Assembly (NCBI GenBank): GCA_949295465.1 | Contig: CASFKY010000066.1 | Span: 1-40,706, forward strand | Source of the DNA: an uncultured Oscillospiraceae bacterium | Lineage (GTDB): Bacteria; Bacillota; Clostridia; Oscillospirales; Ruminococcaceae | DNA: 40,706 bases | Reading direction: 5' to 3' | Shown: piece after piece, positions 1-40,706 of the stretch | How positions within the stretch are numbered: the first letter of the stretch is position 1 | Layout of the letters: each line of letters begins with the position of its first letter | Notes under the pieces: model-generated | Seen by the model: only the letters and a program-made list of their open reading frames with translations | Told to the model about the DNA's origin: nothing | The model's database searches: none | Program-made: the position numbers and the translations under genes

Positions 1-126
1 GATATAGGCTGTATATTGTTAACGCCCATTAGGAAGAGGGTGATATTATATTCATCAAACTCCACTTACGGAGAGATCACAAGTTAGTGTTATAAAACGA
101 TGAAGCAGTTGTAACTTCCACCGGAA

Positions 127-303
127 TTACTTGTTTACATAAATATACGTATATGTGGGTTTGATGGCATCTTTGGGAATCAGATAATTTGTACCCACTT
201 TGAGCACCCCTTTTATACGACCGTTTTTGCAATGATTCTGGACTTGACGAACCGAAATATTCCACAGCTCTGCCGCTTCTTTAGTCGTCATAAAATTGTC
301 CAT
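127..303 (-). CDS. Small helix-turn-helix DNA-binding protein (excisionase/MerR-like)
   Basis: Encodes 58 residues, beginning MDNFMTTKEAAELWNIS. The segment TTKEAAELWNISVRQVQNHC is a typical excisionase/MerR-type helix-turn-helix, followed by a wing ending in NYLIPKDAIKP. Such tiny proteins are common in integrative elements of Clostridia, where they act as recombination directionality factors or small regulators; which applies here is not visible. The ATG at 303 follows a strong GGAGGGG ribosome site and a promoter at 346-374. It is the same broad family as the N-terminus of the gene at 40081, so an element at each end of the window carries one. The gene reads out of the window's left edge and is likely part of the element bounded by the attachment-like site at 674-718. 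Confidence 0.75.
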   Translation of the reverse strand: MDNFMTTKEAAELWNISVRQVQNHCKNGRIKGVLKVGTNYLIPKDAIKPTYTYIYVNK

Positions 304-345
304 TATAGTCCCCTCCGAATTCTTTGTGTATAAATACTCGATAAT

Positions 346-374
346 ATTATATATTCGTTCAAGCGAAATTACAA
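346..374 (-). promoter_or_regulatory. Sigma-A-type promoter of the small HTH gene
   Basis: Minus strand: -35 TTGTAA, 17-bp spacer, -10 TATAAT. It lies about 45 bp upstream of the ATG at 303 and is followed by the GGAGGGG ribosome site. Confidence 0.55.
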
Positions 375-554
375 TGCGTTTATACGAAGTCTTTGAATTT
401 TTGTCGACCTTTGTTTGTAGGAAAAAGGCATTGAGTAAAAAATCTCAACGCCTCAATTCTTTATTCGAGTTCGCTGTTCCGTCTGCTCTCACGATCATTG
501 GATGCTGTCGGGCCAAGAGACCAGCCGTGACCACCATTTGACCACCACGCATGC

Positions 555-597
555 AAAAGCCCGCGAAGCCAGTGTTGAAAAGGCTTCGCGGGCTTTT
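555..597. terminator. Bidirectional rho-independent terminator
   Basis: A 16-bp perfect stem, AAAAGCCCGCGAAGCC against GGCTTCGCGGGCTTTT, with an 11-base loop. A and T runs on the two sides allow termination in both directions. It lies between the small HTH gene and the tRNA-like end. Confidence 0.8.
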
Positions 598-673
598 AAT
601 ATAAGTTTTCTTATTTGTGCACAACCGACGAAAAACGGCTTGAAATCGCGGTTTGGCGTTGTGTGTCTGGGAA

Positions 674-718
674 CTCCGACTCCAAAGGCCAGAGGTTCGA
701 ATCCCCCCGGCCGCACCA
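674..718 (+). other. tRNA 3'-half-like sequence; probable attachment site
   Basis: Reads like the 3' half of a tRNA ending in CCA: an anticodon-loop-like CTCCGAC (would be Arg-CCG), TCCAA, a T-loop GGTTCGAATCC, an acceptor half CGGCCGC and ACCA. The upstream bases do not supply the matching 5' half (no GCGGCCG about 76 bases back), and the T-stem pairs poorly (AGAGG against CCCCC). It is therefore not a complete tRNA gene. Elements that integrate at the 3' end of a tRNA leave such a partial copy at one junction. The strong terminator right after it (727-762) could be the chromosomal tRNA terminator. Attachment-site identity is inference. Confidence 0.55.
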
Positions 719-726
719 TTGTAGAC

Positions 727-762
727 AAAACCTGCGTGTAACGATAGTTATACGCAGGTTTT
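727..762 (+). terminator. Terminator after the tRNA-like end
   Basis: AAAACCTGCGT and GTAAC pair with GTTAT and ACGCAGGTTTT around a GATA loop, with one mismatch. It is placed as expected for a tRNA terminator. Confidence 0.7.
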
Positions 763-904
763 GCTCTTGTTTGGTGAAATTGTATAAAAAATTAAAGCTT
801 ATAATTGGCTATAATTACATATTATAAGTATCGGTAAGCAGATTTGAGGAGATTCGCTCTCTCTTAAACCTGCTTTTGTTTATGTTTTAGAAAGTGAGGT
901 AACT

Positions 905-1255
905 ATGAAACTTCCATATGGCTATGTTTTGATTGGCGGGGAAATCGTGGTGCATGAAGAAAAGGCGGATGTTATCCGTGGCATTTTTGATGATTATCTT
1001 GCCGAAGCCAGTTTAGGCAAGATCGTTGATCTGTTTTTCAAAAGAGGAGTAGTTTCTCCGACTGGGAAAGCAAAATGGACGAGGGCGGCCGTGGATAAAC
1101 TTCTGGCGAACAAAAAATATATCCCCCTGGTTGGTATTAAGGTATACATGAACGCTCAGTTTGAGAAGGTCCAGCGCTGCAACGTAGACTATGATAAGGC
1201 TGGGCATCCACGAAAGGCAGTCAGGTATCAGTCTCCCGTTTTTGATACGAAATGA
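905..1255 (+). CDS. Stand-alone recombinase-domain protein (serine recombinase family, no catalytic domain)
   Basis: 116 residues matching the 'Recombinase' domain (PF07508 type) that follows the catalytic resolvase domain in large serine recombinases. Visible signatures are LPYGYV near the start, the helix ASLGKIVDLFFKRG, SPTGKAKWTRAAVDKLLANKKY and CNVDYDKAGHPRK. The catalytic resolvase domain with its serine is absent, and no piece of it is visible upstream. Small proteins of this type occur alone in gut Clostridia, so it may be an intact gene rather than a fragment. A ribosome site (GTGAGG) precedes the ATG at 905. It lies in the AT-rich mobile-remnant zone, just before a KilA-N gene. Confidence 0.7.
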   Translation: MKLPYGYVLIGGEIVVHEEKADVIRGIFDDYLAEASLGKIVDLFFKRGVVSPTGKAKWTRAAVDKLLANKKYIPLVGIKVYMNAQFEKVQRCNVDYDKAGHPRKAVRYQSPVFDTK

Positions 1256-1308
1256 GACTATACAGAACCCATTTCTCTTGTTATGCTGGTAAAAAAGGAG
1301 AGTGGGCA

Positions 1309-1878
1309 ATGAACGAGAATGAACTACGTGAGCGTTACATACGCTTGGCATTTCAATATGAGTCTGCCATTGATGCTCTTCTGATAAAGGGATTGGTCGA
1401 TATAGAAGCGGCCAGTGCCGCAAAAGAGAGATTCTATGATACACTGAATGAGGAAAAACTGAGGACCACACAAAAAATCAAAGACTATCATGAGACCATC
1501 AGCCTGTATATGAGGATGCTGGCCTATAATGGTATGGTCTCGCTGACAGAAATGGCCAGGCAGTATTCTGATGGGTCTCCGGGATATGTGATCCAAAGCT
1601 GGATGCGCAGTCGTAATACATTGGAGTTTCTCCGGCAATGGGAAAATAACATGAATGAAGGGTTTGATGATAGTGCCTGTGAGAAATTGATCCATCAGGG
1701 ACATACGACATCGCTGACCATTACGACATTTTTGTGGATTCGAAGGACTCATGCAGTTGGGATACACGTAAAGCAAGGTAAAGGTGGAGGAGTGAGTGCT
1801 TATCCTGAGATTGCCGCAGATTTCCATCTATGGATAGATCCGAAGGTTCGGTTAGCAATTGTTAGGAAACATATGTAA
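1309..1878 (+). CDS. KilA-N domain protein
   Basis: 189 residues. After a helical N-terminal region of about 70 residues comes the KilA-N DNA-binding domain: GMVSLTEMARQYSDGSPGY, VIQSWMRSRNTLEFL, TTFLWIRRTHAVGI, KQGKGGGVSAYPEIA and FHLWIDPKVRLAIVRKHM. KilA-N proteins are found in phages and mobile elements. Family members usually continue beyond the last motif; this one stops right there, so it may be C-terminally shortened. The ATG at 1309 was chosen over an earlier in-frame TG start because AAAAAAGGAG lies 8 bp upstream. The role in the element is unknown. Confidence 0.75.
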   Translation: MNENELRERYIRLAFQYESAIDALLIKGLVDIEAASAAKERFYDTLNEEKLRTTQKIKDYHETISLYMRMLAYNGMVSLTEMARQYSDGSPGYVIQSWMRSRNTLEFLRQWENNMNEGFDDSACEKLIHQGHTTSLTITTFLWIRRTHAVGIHVKQGKGGGVSAYPEIAADFHLWIDPKVRLAIVRKHM

Positions 1879-1907
1879 AACAGAAATTGATTAAAGTGCA
1901 TGATTGA

Positions 1908-2033
1908 ATGGAGAGCGGTACGTTTCAAAACAATTTGTTCCCGCTACCTGCTTATGCCTATGGGTACGATTTACTTCTTCCCCAAAGTGAGCTTTTCGTA
2001 AGCAGTAAATATATGATTGTTCGCTATGCATAG
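1908..2033 (+). CDS. Possible 41-residue protein or gene fragment
   Basis: An open frame of 41 codons containing PAYAYGYDLLLPQSELFVSSK, read here as two blocks, YAYGYDLLL and PQSELFVSS. It lies between the KilA-N gene and the TGA-split ORF. The composition looks protein-like but I recognise no family and the ribosome site is poor. It may be the tail of a decayed gene. Confidence 0.25.
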   Translation: MESGTFQNNLFPLPAYAYGYDLLLPQSELFVSSKYMIVRYA

Positions 2034-2058
2034 CCACAGGGCTACTGAGGTGTGAAAT

Positions 2059-2364
2059 ATGGATAATATCTCTGAATTAGAACGGCTTACTTCCATTCGC
2101 ATTATACAGGAAGACACTGAGACAATTTTCGCGCTACTATCAAGTGAACAAGATAGTATCTTTGCAATGGAGATTATTCCGTATTATGTTTTGTTTGTGC
2201 AATCGTGTCAAGAGTATACGGGTAAAAACTTCCCTCCGAAAAAATTGCATTGAGTATTTAAAGATATCCGTAACCATATTAAGTTTTATGCCGAACAATT
2301 AAAGAATAGAAAACGGGCTGGAAATACAAGGTTGAATTTTTTAAGGTTTCAAGAACAGTCTTAA
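2059..2364 (+). pseudogene. Small ORF interrupted by an in-frame TGA
   Basis: An ATG at 2059 behind GAGGTG opens a 64-codon frame ending with TGA at 2251-2253. The same frame then stays open for 36 more codons (VFKDIRNHIKFYAEQLKN and on) to TAA at 2362-2364. Both halves look like one charged, helical protein of about 101 residues, so the TGA is best read as a nonsense mutation in a small accessory gene of the mobile remnant. I recognise no family. No selenocysteine hairpin was apparent, and recoding is not claimed. Confidence 0.45.
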
Positions 2365-2396
2365 TGAACATTTTATTTCCACAGTCCCGTTCAAGA

Positions 2397-2437
2397 GAAA
2401 AATACCCCGATCTGGCAAAACCGAGATCGGGGTATTT
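2397..2437 (-). terminator. Terminator of the symporter/GGT operon
   Basis: A 14-bp perfect stem, AAATACCCCGATCT against AGATCGGGGTATTT, with a 10-base loop. On the minus strand it is followed by ATTTTTCTC. It lies 50 bases past the end of the GGT gene and may also stop rightward transcription. Confidence 0.75.
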
Positions 2438-2486
2438 CAGATATTATTTTAGGAAAGACGTCAATTGCTCCCAATGTGTCCATCCA

Positions 2487-4193
2487 TTATTCATAAAGAT
2501 AACCATAAAATGCTTTTCCGCCAGACTTAGTCAGCACTCCTCCTACGCCGTCGATGCGGGATGGATCGCAGACATATAGCTCCCCATCGTGTTTTTCCAC
2601 GCCGTTAGGACATTCAGTAAGTACCTCACCGGGGGTACATAGCTGCAGGTGATGGCCCCGCGTCTCCAACATCTTCATGGTATCGGGCGAGATGCCGTAC
2701 TCCAGCTCTAAGCCCTGTACTTTAGTCAGACAGTTGATAAAAGGAGAACGGACTGCATAATCCATGCGCATGTCATGATCAACGACATTGATGATCATCT
2801 GCAGCACCTGGGTAATAATGCGCGGCCCACCGGCCGCCCCGCAGGCGATAACTGGGTCACCATTTTTCAGTACAATGGTAGGAGTCATACTGGACAGGGG
2901 TGTGGCGCCTGGACGGACGATATTGGCGGTTCCGCTGTAGGCCATTCCCATGGAGGTGCGCACGCCTGTCTTGCCGCTGAAATCACACATCATATCATTG
3001 AGGCAGAAGCCACGGCCCGGTACCACCACGCCGCTGCCCCACCAGTTACCGATGGTCTGAGTCAGTGCTACTGCGTTTCCAAACTTGTCGATACAGCTGG
3101 AGTTTAGGGTATTGGAAGCGCACTCTTTCTCCAGAGCCTCCACAGCGCTGCTAGGGGAGAACTCTTGGGCCTTCTCCATATCAATTTTAGCGGCCAGCTC
3201 TTTGGCGTACTCCTTGGAAGTCAGCAGTCCCACCTTGACATTGACGAAGTCGGGGTCGCCCATGGCAATAGAACGGTCGGCGTACATCAGCTTCATGGTC
3301 TCGGCCACCACATGGATGTAGTCGGCGGAGTGATAGCCCAACTTATCCAGATCAAAGTTCTCTAGAATATTCAACGCCTGGATCAGGTGGGTGCCGCCGG
3401 AGGAGGGCGGGCAGATGGAGGCGATGTCGTATCCTCGGTAAGTGCCCCGGACGCAAGGGCGTTCCTTAACATAGGAGTTTCTGATATCCTCTTTGGTGTA
3501 TACTCCGCCGTATCGATTAATGATGGACACAATTTCATCGGCTATTGGACCATTATAGAACCAATCTACCCCGTTTTTTACTACGCCATCAATGGTATCA
3601 GCCATGTCGCGGTTGGTGACCAAGTCGCCGAACTCGGGGGCTTTCCCACCGGGCAAAAACGTGGAGGCGAATGCCTCAAAGTGTGTCCTGTCGTACTCTG
3701 CTTCCTCGCTCAGACAGACATTGTGATAAGTGGCGCCTACGCGGAAGCCATCCCGGCCAAGACGGATGGCAGGGGCGGCCACCTGCTCCCAGGTCATGGT
3801 ACCGAACTCCCGAAGCAGCTTCTCAAGGCCCCGCAGGTAACCCGGAGTGACAATGGACAGGCCGCCAAAAGCCTGCTTCTCCAAATTCAGGTCCCCGTTT
3901 TCATCCAGGAACATATCCCGGTGGGCCTTAGCAGGAGCGACGCCCCGGGCGTCATAGGTGTGGACCTGGCCGCTAGCCTTGTCATAGTAGGTGACAAAGC
4001 AGCCGCCGCCCAATCCGGCATGGAAAGGCTCCACAACACAGGCCACCAGGCCCGCCGCCACAACGGCGTCCGCAGCGTTTCCGCCGGCCTTCAGCATCTC
4101 CAGACCAGCCTGTGCGCCGTAGGGGTTGGAGGTGCTTACGGCACCGTTGGGGCCATACACATGGGGCCGCTTGGTATTGTATAGAATAGGCAT
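2487..4193 (-). CDS. Gamma-glutamyltransferase-family Ntn-hydrolase
   Basis: 568 residues, covering both subunits of the gamma-glutamyltransferase family, which self-cleaves before a catalytic threonine. The small subunit should begin at Thr362, in SNTLNSSCIDKFGNA. The nucleophile aligns, but the usual TTHYS is TLNSS. PLSSM (oxyanion serines) and CGAAGGPRI are kept, and CDF keeps the aspartate of the gamma-glutamyl site. The asparagine of the TLN motif is glycine here, and the glutamine of the NNQMDDF motif is methionine. There is no signal peptide, unlike secreted GGTs, so it is probably cytoplasmic. Together these point to a substrate other than glutathione; an amidohydrolase or acylase such as oxamate amidohydrolase is an alternative. 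The gene starts 27 bases after the symporter gene, with AAGGAGAAC before the ATG, so the two are co-transcribed and the symporter may import the substrate. Confidence 0.85.
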   Translation of the reverse strand: MPILYNTKRPHVYGPNGAVSTSNPYGAQAGLEMLKAGGNAADAVVAAGLVACVVEPFHAGLGGGCFVTYYDKASGQVHTYDARGVAPAKAHRDMFLDENGDLNLEKQAFGGLSIVTPGYLRGLEKLLREFGTMTWEQVAAPAIRLGRDGFRVGATYHNVCLSEEAEYDRTHFEAFASTFLPGGKAPEFGDLVTNRDMADTIDGVVKNGVDWFYNGPIADEIVSIINRYGGVYTKEDIRNSYVKERPCVRGTYRGYDIASICPPSSGGTHLIQALNILENFDLDKLGYHSADYIHVVAETMKLMYADRSIAMGDPDFVNVKVGLLTSKEYAKELAAKIDMEKAQEFSPSSAVEALEKECASNTLNSSCIDKFGNAVALTQTIGNWWGSGVVVPGRGFCLNDMMCDFSGKTGVRTSMGMAYSGTANIVRPGATPLSSMTPTIVLKNGDPVIACGAAGGPRIITQVLQMIINVVDHDMRMDYAVRSPFINCLTKVQGLELEYGISPDTMKMLETRGHHLQLCTPGEVLTECPNGVEKHDGELYVCDPSRIDGVGGVLTKSGGKAFYGYLYE

Positions 4194-4220
4194 ATTATGT
4201 TCTCCTTTCCAGCAGATCGA

Positions 4221-5606
4221 TTACTCTTTTTGCACGGGGGCAGCGGCAGGCTTGGACATAAGAGTGGCAATAATACCCACGCCCCAGGTGACCACCGCCA
4301 CGGGGTAGGTGGGCGACAGCACGTCCACCAGTCCGGTAGCCACCCAGATAATGGCGCAGCCGATGCCGGCCAGATGGCTGGCCATGGCCGCCTGCTTGGT
4401 GACCCGGTCCCAGAATACGCCGCCGATCAGGGAGAAAGAGATGGGCACCAGTACGCAAAAGCCCAGGTTGACAAACAGGGCGGTTATGTTGTCGGTGGGG
4501 ATCATCAGGGAGGGAACGATGGTAATGAGGGCGTAGATGTAGGTGCTGTAGCGGTCCACCTTCAGCAGGGTCTTGTCACTGGTGTTGGGCTTCAGGTCCA
4601 CCCAAAGATAGTGAACAAATAGACTCACGCCCATGAACATGCCGGCCAGGGTAGCGGCGATGATCATAAAGGTCAGGGCCAGCGTGATGCCAGCAAAAAT
4701 GGTGCTGGAATAGGCCTGGATGGCCCAGGCGTAGGCGGTGGTGCCGTCGCCCAGGGAATCGCCGGCGCCCACCCGGGCGATCATGCCAACAAAAGCAGTG
4801 AAGATACAGATAGGAGCGGAGAGTGCCCAGCCGATCCACAGGCCCCGGCGGGCGTTCTTTACATCTTTGGCGGCCAGCATGGGCTGCATAAAGGACTGGA
4901 AACCGAAGTAGGTGAAGACGTTGCCGAAGGCATAGGCTAGGATATCGGTGGTCTTCATCTGGAAGGGATCGGAGTAGGAAGCGGGCAGGGCGTCCAGAAC
5001 GCCGGAGATGCCGCCCAGCTGGCCGGTGGCCACAAAGATGAAGACGATCAGAACCGCATAGGTTCCCAGACAGACGATCTTGCCCACCGTGTTAGCACCC
5101 TTCATACCGGCGTACCCAGTGTACATGACACACAGGAACAGGGCGATCAGGGCCACCACATTGTAGCTCAGCTGAGGGACCACGATCTGCAGCACACCCA
5201 CGCATGTCTGCAGTTGGATGGGAACGTAGAGCACCGCGTAGACAAGATAAATGATCACATAGATTCGGGCGTTGATTTTTCCGTAGCGCATACCCAGATA
5301 TTGGGTCAAAGAGACGCCGGGCATCTTTTTATACAGGGCTTTGACGCAAGCGATCATCACAAAGAAGTAGCAGCAGCCGGATACCGAGTACCAGGCGCCG
5401 GCGATACCCATGTTGTAGCCGTTCTGCGCAGCACCGATCATGGACATACCACCGATCTGGACTGCGGCCAGCATGCAGCCTACGCCAATGGCACCGTAAG
5501 AGCGGTCCGCACCGGTGAACTGGCGGGAGCTCTCTAACGCGCGGCCCGCCCACATGCCGGCGATCATGATGGCGATCAGTGCAATTGCCCAGGAGATGAT
5601 AAGCAT
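4221..5606 (-). CDS. Sodium:solute symporter (SSS family)
   Basis: 461 residues, almost entirely membrane segments (about 13), with the SSS-family features of an N-terminal helix, GADRSYGAIGVGCMLAA, an early helix IGGMSMIGAAQNGYNMG and YFGFQSFMQPMLAAKD. Proteins of this family couple uptake of a small organic solute to sodium. The substrate cannot be read from the sequence; its partner is a GGT-family hydrolase and its likely regulator is the divergent AraC protein. The ATG at 5606 follows GGGAGGAATTAAAC. First gene of a two-gene operon ending at the terminator at 2397. Confidence 0.88.
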   Translation of the reverse strand: MLIISWAIALIAIMIAGMWAGRALESSRQFTGADRSYGAIGVGCMLAAVQIGGMSMIGAAQNGYNMGIAGAWYSVSGCCYFFVMIACVKALYKKMPGVSLTQYLGMRYGKINARIYVIIYLVYAVLYVPIQLQTCVGVLQIVVPQLSYNVVALIALFLCVMYTGYAGMKGANTVGKIVCLGTYAVLIVFIFVATGQLGGISGVLDALPASYSDPFQMKTTDILAYAFGNVFTYFGFQSFMQPMLAAKDVKNARRGLWIGWALSAPICIFTAFVGMIARVGAGDSLGDGTTAYAWAIQAYSSTIFAGITLALTFMIIAATLAGMFMGVSLFVHYLWVDLKPNTSDKTLLKVDRYSTYIYALITIVPSLMIPTDNITALFVNLGFCVLVPISFSLIGGVFWDRVTKQAAMASHLAGIGCAIIWVATGLVDVLSPTYPVAVVTWGVGIIATLMSKPAAAPVQKE

Positions 5607-5755
5607 AGTTTAATTCCTCCCCTAAACATCATTTGTTTTTTCGGTGACGGAGGCGCGGCGGCCATTCCGCACTCCCGCCACAGCTATCCACGAGGGATGC
5701 TTTTTTATCCTTCCTGTCGGACAGATACACAGAGGTTCCGGAACTGCTTAACCTC

Positions 5756-5784
5756 ATTATAAAAAAACGGCTTTGCCATTTCAT
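5756..5784 (-). promoter_or_regulatory. Promoter of the symporter/GGT operon
   Basis: Minus strand: -10 TATAAT (plus strand 5756-5761), 17-bp spacer, weak -35 ATGAAA. The weak -35 directly abuts the repeated sites at 5783-5818, the arrangement expected for an activator-dependent promoter. The leader from the start point to the symporter ATG would be about 140 bases. Confidence 0.5.
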
Positions 5785-5818
5785 TGTAAAAAGCGGAAAA
5801 GTTATTGTAAAAATCGGA
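5783..5818. promoter_or_regulatory. Two direct repeats, probable AraC-family operator
   Basis: ATTGTAAAAAGCGGA at 5783-5797 and ATTGTAAAAATCGGA at 5804-5818 are 14/15 identical and start 21 bases apart, two helical turns. AraC-family dimers bind such tandem half-sites. The proximal one touches the -35 region of the minus-strand operon promoter, and the pair sits between the two divergent genes. Confidence 0.6.
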
Positions 5819-5847
5819 ACATTTTGATGAATACTACAATTCGTTTG

Positions 5848-5876
5848 TTGAATTTTGCCTTATTTTTTGGTATATT
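5848..5876 (+). promoter_or_regulatory. Promoter of the AraC regulator gene
   Basis: -35 TTGAAT, 17-bp spacer, -10 TATATT preceded by TGG (extended -10), about 40 bp before the ATG at 5920. Confidence 0.5.
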
Positions 5877-5919
5877 TAACCTGTCAATGCAGGCGTTCTA
5901 TGCAGGGAGGAAATCCACT

Positions 5920-6741
5920 ATGCGCCCATATTTCCCATATGAGCTCTTTTCCTACCAGCCGTTCTGGGATGCGGAAATTAAGCATACCGCTCTGATAGGG
6001 CCGTCAGCACATCCTGCTGCCATGCTCCAGTTAGCCTCTTCCGATATCGGACTTTGGGACACTGTACCCGGTTTAGGCAATATGATACTTATCTTCGTTT
6101 TGGACCAGCATCGTCCTCAGGTGTTCTGTTCTGGACTCCATCTTTGTCGAAAGTTCAGTACTCCTCCTTCTGTGGTAGATCAAAGTGGAAGGCACCACTA
6201 TCTGATTTTGCGGCTTGTTCCTGGGGACTTCTCACGCCTCTTTCATGAGAACACTTCCCTGTTCAACGGACAGGACATCCCACTGGACGACGTTCTTCCC
6301 GGTACCCGTCTGGCAGAACGTATGCTGGATGCCAAAACCTTCGAGGCCCAGCGGGAGGTCGCATTTCAATTCCTTTACCAGTTGGAACAGAATCTGCCAC
6401 AGTCAAAGGACGAGATCGCAAAGGCTGCATATGATCTGATATATCACAGGCGGGGAAACATTTCCGTCTCAGAGCTCAGCCGGGAGCTGTGCTACAGCCC
6501 CCGGTATTTACAGGCAGTTATGCGGGAACGTATAGGTGTGGCTCCCAAAGAACAGTGCAAAAACGTCCGGATGCAGAATGCACTTCATTTACTTTCCGGC
6601 AACACGGGTGCAAGTGTGGAGCAGATCGCGCATGATCTTGGATATTATGATGCGGCCCATTTTGTCCACTCCTATACCGCCTTCATGGGTGAGTCGCCTA
6701 CCGACTTTCGTCGGGGACAAACTTGTTTTAGGCGTTTTTAA
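5920..6741 (+). CDS. AraC-family transcriptional regulator
   Basis: 273 residues. The N-terminal 160 or so form a ligand/dimer domain without a recognised name. The C-terminus carries the double HTH: ISVSELSRELCYSPRYLQAVMRE, read as two blocks ISVSELSREL and SPRYLQAVM, then VEQIAHDLGYYDAAHFVHSY with the family's closing motif GESPTDFRR. The ATG at 5920 was chosen because AGGGAGG lies 9 bases upstream; an earlier in-frame TTG has no such site. It is divergent from the symporter/GGT operon, with paired direct repeats between, so it probably activates that operon in response to the transported compound. That is inference from position. Confidence 0.85.
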   Translation: MRPYFPYELFSYQPFWDAEIKHTALIGPSAHPAAMLQLASSDIGLWDTVPGLGNMILIFVLDQHRPQVFCSGLHLCRKFSTPPSVVDQSGRHHYLILRLVPGDFSRLFHENTSLFNGQDIPLDDVLPGTRLAERMLDAKTFEAQREVAFQFLYQLEQNLPQSKDEIAKAAYDLIYHRRGNISVSELSRELCYSPRYLQAVMRERIGVAPKEQCKNVRMQNALHLLSGNTGASVEQIAHDLGYYDAAHFVHSYTAFMGESPTDFRRGQTCFRRF

Positions 6742-6802
6742 ATGACCCTACCTGATCTGAACAAAAAGATGTCCATTGTTCAGTTTGGGTGGGGTCATTT
6801 TA
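6740..6802 (+). terminator. Long hairpin after the AraC gene
   Basis: AAATGACCC...GGGTCATTT outer arms enclose an inner CTGAACAA...TTGTTCAG stem. It begins at the AraC stop codon and ends in TTTTAT. Confidence 0.6.
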
Positions 6803-6803
6803 T

Positions 6804-6842
6804 GCCAGAAACCATTGCGTTGCAATGGTTTCTGGCTTTTCT
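6804..6842 (+). terminator. Strong rho-independent terminator
   Basis: Perfect 15-bp stem GCCAGAAACCATTGC / GCAATGGTTTCTGGC with a 3-base loop, followed by TTTTCTATTT. Second of two tandem terminators after the AraC gene. Confidence 0.8.
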
Positions 6843-6981
6843 ATTTAGCGCACCCTATGTCACCCGCGAAATACAAATGGGGCAAAATCAAGACAAAAAA
6901 TATGTGGACAGTAGAATTTAAACTCCAAGTGAGACAAACCTCGCTCTCAAGAATTTTGCATCTTTTTTGTCAATACATGCC

Positions 6982-7015
6982 AAGAGCAGTACCCCCTGTG
7001 GGTGCTGCTCTTTTT
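6982..7015 (+). terminator. Rho-independent terminator
   Basis: AAGAGCAGTACCC pairs with GGGTGCTGCTCTT (one G-U) and is followed by TTTTTGTTTT on the plus strand. Confidence 0.65.
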
Positions 7016-7117
7016 GTTTTGCAGCGACCGTGGGCAAAACTCTCGCATCCGCCACAGCGCGCCGCTCTGGTCCGGCCACTTCTTTGTTCAGGTCGGGCTT
7101 TCCCCCGGCAAGGATTT

Positions 7118-7528
7118 TTATACGGGTTCTGCCTTGTTGTCAGCCGTTTTCTGCTTTTTCAGCTTTTCCAGAATCACTTCATCCGCCGGGCAGAAGGGAT
7201 ATTGGTCAATCTCCTCTGTTTTGATCCAGCGAAGGTCGTTGTGCTCCAGCTTTTGGGGCACACCTTCCCGGATGCTGGCGCAAAACAGGGTAAGGTGTAC
7301 CGTCAGGTCCGGGTATTCGTGGGTCACATCCATAAACACCTGGCCCACCTGGAGCGTGATGGCCAGCTCCTCCTGACATTCCCGGATAAGCGCCTGCTGC
7401 TTTGTCTCACCCGGCTCCACCTTGCCCCCCACAAATTCCCACAAGAGCCCCCGGGCCTTGTGAGCCGGGCGCTGGCAGATCAGGAACCGCTCCCCTTCCC
7501 AGATCAGCGCCGCTACCACTTCCACCAT
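7118..7528 (-). CDS. NUDIX hydrolase (MutT/CTP pyrophosphohydrolase type)
   Basis: 136 residues. The Nudix box is clear: GKVEPGETKQQALIRECQEEL, i.e. G-x5-E-x7-RE-x2-EE, with alanine replacing the usual glycine after EEL. This motif binds metal and hydrolyses nucleoside diphosphates linked to another moiety. The size and the layout VVAALIWEGERFLICQRP before WEFVGGK are those of MutT-like oxidised- or (d)NTP pyrophosphohydrolases. The ATG at 7528 was preferred because AAAGGAG sits 9 bases upstream; the ATG at 7537 directly abuts that site. Monocistronic and convergent with the AraC gene. The exact nucleotide substrate is unknown. Confidence 0.85.
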   Translation of the reverse strand: MVEVVAALIWEGERFLICQRPAHKARGLLWEFVGGKVEPGETKQQALIRECQEELAITLQVGQVFMDVTHEYPDLTVHLTLFCASIREGVPQKLEHNDLRWIKTEEIDQYPFCPADEVILEKLKKQKTADNKAEPV

Positions 7529-7683
7529 CTGTTCCATCTCCTTTTGTTTTCCTTTATTATAAAAACCCCGGATCGGTTCGGCAAGGCACAGTTTTCTCTC
7601 TCCGCCCCGAGAGGAGGCAGTTATCCGCCGCAAAAGGGCTCCCAGGGCCCTTCCCGGGGCTGGCGAGGGCGGTGCAAAGCCTG

Positions 7684-7689
7684 TATAAT
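7684..7689 (+). promoter_or_regulatory. -10 box upstream of the gene at 7737
   Basis: A perfect TATAAT 48 bases before the ATG, with only a weak -35 (TGGCGA, 17-bp spacer). Confidence 0.35.
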
Positions 7690-7736
7690 AAGGAATACAA
7701 GCTGTTTCATCGGATCACACCGAAGGGAGGCACTTC

Positions 7737-8453
7737 ATGCAGAATCGCTATACCGCAGACATCGGAGATTACGGCAAGCTGGGACTTCTCCGCTGCCTGG
7801 AAAAAACAGGGCTGAAAATCGGGGTGAATTGGTACCTTACTCCCGACGAAGGGCACAATGAGGATGGCCGGTTCATCCAATATGCCCACGACGAAGCCTA
7901 CCAGCCCTATGATCCCCCGCTGTGGCGCGCCCTTGCGCAGATCCTGGAAAACGGCCAGCGCCGGGTAACAGCCCTCGAATCTCCCCGCATCTTAAAGGCA
8001 ACTTTTTTCGGCGAGCTTCTGGACTGTAGCGGAGTTCCTGCCTCCCTGCGCCCCGACCTGCGCACGGCCTGGCACCGCCGGGCCCTGAAGGCTCTCCGGG
8101 GCTGTCAGCTTGTATTTGCCGACCCGGACAACGGCCTGATGGTTCCCTCAGCCCTGCACAGCAAACGGTCCGACAAATATGTGCTGCCGGAGGAGTTGTT
8201 CGCCTTCTACCGGCAGGGCGCCAGTGTCCTCTACTACCAACATAAGGCCCGCCGGTCGGATGATTTTTATCTCGACCAGCACCGCCGGCTGGTACAGGCT
8301 CTGCCAAAAGCGCAGGGCCTTGGCCTCAAGTTCACCCACACCTCTTTGCGGTACTACTGGTTTTTGCTGCAACCTGAGCATGCCGAAAGGGTACGCCGCT
8401 GTGTCGATCAGATGCTGACCGAGAGGTGGAGTGAGCTTTTTCAGCTGTGCTGA
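7737..8453 (+). CDS. Conserved protein of unknown function (NRYTxDIGDYGKLGLLR type)
   Basis: 238 residues with AAGGGAGG before the ATG. It opens with NRYTADIGDYGKLGLLRCL, a pattern I recall from a widespread uncharacterised family (NRYTGDVGDFGKYGLLR). Later conserved blocks are VNWYLTPDEGHNEDG, LVFADPDNGL and YYQHKARRSDDFY. The DPDNG block resembles an active-site loop of Rossmann-like enzymes, but no function is established and no methyltransferase SAM motif is obvious. It starts a plus-strand run of small genes; the next gene is 73 bases on. The C-terminus ends WSELFQLC. Confidence 0.7.
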   Translation: MQNRYTADIGDYGKLGLLRCLEKTGLKIGVNWYLTPDEGHNEDGRFIQYAHDEAYQPYDPPLWRALAQILENGQRRVTALESPRILKATFFGELLDCSGVPASLRPDLRTAWHRRALKALRGCQLVFADPDNGLMVPSALHSKRSDKYVLPEELFAFYRQGASVLYYQHKARRSDDFYLDQHRRLVQALPKAQGLGLKFTHTSLRYYWFLLQPEHAERVRRCVDQMLTERWSELFQLC

Positions 8454-8526
8454 AGGCGCCTTGCCTCTGTGTCTGGCTTCTCCCCCTTTGGATCGACTTG
8501 TTCTGATTTTAATAAGGAGAGAACCT

Positions 8527-8988
8527 ATGAATCTCATCATTCTTTCCGACACCCACAACCTGCTGCGGCCGGCGGTACTGGATCTCTTGCCGGGCGCCGA
8601 TCTCATCTTCCACGCGGGTGACATCAGCTCCCAGGCCGTGGTGGAACGGCTGGCCTCCTTTGCGCCGCTGTGCGTGGTGCGGGGCAACAACGACCGGGGA
8701 GAATGGGCGGAATCCATTCCCCACCACCTGAGCCTGACTCTGGGCGGCGTGCGGTTCTACATGGTCCACAACCAAAAGGACGTGCCCGACAACCTGGAGG
8801 ACACAGACGTGGTGCTATTCGGCCATTCCCACAAATATTGCGAGGAGCAGCGGGGAAACCAGCTATGGCTCAACCCCGGCAGCTGTGGGCCCCGCCGGTT
8901 CCAGCAGGAGATCACCCTGATGCGGGCCAGGGTCTCGGGCGGGGTCATCCAGGTGGAAAAGCTTCTCATCCCTCACGAGGTGCCCTGA
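8527..8988 (+). CDS. YfcE/MJ0936-type metallophosphoesterase
   Basis: 153 residues with all the calcineurin-like phosphoesterase motifs in order: ILSDTHN (D-x-H), HAGDI, RGNNDR, a histidine in YMVHNQKD, FGHSHK and LNPGSCGPRR. Members of this short family are bimetal phosphodiesterases acting on small phosphodiesters. The start at 8527 is set by AAGGAG 7 bases upstream; the frame is open further upstream without a site. The stop codon TGA overlaps the ATG of the next gene (TGATG), so the two are translationally coupled. Confidence 0.88.
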   Translation: MNLIILSDTHNLLRPAVLDLLPGADLIFHAGDISSQAVVERLASFAPLCVVRGNNDRGEWAESIPHHLSLTLGGVRFYMVHNQKDVPDNLEDTDVVLFGHSHKYCEEQRGNQLWLNPGSCGPRRFQQEITLMRARVSGGVIQVEKLLIPHEVP

Positions 8989-9491
8989 TGGAGCTGGGGC
9001 TGACCTTTCCTCTCCAGCGGTTTTTGCACCAAAAGCCGCCTGCCTATGGCAGCGAGGCCGACCGCCGCTTTTGCTGGGACCTGCACGTCATCCATCTGCG
9101 GGGGCAGCGTTCCCTGCTGGCTGTGCACTGTCACAGCCGATATACCTTTGTTCGGTTTGATGTGCCGCCGCTTCTCTGGGCCGACCTGCCGGGGCTCTTT
9201 TGGGCTGGCCTGGCAGAGAGCCTCACTGCCGCCGGCTTTAGCCCGGCGCAGATCAGCGCATACCGAAAAGCGGCCGGCCCCACCCGGCTGAGCCGCACCC
9301 ACGGAAGGCGGGAGGTGGCCTTTCTCAACCGGGCCTGGGAGGATGTGCTGGCGCTGGACACCTGCCTGGACACTGCCAGTGCCGCCCAGCCCATGCTGGA
9401 CTTGGCCGTGAACACCCGTCCCAGCCGCTGCGTCGGCTTTGAAGGTCTTGGTGCTGCGGCTGAGCGGATCGGTGCTTCCCTGTACCTTTGA
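8988..9491 (+). CDS. DUF6933-type protein
   Basis: 167 residues, starting at the ATG that overlaps the upstream stop. The block CWDLHVIHLRGQRSLLAVHC followed by RYTFVRFDVP matches the DUF6933 pattern as I recall it (CWHAHLVxIDRRKCLLFVN..TRY). The C-terminal MLDLAVNTRP is also of this kind. The function of the family is unknown. Coupled to the phosphodiesterase gene, which may be coincidental in this gene-dense stretch. Confidence 0.6.
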   Translation: MELGLTFPLQRFLHQKPPAYGSEADRRFCWDLHVIHLRGQRSLLAVHCHSRYTFVRFDVPPLLWADLPGLFWAGLAESLTAAGFSPAQISAYRKAAGPTRLSRTHGRREVAFLNRAWEDVLALDTCLDTASAAQPMLDLAVNTRPSRCVGFEGLGAAAERIGASLYL

Positions 9492-9539
9492 CTCCGATCG
9501 CCGCACAAACGCAAAAAGAATAATCCAAAAAGAGATTCT

Positions 9540-10244
9540 ATGAAAACAGAGTATTTTTTGATTCAACGAATCCCCGTGGTTCTGTACGGAGAAACAGCCT
9601 CCAAAGTCTGGCTGTTTGTGCATGGCCAGATGGGATATAAGGAAGAAGCTCTCCCCTTTGCGGAGCTGGTTTGCCCCAAGGGGTATCAGGTGCTGTCCCT
9701 CGATCTCCCTGATCACGGTGCGCGCCGGAGCAAGGGCGAGACACTCACCCCCTGGGCTGCCGTGCCGGATTTGCAGGCCGTCGCTGCCTGGGCATCCCAA
9801 CGCTGGCAAGATTTTTCAGTGCGTGCCAACAGCATCGGCGCTTATTTTGCCTTGCTGGCATGGCCTGCCCCCCGCCGGGCGCTGTTTGTATCCCCCATCC
9901 TGGACATGGAGGCGCTGATCCTCACCATGATGGGATGGGCAGGCGTAACCGAAGAACAGCTGCGCCAGGCCGGCGAGATCCCCACCGATTTCGGGCAGAC
10001 CTTCTCCTGGCAGTACCTGTGTTATGTGCGCCGCCACCACATCCGGGACTGGCAGGGCCAGACCTGCATCCTGTATGGCGAGAAAGATAGCCTGACCCCT
10101 CTCACCACGGTACAGACCTATGCCAGCCGGCACCAGGCGTTCCTCACCGTGGCAAAAGACGCCGAGCACTGGTTCCACACGCCGGAACAATTGGCGCTGC
10201 TGCGGGCCTGGGAAGAGGGGGAACTGGAAAAGGAGGAACCTTGA
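9540..10244 (+). CDS. Alpha/beta hydrolase
   Basis: 234 residues. LFVHGQMG is the oxyanion strand-loop, RANSIGAYFAL holds the nucleophile (Ser98; NSIG in place of G-x-S-x-G), GEKDSLTP supplies Asp183 and DAEHWFHT the histidine (210 or 213). The fold is that of small carboxylesterases and acyl hydrolases; the natural substrate is not predictable. The ATG at 9540 follows AAAAAGAGATTCT, a modest ribosome site. The stop lies one base before the ATG of the GIY-YIG gene. Confidence 0.75.
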   Translation: MKTEYFLIQRIPVVLYGETASKVWLFVHGQMGYKEEALPFAELVCPKGYQVLSLDLPDHGARRSKGETLTPWAAVPDLQAVAAWASQRWQDFSVRANSIGAYFALLAWPAPRRALFVSPILDMEALILTMMGWAGVTEEQLRQAGEIPTDFGQTFSWQYLCYVRRHHIRDWQGQTCILYGEKDSLTPLTTVQTYASRHQAFLTVAKDAEHWFHTPEQLALLRAWEEGELEKEEP

Positions 10245-10245
10245 A

Positions 10246-11091
10246 ATGGCTATTTTATATCTTTCTGATATTTTAAAGAAGGTGGGGCTGGACCCTGCCA
10301 ATGTCCATCTGATTCGTCATTCCTTTTCCCGGGAAGATTTCGGTGCCTGCTACCAAAAGGGGATGGTGTTGGAATACACCTGTCAACAGGACAGAGATTT
10401 TGGCCACGGACAGGACTACTGGTGTGTTTTTATAAGCGAGAGAGGTACATTGGCCCGATTCTTCGGCTGTTATAAAGTTCTCAGCTGGGTCCCGGATACG
10501 CCCGAGGTGATGCCCACCGGATTCCCTGCCCCGGAAAGTTTTCAGGGACAGCGTGCCTATTTTGAGTTGGAACACCTGGACTCTTTAAGGGAATATGAAA
10601 ACCGACTGGTGATTGATTGGGGCAGTGCCGCTATCCGCTGGCATCAGCAGGGAACCAATGAAAAGCCGGTTTGCTTTATTCTCCCCAGCGAAAAACAGGC
10701 ATTTCCAGGATTTGAAAAATTGATCCTTTCTTATAGCCAGCTTAAGCAGGCGATGGATGACCCTGCCGCCTACGAATCCTGGCATGCGGCTCTGGCCTCA
10801 GTGTATGCCATCTATCTCATTGTGGACCGCAGAACCGGCCGGCAATATGTGGGCTCCGCCTCGGGTTCGGGTGGGCTGTTGCATCGATGGAAAGAGTACG
10901 CAGACACTCTGCACGGCGGTAATCAGGCCCTGAAAGCTCTGCTGGCTCAGGACCCGGACCGATTTTGGGACTTTCAGTTTTCCATCCTGCGGGTGCTGCC
11001 CAAAACCTCCTCTCTCAAAGAGGTTTTGGATGCGGAAAATCTCTACAAAGAAAAGCTCCTGACTCGACGCGGCGGTCTGAACTTCAATTAA
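10246..11091 (+). CDS. GIY-YIG nuclease-domain protein
   Basis: 281 residues. The first 185 or so are an unrecognised region; the C-terminal 95 form a GIY-YIG module: VYAIYLIVDRRTGRQYVGSA (degenerate GIY and YIG strands), an arginine in LLHRWKEY, and the metal-binding glutamate in DAENLYKEKLL. GIY-YIG proteins cut or bind nucleic acids. This architecture, with the domain at the C-terminus behind a unique N-terminus, is found in uncharacterised proteins. The ATG at 10246 has AGGAGG 9 bases upstream, inside the end of the previous gene. Confidence 0.75.
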   Translation: MAILYLSDILKKVGLDPANVHLIRHSFSREDFGACYQKGMVLEYTCQQDRDFGHGQDYWCVFISERGTLARFFGCYKVLSWVPDTPEVMPTGFPAPESFQGQRAYFELEHLDSLREYENRLVIDWGSAAIRWHQQGTNEKPVCFILPSEKQAFPGFEKLILSYSQLKQAMDDPAAYESWHAALASVYAIYLIVDRRTGRQYVGSASGSGGLLHRWKEYADTLHGGNQALKALLAQDPDRFWDFQFSILRVLPKTSSLKEVLDAENLYKEKLLTRRGGLNFN

Positions 11092-11245
11092 ACCGGCTTT
11101 TCCCCGGCAGTGCGTTTTCTTGCCCAGGCATCCCGGCACACCCTGAGCCACTTTTGGTTGCAGGCCTTGCTTTCCCCTCTCCGGGCAAAACAGGGCCTGT
11201 TTTTTGTCCTGGCCTCTCAAACGTGACAGACAGCTGTCCGGCAGG

Positions 11246-11256
11246 GCTGGTATACT
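11246..11256 (+). promoter_or_regulatory. Extended -10 promoter of the WYL regulator
   Basis: TGGTATACT (TG-n-TATACT), 25 bases before the ATG. No good -35 is visible at the right distance, which an extended -10 can tolerate. Confidence 0.4.
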
Positions 11257-11280
11257 GGAACCAGAAGGGAGGTCTTCCCC

Positions 11281-12192
11281 ATGAAGATGGACCGGCTCAT
11301 CGGCATTCTTTCCCTGCTGCTTCAGCAGGAAAAGGTCACCGCCCCCGAACTGGCCCGCCGGTTTGAGGTATCCCGCCGCACCATCCAGCGGGACATCGAC
11401 ACTCTATGCCGAGCCGGCATTCCCCTTGCCACCACCCAGGGGGCAGGCGGAGGCATTTCCATTCTGGAAGGGTATCGGGTGGACCGCACCCTTCTCACCG
11501 GCCCCGAGATGCAGGCGATCCTGGCAGGGCTGCGCAGCCTGGACAGTGTGAGCGGCAGCCGGCAATATGCTCTTCTGATGGAAAAGCTGTCTGCCGGGTC
11601 CGGCACCCTGCCGCCCTGCGGGTCAGAGCTGCTCATCGACCTGTCCTCCTGGTACAAAAAGAGCCTGCCCCCCAAAATTCAGCAGATCCAGGAGGCCATC
11701 GGCCAGCACCGCACCGTCTGCTTTCTCTATTTTTCTCCCCGGGAGGAGTCGGTCCGCACGGTGGAGCCCTATTCTCTGGTTTTCCACTGGTCGGCCTGGT
11801 ACCTGTGGGGCTGGTGCCGCAGGCGGGAAGATTTCCGGCTGTTCAAGCTCAACCGCATGACCCGGCTTTCGGTGGGGGAGCCCTTCTCTCCCCGGTCCGC
11901 TCCCCTGCCCGACCTGGAGCCGGAGCGGGTTTTCCCGGCAAACTATCGGGTGACGGTGCTCTTTGAGCCCTCCTGGCGCTGGCGCCTGGTGGAGGAATAC
12001 GGCCCCGACAGTTTCACCCGGGAGCCGGACGGACGGCTTCGGTTTTCGGGCAGTTTCCCCGACGGGGAGAGCGCCCTTGGCTGGGTGCTAACCTTTGGCG
12101 AAGGGGCCGAATTGCTGGAGCCAGCAGAACTCCGGGCGAGGCTGCGGGCTGTGGCTCAAACGCTGGCCGACCGCTACAAAGGGAGGGAATGA
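11281..12192 (+). CDS. YafY-type HTH/WYL-domain regulator
   Basis: 303 residues. N-terminal winged HTH (DRLIGILSLLLQQEKVTAPE, then FEVSRRTIQRDIDTLCRAG), a middle linker, a WYL domain around VEPYSLVFHWSAWYLWGWC and FRLFKLNRM, and a C-terminal WCX-type tail. WYL regulators sense a small ligand or nucleic acid and control neighbouring genes; they often accompany GyrI-like ligand-binding proteins, as here. A GGGAGG site precedes the ATG. It heads a tight run with the TfoX, GyrI-like and GNAT genes (gaps of 1 base, 2 bases and an overlap), so these four are likely one transcript. Confidence 0.87.
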   Translation: MKMDRLIGILSLLLQQEKVTAPELARRFEVSRRTIQRDIDTLCRAGIPLATTQGAGGGISILEGYRVDRTLLTGPEMQAILAGLRSLDSVSGSRQYALLMEKLSAGSGTLPPCGSELLIDLSSWYKKSLPPKIQQIQEAIGQHRTVCFLYFSPREESVRTVEPYSLVFHWSAWYLWGWCRRREDFRLFKLNRMTRLSVGEPFSPRSAPLPDLEPERVFPANYRVTVLFEPSWRWRLVEEYGPDSFTREPDGRLRFSGSFPDGESALGWVLTFGEGAELLEPAELRARLRAVAQTLADRYKGRE

Positions 12193-12193
12193 T

Positions 12194-12517
12194 ATGGCAA
12201 CCCACGGGGATTTTGCGGACTATGTGGTGGATCAGCTGGGGGAGGCAGGAGTTGTTCGAAGCCGGAAAATGTTCGGAGAATACGGACTTTTCTGCGATGG
12301 CACCTTTTTTGCCGTCCTCTGCGGCGACCAGCTTTTTGTGAAGATCACTCCTCAGGGCGAAGCGGCCTGGCCGGGCCTGCCCAAGGTGCCGCCCTATGAG
12401 GGTGCCAGGGAGTATTTTCTGGTGGAAGAGGTGGACGACCGGGAAAAGCTGGGTCTGCTTGCCCGTGCCACCTGCGAGGCCTTGCGGGCCCGTCCGCCCC
12501 AAAAAAGGAGGAGATGA
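12194..12517 (+). CDS. TfoX N-terminal-domain protein
   Basis: 107 residues. FADYVVDQLGEAGVVRSRKM followed by FGEYGLFCDGTFFAVLCGDQLFVK is the TfoX-N core, in which the RxMFGxYG block is diagnostic. In Clostridia such proteins occur without the C-terminal TfoX domain and have no proven role in competence. Its ATG lies one base after the WYL gene stop. The gene ends with an arginine-rich tail (KKRRR) that also carries the ribosome site of the next gene. Confidence 0.8.
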   Translation: MATHGDFADYVVDQLGEAGVVRSRKMFGEYGLFCDGTFFAVLCGDQLFVKITPQGEAAWPGLPKVPPYEGAREYFLVEEVDDREKLGLLARATCEALRARPPQKRRR

Positions 12518-12519
12518 AA

Positions 12520-13158
12520 ATGCCTTTTGATTATAAAAAGGAATACCCGGAATGGTACCTGCCGCCCAAAACGCCGGACCTTGTGAGGATCCCCTCCCTG
12601 CATTTCCTGGCAGTGCGGGGGCAGGGCGACCCCAACCGAAAGGATGGAGCCTACCAGAAAGCCCTGGAAATGTTGTACACCGTGGCGTTCACCCTCAAAA
12701 TGAGCCCGCGGGCCGGGCATCACCTGGACGGCTATTTTGACTATGTGGTGCCGCCGCTGGAAGGCCTCTGGTGGCAGGAGGGCAGGCCGGAGGTGGATTT
12801 TTCCCGCAAGGAGGATTTTCATTGGATCAGCCTGATCCGCCTGCCGGAATTTGTGGACCGAAACGCCTTTGACTGGGCTATCCAGGAGGCCGCCCGAAAA
12901 AAACAGAGGGATTTTTCCCCGGTGGAGTTTCTGGCCTGGGAGGAGGGGCTCTGTGTCCAATGCCTGCACCTGGGCCCCTACGACGGGGAGGCCTCCACCC
13001 TGGCCGACATGGAGGAATATGCCCTCTCTCTCGGGTATCAGACGGACTTTGGCCCGGAGCGATTCCACCACGAAATCTATCTGAGCGACGCCCGCCGCTG
13101 CCGGCCGGAGCGGCTGAAAACCGTTCTTCGCCACCCGGTCAGAAGGTGCGGCCCATGA
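12520..13158 (+). CDS. GyrI-like small-molecule-binding protein
   Basis: 212 residues. The N-terminus MPFDYKKEYPEWYLPPKTP, then the strand FLAVRGQGDPN, is typical of GyrI-like ligand-binding proteins, which share the fold of the effector domain of MerR-type multidrug regulators. The C-terminal HLGPYDGEASTLADMEEYA is the second half of the duplicated fold. They bind, and some hydrolyse, hydrophobic small molecules. Start: GGAGGA lies 7 bases before the ATG at 12520 but only 1 base before the one at 12514, so 12520 is preferred. The stop overlaps the GNAT start (ATGA). Confidence 0.8.
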   Translation: MPFDYKKEYPEWYLPPKTPDLVRIPSLHFLAVRGQGDPNRKDGAYQKALEMLYTVAFTLKMSPRAGHHLDGYFDYVVPPLEGLWWQEGRPEVDFSRKEDFHWISLIRLPEFVDRNAFDWAIQEAARKKQRDFSPVEFLAWEEGLCVQCLHLGPYDGEASTLADMEEYALSLGYQTDFGPERFHHEIYLSDARRCRPERLKTVLRHPVRRCGP

Positions 13159-13697
13159 GATACCCAGGCTTGGAAATCCGCAGGATGCAGCCCGGGGAAT
13201 ACGGCTGTTTGGAGGAATTCCTTTACCAGGCCATTTATCTTCCTCCGGGAGTGGTCCCTCCGCCCCGGGACGTGGTACATCTGCCGGAACTGCGGGTCTA
13301 TACGGACGGATTCGGCACAAAAAAGGGGGATTACTGCCTTGTCGCTCAGGCAGAGGGCTGGCTTCTGGGCGCGGTGTGGAGCCGCATCATGCGGGACTAT
13401 GGCCACATCGACGATACCACGCCCTCTCTTGCCCTCTCGGTACTGTCGGCATACAGAGGACAGGGCATCGGCACCCGGCTGCTCCATGCCCTGCTGAGCC
13501 TGCTGCAAGGGGAAGGGTATGGCAGGGTTTCCCTGTCGGTCCAAAAAGAAAATCCCGCGCTGCACCTGTATCAAAGGGCAGGCTTTGAGATCTGGGGCCA
13601 GACCGATACCGAATATCGGATGCTGCGAGATCTTGCCCCTGGCCCGCATCCGCCGGCTGCACCTCTCGGCCCTGCCGGCAGCCCTGTTTTCCCATAA
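13155..13697 (+). CDS. GNAT-family N-acetyltransferase
   Basis: 180 residues. SLALSVLSAYRGQGIGTRLL carries the acetyl-CoA-binding R/Q-x-x-G-x-G/A loop (YRGQGIGTRLL), followed by the helix and strand VSLSVQKENPALHLYQRAGF that are standard for GNAT enzymes. The acceptor substrate is unknown. The last 20 residues are proline-rich and look unstructured. It overlaps the GyrI-like gene by four bases and is the end of the WYL-led run. Confidence 0.85.
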   Translation: MRYPGLEIRRMQPGEYGCLEEFLYQAIYLPPGVVPPPRDVVHLPELRVYTDGFGTKKGDYCLVAQAEGWLLGAVWSRIMRDYGHIDDTTPSLALSVLSAYRGQGIGTRLLHALLSLLQGEGYGRVSLSVQKENPALHLYQRAGFEIWGQTDTEYRMLRDLAPGPHPPAAPLGPAGSPVFP

Positions 13698-13750
13698 AAG
13701 CCGGGCTCCTGGCGAGGACCAGCAAAACAAGGACGAGAGGAAGTGAATCC

Positions 13751-14152
13751 ATGGCATTCTGCAAATCTGCGACGACTTTTCCCTGCCCGGTGGAGCGGCT
13801 CTGGCACACGGTCACCGACCTGGAGCACACAGCCTGGCGCAGCGATCTCTCCCGGGTGGAGGTGCCTGAAAAGGGGCGATTTGTGGAGTACGGCCGGGGC
13901 GGCTGCCCAACCTTTTTTGTGGTCACTTCCTGCCGGCCTCTCCGGCTTTGGGCCTTTGTCATGGAAAACGGCAACATGTCCGGCTCCTGGGAGGGCCGCT
14001 TTGAGGCGACAGAGCAGGGTTGCCGGCTGATCTGTGCAGAAAGGGTGCAGGCCAGGCGCTGGTGGATGCGCCCCCTGGTGCCCTTATACCTGCGGCGGCA
14101 GCACAGACGCTACCTGCGGGATCTGGCCCGCGTGCTGCGGGGCCGGCCGTGA
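13751..14152 (+). CDS. SRPBCC-fold protein (polyketide cyclase/START-like)
   Basis: 133 residues. FPCPVERLWHTVTDLEHTAWRSDL is the typical first helix pair of SRPBCC proteins, and GSWEGRFEATEQGCRLI a later strand pair. The C-terminus is a basic amphipathic helix (YLRRQHRRYLRDLARVLRG). These proteins bind lipids or other hydrophobic ligands in a deep cavity. It sits 53 bases after the GNAT gene with its own AGGAAG site and ends before a strong terminator. Confidence 0.72.
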   Translation: MAFCKSATTFPCPVERLWHTVTDLEHTAWRSDLSRVEVPEKGRFVEYGRGGCPTFFVVTSCRPLRLWAFVMENGNMSGSWEGRFEATEQGCRLICAERVQARRWWMRPLVPLYLRRQHRRYLRDLARVLRGRP

Positions 14153-14179
14153 ATTGTTAAAACAAAACCAAGTTCCAGA

Positions 14180-14214
14180 GCCCGCGGCACTTTTGCGCCG
14201 CGGGCATTTTTCTT
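14180..14214 (+). terminator. Rho-independent terminator
   Basis: GCCCGCGGC / GCCGCGGGC stem with an 8-base loop, followed by ATTTTTCTTT. It ends the WYL-to-SRPBCC run. Confidence 0.8.
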
Positions 14215-14231
14215 TGAGGGCGGTGCGCCTC

Positions 14232-14260
14232 TTGTGAAAGCGCCCCTTTCATACTACAAT
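14232..14260 (+). promoter_or_regulatory. Promoter of the esterase gene
   Basis: -35 TTGTGA, 17-bp spacer, -10 TACAAT. It gives a leader of about 120 bases before the ATG at 14389. Confidence 0.5.
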
Positions 14261-14335
14261 AAAGACATCAAGGCCGGGTAAGATCGGGCCACAGCCCTCT
14301 TCCCGGCAAGGGCAGCCCGGCAAGCGGGGCCTCGG

Positions 14336-14370
14336 GGCCGGCGCAGCCCTCTTTTCCGGCTGTGCCGGCC
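14336..14370 (+). other. GC-rich hairpin in the leader of the esterase gene
   Basis: GGCCGGCGCAGCC pairs with GGCTGTGCCGGCC around an 8-base loop, ending about 10 bases before the GGGAGGGAG ribosome site. There is no T-run, so it is not a terminator. It could affect translation or be incidental in GC-rich DNA. Confidence 0.35.
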
Positions 14371-14388
14371 CCGGGAGGGAGAAAGCCC

Positions 14389-15087
14389 ATGTCTGAATTC
14401 GTGATCGGAGGCAAAACTGTCTCAGTCTATCCCGCCGCACATCCCGGCGCGCCGGCAGTCTACCTCAACACCTTCGCCGAGGAGGGGCCCAAAGTCCGAG
14501 CCGCCCTGAAGGCGGCCGGCTGTCCTCCTCTCACCCTGGTGACCATCAGCGGCCTTGACTGGAACCGGGACCTCTCCCCCTGGCCCTGCCCTTCCCCATT
14601 CCCCCGCACGCCGCCCTTTGCAGGGGGCGCCGACGCCTACCTGCGCCTTTTGTGTGAGGAAATTCTGCCTGGGGCAGAGAGCGTCCTGGAGACTGCTCCC
14701 CGCTGGCGGGGAATTGCCGGGTACTCCCTGGCCGGGCTGTTCGCCCTTTATGCCCTCTGCGGAACAGCGGCCTTCTCCCGGGCGGCCAGCGCATCCGGCT
14801 CCCTCTGGTTTCCCGGCTTCCGGGAATATCTCTTCTCCCACGAGCCCCTTTGCCGGCCGGACCGACTCTATTTTTCCCTGGGGAATCGGGAGAGCAGGAC
14901 CCGCAATCCCCTTCTGCGGACGGTGCAGGAGGCAACGGAGGAGATCCGGGCTTTTTATCAGGGCCGGGGCATCTCCACCGTCTTTCAGCAAAACCCCGGC
15001 AACCACTACAGCCATACGCCGGAGCGCACCGCTGCCGCCATCGCCTGGCTGGCCGATGAGGGGAACGTCTTGCTGCCCCGGGGCTGA
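14389..15087 (+). CDS. Alpha/beta-fold esterase (esterase D/IroE-like)
   Basis: 232 residues. The nucleophile elbow is IAGYSLAGLFALYAL (Ser113), and the C-terminal histidine lies in NPGNHYSHTPERT. A RWRGIAGYS-L-GG pattern followed by ASASGSLWFPGF is typical of the putative-esterase family that includes enterochelin esterases and S-formylglutathione hydrolases. There is no signal peptide. The ATG at 14389 has GGGAGGGAG upstream. No siderophore genes are nearby, so a siderophore role is not implied. Confidence 0.78.
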   Translation: MSEFVIGGKTVSVYPAAHPGAPAVYLNTFAEEGPKVRAALKAAGCPPLTLVTISGLDWNRDLSPWPCPSPFPRTPPFAGGADAYLRLLCEEILPGAESVLETAPRWRGIAGYSLAGLFALYALCGTAAFSRAASASGSLWFPGFREYLFSHEPLCRPDRLYFSLGNRESRTRNPLLRTVQEATEEIRAFYQGRGISTVFQQNPGNHYSHTPERTAAAIAWLADEGNVLLPRG

Positions 15088-15264
15088 CCGCCCCAGGATA
15101 TCCTATGCCGACTATGCCAAGCCGGAGGGGCCCGAAAAGCCATGGATCTGTATGTCTTTGCGCCGGTCCATGCTGGAGTCACCGAAAAAGAAGAACGGAT
15201 TGGCTACGCCCCGGCGCGGTGAACCTGGGCGCCGGCCGATATTTTGGGACAAAGGAGTTTTCGC

Positions 15265-15837
15265 ATGCGCATCCTCATGCTGGGCAACAGCCTCACCTTC
15301 ACCTGTGACCTGCCCCATATGCTGGCCGAGCTCACCGGCGCGGAGGTAGTCCACCACACCCGGGGCGGCGCCCGCCTCTCTGAACAACTCAACCCTTCCA
15401 CCCGGCTGGGTGCCCGCACTCAGGCGGCGCTGGCCTCAGAGCACTGGGACTATGTGGTGTTGCAGGAGATGAGCCACGGCCCCACTACCAGCCCCAAGAG
15501 CTTTTTTTCCAGCGTGCAGCAGCTCTGCCGGCAGATCCGGGCCTGCGGCGGGGTCCCGGTGCTCTATGCCACCTGGGCCTACCAGCAGGGCAGCGCCCAT
15601 CTGGCCGCCAAGGGGTGGGACTATGAGGAGATGAACCGGGCCCTGTCCCGGGCATACCGGCAAGCCGCCGAAGAAAACGGGGCGCTGCTGGCGGACGCAG
15701 GCCGGCGCTTTTATCAGCTGGCCGACTCGGAGGAGCTCTACTCCCCGGACGGGCTCCATCCCAGCGAGGCGGGCGCGCGCCTGGCGGCCCGGACCATCGC
15801 GGATGCCATCCGAGCCCACGAAGAAAAAGAGAAATGA
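15265..15837 (+). CDS. SGNH/GDSL-type hydrolase
   Basis: 190 residues. The start RILMLGNSLTF holds the catalytic Ser9 in a GNS variant of GDS. DYVVLQEMSHGP is the block with the third conserved residue region, and SPDGLHPSEAGARLAA supplies the Asp-x-x-His pair. No signal peptide. Substrates of this superfamily range from acyl-CoA to acetylated sugars. The start follows AAAGGAG. The 177 bases before it contain a 26-codon frame at about 15143 (MDLYVFAPVHAGVTEKEE...) that I could not assign. Confidence 0.8.
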   Translation: MRILMLGNSLTFTCDLPHMLAELTGAEVVHHTRGGARLSEQLNPSTRLGARTQAALASEHWDYVVLQEMSHGPTTSPKSFFSSVQQLCRQIRACGGVPVLYATWAYQQGSAHLAAKGWDYEEMNRALSRAYRQAAEENGALLADAGRRFYQLADSEELYSPDGLHPSEAGARLAARTIADAIRAHEEKEK

Positions 15838-16000
15838 GCCGGGGCATTTCGGTAGGTGTGCTGTTTTGGCGGCGCCTGCAAAACAAAGCGTCTGGAAGTT
15901 CGCCAGGGCGCAGCGTCAGGGCGAGCGGCGCCCATCAGAGCCCGTGCCGGCCCGCCCGGATCGCCCGGCACGAGATTGATCATTGCAAGGGGGTATTGAT

Positions 16001-16735
16001 ATGAGCACAGAAAAATCTCCATTCACCAACAAAGTGGCCGTTGTGACCGGCGGCGCCAAGGGCATCGGCCGGGCGATAGGGGAGGAGTTCCGCAAGGCCG
16101 GGGCCACGGTGTGCGACATCGACCGGCTGCCCGGGTGCTATTTCACGGGGGATCTGGCCGACCAGAAGGTGTTGGAGGCGTTTGCCCATAAGGTCATCGC
16201 CGATTACGGCCATGTGGACTGTCTTGTCCACAACGCCCTGCCCCTGATGAAGGGCATCGATGCGTGCAGCTATGAGGATTTCAACTATGCCCTGCGGGTG
16301 GGGGTCACCGCCCCCTTCTACCTCACCAAGCTGTTCGTCCCCTATTTTGCCCCCGGGGCATCGGTGGTGAATATCTCCTCCTCCCGGGATCGGATGAGCC
16401 AGCCCCAGACCGAGAGCTACACCGCCGCCAAGGGCGGCATCTCGGCCCTCACCCACGCCCTGGCGGTGAGCCTGGCCGGCAGGGTGCGGGTGAACAGCAT
16501 CTCCCCGGGCTGGATCGAGACCGGCGATCAGGTCTGGAGCGGCCCGGACGCCGCCCAGCAGCCCGCCGGCCGGGTGGGCAATCCTTTGGACATCGCCCAC
16601 ATGGTGCTCTTTCTCTGCTCAGACAAGGCGGGCTTCATCACCGGGGAGAACATCTGCATCGACGGCGGCATGACCCACCAGATGATCTATCACAACGATT
16701 TCGGTTGGACACTGGAGACAGACCAGGGGAAATAG
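16001..16735 (+). CDS. Short-chain dehydrogenase/reductase (SDR)
   Basis: 244 residues. VVTGGAKGIGRAIG is the cofactor-binding glycine loop; VVNISSS holds the catalytic serine; YTAAK (Tyr140, Lys144) is the active-site pair; VNSISPGWIETG and GENICIDGGMTHQM are the typical C-terminal SDR blocks. NNAG is replaced by HNAL. Asp40 (CDID) after the second strand hints at NAD(H) preference. Start at the ATG 16001 behind AAGGGGG; the in-frame TTG upstream is less likely. The substrate is unknown. Followed by a strong terminator. Confidence 0.88.
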   Translation: MSTEKSPFTNKVAVVTGGAKGIGRAIGEEFRKAGATVCDIDRLPGCYFTGDLADQKVLEAFAHKVIADYGHVDCLVHNALPLMKGIDACSYEDFNYALRVGVTAPFYLTKLFVPYFAPGASVVNISSSRDRMSQPQTESYTAAKGGISALTHALAVSLAGRVRVNSISPGWIETGDQVWSGPDAAQQPAGRVGNPLDIAHMVLFLCSDKAGFITGENICIDGGMTHQMIYHNDFGWTLETDQGK

Positions 16736-16769
16736 CCCCGCCGCCTCTGCCCAGGGCCCATCCAGCAAA

Positions 16770-16806
16770 GAGGCCGCCGGGTTCAAATCCCGGCGGCCTC
16801 TCTGCG
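16770..16806. terminator. Terminator between the SDR gene and the feo locus
   Basis: A 12-bp perfect stem GAGGCCGCCGGG / CCCGGCGGCCTC with loop TTCAAAT. It serves convergent genes: the SDR gene from the left and the feo-linked genes from the right. The loop looks like a tRNA T-loop by coincidence. Confidence 0.75.
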
Positions 16807-16811
16807 TCTTT

Positions 16812-16931
16812 TCACTGCCAGTGCTGGGGCATCTGCCGTGCCCGGCGGCAGTGGCGGGTCACTTTGCGGGTATACCCGGCCACCAGGAACATGCTCAGCA
16901 TGGCCGCTGCCAGAAACATTGCCACCATCAT
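16812..16931 (-). CDS. Small membrane protein of the feo locus
   Basis: 39 residues: a hydrophobic N-terminal helix (MMVAMFLAAAMLSMFLVAGY) followed by a strongly basic tail with TRKVTRHCRRARQMPQHWQ. Its ribosome site GGAGGAG lies inside the last codons of the DtxR-type gene, whose stop ends 4 bases before this start, so translation is probably coupled. The topology predicts a single-pass protein with the basic end in the cytoplasm. I recognise no family. Being last in the feo transcript, it may be an accessory subunit of the iron transporter; that is inference. A start at the second ATG (16928) is equally possible. Confidence 0.6.
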   Translation of the reverse strand: MMVAMFLAAAMLSMFLVAGYTRKVTRHCRRARQMPQHWQ

Positions 16932-16935
16932 AGAT

Positions 16936-17346
16936 CTACTCCTCCTTTTTGTCTGCATCTGTATATTCCGGCTCTTCCGTCTTTAGAAGAGCCTGATACC
17001 GTCTGTAAAATTTCTCCTGGGGCAGGGCGGCCACCGCCGCGTCTGCGGCCCGCTCGATCTCCTCCTGCGTCAGCCCCAGCCCGATGTCGGGGAAGTTTGC
17101 CCGGATCTTTTCCCGCTGGGTCTGGTACAGCCGGGCCAGAAAGGCCCCCTGATCGGTGAGATAAATGCGCCCGTAGGGCTTTTTCACAATCAGGTTCTGT
17201 TCCATCAGCGGCCCCAGCATCCGGGACACCGCCGGTTTGGAAACATGCAGCACGCCGGCCACCTCCACCGAGGAGATCTCGAGCTTTCGTCGAGAGATCT
17301 CATAAATTGCCGCCAGGTAGCGCAGCTGTGCGGGGTTTTGCTCCAT
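16936..17346 (-). CDS. DtxR/MntR-family metal-dependent repressor
   Basis: 136 residues. The N-terminal winged HTH reads QLRYLAAIYEIS, SSVEVAGVLHVSKPAVSRML and LIVKKPYGRIYLTDQG, the usual DtxR/MntR layout, followed by a helical dimerisation region. The C-terminal metal-site and SH3 regions of long DtxR proteins are absent, so it is of the short MntR/IdeR-like kind. Position at the end of the feo transcript, and three identical inverted repeats GTTAG-N6-CTAAC upstream of feoA and feoB, make it the probable iron-sensing repressor. The start at 17346 has AAGGAG 8 bases upstream; the ATG at 17352 has only a 2-base gap. Confidence 0.85.
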   Translation of the reverse strand: MEQNPAQLRYLAAIYEISRRKLEISSVEVAGVLHVSKPAVSRMLGPLMEQNLIVKKPYGRIYLTDQGAFLARLYQTQREKIRANFPDIGLGLTQEEIERAADAAVAALPQEKFYRRYQALLKTEEPEYTDADKKEE

Positions 17347-17365
17347 CCTCATTTCTCCTTGTGGC

Positions 17366-17397
17366 TACAGGGCGAAGGCATACCGCCCTCGCCCTGT
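17366..17397. other. Hairpin between the Cys-rich gene and the DtxR-type gene
   Basis: ACAGGGCGA / TCGCCCTGT inverted repeat around a 13-base loop. On the minus strand it is followed by GCCACAAGGAG rather than a T-run, so it may be a processing or attenuation element rather than a terminator. Confidence 0.35.
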
Positions 17398-17400
17398 CTT

Positions 17401-17580
17401 TTATTCCGCCTTTTTGGGCCGGGCCGAGGGGCAGCTTGCCCCCGAGCAGCCGGTGCATCCGGCGCAGTTGCCCGAGCAGTGCCCGCCGGATTTGTGGGCC
17501 CTCCAGAGAGAGCGGACGGCCAGCAGCACCACCGCGGCCAGAACCAGCCCCACGATCCATTCTCCCAAATATGCAGGCAT
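17401..17580 (-). CDS. FeoB-associated Cys-rich membrane protein
   Basis: 59 residues. One N-terminal membrane helix (WIVGLVLAAVVLLAVRSLW) is followed by a cluster of five cysteines, Cys35, 39, 42, 45 and 50 (CSGNCAGCTGCSGASC). This is the FeoB-associated Cys-rich protein (often called FeoX-like) seen after feoB in Firmicutes. The cysteines may handle Fe2+ at the inner mouth of the channel. The start at 17580 follows AGGAGGTAGGAG, 27 bases after the feoB stop. Confidence 0.85.
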   Translation of the reverse strand: MPAYLGEWIVGLVLAAVVLLAVRSLWRAHKSGGHCSGNCAGCTGCSGASCPSARPKKAE

Positions 17581-17606
17581 ACTCCTACCTCCTTTTTCCT
17601 GTGTGC

Positions 17607-19799
17607 TCAGGCGCCGAGCGGGGTCCGGGCCAGGCTGTGGGCCTCTTTGGGCTGATAGCCCGGCCGCACCAGCAGCCAGAGGATGAGGGCCAGCAGCGCC
17701 ACCGCCACCACCGTCCAGGGCCCGAAGGAGGCCTCGCCGGTGACCAGGCCGCCCAGCTGGTACACAATGAGGGAGCACACATAGGCGAACAGGCACATAT
17801 ATCCGATGGCCGCCGCCGTCCACTTGGGGTTGTTCATCTCCTGCTTGATGGCGCCCATGGCGGCAAAGCAGGGGGCGCACAGCAGGTTGAAGATCATAAA
17901 GCTGTAGGCGGTGACCGCCCCGAAGTCGGCGCCGACCTGGGCCCAGATGGCGCTGTTGTCCTCCAGCAGATCTGCCTCACCCGCGTACTGGTACAGCACG
18001 CCGAAGGTATTGACTACTTCCTCCTTGGCGATCAGGCCGGTGAGGGTGGCCACGGTGGCCTTCCAGGCCATGTCCCCCGCCCAGCCCAGGGGGGCGAAGA
18101 TCCAGGCCACAGCGCTGCCGATGGCGGCCAGCAGGGAATGGTCGTTGTCCTCCACTGCGGTGAAGACGCCGTCCACAAATCCATAGCCCTGCAAGAACCA
18201 GAGCACGATGGAGGAGAGCAGGATGACGGTGCCGGCCCGCTTGATGAAGCTCCAGCCCCGCTCCCAGGTGGCCCGCAGCACATTGCCGCCGCTGGGGGTG
18301 TGGTAGGCAGGCAGCTCCATCACAAAGGGCGCCGGCTCACCGGCAAAGGCCTTGAACTTTTTCAGCATGACGCCGGAGATGACCACGGCTCCCACCCCGA
18401 TGAAGAAGGCCGAGGTGGCCACCCAGGGGCTGTTGCCGAACACCGCCCCTGCAAACAGCCCGATGATGGGCATCTTGGCCCCGCAGGGGATGAAGCCGGT
18501 GGTCATGATGGTCATTTTCCGATCCCGGTCCTGCTCGATGGTGCGGCTGGCCATGATGCCGGGCACCCCGCAGCCGGTGGCCACCAGCATGGGGATGAAG
18601 CTCTTGCCGGAAAGCCCGAACCGGCGGAAGATCCGATCCATGATAAAGGCCACCCGGGCCATGTAGCCCACATCCTCCAGGACAGCCAGCAGCAAAAACA
18701 GCACCAGCATCTGGGGCACAAAGCCCAGTACCGCGCCTACGCCGGCCACGATGCCGTCCATGATGAGGCCGTGCAAAAAGCCCTCCACGCCCAAGGAGGA
18801 TAGGATCCCCTCAAAGAGGCCGGGCACCATCTCCCCAAACAGCACGTCGTTGGCCCAGTCGGTGGCCTTGGTGCCGATGGAGAAGGGGAAGCCCCCCATG
18901 GCGATGGCATAGATCAGAAACATCACCGCCGCGAAGATGGGCAGGGCCAGCACCCGGTTGGTGACGATCTGGTCGATCTTGTCCGAGGCGGACAGGCTGT
19001 GCCGGGCCGCCTTTTTGACCACGGCCCGCTCCACCACCTTGCTGATGTAGGCATACCGCTGGTTGGTGATGATGCTCTCGGCATCGTCGCCCATCTCTTT
19101 TTCGCAGTCGGCAATGTGTTCTTCCAGATGGGCGGCCAGCTCCGGCTCCAGTTTCAGGTCCTGCACGGCCTTTTCGTCCCGCTCAAAAACCTTGATGGCA
19201 TACCAGCGCAGGCTGCGCCGGTCCACCCGGCCGGCGATGGACTCCTCGATATGGGCCAGGGCGTGCTCCACGCTGCCGGTGAATACATGGGGCGGCTCGG
19301 CGCTCAGCGATTGGCCGGCCAGCTGCACCGCCGCCCGGGCGGCCTCCTGGCTGCCCTCTCCCTTCAGGGCGCTCATCTCCACCACCTGGCAGCCCAGGGC
19401 CTCCCCCAATTTTTTCAGGTCGATCTGATCCCCGTTCTTGCGCACCAGGTCAATCATGTTCACCGCCACCACCACCGGGATGCCCAGCTCGATGAGCTGG
19501 GTGGTCAGGTAGAGGTTGCGCTCGATGTTGGTGCCGTCCACAATGTTCAGGATGGCGTCCGGCTTTTCCTTCACCAGGTATTCCCGGGCCACCACCTCTT
19601 CCAGGGTGTAGGGGGAGAGGGAGTAAATGCCCGGCAGGTCCTGGATGATCACATCCTTCTGCCCCTTCAGGCGGCCCTCCTTTTTCTCCACCGTCACACC
19701 GGGCCAGTTGCCCACATACTGGGCGCTGCCGGTGAGGTCATTGAACAACGTGGTCTTGCCGCAGTTGGGGTTGCCGGCAAGTGCGATCTTCAGCTGCAT
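17607..19799 (-). CDS. feoB: Ferrous iron transport protein B
   Basis: 730 residues. The N-terminal GTPase domain has G1 GNPNCGKTTLFN, the switch region NWPGVTVEKKEG, G3 DLPG and G4 NMID. A helical GDI-like domain follows to about residue 270, then the membrane part with two Gate (nucleoside-recognition) domains. GFIPCGAKMPII and GCGVPGIMASRTIEQDRDRK are characteristic. FeoB imports Fe2+ across the cytoplasmic membrane. The ATG at 19799 has AAGGAG upstream. It has its own operator (19819-19840), after a terminator that follows feoA, so it may be transcribed both with and without the feoA genes. Confidence 0.95.
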   Translation of the reverse strand: MQLKIALAGNPNCGKTTLFNDLTGSAQYVGNWPGVTVEKKEGRLKGQKDVIIQDLPGIYSLSPYTLEEVVAREYLVKEKPDAILNIVDGTNIERNLYLTTQLIELGIPVVVAVNMIDLVRKNGDQIDLKKLGEALGCQVVEMSALKGEGSQEAARAAVQLAGQSLSAEPPHVFTGSVEHALAHIEESIAGRVDRRSLRWYAIKVFERDEKAVQDLKLEPELAAHLEEHIADCEKEMGDDAESIITNQRYAYISKVVERAVVKKAARHSLSASDKIDQIVTNRVLALPIFAAVMFLIYAIAMGGFPFSIGTKATDWANDVLFGEMVPGLFEGILSSLGVEGFLHGLIMDGIVAGVGAVLGFVPQMLVLFLLLAVLEDVGYMARVAFIMDRIFRRFGLSGKSFIPMLVATGCGVPGIMASRTIEQDRDRKMTIMTTGFIPCGAKMPIIGLFAGAVFGNSPWVATSAFFIGVGAVVISGVMLKKFKAFAGEPAPFVMELPAYHTPSGGNVLRATWERGWSFIKRAGTVILLSSIVLWFLQGYGFVDGVFTAVEDNDHSLLAAIGSAVAWIFAPLGWAGDMAWKATVATLTGLIAKEEVVNTFGVLYQYAGEADLLEDNSAIWAQVGADFGAVTAYSFMIFNLLCAPCFAAMGAIKQEMNNPKWTAAAIGYMCLFAYVCSLIVYQLGGLVTGEASFGPWTVVAVALLALILWLLVRPGYQPKEAHSLARTPLGA

Positions 19800-19818
19800 G
19801 AGAAATGGCTCCTTTCCT

Positions 19819-19840
19819 GGAGTTAGTACTTGCTAACTCC
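19819..19840. promoter_or_regulatory. DtxR-type operator upstream of feoB
   Basis: Perfect inverted repeat GGAGTTAG-TACTTG-CTAACTCC with the core GTTAG-N6-CTAAC shared with the two sites before feoA. It lies 20 bases before the feoB start. A weak minus-strand promoter (TTGAGG, 16 bp, TACTAA) would overlap it, consistent with repression. Confidence 0.7.
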
Positions 19841-19847
19841 ATGCCCT

Positions 19848-19868
19848 CAAAAAAGGGGCTGATGCCCC
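19848..19868 (-). terminator. Short terminator between feoA and feoB
   Basis: Minus strand: GGGGC-ATCA-GCCCC followed by TTTTTT, starting about 25 bases past the feoA stop. It may partly uncouple feoB from the feoA genes. Confidence 0.55.
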
Positions 19869-19893
19869 CTGTATCTCTTCGGCCCGACGGCGC

Positions 19894-20115
19894 TCAGTCC
19901 ACCTGGACCATCTCCGCGTCGGCCTTGCGGATGCTCAGTTCATATCCCCGCAGGTTCAATTCGATGGGGTCCCCCAGGGGCGCCACCTTGCGGATGTGGA
20001 TCTCCACCCCTTTGGTGATGCCCATATCCATGATGCGGCGCTTCACCGGTCCCTCCCCGTGCAGGCGGGTCACGGTGACGGTTTCGCCCACCTTGACGTC
20101 TTTCAGTGTCTTCAT
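19894..20115 (-). CDS. feoA: FeoA-family protein (second in operon)
   Basis: 73 residues with the SH3-like FeoA fold: MKTLKDVKVGETVTVTRLHG, then VKRRIMDMGITKGVEIHIRK and VAPLGDPIELNLRGYELSIR. FeoA proteins are cytoplasmic and are needed for FeoB activity. The start at 20115 has AAGGAGG upstream. It follows the first feoA by 19 bases. Confidence 0.9.
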   Translation of the reverse strand: MKTLKDVKVGETVTVTRLHGEGPVKRRIMDMGITKGVEIHIRKVAPLGDPIELNLRGYELSIRKADAEMVQVD

Positions 20116-20134
20116 GCGGTTTCCTCCTTTTTGC

Positions 20135-20347
20135 TCAGACCAGGATCCGATTGGCCATGGTCTTGTCCAGGGCAATGCGGCTGTTTTTTACCTGCAAGAT
20201 CAGGTTGCCGGCGATCTCGCTCACCACCGTCACATCCGAATCCACCACAAAGCCCAGTTCCGCCAGATGGCGGCGCACCTCGTCCTTGCCGGTGATCTTG
20301 CGGATGGTCCGCGTCTCGCCGGGTTTTGCCATGGTAATGGGCATCAT
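20135..20347 (-). CDS. feoA: FeoA-family protein (first in operon)
   Basis: 70 residues, a second and divergent FeoA-like SH3 protein: MAKPGETRTIRKITGKDEVR, HLAELGFVVDSDVTVVSEIA and NLILQVKNSRIALDKTMANR. Two feoA copies before feoB are common in Clostridia. The ATG at 20347 follows GGAGGGGGAAC; a second ATG comes directly after it. First gene of the iron-uptake operon. Confidence 0.9.
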   Translation of the reverse strand: MMPITMAKPGETRTIRKITGKDEVRRHLAELGFVVDSDVTVVSEIAGNLILQVKNSRIALDKTMANRILV

Positions 20348-20365
20348 TGTTCCCCCTCCTGCAAA

Positions 20366-20387
20366 TAAGTTAGTTTAAGCTAACTTA
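20366..20387. promoter_or_regulatory. DtxR-type operator, proximal to feoA
   Basis: Perfect 8-bp inverted repeat TAAGTTAG-TTTAAG-CTAACTTA, core GTTAG-N6-CTAAC, 18 bases before the feoA start. Confidence 0.75.
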
Positions 20388-20401
20388 CGCTCCGAAAATT
20401 G

Positions 20402-20423
20402 GAGGTTAGCAATTACTAACCTC
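20402..20423. promoter_or_regulatory. DtxR-type operator, at the feoA start point
   Basis: Perfect 8-bp inverted repeat GAGGTTAG-CAATTA-CTAACCTC with the same core. It sits just downstream of the -10 box of the feo promoter, covering the expected transcription start; its centre is 36 bases from that of the other feoA operator. Confidence 0.75.
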
Positions 20424-20433
20424 TGGCAGCTTT

Positions 20434-20462
20434 ATGCTATCATCCCCGTGCGGCTTTGTCAA
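20434..20462 (-). promoter_or_regulatory. feo operon promoter
   Basis: Minus strand: consensus -35 TTGACA, exactly 17-bp spacer, -10 TAGCAT. The two operators lie downstream of it. Confidence 0.75.
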
Positions 20463-20469
20463 GAGGGAA

Positions 20470-20531
20470 TTTGAAAAAATTTCCCGCCGGGTAGTTCGCT
20501 CTGTGGAAGGCGCACTGTGCCCGGCGGGAAA
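20470..20531 (-). terminator. Terminator of the LysR/CoA-transferase operon
   Basis: 12-bp perfect arms TTTCCCGCCGGG and CCCGGCGGGAAA around a 28-base loop; the minus strand continues ATTTTTTCA. It lies 15 bases past the CoA-transferase stop, between it and the feo promoter. Confidence 0.7.
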
Positions 20532-20545
20532 CATTACCATTTGTA

Positions 20546-21874
20546 TTATTCTTTAAAATTTTTCTCTATGTATTCCATCAACTGAGGCTGGAAATCCGGG
20601 TGGGCAATGGCGGCCATGGCCCGTGCCCTCTCGGCCAGAGAGCGGCCGGTGAGGCAGGCCACCCCATACTCGGTAACCACATACTGAATCATGGTGCGGG
20701 GCACGCTCACCGTGCTGCCGGCGGGGATGCAGGGCAGGATATTGGATTTGAGGCTACCGTCCTTTTTGCGGTGCACCGAGTTCAGGCAGATGAAGCCCTT
20801 GCCTCCCTTGGAGCGGAAGGCCCCCTCCAAAAAATCCATCCCGCCGATGCCGGAGAGCTGCCGGCTGCCGGCGGATTCGCCGTTCTCCTGACCCATCAGG
20901 TCCAGTTCCACCCCGCCGTTGATGCTGATGACGTTCTGCATTTGGCCGATCCGCCCAGGGGAGTGGATGTAGTCCACATCCGCCGGCTTGAAGAGCTCCG
21001 GCTCCTGGTCCAGCCAGTCATAGAGCTCCTGGCTGCCCATGGCCAGGTTCCAGGCCGAGAGCCCGGTGTCCAGCTCCTTGCGCCGGTTGGTGAGCTTGCC
21101 GGCCCGGTACAGCTCCAAAAAGGCGTCGCTGAGGGTACCGGTGTGGCAGCCCAGGTCCTTCAGGTCCGAGTCGGCCAGCAGCTGGGCCACCGTGAAGGGC
21201 ACGCTGCCCACCCCCAGGGAGAGCACCGCCCCGTCGGGGATCTGCTCAGCCACCAGCCGGGCGATGGTCTTGTCCTCCTCGGAGGGAGCCCGGTAGGTGC
21301 GCTGGGGCAGGGGCTCGTGTTCCCCTTCCACAATGTAGTCCGCTTCGGAGAGGTGTACCCGATGGGAGCCCTCCACCCCTTGCAGACGGGGCAGCCGCTC
21401 GTTGATCTCAAACACCACGGTGCGGGCGCTCTCAAAGATGGTCCGCCAGGCGTAGTTGGAGATGCCCAGCCCGCAGTAGCCCTGCTCATCCGGCCGGGAG
21501 ACCGGCACAAAGGCCACATCGCAGCGGATATGGCCGGCCCGATAGAGCCAGGGCAGAGAGCGGAGCATCATGGGCACAAACCGCACCAGCCCCCGGCTCT
21601 GGAGTTTGCGCTCGTAGTCCCCCAGATGCCAGCTGTAGTAGGTGAAGGCCTTTTGCTCCGGGTCCTGCTCCACCACCTCAATGCGGGGGCGGATCACCAG
21701 CCCGCCCCGGATCTTCACATCCCGCAGCTCCTCTTTCCGCCCGGCCAGGGCCCGGTCCATCAGCTCCGGGAAGCCGGCCCCAAACCCGTAGTCCACCCAG
21801 TCGCCGGAATGCACCGCCAGCCGGGCCGCCTGCTGCGGGCTCACCCGTTTTTCTTTATATTGCAGAACCTCCAT
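20546..21874 (-). CDS. CoA-transferase/acetyl-CoA hydrolase family protein (butyryl-CoA:acetate transferase-like)
   Basis: 442 residues, co-linear with butyryl-CoA:acetate and 4-hydroxybutyrate CoA-transferases: SGDWVDYGFGAGFPELMDRA, WHLGDYERK, LGVGSVPFTVAQLLADSDLK, ISINGGVELDLMGQENGESA, SGIGGMDFLEGAFRSKGGKG and the terminal AHPDF. These enzymes move CoA between acyl groups via a glutamyl-CoA intermediate. The position of that glutamate (HTEM in the family) reads HTGT here (Gly246), so the usual mechanism may not operate or the substrate/reaction differs. It is in an operon behind a LysR gene (33-base gap) and ends at a terminator. Assignment to the family is secure; the activity is not. Confidence 0.8.
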   Translation of the reverse strand: MEVLQYKEKRVSPQQAARLAVHSGDWVDYGFGAGFPELMDRALAGRKEELRDVKIRGGLVIRPRIEVVEQDPEQKAFTYYSWHLGDYERKLQSRGLVRFVPMMLRSLPWLYRAGHIRCDVAFVPVSRPDEQGYCGLGISNYAWRTIFESARTVVFEINERLPRLQGVEGSHRVHLSEADYIVEGEHEPLPQRTYRAPSEEDKTIARLVAEQIPDGAVLSLGVGSVPFTVAQLLADSDLKDLGCHTGTLSDAFLELYRAGKLTNRRKELDTGLSAWNLAMGSQELYDWLDQEPELFKPADVDYIHSPGRIGQMQNVISINGGVELDLMGQENGESAGSRQLSGIGGMDFLEGAFRSKGGKGFICLNSVHRKKDGSLKSNILPCIPAGSTVSVPRTMIQYVVTEYGVACLTGRSLAERARAMAAIAHPDFQPQLMEYIEKNFKE

Positions 21875-21907
21875 GGATTCTTCCTCACTTTCTTTGGGAT
21901 ATTCTGA

Positions 21908-22825
21908 TTATACCACGGCTTCGTCCCCGGGCGAAGGCCCCCACCCCTCTTTTTGGGCCAGGGCCTGCACCTGGCGGATGAACCGCTCGGCGATAGGGGT
22001 AAGCACCTGCCGCTTTTTCCAGATGAGATACATGGGGGTCTCCAGCTTCGGGCTGAGGGGACGGAACACAAGGCCGCTGCCGGGGCCGGTGTCCACCAGG
22101 TGCTCAAAGGTGAGCAGATAGCCCAGCCCTTCCCGCACAAACACCGACCCGTTGTAGGCCAGCCGGAAGGACCCCTCCAGCCTCAGCTGCTCCATCCCCT
22201 CGCCGCACCAGCGGGGGATGTCGGCCCGCCAGCTCTGCTCGGAGCAGAACAGGGGCAGCCCCGCCAGGTCCTCCCAGCGCACCGCCTCCCTTTTGGCCAG
22301 GGGGCAGCCGGCGGGCATCACCACCCCCCAGCGGTCCGCCCGGGGCATCTTCAGGGCATGGTACCGCCGCCGGTCCGGCTCCTCCACAATCACCGCAAAA
22401 TCCAACAGACCCTTATCCAGCTTTTCCTCCACCTGCTCGGTGTCCCCGCTGGTGATGTGGTAGTGAAGGGCCGGGTACTTTTCCTTGAACTGCCGGATCC
22501 ATCGGGCCAGGTATCGGATCTGGGGCGACTCGGCACAGCCGAAATACAGGTTGCCCCCCACGATGTCGTCCATGGCCGAAAACTCCTCGCTGATCTTGTC
22601 CGCCATGGCCACCAGGTCCTCGGCCCGCCGGCGCAGCAGCATCCCCTCCTCGGTGAGCTCGATGGAAAAGCTGTGGCGCACAAAGAGCTTTTTGCCCAGC
22701 TCCTCCTCCAGGGCCTTCAGCTGCTTGGACAGGGTGGACTGGGACAGATGCAGCCGCTCGGCCGCCCGGGACATATTCTCCTCCCGGGCCGTCTCCAAAA
22801 AATACCGCAGGGCGCGAATTTCCAT
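21908..22825 (-). CDS. LysR-family transcriptional regulator
   Basis: 305 residues. The N-terminal HTH reads MEIRALRYFLETAREENMSR, AAERLHLSQSTLSKQLKALE and EELGKKLFVRHS, followed by a two-lobe substrate-binding domain (GNLYFGCAES onward). The ATG at 22825 has GGGAGGG upstream; an earlier in-frame ATG lacks a site. Unusually for LysR, it is co-directional and co-transcribed with the gene it probably controls (the CoA-transferase), and also divergent from a hydrolase operon, so either or both may be targets. Confidence 0.87.
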   Translation of the reverse strand: MEIRALRYFLETAREENMSRAAERLHLSQSTLSKQLKALEEELGKKLFVRHSFSIELTEEGMLLRRRAEDLVAMADKISEEFSAMDDIVGGNLYFGCAESPQIRYLARWIRQFKEKYPALHYHITSGDTEQVEEKLDKGLLDFAVIVEEPDRRRYHALKMPRADRWGVVMPAGCPLAKREAVRWEDLAGLPLFCSEQSWRADIPRWCGEGMEQLRLEGSFRLAYNGSVFVREGLGYLLTFEHLVDTGPGSGLVFRPLSPKLETPMYLIWKKRQVLTPIAERFIRQVQALAQKEGWGPSPGDEAVV

Positions 22826-22860
22826 ATCTTTTCCCTCCCTTGTCTCCATTCTACCATGAA

Positions 22861-22890
22861 ATGATATTTTTTCATATCATGACATGAAAT
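22861..22890. promoter_or_regulatory. Overlapping palindromes between the LysR and hydrolase operons
   Basis: ATGATAT-TTTTTC-ATATCAT (22861-22880) is a perfect 7-bp inverted repeat, and TTTCAT-ATCATGAC-ATGAAA (22871-22890) a 6-bp one sharing an arm. It lies in the divergent intergenic region, next to a minus-strand -10 box TAGAAT (22848-22853). Probable LysR binding region. Confidence 0.45.
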
Positions 22891-22952
22891 TTTTCCATTA
22901 GCGAAAATCCCGCCAGAGGTGTATCCTGAAAACAGAAAAGAGGTGCAGAACC

Positions 22953-23225
22953 ATGGCACAGAAACTCACCCTGCCGGATTGGTCCCAGAGCCTGCGGGAG
23001 CTGGGCTGTGAAGAGGAGCTCTCCCGCCATATTCTCCGGCTGGTGGCCAGCCGGGACCCGGGCGGGGCAGCTCTTCTGCTGCGCCGGCACCGGGGCGAAC
23101 TGCTGGCCCGGCTGCACCAGGCCGGCCGCCAGGTGGACCTGGCGGATTTTTTGCTGTATCACCTGAAACAGATGGAAAGGACGGAGCAACATGCAAACAC
23201 TGAATCTGACCCGGGAATGGGATAA
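22953..23225 (+). CDS. Small helical protein of unknown function
   Basis: 90 residues, predicted all-helical: LPDWSQSLRELGCEEELSRH, ILRLVASRDPGGAALLLRRH and RGELLARLHQAGRQVDLADF, then FLLYHLKQME. I recall similar short proteins in Clostridia, without function. AAGAGGTGC precedes the ATG. Its last 35 bases overlap the start of the hydrolase gene, so the two are coupled. Confidence 0.6.
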   Translation: MAQKLTLPDWSQSLRELGCEEELSRHILRLVASRDPGGAALLLRRHRGELLARLHQAGRQVDLADFLLYHLKQMERTEQHANTESDPGMG

Positions 23226-24186
23226 GACTTTCCTCCAGAGCGAAAAGGTGGACCACACCAAGGTCTGTTTTGAAAACCGCTATGGCATTACCCTGGCGGG
23301 AGATCTGTACCTGCCCAAAAATGCGGGGGCCAAGCTGCCGGCCATTGCGGTGTGCGGCCCCTTCGGCGCCGTGAAGGAGCAGGCCTCCGGGCTCTATGCC
23401 CAGACCATGGCCGAGCGGGGATTCATCGCCCTGGCCTTTGACCCCTCCTTCACCGGGGAGAGCGGAGGCGAGCCCCGGTACACCGCCTCGCCGGACATCA
23501 ACACCGAGGACTTCCAGGCGGCGGTGGACTTTCTCTCCCTGCACGACCGGGTGGACCCGGACAAGATCGGCATCATCGGCATCTGCGGCTGGGGCGGCCT
23601 GGCCCTGAACGCCGCCGCAGTGGACACCCGCATCAAGGCCACGGTGGCCTCCACCATGTACGACATGTCCCGCATCAACGCCAACGGCTACTTTGATGCG
23701 GAGGACAGCGCCGACGCCCGATACAAAAAGCTCCAGGCCCTGAACGCCCAGCGTCTGGCCGACCGCCGCAGCGGCCATTTTGCCCGGGGCGGCGGCGTGG
23801 TGGACCCCCTGCCCCAGGATGCCCCCTTCTTTGTAAAGGACTACTACGACTATTACAAGACCAAGCGGGGTTATCATCCCCGGTCCCTCAACTCCACCGA
23901 CGGCTGGAACATCACCGGCAGCCTCTCCTACCTGAACCAGCCCATCCTCCAAAGGGTAAACGAGATCCGCAGCGCGGTGCTGGTGATGCACGGGGACAAG
24001 GCCCACTCCTGCTATATGGGCAAGGATGCCTACGCCCACATGGTAGAGGGCAATCCCTATGCAGACAACAAGGAACTGCTGCTCATCCCCGGGGCGGTGC
24101 ACACCGACCTGTACGACGGCGGCGGCAAGGGAGCCATCCCCTTCGACAAGCTGGAAGATTTTTTCCGCACCAACCTGAAGGTCTGA
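23191..24186 (+). CDS. Alpha/beta hydrolase (YcjY/dienelactone-hydrolase-like)
   Basis: 331 residues. YGITLAGDLYLPKNAGAKLP, GFIALAFDPSFTGESGG, VDFLSLHDRVDPDKIGIIG and ICGWGGLALNAAAVDTRIKA are typical of the YcjY-type family. The nucleophile position in GICGWGG is Cys rather than Ser, as in many members of this family. VLVMHGDKAHS and PGAVHTDLYD carry the Asp and His positions. Substrate unknown. The gene ends before a strong terminator. It is divergent from the LysR/CoA-transferase operon and may be under the LysR protein. Confidence 0.8.
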   Translation: MQTLNLTREWDKTFLQSEKVDHTKVCFENRYGITLAGDLYLPKNAGAKLPAIAVCGPFGAVKEQASGLYAQTMAERGFIALAFDPSFTGESGGEPRYTASPDINTEDFQAAVDFLSLHDRVDPDKIGIIGICGWGGLALNAAAVDTRIKATVASTMYDMSRINANGYFDAEDSADARYKKLQALNAQRLADRRSGHFARGGGVVDPLPQDAPFFVKDYYDYYKTKRGYHPRSLNSTDGWNITGSLSYLNQPILQRVNEIRSAVLVMHGDKAHSCYMGKDAYAHMVEGNPYADNKELLLIPGAVHTDLYDGGGKGAIPFDKLEDFFRTNLKV

Positions 24187-24198
24187 GCGTTTTTTACC

Positions 24199-24236
24199 AA
24201 AAAGGCGGCGGCGCTATAAAGCGCCGCCGCCTTTTT
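24199..24236. terminator. Bidirectional terminator
   Basis: AAAAAGGCGGCGGCGCT / AGCGCCGCCGCCTTTTT, 17-bp stem with loop ATAA. It serves the convergent hydrolase and TetR genes. Confidence 0.85.
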
Positions 24237-24246
24237 GCGCGCGTAT

Positions 24247-24795
24247 TTACCGGGAACTTCCGGCAAAAAATTCCTCCCGTCCCCGGTACTCGCTCTGCAA
24301 GATTTCGCACATCTCCTCCGGGGTCTCCCGGCAGCCGCCCTCCAGCCAGAGTTTGAGAATGCGGGTCAGCCCGCTCTTGAAAAATTCCATGTGGTATTCC
24401 ACAAATCGGTTCTGAAAATATTTCTTCGCCTGCTCGGTGTCGTACCGCAAAATCTTGTACTGGTTGTCATAGCCCAGCTTGAAATAGGTGCGGTAGAAGA
24501 GCTGGTTGTCCCGGATATGGCAGAACAGTTTCCGATAGTCGTTGCTGTTGCGGCCGGCGGCGATCTCTTCCCGGTAGAGCTCTCCCAGCTCTGCCTCCAG
24601 CTTGGCCCGGATAGAGTCGGCCAGCCCGTACACATCCGGGTAATTGGCATAGAAGGTGGTGCGGTTGAGCCCGGCCCCCTTGCAGATGTCCGTCACCCGG
24701 ATCTGGGCCAGTTCCCGGGTTTGCAGCAGCCCTAAAAACACCTTTTCGATCTTCTCGCAGGATTCCCTCCGGCGCTTGTTGTGGGGCGTATTCAT
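24247..24795 (-). CDS. TetR-family transcriptional regulator
   Basis: 182 residues. N-terminal HTH: IEKVFLGLLQTRELAQIRVT, DICKGAGLNRTTFYANYPDV, YGLADSIRAK. The C-terminal part is of the type found in DhaS-like/TetR_C_11-type regulators (FYRTYFKLGYDNQYKIL). It is divergent from a small membrane protein gene, with the operator CAACA-N2-TGTTG twice in the gap, once near its own start and once over its -35. Probably autorepressing and controlling the divergent gene. Confidence 0.85.
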   Translation of the reverse strand: MNTPHNKRRRESCEKIEKVFLGLLQTRELAQIRVTDICKGAGLNRTTFYANYPDVYGLADSIRAKLEAELGELYREEIAAGRNSNDYRKLFCHIRDNQLFYRTYFKLGYDNQYKILRYDTEQAKKYFQNRFVEYHMEFFKSGLTRILKLWLEGGCRETPEEMCEILQSEYRGREEFFAGSSR

Positions 24796-24812
24796 CCCAT
24801 TCTCCTTTATCT

Positions 24813-24824
24813 CAACACTTGTTG
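24813..24824. promoter_or_regulatory. Probable TetR operator 1
   Basis: CAACACTTGTTG, palindrome CAACA-N2-TGTTG, 17 bases upstream of the TetR start codon. Confidence 0.55.
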
Positions 24825-24836
24825 GAGCATTGATGA

Positions 24837-24865
24837 TTGTTCCGCTCTCCTGGCCGCATTATACT
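24837..24865 (+). promoter_or_regulatory. Promoter of the small membrane protein gene
   Basis: -35 TTGTTC, 17-bp spacer, -10 TATACT. The -10 overlaps that of the opposing TetR promoter. Confidence 0.5.
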
Positions 24866-24886
24866 ATTCTCACAGAAAAACAACAA
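24858..24886 (-). promoter_or_regulatory. Promoter of the TetR gene
   Basis: Minus strand: -35 TTGTTG, 17-bp spacer, -10 TATAAT. Its -35 lies inside operator 2. Confidence 0.55.
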
Positions 24887-24892
24887 CTGTTG
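24881..24892. promoter_or_regulatory. Probable TetR operator 2
   Basis: CAACAACTGTTG, the same CAACA-N2-TGTTG palindrome as at 24813. It covers the -35 of the TetR promoter and lies just after the start point of the opposing promoter. Confidence 0.6.
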
Positions 24893-24915
24893 ATTTTATG
24901 CGGAGGGACATTCTC

Positions 24916-25287
24916 ATGAAAAAAAGCAATTTTGCCGCCCTGCTGCTGGGCACCGCCAGCGGCCTTCTGTTCGCGTTGGGCATGTGCATGGCCCTGGTGG
25001 ACTCCTGGGGCGCGTTCCGTTCCGGCGTGGCGCTGGGCTGCGCCGGGGTGCTGATGGGGCTGATCACGGTGTGGGTCTGGCGGAAGATGGAGGGCAGGGG
25101 CCCCGTCCGATTTTCCGCCCGCCGGGTGCTGCACCTGGGGCTGGGCGTCGCCGGGGCCCTGATTCTGGGGGTGGGCATCTGCCTGTGCCTGGTGTGGGGC
25201 CGGATGCTGGCCGGCGTGGGGGTCGGCGTGGCCGGGATCTTCCTGCTGCTGGGGCTGATTCCCCTCACCCGGGGCCTGCGGGATTGA
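24916..25287 (+). CDS. Four-helix membrane protein of unknown function
   Basis: 123 residues with four hydrophobic segments: FAALLLGTASGLLFALGMCM, GVALGCAGVLMGLITVWVW, LGLGVAGALILGVGICLCLV and VGVGVAGIFLLLGLIPLT. A short basic loop (RKMEGRGPVRFSARR) separates the pairs. No family recognised. GGAGGG precedes the ATG. It is divergent from the TetR gene and is its likely target; export or envelope functions are possible but not shown. Confidence 0.7.
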   Translation: MKKSNFAALLLGTASGLLFALGMCMALVDSWGAFRSGVALGCAGVLMGLITVWVWRKMEGRGPVRFSARRVLHLGLGVAGALILGVGICLCLVWGRMLAGVGVGVAGIFLLLGLIPLTRGLRD

Positions 25288-25335
25288 ACCGCTAACCGCA
25301 CCGCTTTTTATCCAATACAAAAAGGAGACAAAATC

Positions 25336-25536
25336 ATGGCAAAATCCAAACTTGTCAAATCCAATCAGGCTGTTGCCCGGGCGGTGAGCTCCGCCTTCGG
25401 CAAAATCGAGACCTCCGTGGTGGGAGGCTACACCAAAATCGAGGACGCCTTTGTGGACCGCTATCTCACCCGGGAGGGGGAAACTGTGGACGAGGCCAAG
25501 GCCCGGCTCAAAAAAGGCCCGGCCTCCCGGCCCTGA
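25336..25536 (+). CDS. Small conserved protein (VxGYxKIEDAFVDRYL type)
   Basis: 66 residues, strongly charged and helical. SAFGKIETSVVGGYTKIEDA followed by FVDRYLTREGETVDEAKARL is a pattern I recall from short Firmicutes proteins of unknown function, in which the AFVDxYLxxEGET-EAK block is conserved. AAAGGAG precedes the ATG. It is 48 bases after the membrane protein gene and ends before a terminator, so the two are probably one TetR-controlled transcript. Confidence 0.65.
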   Translation: MAKSKLVKSNQAVARAVSSAFGKIETSVVGGYTKIEDAFVDRYLTREGETVDEAKARLKKGPASRP

Positions 25537-25563
25537 AAGAGCCTTTATAAAAAATCTTTTCCC

Positions 25564-25606
25564 AAAGCCAAAGAGCGGGGCCTCTGCCCTGCTCTTTGGC
25601 TTTTTT
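25564..25606 (+). terminator. Rho-independent terminator
   Basis: AAAGCCAAAGAGC pairs with GCTCTTTGGCTTT, with further pairing GGG/CCC towards the loop, followed by a T-run. Confidence 0.8.
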
Positions 25607-25725
25607 GGCGGGCATCTTTCCCGAATCAGCGCCAAAAGTGGAAAAGCCCCGCGGTCTTTGCTATACCGAAAGAGATCACCGCCGGGCACAAAACGGATTT
25701 CAGGCCCGGCCAGGGAGGAACTGTC

Positions 25726-26703
25726 ATGACCCCAAGCGCCCATTACCGCCGCACCCTGATTTCCTGTTATCTGGGCTATATCACACAGGCCATCTGTGCC
25801 AACTTCGCGCCCCTTCTCTTTTTGATCTTCCAGGCCTCCTACCACATCTCACTGGAAAAGATCACCCTCATCCCCACCGTCTTTTTCCTGACCCAGCTTC
25901 TGGTGGACCTGGCCGCCGCAAAATTTGTGGACCGGGCGGGCTACCGCCGCTGTTCGGTGGCCGCCCATGTGCTGGCAGCCCTGGGCCTGGCCCTGCTGGC
26001 CTTTTTGCCGGAACTGCTGCCCGACCCCTTTTGGGGCGTGCTGCTCTCGGCCGTGGTCTGCGCGGTGGGCAGCGGCCTGATCGAGGTGCTCATCAGCCCC
26101 ATTGTGGAGGCCTGCCCCTTTGAAAACAAAGCCAGCCACATGAGCCTGCTCCACTCCTTTTACTGCTGGGGGGCCGCCGCTGTCATCCTGGGCTCCACCC
26201 TGTTTCTGGCCGTCTGGGGCGCCGACCGCTGGCGGATTCTGGCCCTGCTGTGGGCGCTGATCCCCTTTTGCAATATTTTCGGCTTTCTCACCTGCCCCCT
26301 CCCGCCGCTGGCCGGGGCCGGCAAGAGCCTGGGCATCCGCAACCTGCTGCGCCTGCCCCTGTTCTGGCTTCTGGCTTTTCTGATGGTCTGCTCCGGGGCG
26401 GCCGAGACTTCCATGGCCCAGTGGGCCTCCGCCTTCACCGAGTCGGCCATGGGGGTCTCCAAGACGGTGGGAGATCTGGCGGGGCCCTGTCTGTTCGCCC
26501 TTCTCATGGGGCTTTCCCGGGTGCTCTATGCCCGGATGGGCAGCCGGCTGAACCTGGCCCGCTGTATGCTGGGTTGCGGCCTCTTGTGCATCTGCTGCTA
26601 CCTGCTGGCCTCCCTGGCCCCCTCCCCTCTTCTGGGGCTGGCGGCGGGTCTTTTGGCCCTGCAGCGGGTCTGCGCATCCCGCCCCCAGACGCCTTCCCTT
26701 TGA
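25726..26703 (+). CDS. MFS transporter, C-terminally truncated
   Basis: 325 residues. Closely related to the complete MFS protein at 32725: shared blocks include YLGYITQAICANFAPLLF, LIPTVFFLTQL, SPIVEACPFENKAS and LLHSFYCWG. After CCYLLASL the two diverge; here the frame ends with 20 or so unrelated residues (LAAGLLALQRVCASRPQTPS), whereas the paralogue continues through about 100 residues and the last two helices. It therefore has about 10 of 12 membrane segments and is probably non-functional. The break lies directly before the PLD/helicase module, suggesting a rearrangement. Substrate unknown. Confidence 0.75.
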   Translation: MTPSAHYRRTLISCYLGYITQAICANFAPLLFLIFQASYHISLEKITLIPTVFFLTQLLVDLAAAKFVDRAGYRRCSVAAHVLAALGLALLAFLPELLPDPFWGVLLSAVVCAVGSGLIEVLISPIVEACPFENKASHMSLLHSFYCWGAAAVILGSTLFLAVWGADRWRILALLWALIPFCNIFGFLTCPLPPLAGAGKSLGIRNLLRLPLFWLLAFLMVCSGAAETSMAQWASAFTESAMGVSKTVGDLAGPCLFALLMGLSRVLYARMGSRLNLARCMLGCGLLCICCYLLASLAPSPLLGLAAGLLALQRVCASRPQTPSL

Positions 26704-26727
26704 GCCGTTCATGGAAAAGAGGTATCT

Positions 26728-27039
26728 ATGCTTCCTAAAACCTACACCCTGAAGGATCTTTCGGCCGGCTTTTTGCAGGTGGACATCCAACTGCCCCGGG
26801 GGCAGAACCACCAGAAACAGGCTTCCTGGATCACCCGGCTGAAGAGCGAACTGCCCGGCATTGCCCAAAAGGCCTATTTCAGCGACGGCAACAGCTACAA
26901 CGAAGAGCAGCTGCCCGGCAAGGACCTGTACATCGGCAAAAAGCAGGATCTGTATTTTGTCCGGCAGGGCAAATTCGGGCAGGAGGTCTACCATCCAACC
27001 TACGATGCGCTGAAAGAGTACTGCGCGAGCATCCTTTGA
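26728..27039 (+). CDS. Small protein of unknown function upstream of the PLD/helicase genes
   Basis: 103 residues with no hydrophobic segment; the second half has alternating strand-like blocks (AYFSDGNSYNEEQLPGKDLY, IGKKQDLYFVRQGKFGQEVY). No family recognised. AAAGAGG precedes the ATG at 26728. Its stop is 21 bases before the proposed start of the PLD gene, whose ribosome site follows immediately, so it is likely the first gene of the nuclease/helicase transcript and may be a functional partner. Confidence 0.6.
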   Translation: MLPKTYTLKDLSAGFLQVDIQLPRGQNHQKQASWITRLKSELPGIAQKAYFSDGNSYNEEQLPGKDLYIGKKQDLYFVRQGKFGQEVYHPTYDALKEYCASIL

Positions 27040-27059
27040 ACAGGGGAGGGAACCGCACC

Positions 27060-28403
27060 TTGGAATTCACTTGCAGCTTGTCCAACCTGTACCGGCTGCC
27101 CGGGGCCTGTGCCGGGTATTCTCTGGAACAGGCCCTCTACACCGCCATGACCATGGACGACCGCTACTGGAAAAGGCTGCTGGCCGGCCAAGGCGGCAGC
27201 GACGCCCTGTACAGCCGGGACGGGGCCCTGCTCTTCTGGCAGCTGGCCAGGACCCGGTTTGTGGTGCAGTCCTTTGCCTGCGCCCGCCCCTCTCTTTCGC
27301 CGGAGCTGGCAGAGCTCCTGTGCCATCAGGTATACACCTACCAGGGCAGTTCCCCCTGTTTCCACGCAAAGCTGACCATCCTGAAATATACGGCGCAGGG
27401 TGCCCCGGACTACTACCGCATCGGCGTGTTCAGCAAAAATCTGGTGGAGGACGAGGAGGATCAGAACGGGATCATCCTGGACGGCTTTGCCGCCGGGGAC
27501 AGCCTCACCGGCAACGGCCGGCGGCTGTGGCTGTATCTGACCCAATGCCAGCAGGCCCTGGCCGGCACCCGGGTTTTTGACCCCCAGGCCTTCCAAAGCA
27601 TCCAGAAGGTGGTGCTGCCCGCGGATATTGAGGTGTACTTCAACGGGCTTGCCCAGGGAAAGACCCTGGGCCCCCTCTTGCGCCAGGACACCGCCAGGCT
27701 GGACGTCTTCTGCAAGGCCATGTTCGTGGGTTCCGCCTTTCGAGACGAGGCCCGCGCAGGTTCCCTCACGGTCTGGACCCGGGCCGAAAACCTGGGCCCC
27801 ACCCATGTAAAGCTGTACCTGATCCGGCGAAAAGGCGGCGGCTGTGAGTACTGGTCCGGCAGCGCCAATGCAAGCCAAAACGCCCTGGAGGGTCAGAACA
27901 TCGAGTGTCTGGTGAAGGTGCCGGTGGACCCGGACACCTATCGGGAGATCTTTGCACAGCTTTCTCGCAAGGGGTACCGGCCGGTTTCGGTTTTCCCCGA
28001 CTTTTCCGAGCCGGAGGCAGAGCGCAACCTCTATCGCACGGCGCTCCGGGCCATCCTGCAATCGGTCCGGCCCTTCTGGCGCCAAACCAAAGAGGGCTGG
28101 TGGCTGGAGCGCGCCTGCGCAGATCCCCCTTTGCTGGACCAGGGGCTGGTGTACACCCTCCTTCCCTACGAGCTCTATCGGGAGGAGGACACCCTCGCTG
28201 CCTCTCAAAAAAGGAGAACGCCTCTGTCCGCCGTCCGGGCTGTGCCCTTGTGGTCCTGTGGGACTCAGCGGGGCACCGCTGCCTCACCCGGTGGATCCTC
28301 CCCGAGGGGTACAGCCCCTCCTCCCCGGAGCGGAAACTGCATCGGGCAGCAGAGGACGCCTTCCGGGAATTCATGGAAAAATGCTATACGGACAAGCTCC
28401 TGA
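27060..28403 (+). CDS. Phospholipase D-like nuclease domain protein (frame breaks near 28212)
   Basis: The proposed start is TTG at 27060, 9 bases after GGGGAGGG; the frame is open from 27036. Two HKD-type motifs are visible: FHAKL with His102/Lys104 followed by GVFSKN, and HVKLYLIRR with His249/Lys251 followed by WSGSANASQNALEGQNIE. Two such motifs form one active site in PLD nucleases. Sensible protein sequence lasts to about 28206 (LDQGLVYTLLPYELYREEDT). Beyond an A6 run (28207-28212) this frame turns into serine/proline-rich nonsense to 28403, while the -1 frame continues as good protein into the helicase. Most likely PLD and helicase are, or were, one polypeptide, and the last 65 codons here are not genuine. 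Confidence 0.65.
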   Translation: MEFTCSLSNLYRLPGACAGYSLEQALYTAMTMDDRYWKRLLAGQGGSDALYSRDGALLFWQLARTRFVVQSFACARPSLSPELAELLCHQVYTYQGSSPCFHAKLTILKYTAQGAPDYYRIGVFSKNLVEDEEDQNGIILDGFAAGDSLTGNGRRLWLYLTQCQQALAGTRVFDPQAFQSIQKVVLPADIEVYFNGLAQGKTLGPLLRQDTARLDVFCKAMFVGSAFRDEARAGSLTVWTRAENLGPTHVKLYLIRRKGGGCEYWSGSANASQNALEGQNIECLVKVPVDPDTYREIFAQLSRKGYRPVSVFPDFSEPEAERNLYRTALRAILQSVRPFWRQTKEGWWLERACADPPLLDQGLVYTLLPYELYREEDTLAASQKRRTPLSAVRAVPLWSCGTQRGTAASPGGSSPRGTAPPPRSGNCIGQQRTPSGNSWKNAIRTSS

Positions 28404-29893
28404 AAGGCGAAATTTCCCCGGAAAAGGTCCTTGCCCACTACCGGCAGATCTGCGGGCTGATCTCCGCCGGGCAGGCCCGCCGGCTGTATGAGGTGCTGCG
28501 GGTAATCGAAAAGCTCCGGCCGGACCTGGCTCCCCAGCTGCCGCCGGCACCGGCCCCTGATGTCCCCCGGGCCAAAACCAGGCGGCGCCAGATTTTTGAA
28601 AAGCTGAAGGAATACCAGTTTGCTGCCGCCTGCCAGATCGCGGATGCGCTGGAACACAGCAGCTGCTACACCCCGGCGGACAAGGCGGGCATGGGGAAAA
28701 CCTATGTGGCCCTGGAGGTGATCGGGCAGCTCTATCAGAGCCCGAAGCCGGAGGGCAGGCCCTTCAATGTGTACTACCTGTGCCACAACCAGCGGATCCT
28801 GGACGCAAACAGCAAGAAGCTGGTGCGGGAACTGAGCGGGCACTATGCGGCCCAGATTGCAAACTGCGACCGGCTCTCCATGGCCTATGTGCGCCTTGCG
28901 GGGGTGGAAATCGCCCTCTATCCCATGTCCTCCTCCCTGTTGCAGGACACCCACTCCAAAGAGGGCAACGACCTGCTGGAGGTGGAGCCCATGCGGAACT
29001 GCCTGACCCTTCACCGGGATCTCTTCCTCCAGGCGGTGCCGGAGGCCGGCGGGGCCAGCTATGTCTGGCCCGGCGCCGCTCAAAATACCCTGGAGTGGAA
29101 AAAGTCCTGTGGAGCCGGCTGGCAATCCTGCTTCCAGGCCTGGAAAAACGCCTTTCAAAAATTCACTCTCCGGCTCAATCCGCCCGACCTGATCCTGCTG
29201 GACGAATTCCACCGCATGCAGCCCGACGACCTGGCCTACCTGAAGGCCCTGTTGCAGGAGGCTCCCCGTTGCAGGCTGCTCTACATCTCCGCAACGCCCT
29301 TCCGCATGGAGAGGGCAGAGCTCCAAGCGCCGGCGGAGGCAGGCCGGCAGGACGACTACGGGGACGGAGCTGCCAAGGAAACCGACTTCTCCCTGTCGCT
29401 GGGCGAATTTTTGCGGCTCACCGGCGCACCCCGCCAAGCGCAGATCGCCAGCACCCACCGGGAATATTTTGCGGCCCTGCAAAAGCTGGAGGAGCAGGGA
29501 GACCTTGCCGCCTGGAACGAGGTGCGGCAGAAAGCCGCTCTTCTCCAGCAGGAGCTGCGCCGGGTGCTCTGCCGCAATGAGCGGGGGCGGCTGTCCGACC
29601 TGGCCCGGCCGGAAGAGCTGGAAAATCCCCACCAAGACCAGTGGCTGGCCTGTGACCTGGCCGCATATGCCCGGGATTTTGCGCCGGATGTGCATCCGCT
29701 CCAGCAGCTGGTTCCGGGATTCGGGTCCTATCAGCTGCTGTACTTCAACAGCAAATCCCTCAAACAGGGCGAAAACCGCTATCAGATGGGCTACGGCCAG
29801 GGCCGGTATCGCGCCGATTTTCTGTGGGAAGGGGCGCCGGGCGGGCCGCTGCGGCTGACCGATTGGCGTCCCCTATCTCTCCGTGCTGTATGA
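28213..29893 (+). pseudogene. SF2 helicase, N-terminal (ATPase) part
   Basis: Frame that continues the PLD protein after the A6 run. Helicase motifs: Walker A in DKAGMGKTYVALEVI (GKT near 28697), VYYLCHNQRILDANSKKL (motif Ia region), DEFH box in LILLDEFHRM (29201-29212) and YISATPF (motif III). The first internal ATG in this frame is at 28373, without a clear ribosome site. The frame ends at 29893 after WRPLSLRAV, but the sequence switches into the +1 frame at about 29855-29875. The C-terminal helicase half is therefore separated by a single-base shift. Superfamily assignment is secure; the translation product is not. Confidence 0.65.
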
Positions 29894-31552
29894 GGCCGCT
29901 GTGCGGGACGCCCAGCAATTGCTCTGGATGCCTCCCATCCGGCCGGACTATCAGCCTCCGCAAGATCACGTGTTTGGCCGGGCGGCAAAGAACCATTTTT
30001 CCAAGCTGCTGGTGTTCGGTCGATACCAGTGCATCCCCCGCGCGGTCAGCAGCATCATGAGCCGCGTGGTGGACGATGCCAACGACCGCCTGGCGCACTC
30101 TCCCCTCTCGGCCGCCCTGCTGGCCGAATGGGGCGCCCATCAGGATTTTGAGGAGGTAAAAGATCTGGCTGCCCGGGTACCCCGGCAGGCCATGCGGGCA
30201 GACACCCTGGACTCCCTGGTGCAGGCTCTGGCAGACAAGGGCCTGACCGAGAGCGAGGCCTGCCGGGCCCTCGGCGACCCGGCTGTCTGCCTCTATCGCC
30301 TCCTTCTTCCCGGTTTGCATCCCTTTGTCGACGATTTTATTGCCTGGGCAAAACAGGAGGGGAATCTGCTCTGCCCCGCCTCCCAGAGCAGGCCGGTCTG
30401 GAACGCCTTTTTTTACGCGACCCGAAGCCTGGGCTCCTACCACAAGATCCTCCACAGCGTGGGCAGTTCCCAGCTGGCCAACTTCAAGCATCTGCGCCGG
30501 CACAACAGTGTGATGGTGCGCTTTGTCGCCCTGTTCGGCAAGAGCGAGGAGGGGCTCCGCCTCGCAGCCGAACTTGTGCTGCGCCTCGCCGGCAAATTGC
30601 AGGGAGAAGCCTTCTCCTTCCACAACTGGAACCTGACAGAGCAGACGGTGCGGGCGGCCCTGACGGCCACCCTGGAGGAGAGCTGCCTCTTGCTGAGCCG
30701 GTTTTTCTACAGCTATTTTCAGCAGCCCTCTGTCTGCAAGGCCCTGGCGGCGGCAGGCGTTCACGACCGGGACACCCTGTTTCGGTACTGTGCCTGCGGC
30801 AATTTGCAGGCCGTGCTGGAGGAATGGCTTTTTGTAAAAGGGGATTTGTCCGCTTTTCTGCCCGATCTCATGCTGGTTTTGAGCCAGAAGCCCGGCAAGG
30901 TCCATCTCCAGACCCGGGAAGTCCCCGACGGCAGCCCGGATCTGGTTCAGGAATGTCTGTATGCCCAGCGGTACACCGATGATCGGTCCGACACCAACGA
31001 GCACAACAAACAGTGGCAAAACAGTGTCCAGGCTGCTTTCAACTCTCCTTTCTGGCCCATGGTGCTCACCACCACCGCCATTGCCCAGGAGGGGCTGGAT
31101 TTCCACTGCTATTGCCGGAAAATCTTCCATTACACCCTGCCGGCCACCCCCATGGCCATGGAGCAGCGGGAGGGCCGCATCGACCGATATTGCGGTTATA
31201 TCCAGCGCCTGCGGCAGGCAGCCCACTATCCGGGCAAGAGCTGGGAGGAAATGTTCTCCGAGTCGGTGCCGGGGAGCAGCGGTGTGGTGCCCCACTGGGT
31301 GGTTCCCCCCAGGGAGGGCGATCTCCACATGGAACGCCTGGTGGCCCATCTGCCCCATACCCGACAGGCACAGGCCTACCGGGAGCTGATCTCTTGCCAG
31401 TGGAAATACCGCAGTATGCTGGGGATGCCCAGCGACACAGGGCAGCTGCAGAAGCTGATCGGGATTGCACAGGCGCTGGAACGCCCGCTGGATGAGCTGT
31501 TCCCGGATCTGTCCCCCTGGCCGCGTCTCCCTTTCCCACACAGGAAGAATAA
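29883..31552 (+). pseudogene. SF2 helicase, C-terminal part
   Basis: Continues the helicase in another frame (VPYLSVLYEAAVRDAQQLLW). The C-terminal RecA-like domain is clear: VLTTTAIAQEGLDFHCYCRK (motif V), LPATPMAMEQREGRIDRY (motif VI, QREGRIDR). This order, with a long insert between ATPase halves, resembles SNF2-like/DEAD helicases of defence loci. No stop closes this frame until 32606, so it reads straight into the AraC gene. Adding one C in the C5 run near 31513 would give a stop at 31550-31552 (ending FPTQEE), which I take as the probable original end. A GTG at 29883 could start translation, without a clear ribosome site. Confidence 0.6.
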
Positions 31553-31630
31553 GCAGCCTTGCGCTCTTTTGCGGCAGCGCCGCCTTTTGGCAAAGGCTCC
31601 TCCCGCCGTCTCGGCACAAAAAAGGCTCTC

Positions 31631-31660
31631 TTGGAAAAAGCAGCGGTTTCCTGCTATACT
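31631..31660 (+). promoter_or_regulatory. Promoter of the second AraC gene
   Basis: -35 TTGGAA, 18-bp spacer, extended -10 TGCTATACT, 56 bases before the ATG at 31716. Confidence 0.5.
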
Positions 31661-31715
31661 GTGTACAATCGCCGGACATTCTGCCGGCACCGCTCTACAA
31701 GGGAGGGAATGCTTC

Positions 31716-32606
31716 ATGTCCATTGTTGTGGACCAGCAGATGCGGGAACAGATCGCCCACGAGGCGGCTGTCTTCCCCATCGCCTTTTTTGAGAATGAGC
31801 TCTGCGAACTTCCCGGCTGGGCGGGGCCGCTGCACTGGCACCCGGATTTCGAGATTGCCCGCGCCGAAGCCGGCACTCTGGAATACCAGGTGGGGCAAAG
31901 GCACATTCTGCTGCAAGCCGGGGACAGCATATTTGTCAACTGCAACGTGCTGCACAGCGTGCGCCAGGTGGCCGGCGACCGGCCGGACCCCCTGCCCGTG
32001 GCGGTCTTTTCCGGCAGCCTGGTGGCCCCTGAGGGGAGCGCCATCCACCAAAAATACATCGCGCCGATCGCCGATTGCGCCTCCCTGCCCTGTGTGCTGT
32101 TCCGCCGGCAGGATAGGCGCTGTGCCCCCATACACCCCCTGGTGGAGGAGCTCTTCACCTTTCTGAAACAGCGCCCGGCCTGCTACGAGATGGCCGTGCA
32201 GCGCACACTGAACCGGCTGTTTGAGGCCCTGTTCCGCGGCCTGGAGGAATGGCCCAAGGCCCCGGCCTCCCGCGTTCAGCTCCGCACCCAGGTGCGGGTT
32301 CAGCGAATGCTGGCCCACATCTACGAGCATTATGCGGAGCCCCTCACGCTGGACGACATTGCCCGGGCGGCCAGCGTCAGCCGGAGCGAGGCGGCGCGCT
32401 GCTTTCACGAATATATGGGCTGTTCCCCGGTAAGCGCGCTGATCCGCTACCGGCTTCAGGCCGCCCGCAGACTGCTGCGCAGCACCACCCTGACGGTGCA
32501 GGAAATCAGCCTGGCCTGCGGCTTCCGCTCCACCAACTATTTTAGCCGCCAATTCCGTCAGCTTTACGGCCTCACGCCGGGCCAGGCCCGCAGTTCGGGA
32601 AAATAG
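31716..32606 (+). CDS. AraC-family regulator with N-terminal cupin domain
   Basis: 296 residues. The N-terminus is a cupin (LHWHPDFEIARAEAGTLEYQ, ILLQAGDSIFVNCNVLHSV), the C-terminus the double HTH (LTLDDIARAASVSRSEAARC, VQEISLACGFRSTNYFSRQF, ending YGLTPGQAR). The ATG at 31716 has GGGAGGG upstream and its own promoter at 31631. The frame is also open upstream into the helicase, which I regard as accidental. It is followed by the complete MFS gene, its likely target. Confidence 0.87.
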   Translation: MSIVVDQQMREQIAHEAAVFPIAFFENELCELPGWAGPLHWHPDFEIARAEAGTLEYQVGQRHILLQAGDSIFVNCNVLHSVRQVAGDRPDPLPVAVFSGSLVAPEGSAIHQKYIAPIADCASLPCVLFRRQDRRCAPIHPLVEELFTFLKQRPACYEMAVQRTLNRLFEALFRGLEEWPKAPASRVQLRTQVRVQRMLAHIYEHYAEPLTLDDIARAASVSRSEAARCFHEYMGCSPVSALIRYRLQAARRLLRSTTLTVQEISLACGFRSTNYFSRQFRQLYGLTPGQARSSGK

Positions 32607-32724
32607 TGCTATCTTTTGGCAGAATTATCCCTTATAATCTCCCAATTTTGCTGTTATAATGCCCTACAGCACAGCCGGCAAAATCGTGTTGAAATCAGAA
32701 CAGCCTATGGGAAAGGAAACTGCC

Positions 32725-33951
32725 ATGATTGCGAACCCCAACTATCAAAAGACCCTGCGCGCCTGTTATCTCGGTTATGTCACACAGGCCATCTGCGCAA
32801 ATTTTGCCCCTTTGCTTTTTTTGACTTTCCAAAAGACCTACAGCATTTCGCTGGGAGCCATCGCCCTGATCCCCACCGTATTTTTTCTGACCCAGCTGGC
32901 GGTAGACTTTGCCGCCTCCGGGTTTGTGGACAGAATCGGATACCGCGCCTGCGCAGTTGTCTCCCACATCTTGTCAGCGGCGGGCCTGGCGCTGCTGGCC
33001 TTCCTGCCGGATCTTTTGCCCCTCCCCTTCCTGGGGATCCTGATCTCGGTGATGGTGTACGCCGTCAGCAGCGGCCTGATCGAGGTTCTTGTCAGCCCCA
33101 TTGTGGAGGCCTGCCCCTTTGAAAACAAGGCCAGCCGGATGAGCCTGCTCCATTCCTTCTATTGCTGGGGGATGGTGGCCGTGGTTTTGGGCTCCACCTT
33201 GTTTTTCGCCCTGTTCGGCCTGGAGAACTGGCGCATCCTCACCCTGTTGTGGGCGCTGGTCCCCTTTTGCAACATTTTCAATTTCCTGTCCTGCCCCATC
33301 CAGCGGCTGGTGGAAAACGGCGCCGGGATGCGGCCCCGGCAATTGATTCGCCTGCCCCTGTTCTGGCTGCTGGTTCTTCTGATGGCCTGCTCCGGCGCGG
33401 CGGAGAATGCCATGACCCAGTGGGCCTCCGCCTTTGCGGAGTCGGCAGTCGGGGTACCCAAAGCCGTGGGCGATCTGGCAGGCCCCTGCCTTTTTGCGGT
33501 GTTCATGGGGGTATCCCGGGTGCTCTGTGCCAAGGCCGGCCCCAAAGCGGACCTGAGAAAAAGTATGCTGGCCTGCGGCGCCCTGTGTGTGGGCTGCTAT
33601 CTGCTGGCCTCCCTGTCGCCGTTCCCGGTTTTGGGGCTGACGGGCTGTGCCCTGTGCGGGTTTTCCGTGGGCATTATGTGGCCGGGAACCATCAGCCTCT
33701 CTGCCCGGGCCTGCCCGAAGGGAGGTACGGCCATGTTCGCCTTTTTGGCGCTGGCCGGGGACCTGGGCGGCACCCTGGGCCCCCTGTCCGTGGGCTTTGT
33801 CTCCGGGCTGGCGGGCGGTGATCTGAAAAGCGGCTTTCTCGTCGCCGCGCTTTTCCCGGTTGCCCTGACCCTGGGTCTGATGGCCCTGAAAGAAAAAGAA
33901 CGGCGCCCCGCCGCCCCTGCCCGCAACAGTGTCCGAAACACCGTACAATAA
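32725..33951 (+). CDS. MFS transporter (complete copy)
   Basis: 408 residues with about 12 membrane segments. Near-paralogue of the truncated protein at 25726; the start at 32725 aligns exactly with the start of that copy (MIANPNYQKTLRACYLGYVT versus MTPSAHYRRTLISCYLGYIT) and has AAAGGAAAC upstream. The C-terminal part missing from the other copy is present (FSVGIMWPGTISLSARACPK, LALAGDLGGTLGPLSVGFVS). Substrate unknown; sugar- or drug-transporter-like members share the ACPKGGTAMFA block. Two TATAAT boxes (32633, 32655) lie upstream. It is downstream of the AraC gene. Confidence 0.87.
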   Translation: MIANPNYQKTLRACYLGYVTQAICANFAPLLFLTFQKTYSISLGAIALIPTVFFLTQLAVDFAASGFVDRIGYRACAVVSHILSAAGLALLAFLPDLLPLPFLGILISVMVYAVSSGLIEVLVSPIVEACPFENKASRMSLLHSFYCWGMVAVVLGSTLFFALFGLENWRILTLLWALVPFCNIFNFLSCPIQRLVENGAGMRPRQLIRLPLFWLLVLLMACSGAAENAMTQWASAFAESAVGVPKAVGDLAGPCLFAVFMGVSRVLCAKAGPKADLRKSMLACGALCVGCYLLASLSPFPVLGLTGCALCGFSVGIMWPGTISLSARACPKGGTAMFAFLALAGDLGGTLGPLSVGFVSGLAGGDLKSGFLVAALFPVALTLGLMALKEKERRPAAPARNSVRNTVQ

Positions 33952-33956
33952 AATCA

Positions 33957-33994
33957 GAAAAGCCGGCAGACGAAACGTCTGCCGGCTTTTCTTT
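33957..33994 (+). terminator. Rho-independent terminator
   Basis: AAAAGCCGGCAGACG / CGTCTGCCGGCTTTT perfect stem with an AAA loop, followed by CTTT. Confidence 0.85.
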
Positions 33995-34108
33995 AAACTT
34001 TAGCCGTTCCCAGAAAGGCCCCTATTTTTTCTGCCGCTCACATCCCGGGTGGAGTTCTATGCCTGGACAGCCTCGATCCAGAGTCGGCAGCCGAGGCCGG
34101 GCCATCGG

Positions 34109-34624
34109 TTACTTTGTGGTTGCCGTCGGCTCGTTGCAGGGGATGCGCGTCAACAGTTCCCGCGCCGCCTCCACGGGGAACCCGACGGGCGGTGCCTCTA
34201 TCAAGGCTTGCAGCAAAGCATGGGTGTTGGCGCTCTGGGGCAGCATATAGCCGGCCTCCCGCAGCAGGTCCTCGTTGACCAGCCGGACAGATTTTTCCAC
34301 CGCCTTCAGCAAGCGGTACAGTCCATCCGTGCCGGCACTTTCCGCCAGCTGCCGGGCCGTCTGCTCCTGACTGGCCTTGCTGCGGGCCAGCATTTTAGCC
34401 CGGCCCACCACCGCCTCCTCCTTTTTTTGCTGGGGCGGATAGTCCAGCGGCACCATCGAGATGGCCCCGCCGGGGCAGGCATCGGCGCAGACACCGCAGC
34501 CCAGACATTTTTCGGTGTCAATGATGCTGTTCTCGGTGTCGGTGGCGCCGGTGGGGCAGACATACAGACAGAGGCAGTCCTTGGTGCACAGCCGCAAATT
34601 CCGTACCGCAATCCGTGTTGCCAT
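34109..34624 (-). CDS. Two-cluster 4Fe-4S ferredoxin-domain protein
   Basis: 171 residues. The first cluster motif is CTKDCLCLYVCP, spaced C-x3-C-x1-C-x3-C, different from the second, CLGCGVCADACP, which is the standard C-x2-C-x2-C-x3-C. I recall this irregular first motif as typical of a clostridial family. After residue 75 comes an unrecognised helical region of about 95 residues (VGRAKMLARSKASQEQTARQ and on). The ATG at 34624 has GGGAGGG upstream. Its start is one base from the stop of the rubredoxin-type gene, so the two are one unit, probably passing electrons in an oxygen- or peroxide-defence pathway (inference). Confidence 0.8.
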   Translation of the reverse strand: MATRIAVRNLRLCTKDCLCLYVCPTGATDTENSIIDTEKCLGCGVCADACPGGAISMVPLDYPPQQKKEEAVVGRAKMLARSKASQEQTARQLAESAGTDGLYRLLKAVEKSVRLVNEDLLREAGYMLPQSANTHALLQALIEAPPVGFPVEAARELLTRIPCNEPTATTK

Positions 34625-34625
34625 A

Positions 34626-35267
34626 TCAGGCCCTCCCTTCGATCTTCTCAAACTTCCAGGCCGGGACCTTGCAAACCGGGCAGATCTCCGACGGGGTGTT
34701 CCCCACATACACAAACCCGCAGACGGTGCACACCCACACCTGGGTATTTTTCAGGAAGGCCTCTCCCTCGCTGCGGTAGCGGGTGAGCAGGGAATCCAGC
34801 ATCCGGGTCACCTTCTCGCCCCATACGCAGATGCGCTGGGTGCCCCGGTCGGATGCCGCCACAGCGGCCCCGTTCAGAGCAGGATATCCCTCTTCCAGAT
34901 CCTGACGGATCAGGGCGATCAGGCCGTCCAGGTCCGGGTTTTCCACAGGGGGCGCTCCGGCGGCAAAGAAGTCCGCCAGTTCCCGGAACAGGGCGGCTTC
35001 CCGGTCCTTGTACTGTTTTTCGCAGCCCCGGGCCAGATTGGAGCAAACCGCCGAGAGCTCTCCCGCCGAGAGTTCTCTCTGCTCCTCTATGGGAGCCGGC
35101 GGCGTTTGCGGCGCCCTTGCCGGGGCCGGCGCCTTTTCAGGGGAAAAGGCGCTCTTGGGGGCTCTGCACAGCGGGCAAACCCAGCTGTCGGGCAGGTCGG
35201 CAAAGGGGATGTCTGCCTTGGCTTCATCATAGATGTAGCCGCAGATCCCGCAGATCCATTTTTGCAT
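34626..35267 (-). CDS. Protein with two rubredoxin-type domains
   Basis: 213 residues. The N-terminal domain [20 protein letters not shown] then [14 protein letters not shown] is a rubredoxin with a shortened loop (the usual GDP-x-NGI-x-PGT insert is absent). A helical middle region of about 100 residues follows. The C-terminal domain [30 protein letters not shown] is of the rubrerythrin-tail type. Each binds one iron through four cysteines. The start at 35267 has GGGAGG upstream. First gene of a two-gene minus-strand operon with the ferredoxin; its leader contains an inverted repeat (35295-35326). Confidence 0.8.
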
Positions 35268-35294
35268 GAAAATTCCTCCCTTCCTTTCGGTCGG

Positions 35295-35326
35295 GGCAAG
35301 ACTGCCCAAAAACAGCCATGCCCCGG
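35295..35326. other. Inverted repeat in the leader of the rubredoxin gene
   Basis: CGGGGCA and TGCCCCG arms enclosing 20 bases, just upstream of the ribosome site. Could form a leader hairpin; not a terminator. Confidence 0.35.
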
Positions 35327-35343
35327 AAAATTCTGTCAATTTT

Positions 35344-35371
35344 ATTATATAATTTCCTTCAAAACTTTCAA
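35344..35371 (-). promoter_or_regulatory. Promoter of the rubredoxin/ferredoxin operon
   Basis: Minus strand: -35 TTGAAA, 16-bp spacer, -10 TATAAT. Confidence 0.55.
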
Positions 35372-35423
35372 TAATTTATATAAAAAGTCCAAAAATTCAG
35401 TGAGAGGATCCGTGATCTTATCA

Positions 35424-35452
35424 CCGACAACGAGATGTTTTTTATGTATACT
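35424..35452 (+). promoter_or_regulatory. Promoter of the DUF6132 gene
   Basis: -35 CCGACA, 17-bp spacer, -10 TATACT, about 100 bases before the ATG. Confidence 0.4.
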
Positions 35453-35555
35453 GATCACAGCACAAAGATAGATCCCCCAACCGGCACATCCGCAAAGCCT
35501 TTGATGAGCGGTGTGCCCGGCCACCCGTGAACCGACAGGAGGCGAAAGGACTACA

Positions 35556-35780
35556 ATGAAAAGCTTTTGGAAAAAATGGAAGAGACCCATCCTTTTCACA
35601 GCGGGCGGCGCCCTGGCGGGGCTTGCCTACTATTCTCTGGTGGGCTGCTCCACCGGGACCTGCGCCATCACCTCCAGCCCCTTCAACACGATGGTTTATA
35701 TGGGGCTCATCGGTCTGCTGCTTTCCGGCAGTCTGGGAGGCTGCTGCGGAGGAAGCTGCAAGCGAAACCCGCCCGAATAA
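35556..35780 (+). CDS. DUF6132-type small membrane protein
   Basis: 74 residues with two membrane helices (PILFTAGGALAGLAYYSLVG and MVYMGLIGLLLSGSLG). The loop VGCSTGTCAITSSPF is characteristic of DUF6132 as I recall it (GCxTGTCAITSNP), and a C-terminal GGCCGGSC cysteine cluster follows. Family function unknown; it often sits near redox or thiosulfate/rhodanese-type genes. CAGGAGG precedes the ATG. It is divergent from the rubredoxin/ferredoxin operon. Confidence 0.78.
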   Translation: MKSFWKKWKRPILFTAGGALAGLAYYSLVGCSTGTCAITSSPFNTMVYMGLIGLLLSGSLGGCCGGSCKRNPPE

Positions 35781-35821
35781 AGAAAAGGCCGCTGTACGAA
35801 TGTGTACAGCGGTCTTTTCTT
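35781..35821. terminator. Bidirectional terminator
   Basis: AGAAAAGGCCGCTGTAC / GTACAGCGGTCTTTTCT stem starting directly after the DUF6132 stop. Confidence 0.75.
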
Positions 35822-35824
35822 GTG

Positions 35825-36062
35825 AGGGGAAAAGCTGGCCCGGTTCCACAGGCGCATCCAACATGCAAAGGCTGCCCGCAGATCGTCCAGCACCCGGCCC
35901 AGCCAACTGTCCAGCCCGCAGGAATTTGGCCCGGATCAGCTCCGGGATATAGATCTCCCCCGGATTGCCGACCATATGCCCGGCATCGGATCCCTGGGCG
36001 GGCTCGTCCAACACCCCGTCCGGGTCAGTGTTCTTTATCTTCAGGCAGTTTGTCCTTCTCAT
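35825..36062 (-). pseudogene. Coding-like remnant downstream of the HxlR gene
   Basis: On the minus strand, a frame from 36062 reads GHMVGNPGEIYIPELIRAKF and LRAGQLAG. After a one-base shift near 35905 it continues as VLDDLRAAFACWMRLWNRAS. Together this looks like the C-terminal 70-80 residues of an enzyme that has lost its front. I cannot name the family; a flavodoxin-like oxidoreductase is one option. Its start overlaps the HxlR gene end, so there is no proper gene beginning. Confidence 0.35.
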
Positions 36063-36417
36063 GTTTGAATCCCCACAACATGATCTGGTAAAAAATCGGC
36101 ATCAAGTCCCGTCCCCGCTCGGTGAAGGAATACTCCACATGGGGCGGGATCTCATTGAACTGCACCCGGTTGATGAACCCGTCCCGCTCCAGTTCCCGCA
36201 AGGAGTTGGTCAGCATGGTGTTGGTAATGCCGGGCAGTTCTTTTTTTAAGGTGCCAAAGCGGACCGTGTCATGGATGCACAGCTCATATAGGATTTGGGT
36301 TTTCCACTTGCCCTGCAACATCAGCAGCAGGGGCGTCACCGGGCAGTTGCCCAGATCGGTTACGATACCCTTTTTCACATCCCGCAAATATTCTTCATAG
36401 GTCATGAGATGATCCAT
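36025..36417 (-). CDS. HxlR-family transcriptional regulator
   Basis: 130 residues: CPVTPLLLMLQGKWKTQILY, ELCIHDTVRFGTLKKELPGI, TNTMLTNSLRELERDGFINR and EIPPHVEYSFTERGRDLMPI are the winged-HTH signature blocks of HxlR proteins. The cysteine (Cys25) before the helix is the redox-sensing position in several members. The start at 36417 has GGAGGA 8 bases upstream. HxlR genes are often divergent from flavin-dependent oxidoreductases; here the divergent position holds such a gene in ruins. Confidence 0.88.
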   Translation of the reverse strand: MDHLMTYEEYLRDVKKGIVTDLGNCPVTPLLLMLQGKWKTQILYELCIHDTVRFGTLKKELPGITNTMLTNSLRELERDGFINRVQFNEIPPHVEYSFTERGRDLMPIFYQIMLWGFKHEKDKLPEDKEH

Positions 36418-36482
36418 CCTTCATTCCTCCCGATTTCATCCTTAGTCAGTTGTTTGATACTATGTACCATATTTCTGCGTAC

Positions 36483-36510
36483 TTGCTTTCATTTTCAGCC
36501 ACAGTATAAT
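36483..36510 (+). promoter_or_regulatory. Promoter facing the flavin-reductase remnant
   Basis: -35 TTGCTT, 16-bp spacer, -10 TATAAT. It is divergent from HxlR and could now drive the adenylation operon. Confidence 0.45.
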
Positions 36511-36547
36511 ATTTATACAATAAATCGTCAAGAGAGGAGACGGTCAA

Positions 36548-36772
36548 ATGACGTTCTTTACGGCGGATCGGAGGCGGGTAAATGTGTATCCCGGTCAGGG
36601 GCCGGACAGCCGCAGCACCTTCTCCCATGCCGTAAGCAGCGTCTGTAAAAACCTGCTGGCGCTTGGCTGTCCCGACTTCAGCCTTGCGGCAATCAGCGTG
36701 TCCACGCCTGCAACAAATGCGCCGCGGCAGGCATCTGCTGGATACTCAACCACCAAACCCATAAGGAGATAA
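36548..36772 (+). pseudogene. Remnant of an NAD(P)H/FMN-dependent reductase gene
   Basis: A good ribosome site (GAGGAGA) and ATG at 36548 start a frame that switches between reading frames: one reads STFSHAVSSVCKNLLALG, another GNQRVHACNKCAAAGICWI. In flavodoxin-like NAD(P)H-dependent reductases, a helix like xxTxxAL-AVxxTLE-xG is followed by GCxxCxxCxxxGxC, so the pieces fit the first 75 residues of that family with at least one indel. Nothing of the remainder is present before the next gene. Family assignment is by pattern memory only. Confidence 0.4.
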
Positions 36773-36776
36773 AACA

Positions 36777-38252
36777 ATGGACACAATTTATTCGCTTTTT
36801 CAGCAAGTTGCCATGGAGCAGGAAAATGCCCCGGCCATTCTGGAAAACAACCGCACCATGACCTTCGGGGAATTGTCCGACCTGGTGGACCGGATCGCGT
36901 GCAGTTTTCCCGGGGAGGTCCACAGCGTCGGCATCGTCATGCGCCACCGGGCCGAGATGATTGCCTCCATCCTGGCGGTACTCAAATGCGGCGGCAGATA
37001 TATCCCCGCAGAGCCGGACTTCCCTACCGGGCGCATCCATGATATGATGAGGGAAGCGCAGGTGGACTTTATTCTGACCGAGCACGCCTTTGCCTCGAAG
37101 CTGGAGGGTTTCCCCATCCGCTACACCGACTGCGAGATCTGCGGGGTGGAGACCCCTTCCTGGGAGCGCGGCGCTGTGGCCGACCCGGAGCGTCCCGCCT
37201 ATGTGCTGTACACTTCCGGCACCACCGGCCGACCCAAGGGGGTCTGTGTCACCAACCGCAATGTCTGCCACTACGTCTGGGCCTTTGCCAATGAGTTTCA
37301 TCCCGGCCCCGGCGATCGCATGCTGCAATACTCGGTCTGCTCCTTTGACATCTTTGTGGAGGAAGTGTTCACCAGCCTGCTGAACGGCGCCGCCCTGGCC
37401 ATCCCCTCCGACGAGGACAAGGCCGACATCCAGGCCCTCATGGCTTTCACAGAGCGCCATCATGTGACGATGCTCAGCGGCTTCCCCTATTTGCTGGCGG
37501 AGATGAATCACTTGTCGTCCATTCCCTCCTCCCTGCGGCTGCTGATCAGCGGCGGCGATGTGCTGCGGGGGTTCTATGTGGACCGCCTGTTGGACAAGGC
37601 GGAGGTCTACAATACCTATGGCCCGTCCGAGACCACGGTCTGCGCCTCCTACTACCGCTGCAACGGCGGCACAGTGCTGGAGGACGGGACCTATCCCATC
37701 GGCCACCCTGTACTGGGGGCACAGATTCGGATTCTGGACCCCGACGGCCACGAGGTCCCCAAGGGACAGACGGGGGAGATCTGCATCTGCGGCGGCGGTG
37801 TATCCATGGGCTATATCGGGGACCACGCCGAGGAGAACAAAGCCTTTGAACAACAGCCGGACGGCAAGGTTCTGTACCACAGCGGCGATCTTGGTTATAT
37901 TCTGCCCGACGGCAACATCGCCTTTCTGCACCGCAAGGATGACCAGGTCATGATCTACGGCAAGCGGGTGGAGGTTGCCGAGGTGGAATCCCGGCTGTAT
38001 CAGTGCAAGGATGTGCAGCAGGCGGTGGTCCGGGCCTTCACGGATGAGCAAGGCCTTTCCTACATGACCGCCTATGTGGTACCGGCGGACAAGAAGCTGA
38101 AGCTCTCCCAGGTAAAGAGAGAGCTGGCCCAGAATCTGACCGCCTTTATGATCCCGGAGTTTTTTGTGGAAATGGCACAAATCCCCCTGAACGTCAACGG
38201 CAAGCCGGATGTTTCCCGTCTGCCGGTGGTGATGAAAGCGGGGGCAGTGTGA
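36777..38252 (+). CDS. Free-standing amino-acid adenylation enzyme (NRPS A-domain-like, lysine-like code)
   Basis: 491 residues, an ANL-superfamily adenylation enzyme: LKCGGRYIPAEPDFP (A2), YVLYTSGTTGRPKGV (A3), FDIFVEEVF (A4), NTYGPSETTVCASYY (A5), GQTGEICICGGGVSMGYIG (A6), YHSGDLG (A7), KRVEVAEVES (A8 region) and NGKPDVSRL (A10 lysine). There is no carrier or condensation domain. Reading the specificity positions by hand against GrsA numbering gives D-I-E-S-I-G-T-V-C-K, eight of ten identical to the lysine code DAESIGSVCK of bacitracin synthetase as I recall it. So a basic amino acid (Lys or Orn) is the likely substrate. It could also be a DltA-type ligase using a separate carrier, but no dltC-like gene is in the window. 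AAGGAG precedes the ATG, and the stop overlaps the GNAT start. Confidence 0.85.
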   Translation: MDTIYSLFQQVAMEQENAPAILENNRTMTFGELSDLVDRIACSFPGEVHSVGIVMRHRAEMIASILAVLKCGGRYIPAEPDFPTGRIHDMMREAQVDFILTEHAFASKLEGFPIRYTDCEICGVETPSWERGAVADPERPAYVLYTSGTTGRPKGVCVTNRNVCHYVWAFANEFHPGPGDRMLQYSVCSFDIFVEEVFTSLLNGAALAIPSDEDKADIQALMAFTERHHVTMLSGFPYLLAEMNHLSSIPSSLRLLISGGDVLRGFYVDRLLDKAEVYNTYGPSETTVCASYYRCNGGTVLEDGTYPIGHPVLGAQIRILDPDGHEVPKGQTGEICICGGGVSMGYIGDHAEENKAFEQQPDGKVLYHSGDLGYILPDGNIAFLHRKDDQVMIYGKRVEVAEVESRLYQCKDVQQAVVRAFTDEQGLSYMTAYVVPADKKLKLSQVKRELAQNLTAFMIPEFFVEMAQIPLNVNGKPDVSRLPVVMKAGAV

Positions 38253-38719
38253 TGGAAATCCAGATTCGCCAGGCCACCATCCAGGACCTGGACCTGCTGA
38301 TGCAATGGCGGATGGAGGTATTGCATGCGGTATTCTCCATCCCTTCGGGGCAGTCGGCGCCCGAGCTGGCAGAGGAAAACCGCCGCTACTATCAGCAAGA
38401 GCTGCCCCGGGGCGGACACATCGCCTGCTTCGCCTATAGGGGAGAAGAGATCGTGGGCTGCGGCGGGATATGCCTCTATCCCGAAATGCCCTCGCCGGAC
38501 AATCCCAACGGAAAATGCGCCTATCTGATGAATATCTACGCCCGGCCGCAGTTTCGCAGGCAGGGCGTCGGCGGCAGGATCGTCCGCTGGCTGATCGGGC
38601 AGGCCAAACAGCGCGGGGCCACAAAAATCTATCTGGAAACGTCCGGGGCCGGCCGGCCGCTGTATCGGGAGATCGGCTTTCAGGAAATGCCCGACATGAT
38701 GAAACTGCGCAAGGAGTGA
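38252..38719 (+). CDS. GNAT-family N-acetyltransferase
   Basis: 155 residues. MNIYARPQFRRQGVGGRIVR, then WLIGQAKQRGATKIYLETSG and RPLYREIGF, are the acetyl-CoA-binding loop (RRQGVG) and following GNAT elements. It begins at the ATG overlapping the A-domain stop (TGATG), so its synthesis is coupled to the adenylation enzyme. That suggests it may acetylate the same amino acid or its product. There is a TTG/GTG-type alternative start 3 bases earlier. Confidence 0.85.
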   Translation: MEIQIRQATIQDLDLLMQWRMEVLHAVFSIPSGQSAPELAEENRRYYQQELPRGGHIACFAYRGEEIVGCGGICLYPEMPSPDNPNGKCAYLMNIYARPQFRRQGVGGRIVRWLIGQAKQRGATKIYLETSGAGRPLYREIGFQEMPDMMKLRKE

Positions 38720-38726
38720 GAATGTC

Positions 38727-39620
38727 ATGGAGCGCATCGTAAACAGCATCGACGTCAAAAGTGTGCTCACCAAATCCAACCTGCCGGTGGCCGATTATTC
38801 GGTCAATCCCTATGTGGGCTGCGAACACGCCTGCCAATACTGCTATGCCTCGTTCATGAAACGGTTCACCAACCACCCGGAGCCCTGGGGCAGATTTGTG
38901 GATGTGAAACACTGGCCGGAGATCCAAAACCCGGGGCGCTATGCGGGCAAGGAACTGTTCATCGGCTCGGTGTGCGACCCCTACCAGCCCCTGGAGGAGA
39001 CGGCCTGCCGCACCCGTGCTTTGCTGGAACAGATGCAGGGCAGCGGCTGCACCATCAGCATCGCCACCAAGAGCGACCTGGTACTGCGGGACCTGGATCT
39101 CATCAAGACCTTTCCAGGTGCCCGGGTGTCCTGGTCCATCAACACACTGGACGAGGATTTCAAGAATGATATGGACTGTGCCGTGAGCATCCAGCGGCGG
39201 CTGGCCGCCATGAAAGCCTTTCACGACGCTGGGGTGCGCACCACCTGCTTTATCTCGCCCATCTTCCCCGGCATCACCGACCTGCCCTCCATCATCCGGC
39301 AGGCCAAGGACCAGTGCAATCTGGTCTGGCTGGAAAACCTAAACCTGCGGGGCGGTTACAAGAAAACCATCCTGGACTACATCGCTCAAAAGCACCCTGA
39401 TCTGGTGCCGCTCTACGACGCCATTTACCGCAAAAAGGACCGCCATTACTGGGCCCGGCTGGATGCCCAGATGCGGCAGTTCTGCGAGGAAGAAGGACTT
39501 TTGTACGTCCGGGATGATGATTCCATCAAACGCCCCTTTGACGCGCCGCCCATTGTGGTCAACTACTTCTTCCACGAGGAGATCATCCCCTCGGCCAAGA
39601 AAAAGAAAGCGCAGGGGTGA
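38727..39620 (+). CDS. SPL-type radical SAM protein
   Basis: 297 residues. The radical SAM motif is CEHACQYC (Cys32, Cys36, Cys39; C-x3-C-x2-C) in VNPYVGCEHACQYCYASFMK. Later blocks are ELFIGSVCDPYQPLEE, SIATKSDLVLRDLDLI, VSWSINTLDEDFKNDMD and VWLENLNLRGGYKKTILDYI. It resembles the family named 'radical SAM mobile pair protein B' and Rv2578c-like proteins, as I recall them. The reaction is unknown. The expected mobile-pair partner A is not next to it; instead it forms an operon with the adenylation and GNAT genes, 7 bases after the GNAT stop. AAGGAG lies 11 bases before the ATG. Confidence 0.85.
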   Translation: MERIVNSIDVKSVLTKSNLPVADYSVNPYVGCEHACQYCYASFMKRFTNHPEPWGRFVDVKHWPEIQNPGRYAGKELFIGSVCDPYQPLEETACRTRALLEQMQGSGCTISIATKSDLVLRDLDLIKTFPGARVSWSINTLDEDFKNDMDCAVSIQRRLAAMKAFHDAGVRTTCFISPIFPGITDLPSIIRQAKDQCNLVWLENLNLRGGYKKTILDYIAQKHPDLVPLYDAIYRKKDRHYWARLDAQMRQFCEEEGLLYVRDDDSIKRPFDAPPIVVNYFFHEEIIPSAKKKKAQG

Positions 39621-39689
39621 GAGCCCCGCCAAAACGGGCCCTTTCTCAGCCGATATAAAAAAGAAACGCCTGTGAGGAGTTTGGAAAAG

Positions 39690-39737
39690 ATGACAAAAAT
39701 CCTGTTTGTCTGCCACGGCAGGATGTACCATACCTGA
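39690..39737 (+). pseudogene. Low-molecular-weight protein tyrosine phosphatase, cut inside the P-loop
   Basis: The ATG at 39690 has GAGGAG upstream and encodes MTKILFVCHG, identical in pattern to the start of LMW tyrosine phosphatases (MTKxLFVCHGNICRSPMAE). Cys8 is the catalytic cysteine. After Gly10 the sequence leaves the family (RMYHT, stop), right where NICRS should follow. The missing remainder and the drop in GC from here on indicate that a mobile element inserted in codon 11; the 3' part should lie on its far side, beyond the window. Confidence 0.7.
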
Positions 39738-39855
39738 AAAAAGAACCGTACAACAAGTATTTTTGCGTTTCAACATCCATTTTACCAACGGTTTACCAAT
39801 ATTTCTGGAGAGCTAGACTTGCAAATTATCATACCAGAATGAGGAGAACTATAAA
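39718..39855. other. Left end of an AT-rich integrated element
   Basis: From the end of the CACGGC bases of the phosphatase gene the composition changes sharply. The first 130 bases hold no gene; the phrase TTTTACCAACGGTTTACCAA with two TTTACCAA copies lies at about 39780-39800 and could be a terminal or core-region repeat. A ribosome site leads to the next small ORF. Confidence 0.45.
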
Positions 39856-39942
39856 GTGGAAGAACTTAAAAAACATATTTTCGATGAACGCAATGGGCTA
39901 CATTTTGAAATGAGTTGCATAGACGATGTAACATACGAATAG
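39856..39942 (+). CDS. TnpV-like short peptide or gene fragment
   Basis: GTG start (39856) behind GAGGAG, 28 residues: EELKKHIFDERNGLHFEMS and on. The start KHIxDExNGLxY is what I recall from transposon-encoded TnpV-type proteins, which continue GDYYLPDL; here it ends after IDDVTYE. It is therefore a truncated copy. It supports mobile-element origin of the region. Confidence 0.45.
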   Translation: MEELKKHIFDERNGLHFEMSCIDDVTYE

Positions 39943-39972
39943 AGAATTTTAAGTACTTAACCTGATGAATGT

Positions 39973-40012
39973 ATGCTGCCTGTAGGGAAATCCTACGGAC
40001 AGCATTTTTTAT
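39973..40012 (+). terminator. Rho-independent terminator
   Basis: ATGCTGCCTGTAGG pairs with CCTACGGACAGCAT (two imperfect positions) around a short loop, followed by TTTTTT. Confidence 0.7.
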
Positions 40013-40021
40013 CATTAATGT

Positions 40022-40050
40022 TTGACATCGTTCGTTTTACGGAGTATAAT
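40022..40050 (+). promoter_or_regulatory. Consensus promoter of the gene at 40081
   Basis: -35 TTGACA, 17-bp spacer, -10 TATAAT, both perfect, 31 bases before the ATG. Confidence 0.8.
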
Positions 40051-40080
40051 TTGATCATTAAAATGTGAGGGCATGTGTGT

Positions 40081-40706
40081 ATGTATATTTCGGTAAATGA
40101 TGCAGCTGCGAAATTTAATATATCTAAACGGAGAGTTCAACTTTTATGTGAACAAGGCCGTATTATCGGTGCAAATATGGTTAGTGGCGTATGGTTGATA
40201 CCAGAAACTGCACCTAAACCTGTTGATGGACGAAAAAAGCGAATTGATGATAATCAAATCAGTCTTTTTGATAAGTCACAAAAAACGTTTACTGTTGATG
40301 ATGTATGTAAAGTGTTATCAATATCAAAGGCGACAGCAAAAAACTGGATTCGTTTGGGCAAGATTGTTCCAGACATTGGGGATCAATTATTCAGTCCTGA
40401 ATATATTGAAGGATTTGTTGAAGAACTCAAGTTAGATGATAATGCGAAACTCAAAAGTCGCAGAAACAAAAAAAGAGCTACGGGCAAAGTCCTTTATAAA
40501 GATTATGTACATACTTCAAGCAACCAGAAGCTGGTTTCCGATTTGTTGGACCTTGGCATAATTGAACACGAAAAAGACCTATTAGTAGTTCTTGCAAATT
40601 TTGCCGTTCAGCTTTATTATCAGAGTCATAATATTCAGTTTTCTGATAACAATGTGTTGCTGGACTTCTTATCTCAAAGTCATGCAAGCAATTTTGATAT
40701 CCTAAT
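40081..40706 (+). CDS. HTH-headed protein, probable N-terminus of a DNA methyltransferase (partial)
   Basis: Open from the ATG at 40081 to the window end (208 codons, no stop). Two HTH units are visible: ISVNDAAAKFNISKRRVQLL with wing MVSGVWLIPETAPK, and TVDDVCKVLSISKATAKNWI with RLGKIVPDIG. Then comes LKLDDNAKLKSRRNKKRATG followed by KVLYKDYV, which I recall from the N-terminal region of N-6 DNA methyltransferases/Eco57I-like type II restriction-modification proteins carrying an HTH head. The catalytic NPPY domain would lie beyond the window. The promoter is perfect. GC is low, like the rest of the element. The methyltransferase reading is inference. Confidence 0.6.
   Translation, partial: MYISVNDAAAKFNISKRRVQLLCEQGRIIGANMVSGVWLIPETAPKPVDGRKKRIDDNQISLFDKSQKTFTVDDVCKVLSISKATAKNWIRLGKIVPDIGDQLFSPEYIEGFVEELKLDDNAKLKSRRNKKRATGKVLYKDYVHTSSNQKLVSDLLDLGIIEHEKDLLVVLANFAVQLYYQSHNIQFSDNNVLLDFLSQSHASNFDIL

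Follow-up and report, generated by a model that had tools for sequence, protein, structure and literature searches.

A candidate carrier-free operon for the activation and acetylation of a diamino acid, with an optional radical SAM companion, in an uncultured Oscillospiraceae bacterium

A gene set built around a stand-alone amino acid-adenylating protein (A) appears, as judged from its sequence, to activate an amino acid of the ornithine or lysine kind and to do so in the absence of the carrier protein that is customary for this step. It is located in the window, the stretch of 40,706 nucleotides from contig CASFKY010000066.1 (genome G000, 84% complete) that was analysed here. Among 22 loci encoding A proteins, the steadiest unit comprised an esterase, A, and a GNAT acetyltransferase, often accompanied by an HxlR-family regulator, rather than the three-gene pathway of A, GNAT, and a radical SAM protein that an earlier note on this DNA had proposed. 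The reading we favor for the whole, to which we would give slightly less than an even chance, is a mobile, probably HxlR-controlled, carrier-free operon around A for a small acetylated diamino acid derivative.

Three genes are arranged head to tail at 36777–39620 on the plus strand. The first encodes an intact A (36777..38252, 491 amino acids), the second the GNAT acetyltransferase (38252..38719, 155 amino acids from an ATG start; alternative GTG start at 38249), and the third a radical SAM protein resembling spore photoproduct lyase (38727..39620, 297 amino acids). The last base of the A stop codon is also the A of the GNAT start codon (TGATG, a 1-base overlap), and seven bases separate the GNAT stop from the radical SAM start. 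The gene coordinates thus agree with both junctions as described earlier, and the assumed single transcript is plausible. The divergent gene upstream (36025..36417, minus strand, 130 amino acids), which the earlier note did not mention, encodes an HxlR-family transcriptional regulator (PF01638, 97.7 bits, cut-off 20.8) that is 94% identical in locus L041. A divergent HxlR gene was found within 1 kb of A in 10 of 20 loci and not within this distance in the other 10; L048 and L051, with 216 and 868 bases upstream, respectively, were omitted from this count. The HxlR-side intergenic region, which is retained in the window, displayed 29 invariant columns over nine loci, three of them near copies (L045, L050, and L054). 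Its conserved pattern at 36459..36531 (AC[TC]ATGTA … TACTTG … AGTAT[AG]AT … GTCAA) is a probable promoter or operator, and the operon is probably under HxlR control. A consensus scan of the pattern gave promoter-like sites in chance number only.

The A protein matched PF00501 with 227.6 bits and the NRPS adenylation domain family TIGR01733 with 328.3 bits (cut-off 317.4); it belongs to the same family as stand-alone NRPS adenylation enzymes and retains core motifs, the A10 lysine among them, that characterize ordinary NRPS adenylation domains. It consists of PF00501 and PF13193 with no other Pfam domain. Neither a fused condensation or carrier domain nor a carrier encoded beside A, as in an NRPS assembly line, was detected. 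A D-alanine ligase of the DltA type does not fit (TIGR01734, 226.1 bits against a cut-off of 559.85), and the fused carrier and transmembrane domains of cationic homopolymer synthetases are lacking in this protein of 491 amino acids and two Pfam domains. For the substrate pocket, we take the ten positions to be those given by GrsA numbering. The resulting code, DIESIGTVCK, is the one reported before as near the lysine code, and it is invariant in all 17 aligned A proteins (the window and 16 orthologues, 57% to 88% identity); the other five of the 22 loci, which were broken, incomplete, or identified later, were left out. As in diamino acid enzymes, position 1 is Asp and position 3 is Glu. According to PMC10522769, the code of PosA is DMEHNGTVSK, with which A has D (position 1), E (3), G (6), T (7), V (8), and K (10) in common, and an uncharacterized fungal homopolymer synthetase homologue has DIESIGTVTK, equal to A in nine of ten letters. 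With the diamino acid domains of Pls, PosA, and the lysine module of bacitracin synthetase, A shares its family and core motifs, but it is short, has neither a carrier nor a condensation nor a transmembrane polymerizing domain, and is paired with a GNAT protein and an esterase. The pocket code suggests an ornithine- or lysine-type diamino acid as the substrate, as expected in the earlier note.

Several more distant proteins were not counted as orthologues of A, namely that of L052 (31% identity) and those of G462, G255, and G353 (37% to 39%, in long NRPS reading frames). Matches in phage and plasmid records (27% to 35% identity among the matches listed, below 60% in all records) were too dissimilar and were taken as other NRPS domains. 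Viral contigs, searched with a set of patterns, yielded relatives of neither A nor the radical SAM protein.

Adenylation domains usually pass the amino acid to a carrier protein. In G000, A is the sole PF00501 match; PF00550 was matched three times (two of the proteins look AcpP-like by eye, and the third is odd, with a DSFGRAS motif, G000:C82) and the ACPS family once. In the G225 genome (99% complete), where A is intact, the only PF00550 domain, presumably AcpP, lies on a contig other than that of A, and G011 likewise has one in the genome. In nine genomes, the contig of A showed no PF00550 carrier within 100 kb of the gene. The statement that no carrier is visible therefore holds locally and, for dedicated carriers, across the G000 sequence; no dedicated carrier for A is evident from the genomes. 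Loading of an unlinked carrier, either AcpP or the odd G000:C82 protein, with GNAT and the esterase acting either on the thioester or on the product once released, would be in line with the carrier and ACPS-family matches of G000 and with the ordinary core motifs of A. We regard this as unlikely given the single, presumably AcpP-type domain in G225 and the lack of carriers near A in the nine genomes. The carrier-free route is deduced from absence in draft genomes, and A could load the fatty acid carrier.

In the favored carrier-free operon, A would adenylate an alpha,omega-diamino acid, namely ornithine, lysine, or a closely related compound. Since no dedicated carrier was found, the aminoacyl-AMP would probably be used directly, either by cyclization to an amino-lactam or by transfer to an amine acceptor. 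GNAT would then acetylate a free amine, and the esterase would release, transfer, or turn over the product. The carrier-free chemistry, the acceptor, and the parts played by GNAT and the esterase are conjecture. A chemical analogy, and no more than that, for lactam formation by A is offered by the omega-amino acid cyclizing ligase ORF26, which, according to PMC11196342, cyclizes an amino acid into a lactam in an ATP-driven reaction.

The GNAT protein (PF00583, 60.1 bits) was near full length in 18 of the 20 A loci with room for it and truncated in one, whereas L048 keeps A and lacks GNAT; L046 and L050, whose contigs end 174 and 0 bases past the match, were omitted from the GNAT and radical SAM counts. 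Wherever both genes are whole, 0 to 14 bases separate them (alignment ends). This fixed adjacency, together with the conservation of the A10 lysine (Lys476) in 17 of 17 A proteins, would also suit a GNAT that acts as a protein acetyltransferase and switches A off via Lys476, in the way that AcuA and Pat control AMP-forming CoA ligases; AcuA-AcsA is a precedent for acetyltransferase control of a ligase (PMC11255334). Such control of A is improbable in our estimation. The closest solved relatives (3mgd, 2q0y, PaiA, and DpA, the last a polyamine acetyltransferase) are small-molecule-type or uncharacterized acetyltransferases, and neither AcuA nor Pat is named among the 50 structure matches listed. 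PaiA and DpA are in line with the favored operon, but the fold neighbors of GNAT are many and unspecific. Plasmid relatives reached at most 35% identity among the matches listed, and the best of them had no A protein in its 4-kb flanks.

The A-linked esterase is an alpha/beta esterase of the PF00756 type; three intact relatives scored 29.1, 36.5, and 37.7 bits (cut-off 22). Ser114 and His207 are invariant in 17 of 17 aligned proteins, and the acid is Asp167 or Glu169. At 17 of 21 loci (L048, with 216 bases upstream, omitted), a full-length gene adjoins the A–GNAT pair, upstream of A in 13 and downstream of GNAT in L097–L100, from which it seems that the grouping of esterase, A, and GNAT survived rearrangement. 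The gene is missing in L028, L041, and L053. In the window, it is a decayed remnant at about 36548–36768, which had gone unnoticed in the earlier note. The N-terminal part (36548..36697, plus strand, 39% identity over 54 residues) scored 46.6 bits against 23.1 bits for the best of 200 base-shuffled controls; a possible C-terminal scrap in a different frame (36721..36768, plus strand) is weak, as the match ending there (23.9 bits) barely exceeds the best shuffle. A second, full-length esterase of the same family (14389..15087, plus strand), 22 kb upstream of A, could serve the pathway, but the family is common as a single gene. It occurs as a lone gene in 29 of 149 relatives compared with 2 of 149 with A, and no A gene was found within 1.5 kb at seven lone-esterase loci inspected by eye. 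Given this frequency, the link of the esterase to the A operon could be loose.

The loci are not independent of one another (near copies: L045/L050/L054, L097/L099, and L098/L100); in high-GC loci, the longest-frame gene lists include spurious frames. Between the window and L041, dN/dS was about 0.13 for A and GNAT, 0.085 for the radical SAM gene, and 0.06 for HxlR, indicating purifying selection. The distribution of A is patchy, with repeated decay. The operon is probably mobile and horizontally spread. An anti-phage system of its own was dropped, as PADLOC (E 0.01) gave no match for A, GNAT, the radical SAM protein, HxlR, or the esterase. Two of the 22 loci have Shango anti-phage genes within the cluster, a frequency for which there is no background rate to compare.

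The radical SAM gene turned out to be the least conserved member, an aspect absent from the earlier note. Its product matched PF04055 (55.9 bits) and carries the cluster motif Cys32-x3-Cys36-x2-Cys39. With 432.3 bits against a cut-off of 410, it belongs to TIGR04470 ("mobile pair protein B") and is therefore not an orphan. It resembles this family, members of which occur on plasmids, in score and in its Cx3Cx2C cluster, but differs in the missing tandem partner: no PF07505 match, such as that of the pair A protein of L021 (DUF5131), was detected in G000. It scored lower than eight family members with 550 to 606 bits, and the lower group (430 to 445 bits) also includes one pair-A-linked protein (G309). 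The earlier designation as SPL-type is supported by a predicted fold whose six best PDB matches are all spore photoproduct lyase structures, with modest values (TM 0.51–0.52, 16% to 17% identity; top match 4fhf, E 1.3e-7, TM 0.52, 17% identity), whereas the score for the lyase family itself is far too low (TIGR03886, 19.3 bits against 437.55). Plasmid relatives were 58% to 59% identical among the 20 matches listed, and pair A adjoins the radical SAM gene in the plasmid records examined among them.

Non-conservation of the trio, which the earlier note had named as grounds for abandoning it, did not occur: A, GNAT, and the radical SAM gene were found in the same order with tight spacing in the window, L041, L044, L045, and L049, the last with an in-frame stop in A. 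Over the 20 loci with room, the A–GNAT part of the trio was steady, but the radical SAM gene was near full length in nine, truncated in two, and absent in nine. Consecutive steps of one pathway, with the radical SAM enzyme modifying the activated lysine or ornithine, would accord with the tight spacing, with a single branch of eight sequences (SH-aLRT 93) that holds seven A-linked radical SAM proteins, and with a second, separate association with A in G011. We nevertheless think this quite unlikely, because A and GNAT, mostly with the esterase, stay where the radical SAM gene is absent or truncated, the nearest fold is that of a DNA-lesion lyase, and close relatives keep Fpg or nitroreductase partners. 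A single clade of the seven proteins was rejected (p-AU 0.00016), since L105, with no A nearby, falls among them; this test left out L028, the protein of which groups with the Fpg/nitroreductase branch. Elsewhere, TIGR04470-family genes have pair A, Fpg, and nitroreductase genes as partners, and in relatives, the neighbors are nitroreductase, Fpg DNA glycosylase, YjbR, and DnaQ-like exonuclease genes; for the YjbR protein, a C-terminal EVE domain was considered and dropped (E 0.057, below the cut-off). In the carrier-free operon, the radical SAM protein would be an accessory from a mobile stress or repair cassette, accompanying the operon in part of its range.

The same neighbors, the HxlR/MarR-type regulators, the patchy distribution with repeated decay, and, in L095, the TetR and MATE efflux genes that separate GNAT from the radical SAM gene could point to a detoxification or resistance cassette. 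In this reading, an amine that is a xenobiotic or an antibiotic would be modified by A and GNAT (aminoacylation, acetylation) and hydrolyzed by the esterase, and the radical SAM protein and repair genes would handle the nucleic acid damage that results. Such a function has, in our opinion, a low probability: the repair genes track the radical SAM gene and not A and GNAT, many A loci have none of them, and an invariant amino acid pocket suits biosynthesis better than a shifting drug target.

The earlier author knew of no described system with this gene set, and none was found in searches of open-access papers, which is weak evidence of novelty; no paper among those searched dealt with "radical SAM mobile pair", TIGR04470/TIGR04471, PF07505/DUF5131, DUF1848, or the code strings tried. 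At its most far-reaching, and as a long shot, the HxlR/esterase–A–GNAT operon would be a previously unrecognized carrier-free system that Firmicutes of the gut and rumen type share with a Spirochaetia genome. It would travel on islands together with radical SAM cassettes for DNA repair and, in two relatives, with Shango. It might form an ornithine or lysine lactam via the adenylate, acetylated to an N-acyl amino-lactam analogous to acyl-homoserine lactone signals, with the esterase for turnover. Conserved, under selection, with an invariant diamino acid pocket, and present in at least one near-complete genome with a single carrier domain, the operon offers a small, clean test case for the activation of amino acids with no carrier in organisms akin to common gut bacteria, and perhaps a new family of small metabolites. 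The comparison of loci also sets a biosynthetic core apart from the mobile radical SAM gene, which in the window presumably lies on the same transcript.

In the window, the + strand carries three intact genes in tandem, which encode a stand-alone adenylation protein (A, 36777–38252), a GNAT acetyltransferase (ATG at 38252, stop ending at 38719) and a radical SAM protein resembling spore photoproduct lyase (38727–39620). With a 1-base overlap between A and GNAT and a 7-base gap before the radical SAM gene, the trio described in the earlier note is real. An HxlR regulator gene (36025–36417) is divergent and located upstream of A; all four products scored above their family cut-offs. Directly after the radical SAM gene (39680–39740), a gene start resembles, by eye and by its motif, a low-molecular-weight phosphatase; the frame is cut off some 15 codons in. 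Two MFS transporter reading frames (25702–26628 and 32659–33951) are 67% identical over approximately 310 residues.

A was found at 22 loci in total, window included, some of them near copies of each other, so that locus counts do not equal independent events. The genome-contig search yielded 14 loci, one of which (31%) was dropped. Including the window's own genome, matches to A occurred in 10 of 391 genomes of the class (three NRPS matches at 37–39% were dropped), in 2 of 398 of the phylum and in 2 of 149 relatives (E 1e-60), whereas homologues of an alpha/beta esterase (Est, PF00756) are common without A (29 of these 149 relatives, E 1e-12). Recorded hosts include Gemmiger, Anaerobutyricum, Oribacterium, Selenomonas, Eubacterium and a Spirochaetia MAG.

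Full-length Est is encoded beside A in 17 of 21 loci; a remnant is present in the window, and the gene is absent in L028, L053 and L041, the closest relative. Of the 20 loci with room for it, 18 encode a GNAT of nearly full length; the L054 copy is truncated, and L048 has none. The radical SAM gene, searched within 6 kb of A, is close to complete at 9 of 20 loci, whereas L042 and L043 carry truncated copies and nine loci none; HxlR is divergent and at most 1 kb upstream in 10 of 20, the L044 copy being half length. Four genomes of one genus have the order A-GNAT-Est, with A 57–59% identical to that of the window and neither HxlR nor radical SAM gene nearby. A simple form is found in genome G877, where HxlR is divergent from Est-A-GNAT and no radical SAM gene follows. 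Because GNAT and Est are steady over the A loci and the radical SAM and HxlR genes patchier, the core consists of Est, A and GNAT. The three-gene unit proposed earlier thus had its genes and arrangement right, but was drawn one gene off. The operon is built on a known kind of protein, the stand-alone adenylation enzymes.

The Est remnant lies in the HxlR–A interval, where an alignment over 54 residues of the N-terminal part, at 39%, scores 46.6 bits against 23.1 for the best among 200 shuffled sequences; a C-terminal scrap is marginal (23.9 bits against a best shuffle of 23.1). No Est was seen in the 160-base gap of L041. Elsewhere in the window, 14389–15087 encodes a full-length esterase of the same family. 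Alignment of the HxlR-side intergenic region of nine loci gave 29 invariant columns, falling in the blocks AC[TC]ATGTA, TACTTG, AGTAT[AG]AT and GTCAA, all retained in the window and L041 despite the broken or lost Est. Since the same region also precedes HxlR, part of it may be the promoter of HxlR itself. A sigma-70 consensus scan found promoter-like sites only at chance numbers, and it is therefore conservation that carries the promoter reading.

Several clusters contain further genes. Two A clusters include Shango-like genes adjacent to HxlR, placed differently in each (L044:10989–16379; L095:2215–7636); in L095, PADLOC identified SngA, SngB and SngC, to which the L044 proteins are 53–84% identical, and HxlR is 6.6 kb off with the Shango genes between. 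By eye, a sirtuin-like gene lies beside HxlR (L050:165–1094; relative at L096:18287–19147), macrodomain-like genes occur in L042 and L096, and in L098 (1846–8236) the A-GNAT-Est operon is preceded by a Cas9-like gene, which L100 shares, together with a repeat array and small genes of cas-like appearance.

The radical SAM model (pLDDT 87) matched spore photoproduct lyase in its six best rows (TM 0.51–0.52). In plasmid records, members of its family (TIGR04470) adjoin their tandem partner, pair A, with MarR also present in two of three opened; one pair A protein tested was itself a DUF5131 match. In relatives, they adjoin Fpg, nitroreductase and DUF1848. The radical SAM gene is followed by YjbR, DnaQ-like exonuclease and DUF5131 genes in L053 and L054, by the same genes in pieces in L049, and by DUF5131 alone in L045. 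The L053 YjbR protein (9655–10395), in a row with the exonuclease and DUF5131 genes, has an additional C-terminal half that is weakly EVE-domain-like (E 0.057). In a quick tree of 29 radical SAM proteins, seven A-linked proteins and that of L105 formed one branch (SH-aLRT 93); the G011 protein fell in the Fpg/nitroreductase branch, a second, separate association. In L028 (665–4409), MarR, DUF1848, nitroreductase, TIGR04470-like radical SAM and Fpg DNA glycosylase genes directly precede A and GNAT; portions of this MarR-to-Fpg set also occur in L026, L027, L029, L030, L031, L101 and L103.

The pocket code DIESIGTVCK had been read correctly; it was recovered at the ten pocket positions of the GrsA numbering, and is identical in all 17 A proteins aligned. 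The bacitracin lysine code is DAESIGSVCK. In PosA, the alpha-amine is bound by position-1 Asp and the amine of the side chain by position-3 Glu, while the residue at position 2 has been proposed to select for chain length (Phe, Dap/Dab; Met, Orn; Ala, Lys); an uncharacterised fungal homopolymer synthetase carries DIESIGTVTK (PMC10522769). As the position-2 Ile of A falls between the PosA-type residues, the substrate may be Orn, Lys or Dab. The GNAT model (pLDDT 92) was nearest to 3mgd, 2q0y, a Lactobacillus GNAT, PaiA and the polyamine acetyltransferase DpA; this fold is common (853 chains at E 0.001), and the model is compatible with a small amine as acceptor.

The window's own genome (84% complete) encodes two AcpP-like carriers, one odd small carrier (C82:13294–13485) with DSFGRAS replacing the usual DSLD motif, and one ACPS-family match; a second PF00501 match was not found in it. 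No PF00550 carrier domain was detected within 100 kb of A on the same contig, as far as the limited contigs extend, in nine A-bearing genomes. A single PF00550 domain is present in the whole genome of G225 (99% complete, intact A) and of G011 (broken A gene). In the four A-GNAT-Est genomes, carriers sit within long NRPS-like reading frames elsewhere and are therefore uninformative on this question. A carrier-free route, in which the aminoacyl-AMP would be used directly, is plausible from these gene inventories. LysRS editing of ornithine proceeds via a lactam. ATP-driven cyclisation has a precedent in ORF26 (PMC11196342), and ornithine editing by LysRS is documented (PMC5370406).

The dN/dS values of A were 0.068/0.54 (window–L041), 0.030/0.243 (L097–L099) and 0.033/0.249 (L098–L100). 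The A gene contains stops in L028 and L049, and the L053 and L054 copies have deletions, which could be assembly errors in these metagenome assemblies. The substitution pattern and the decayed copies indicate that the module is under selection where retained and frequently lost, like conditionally useful genes.
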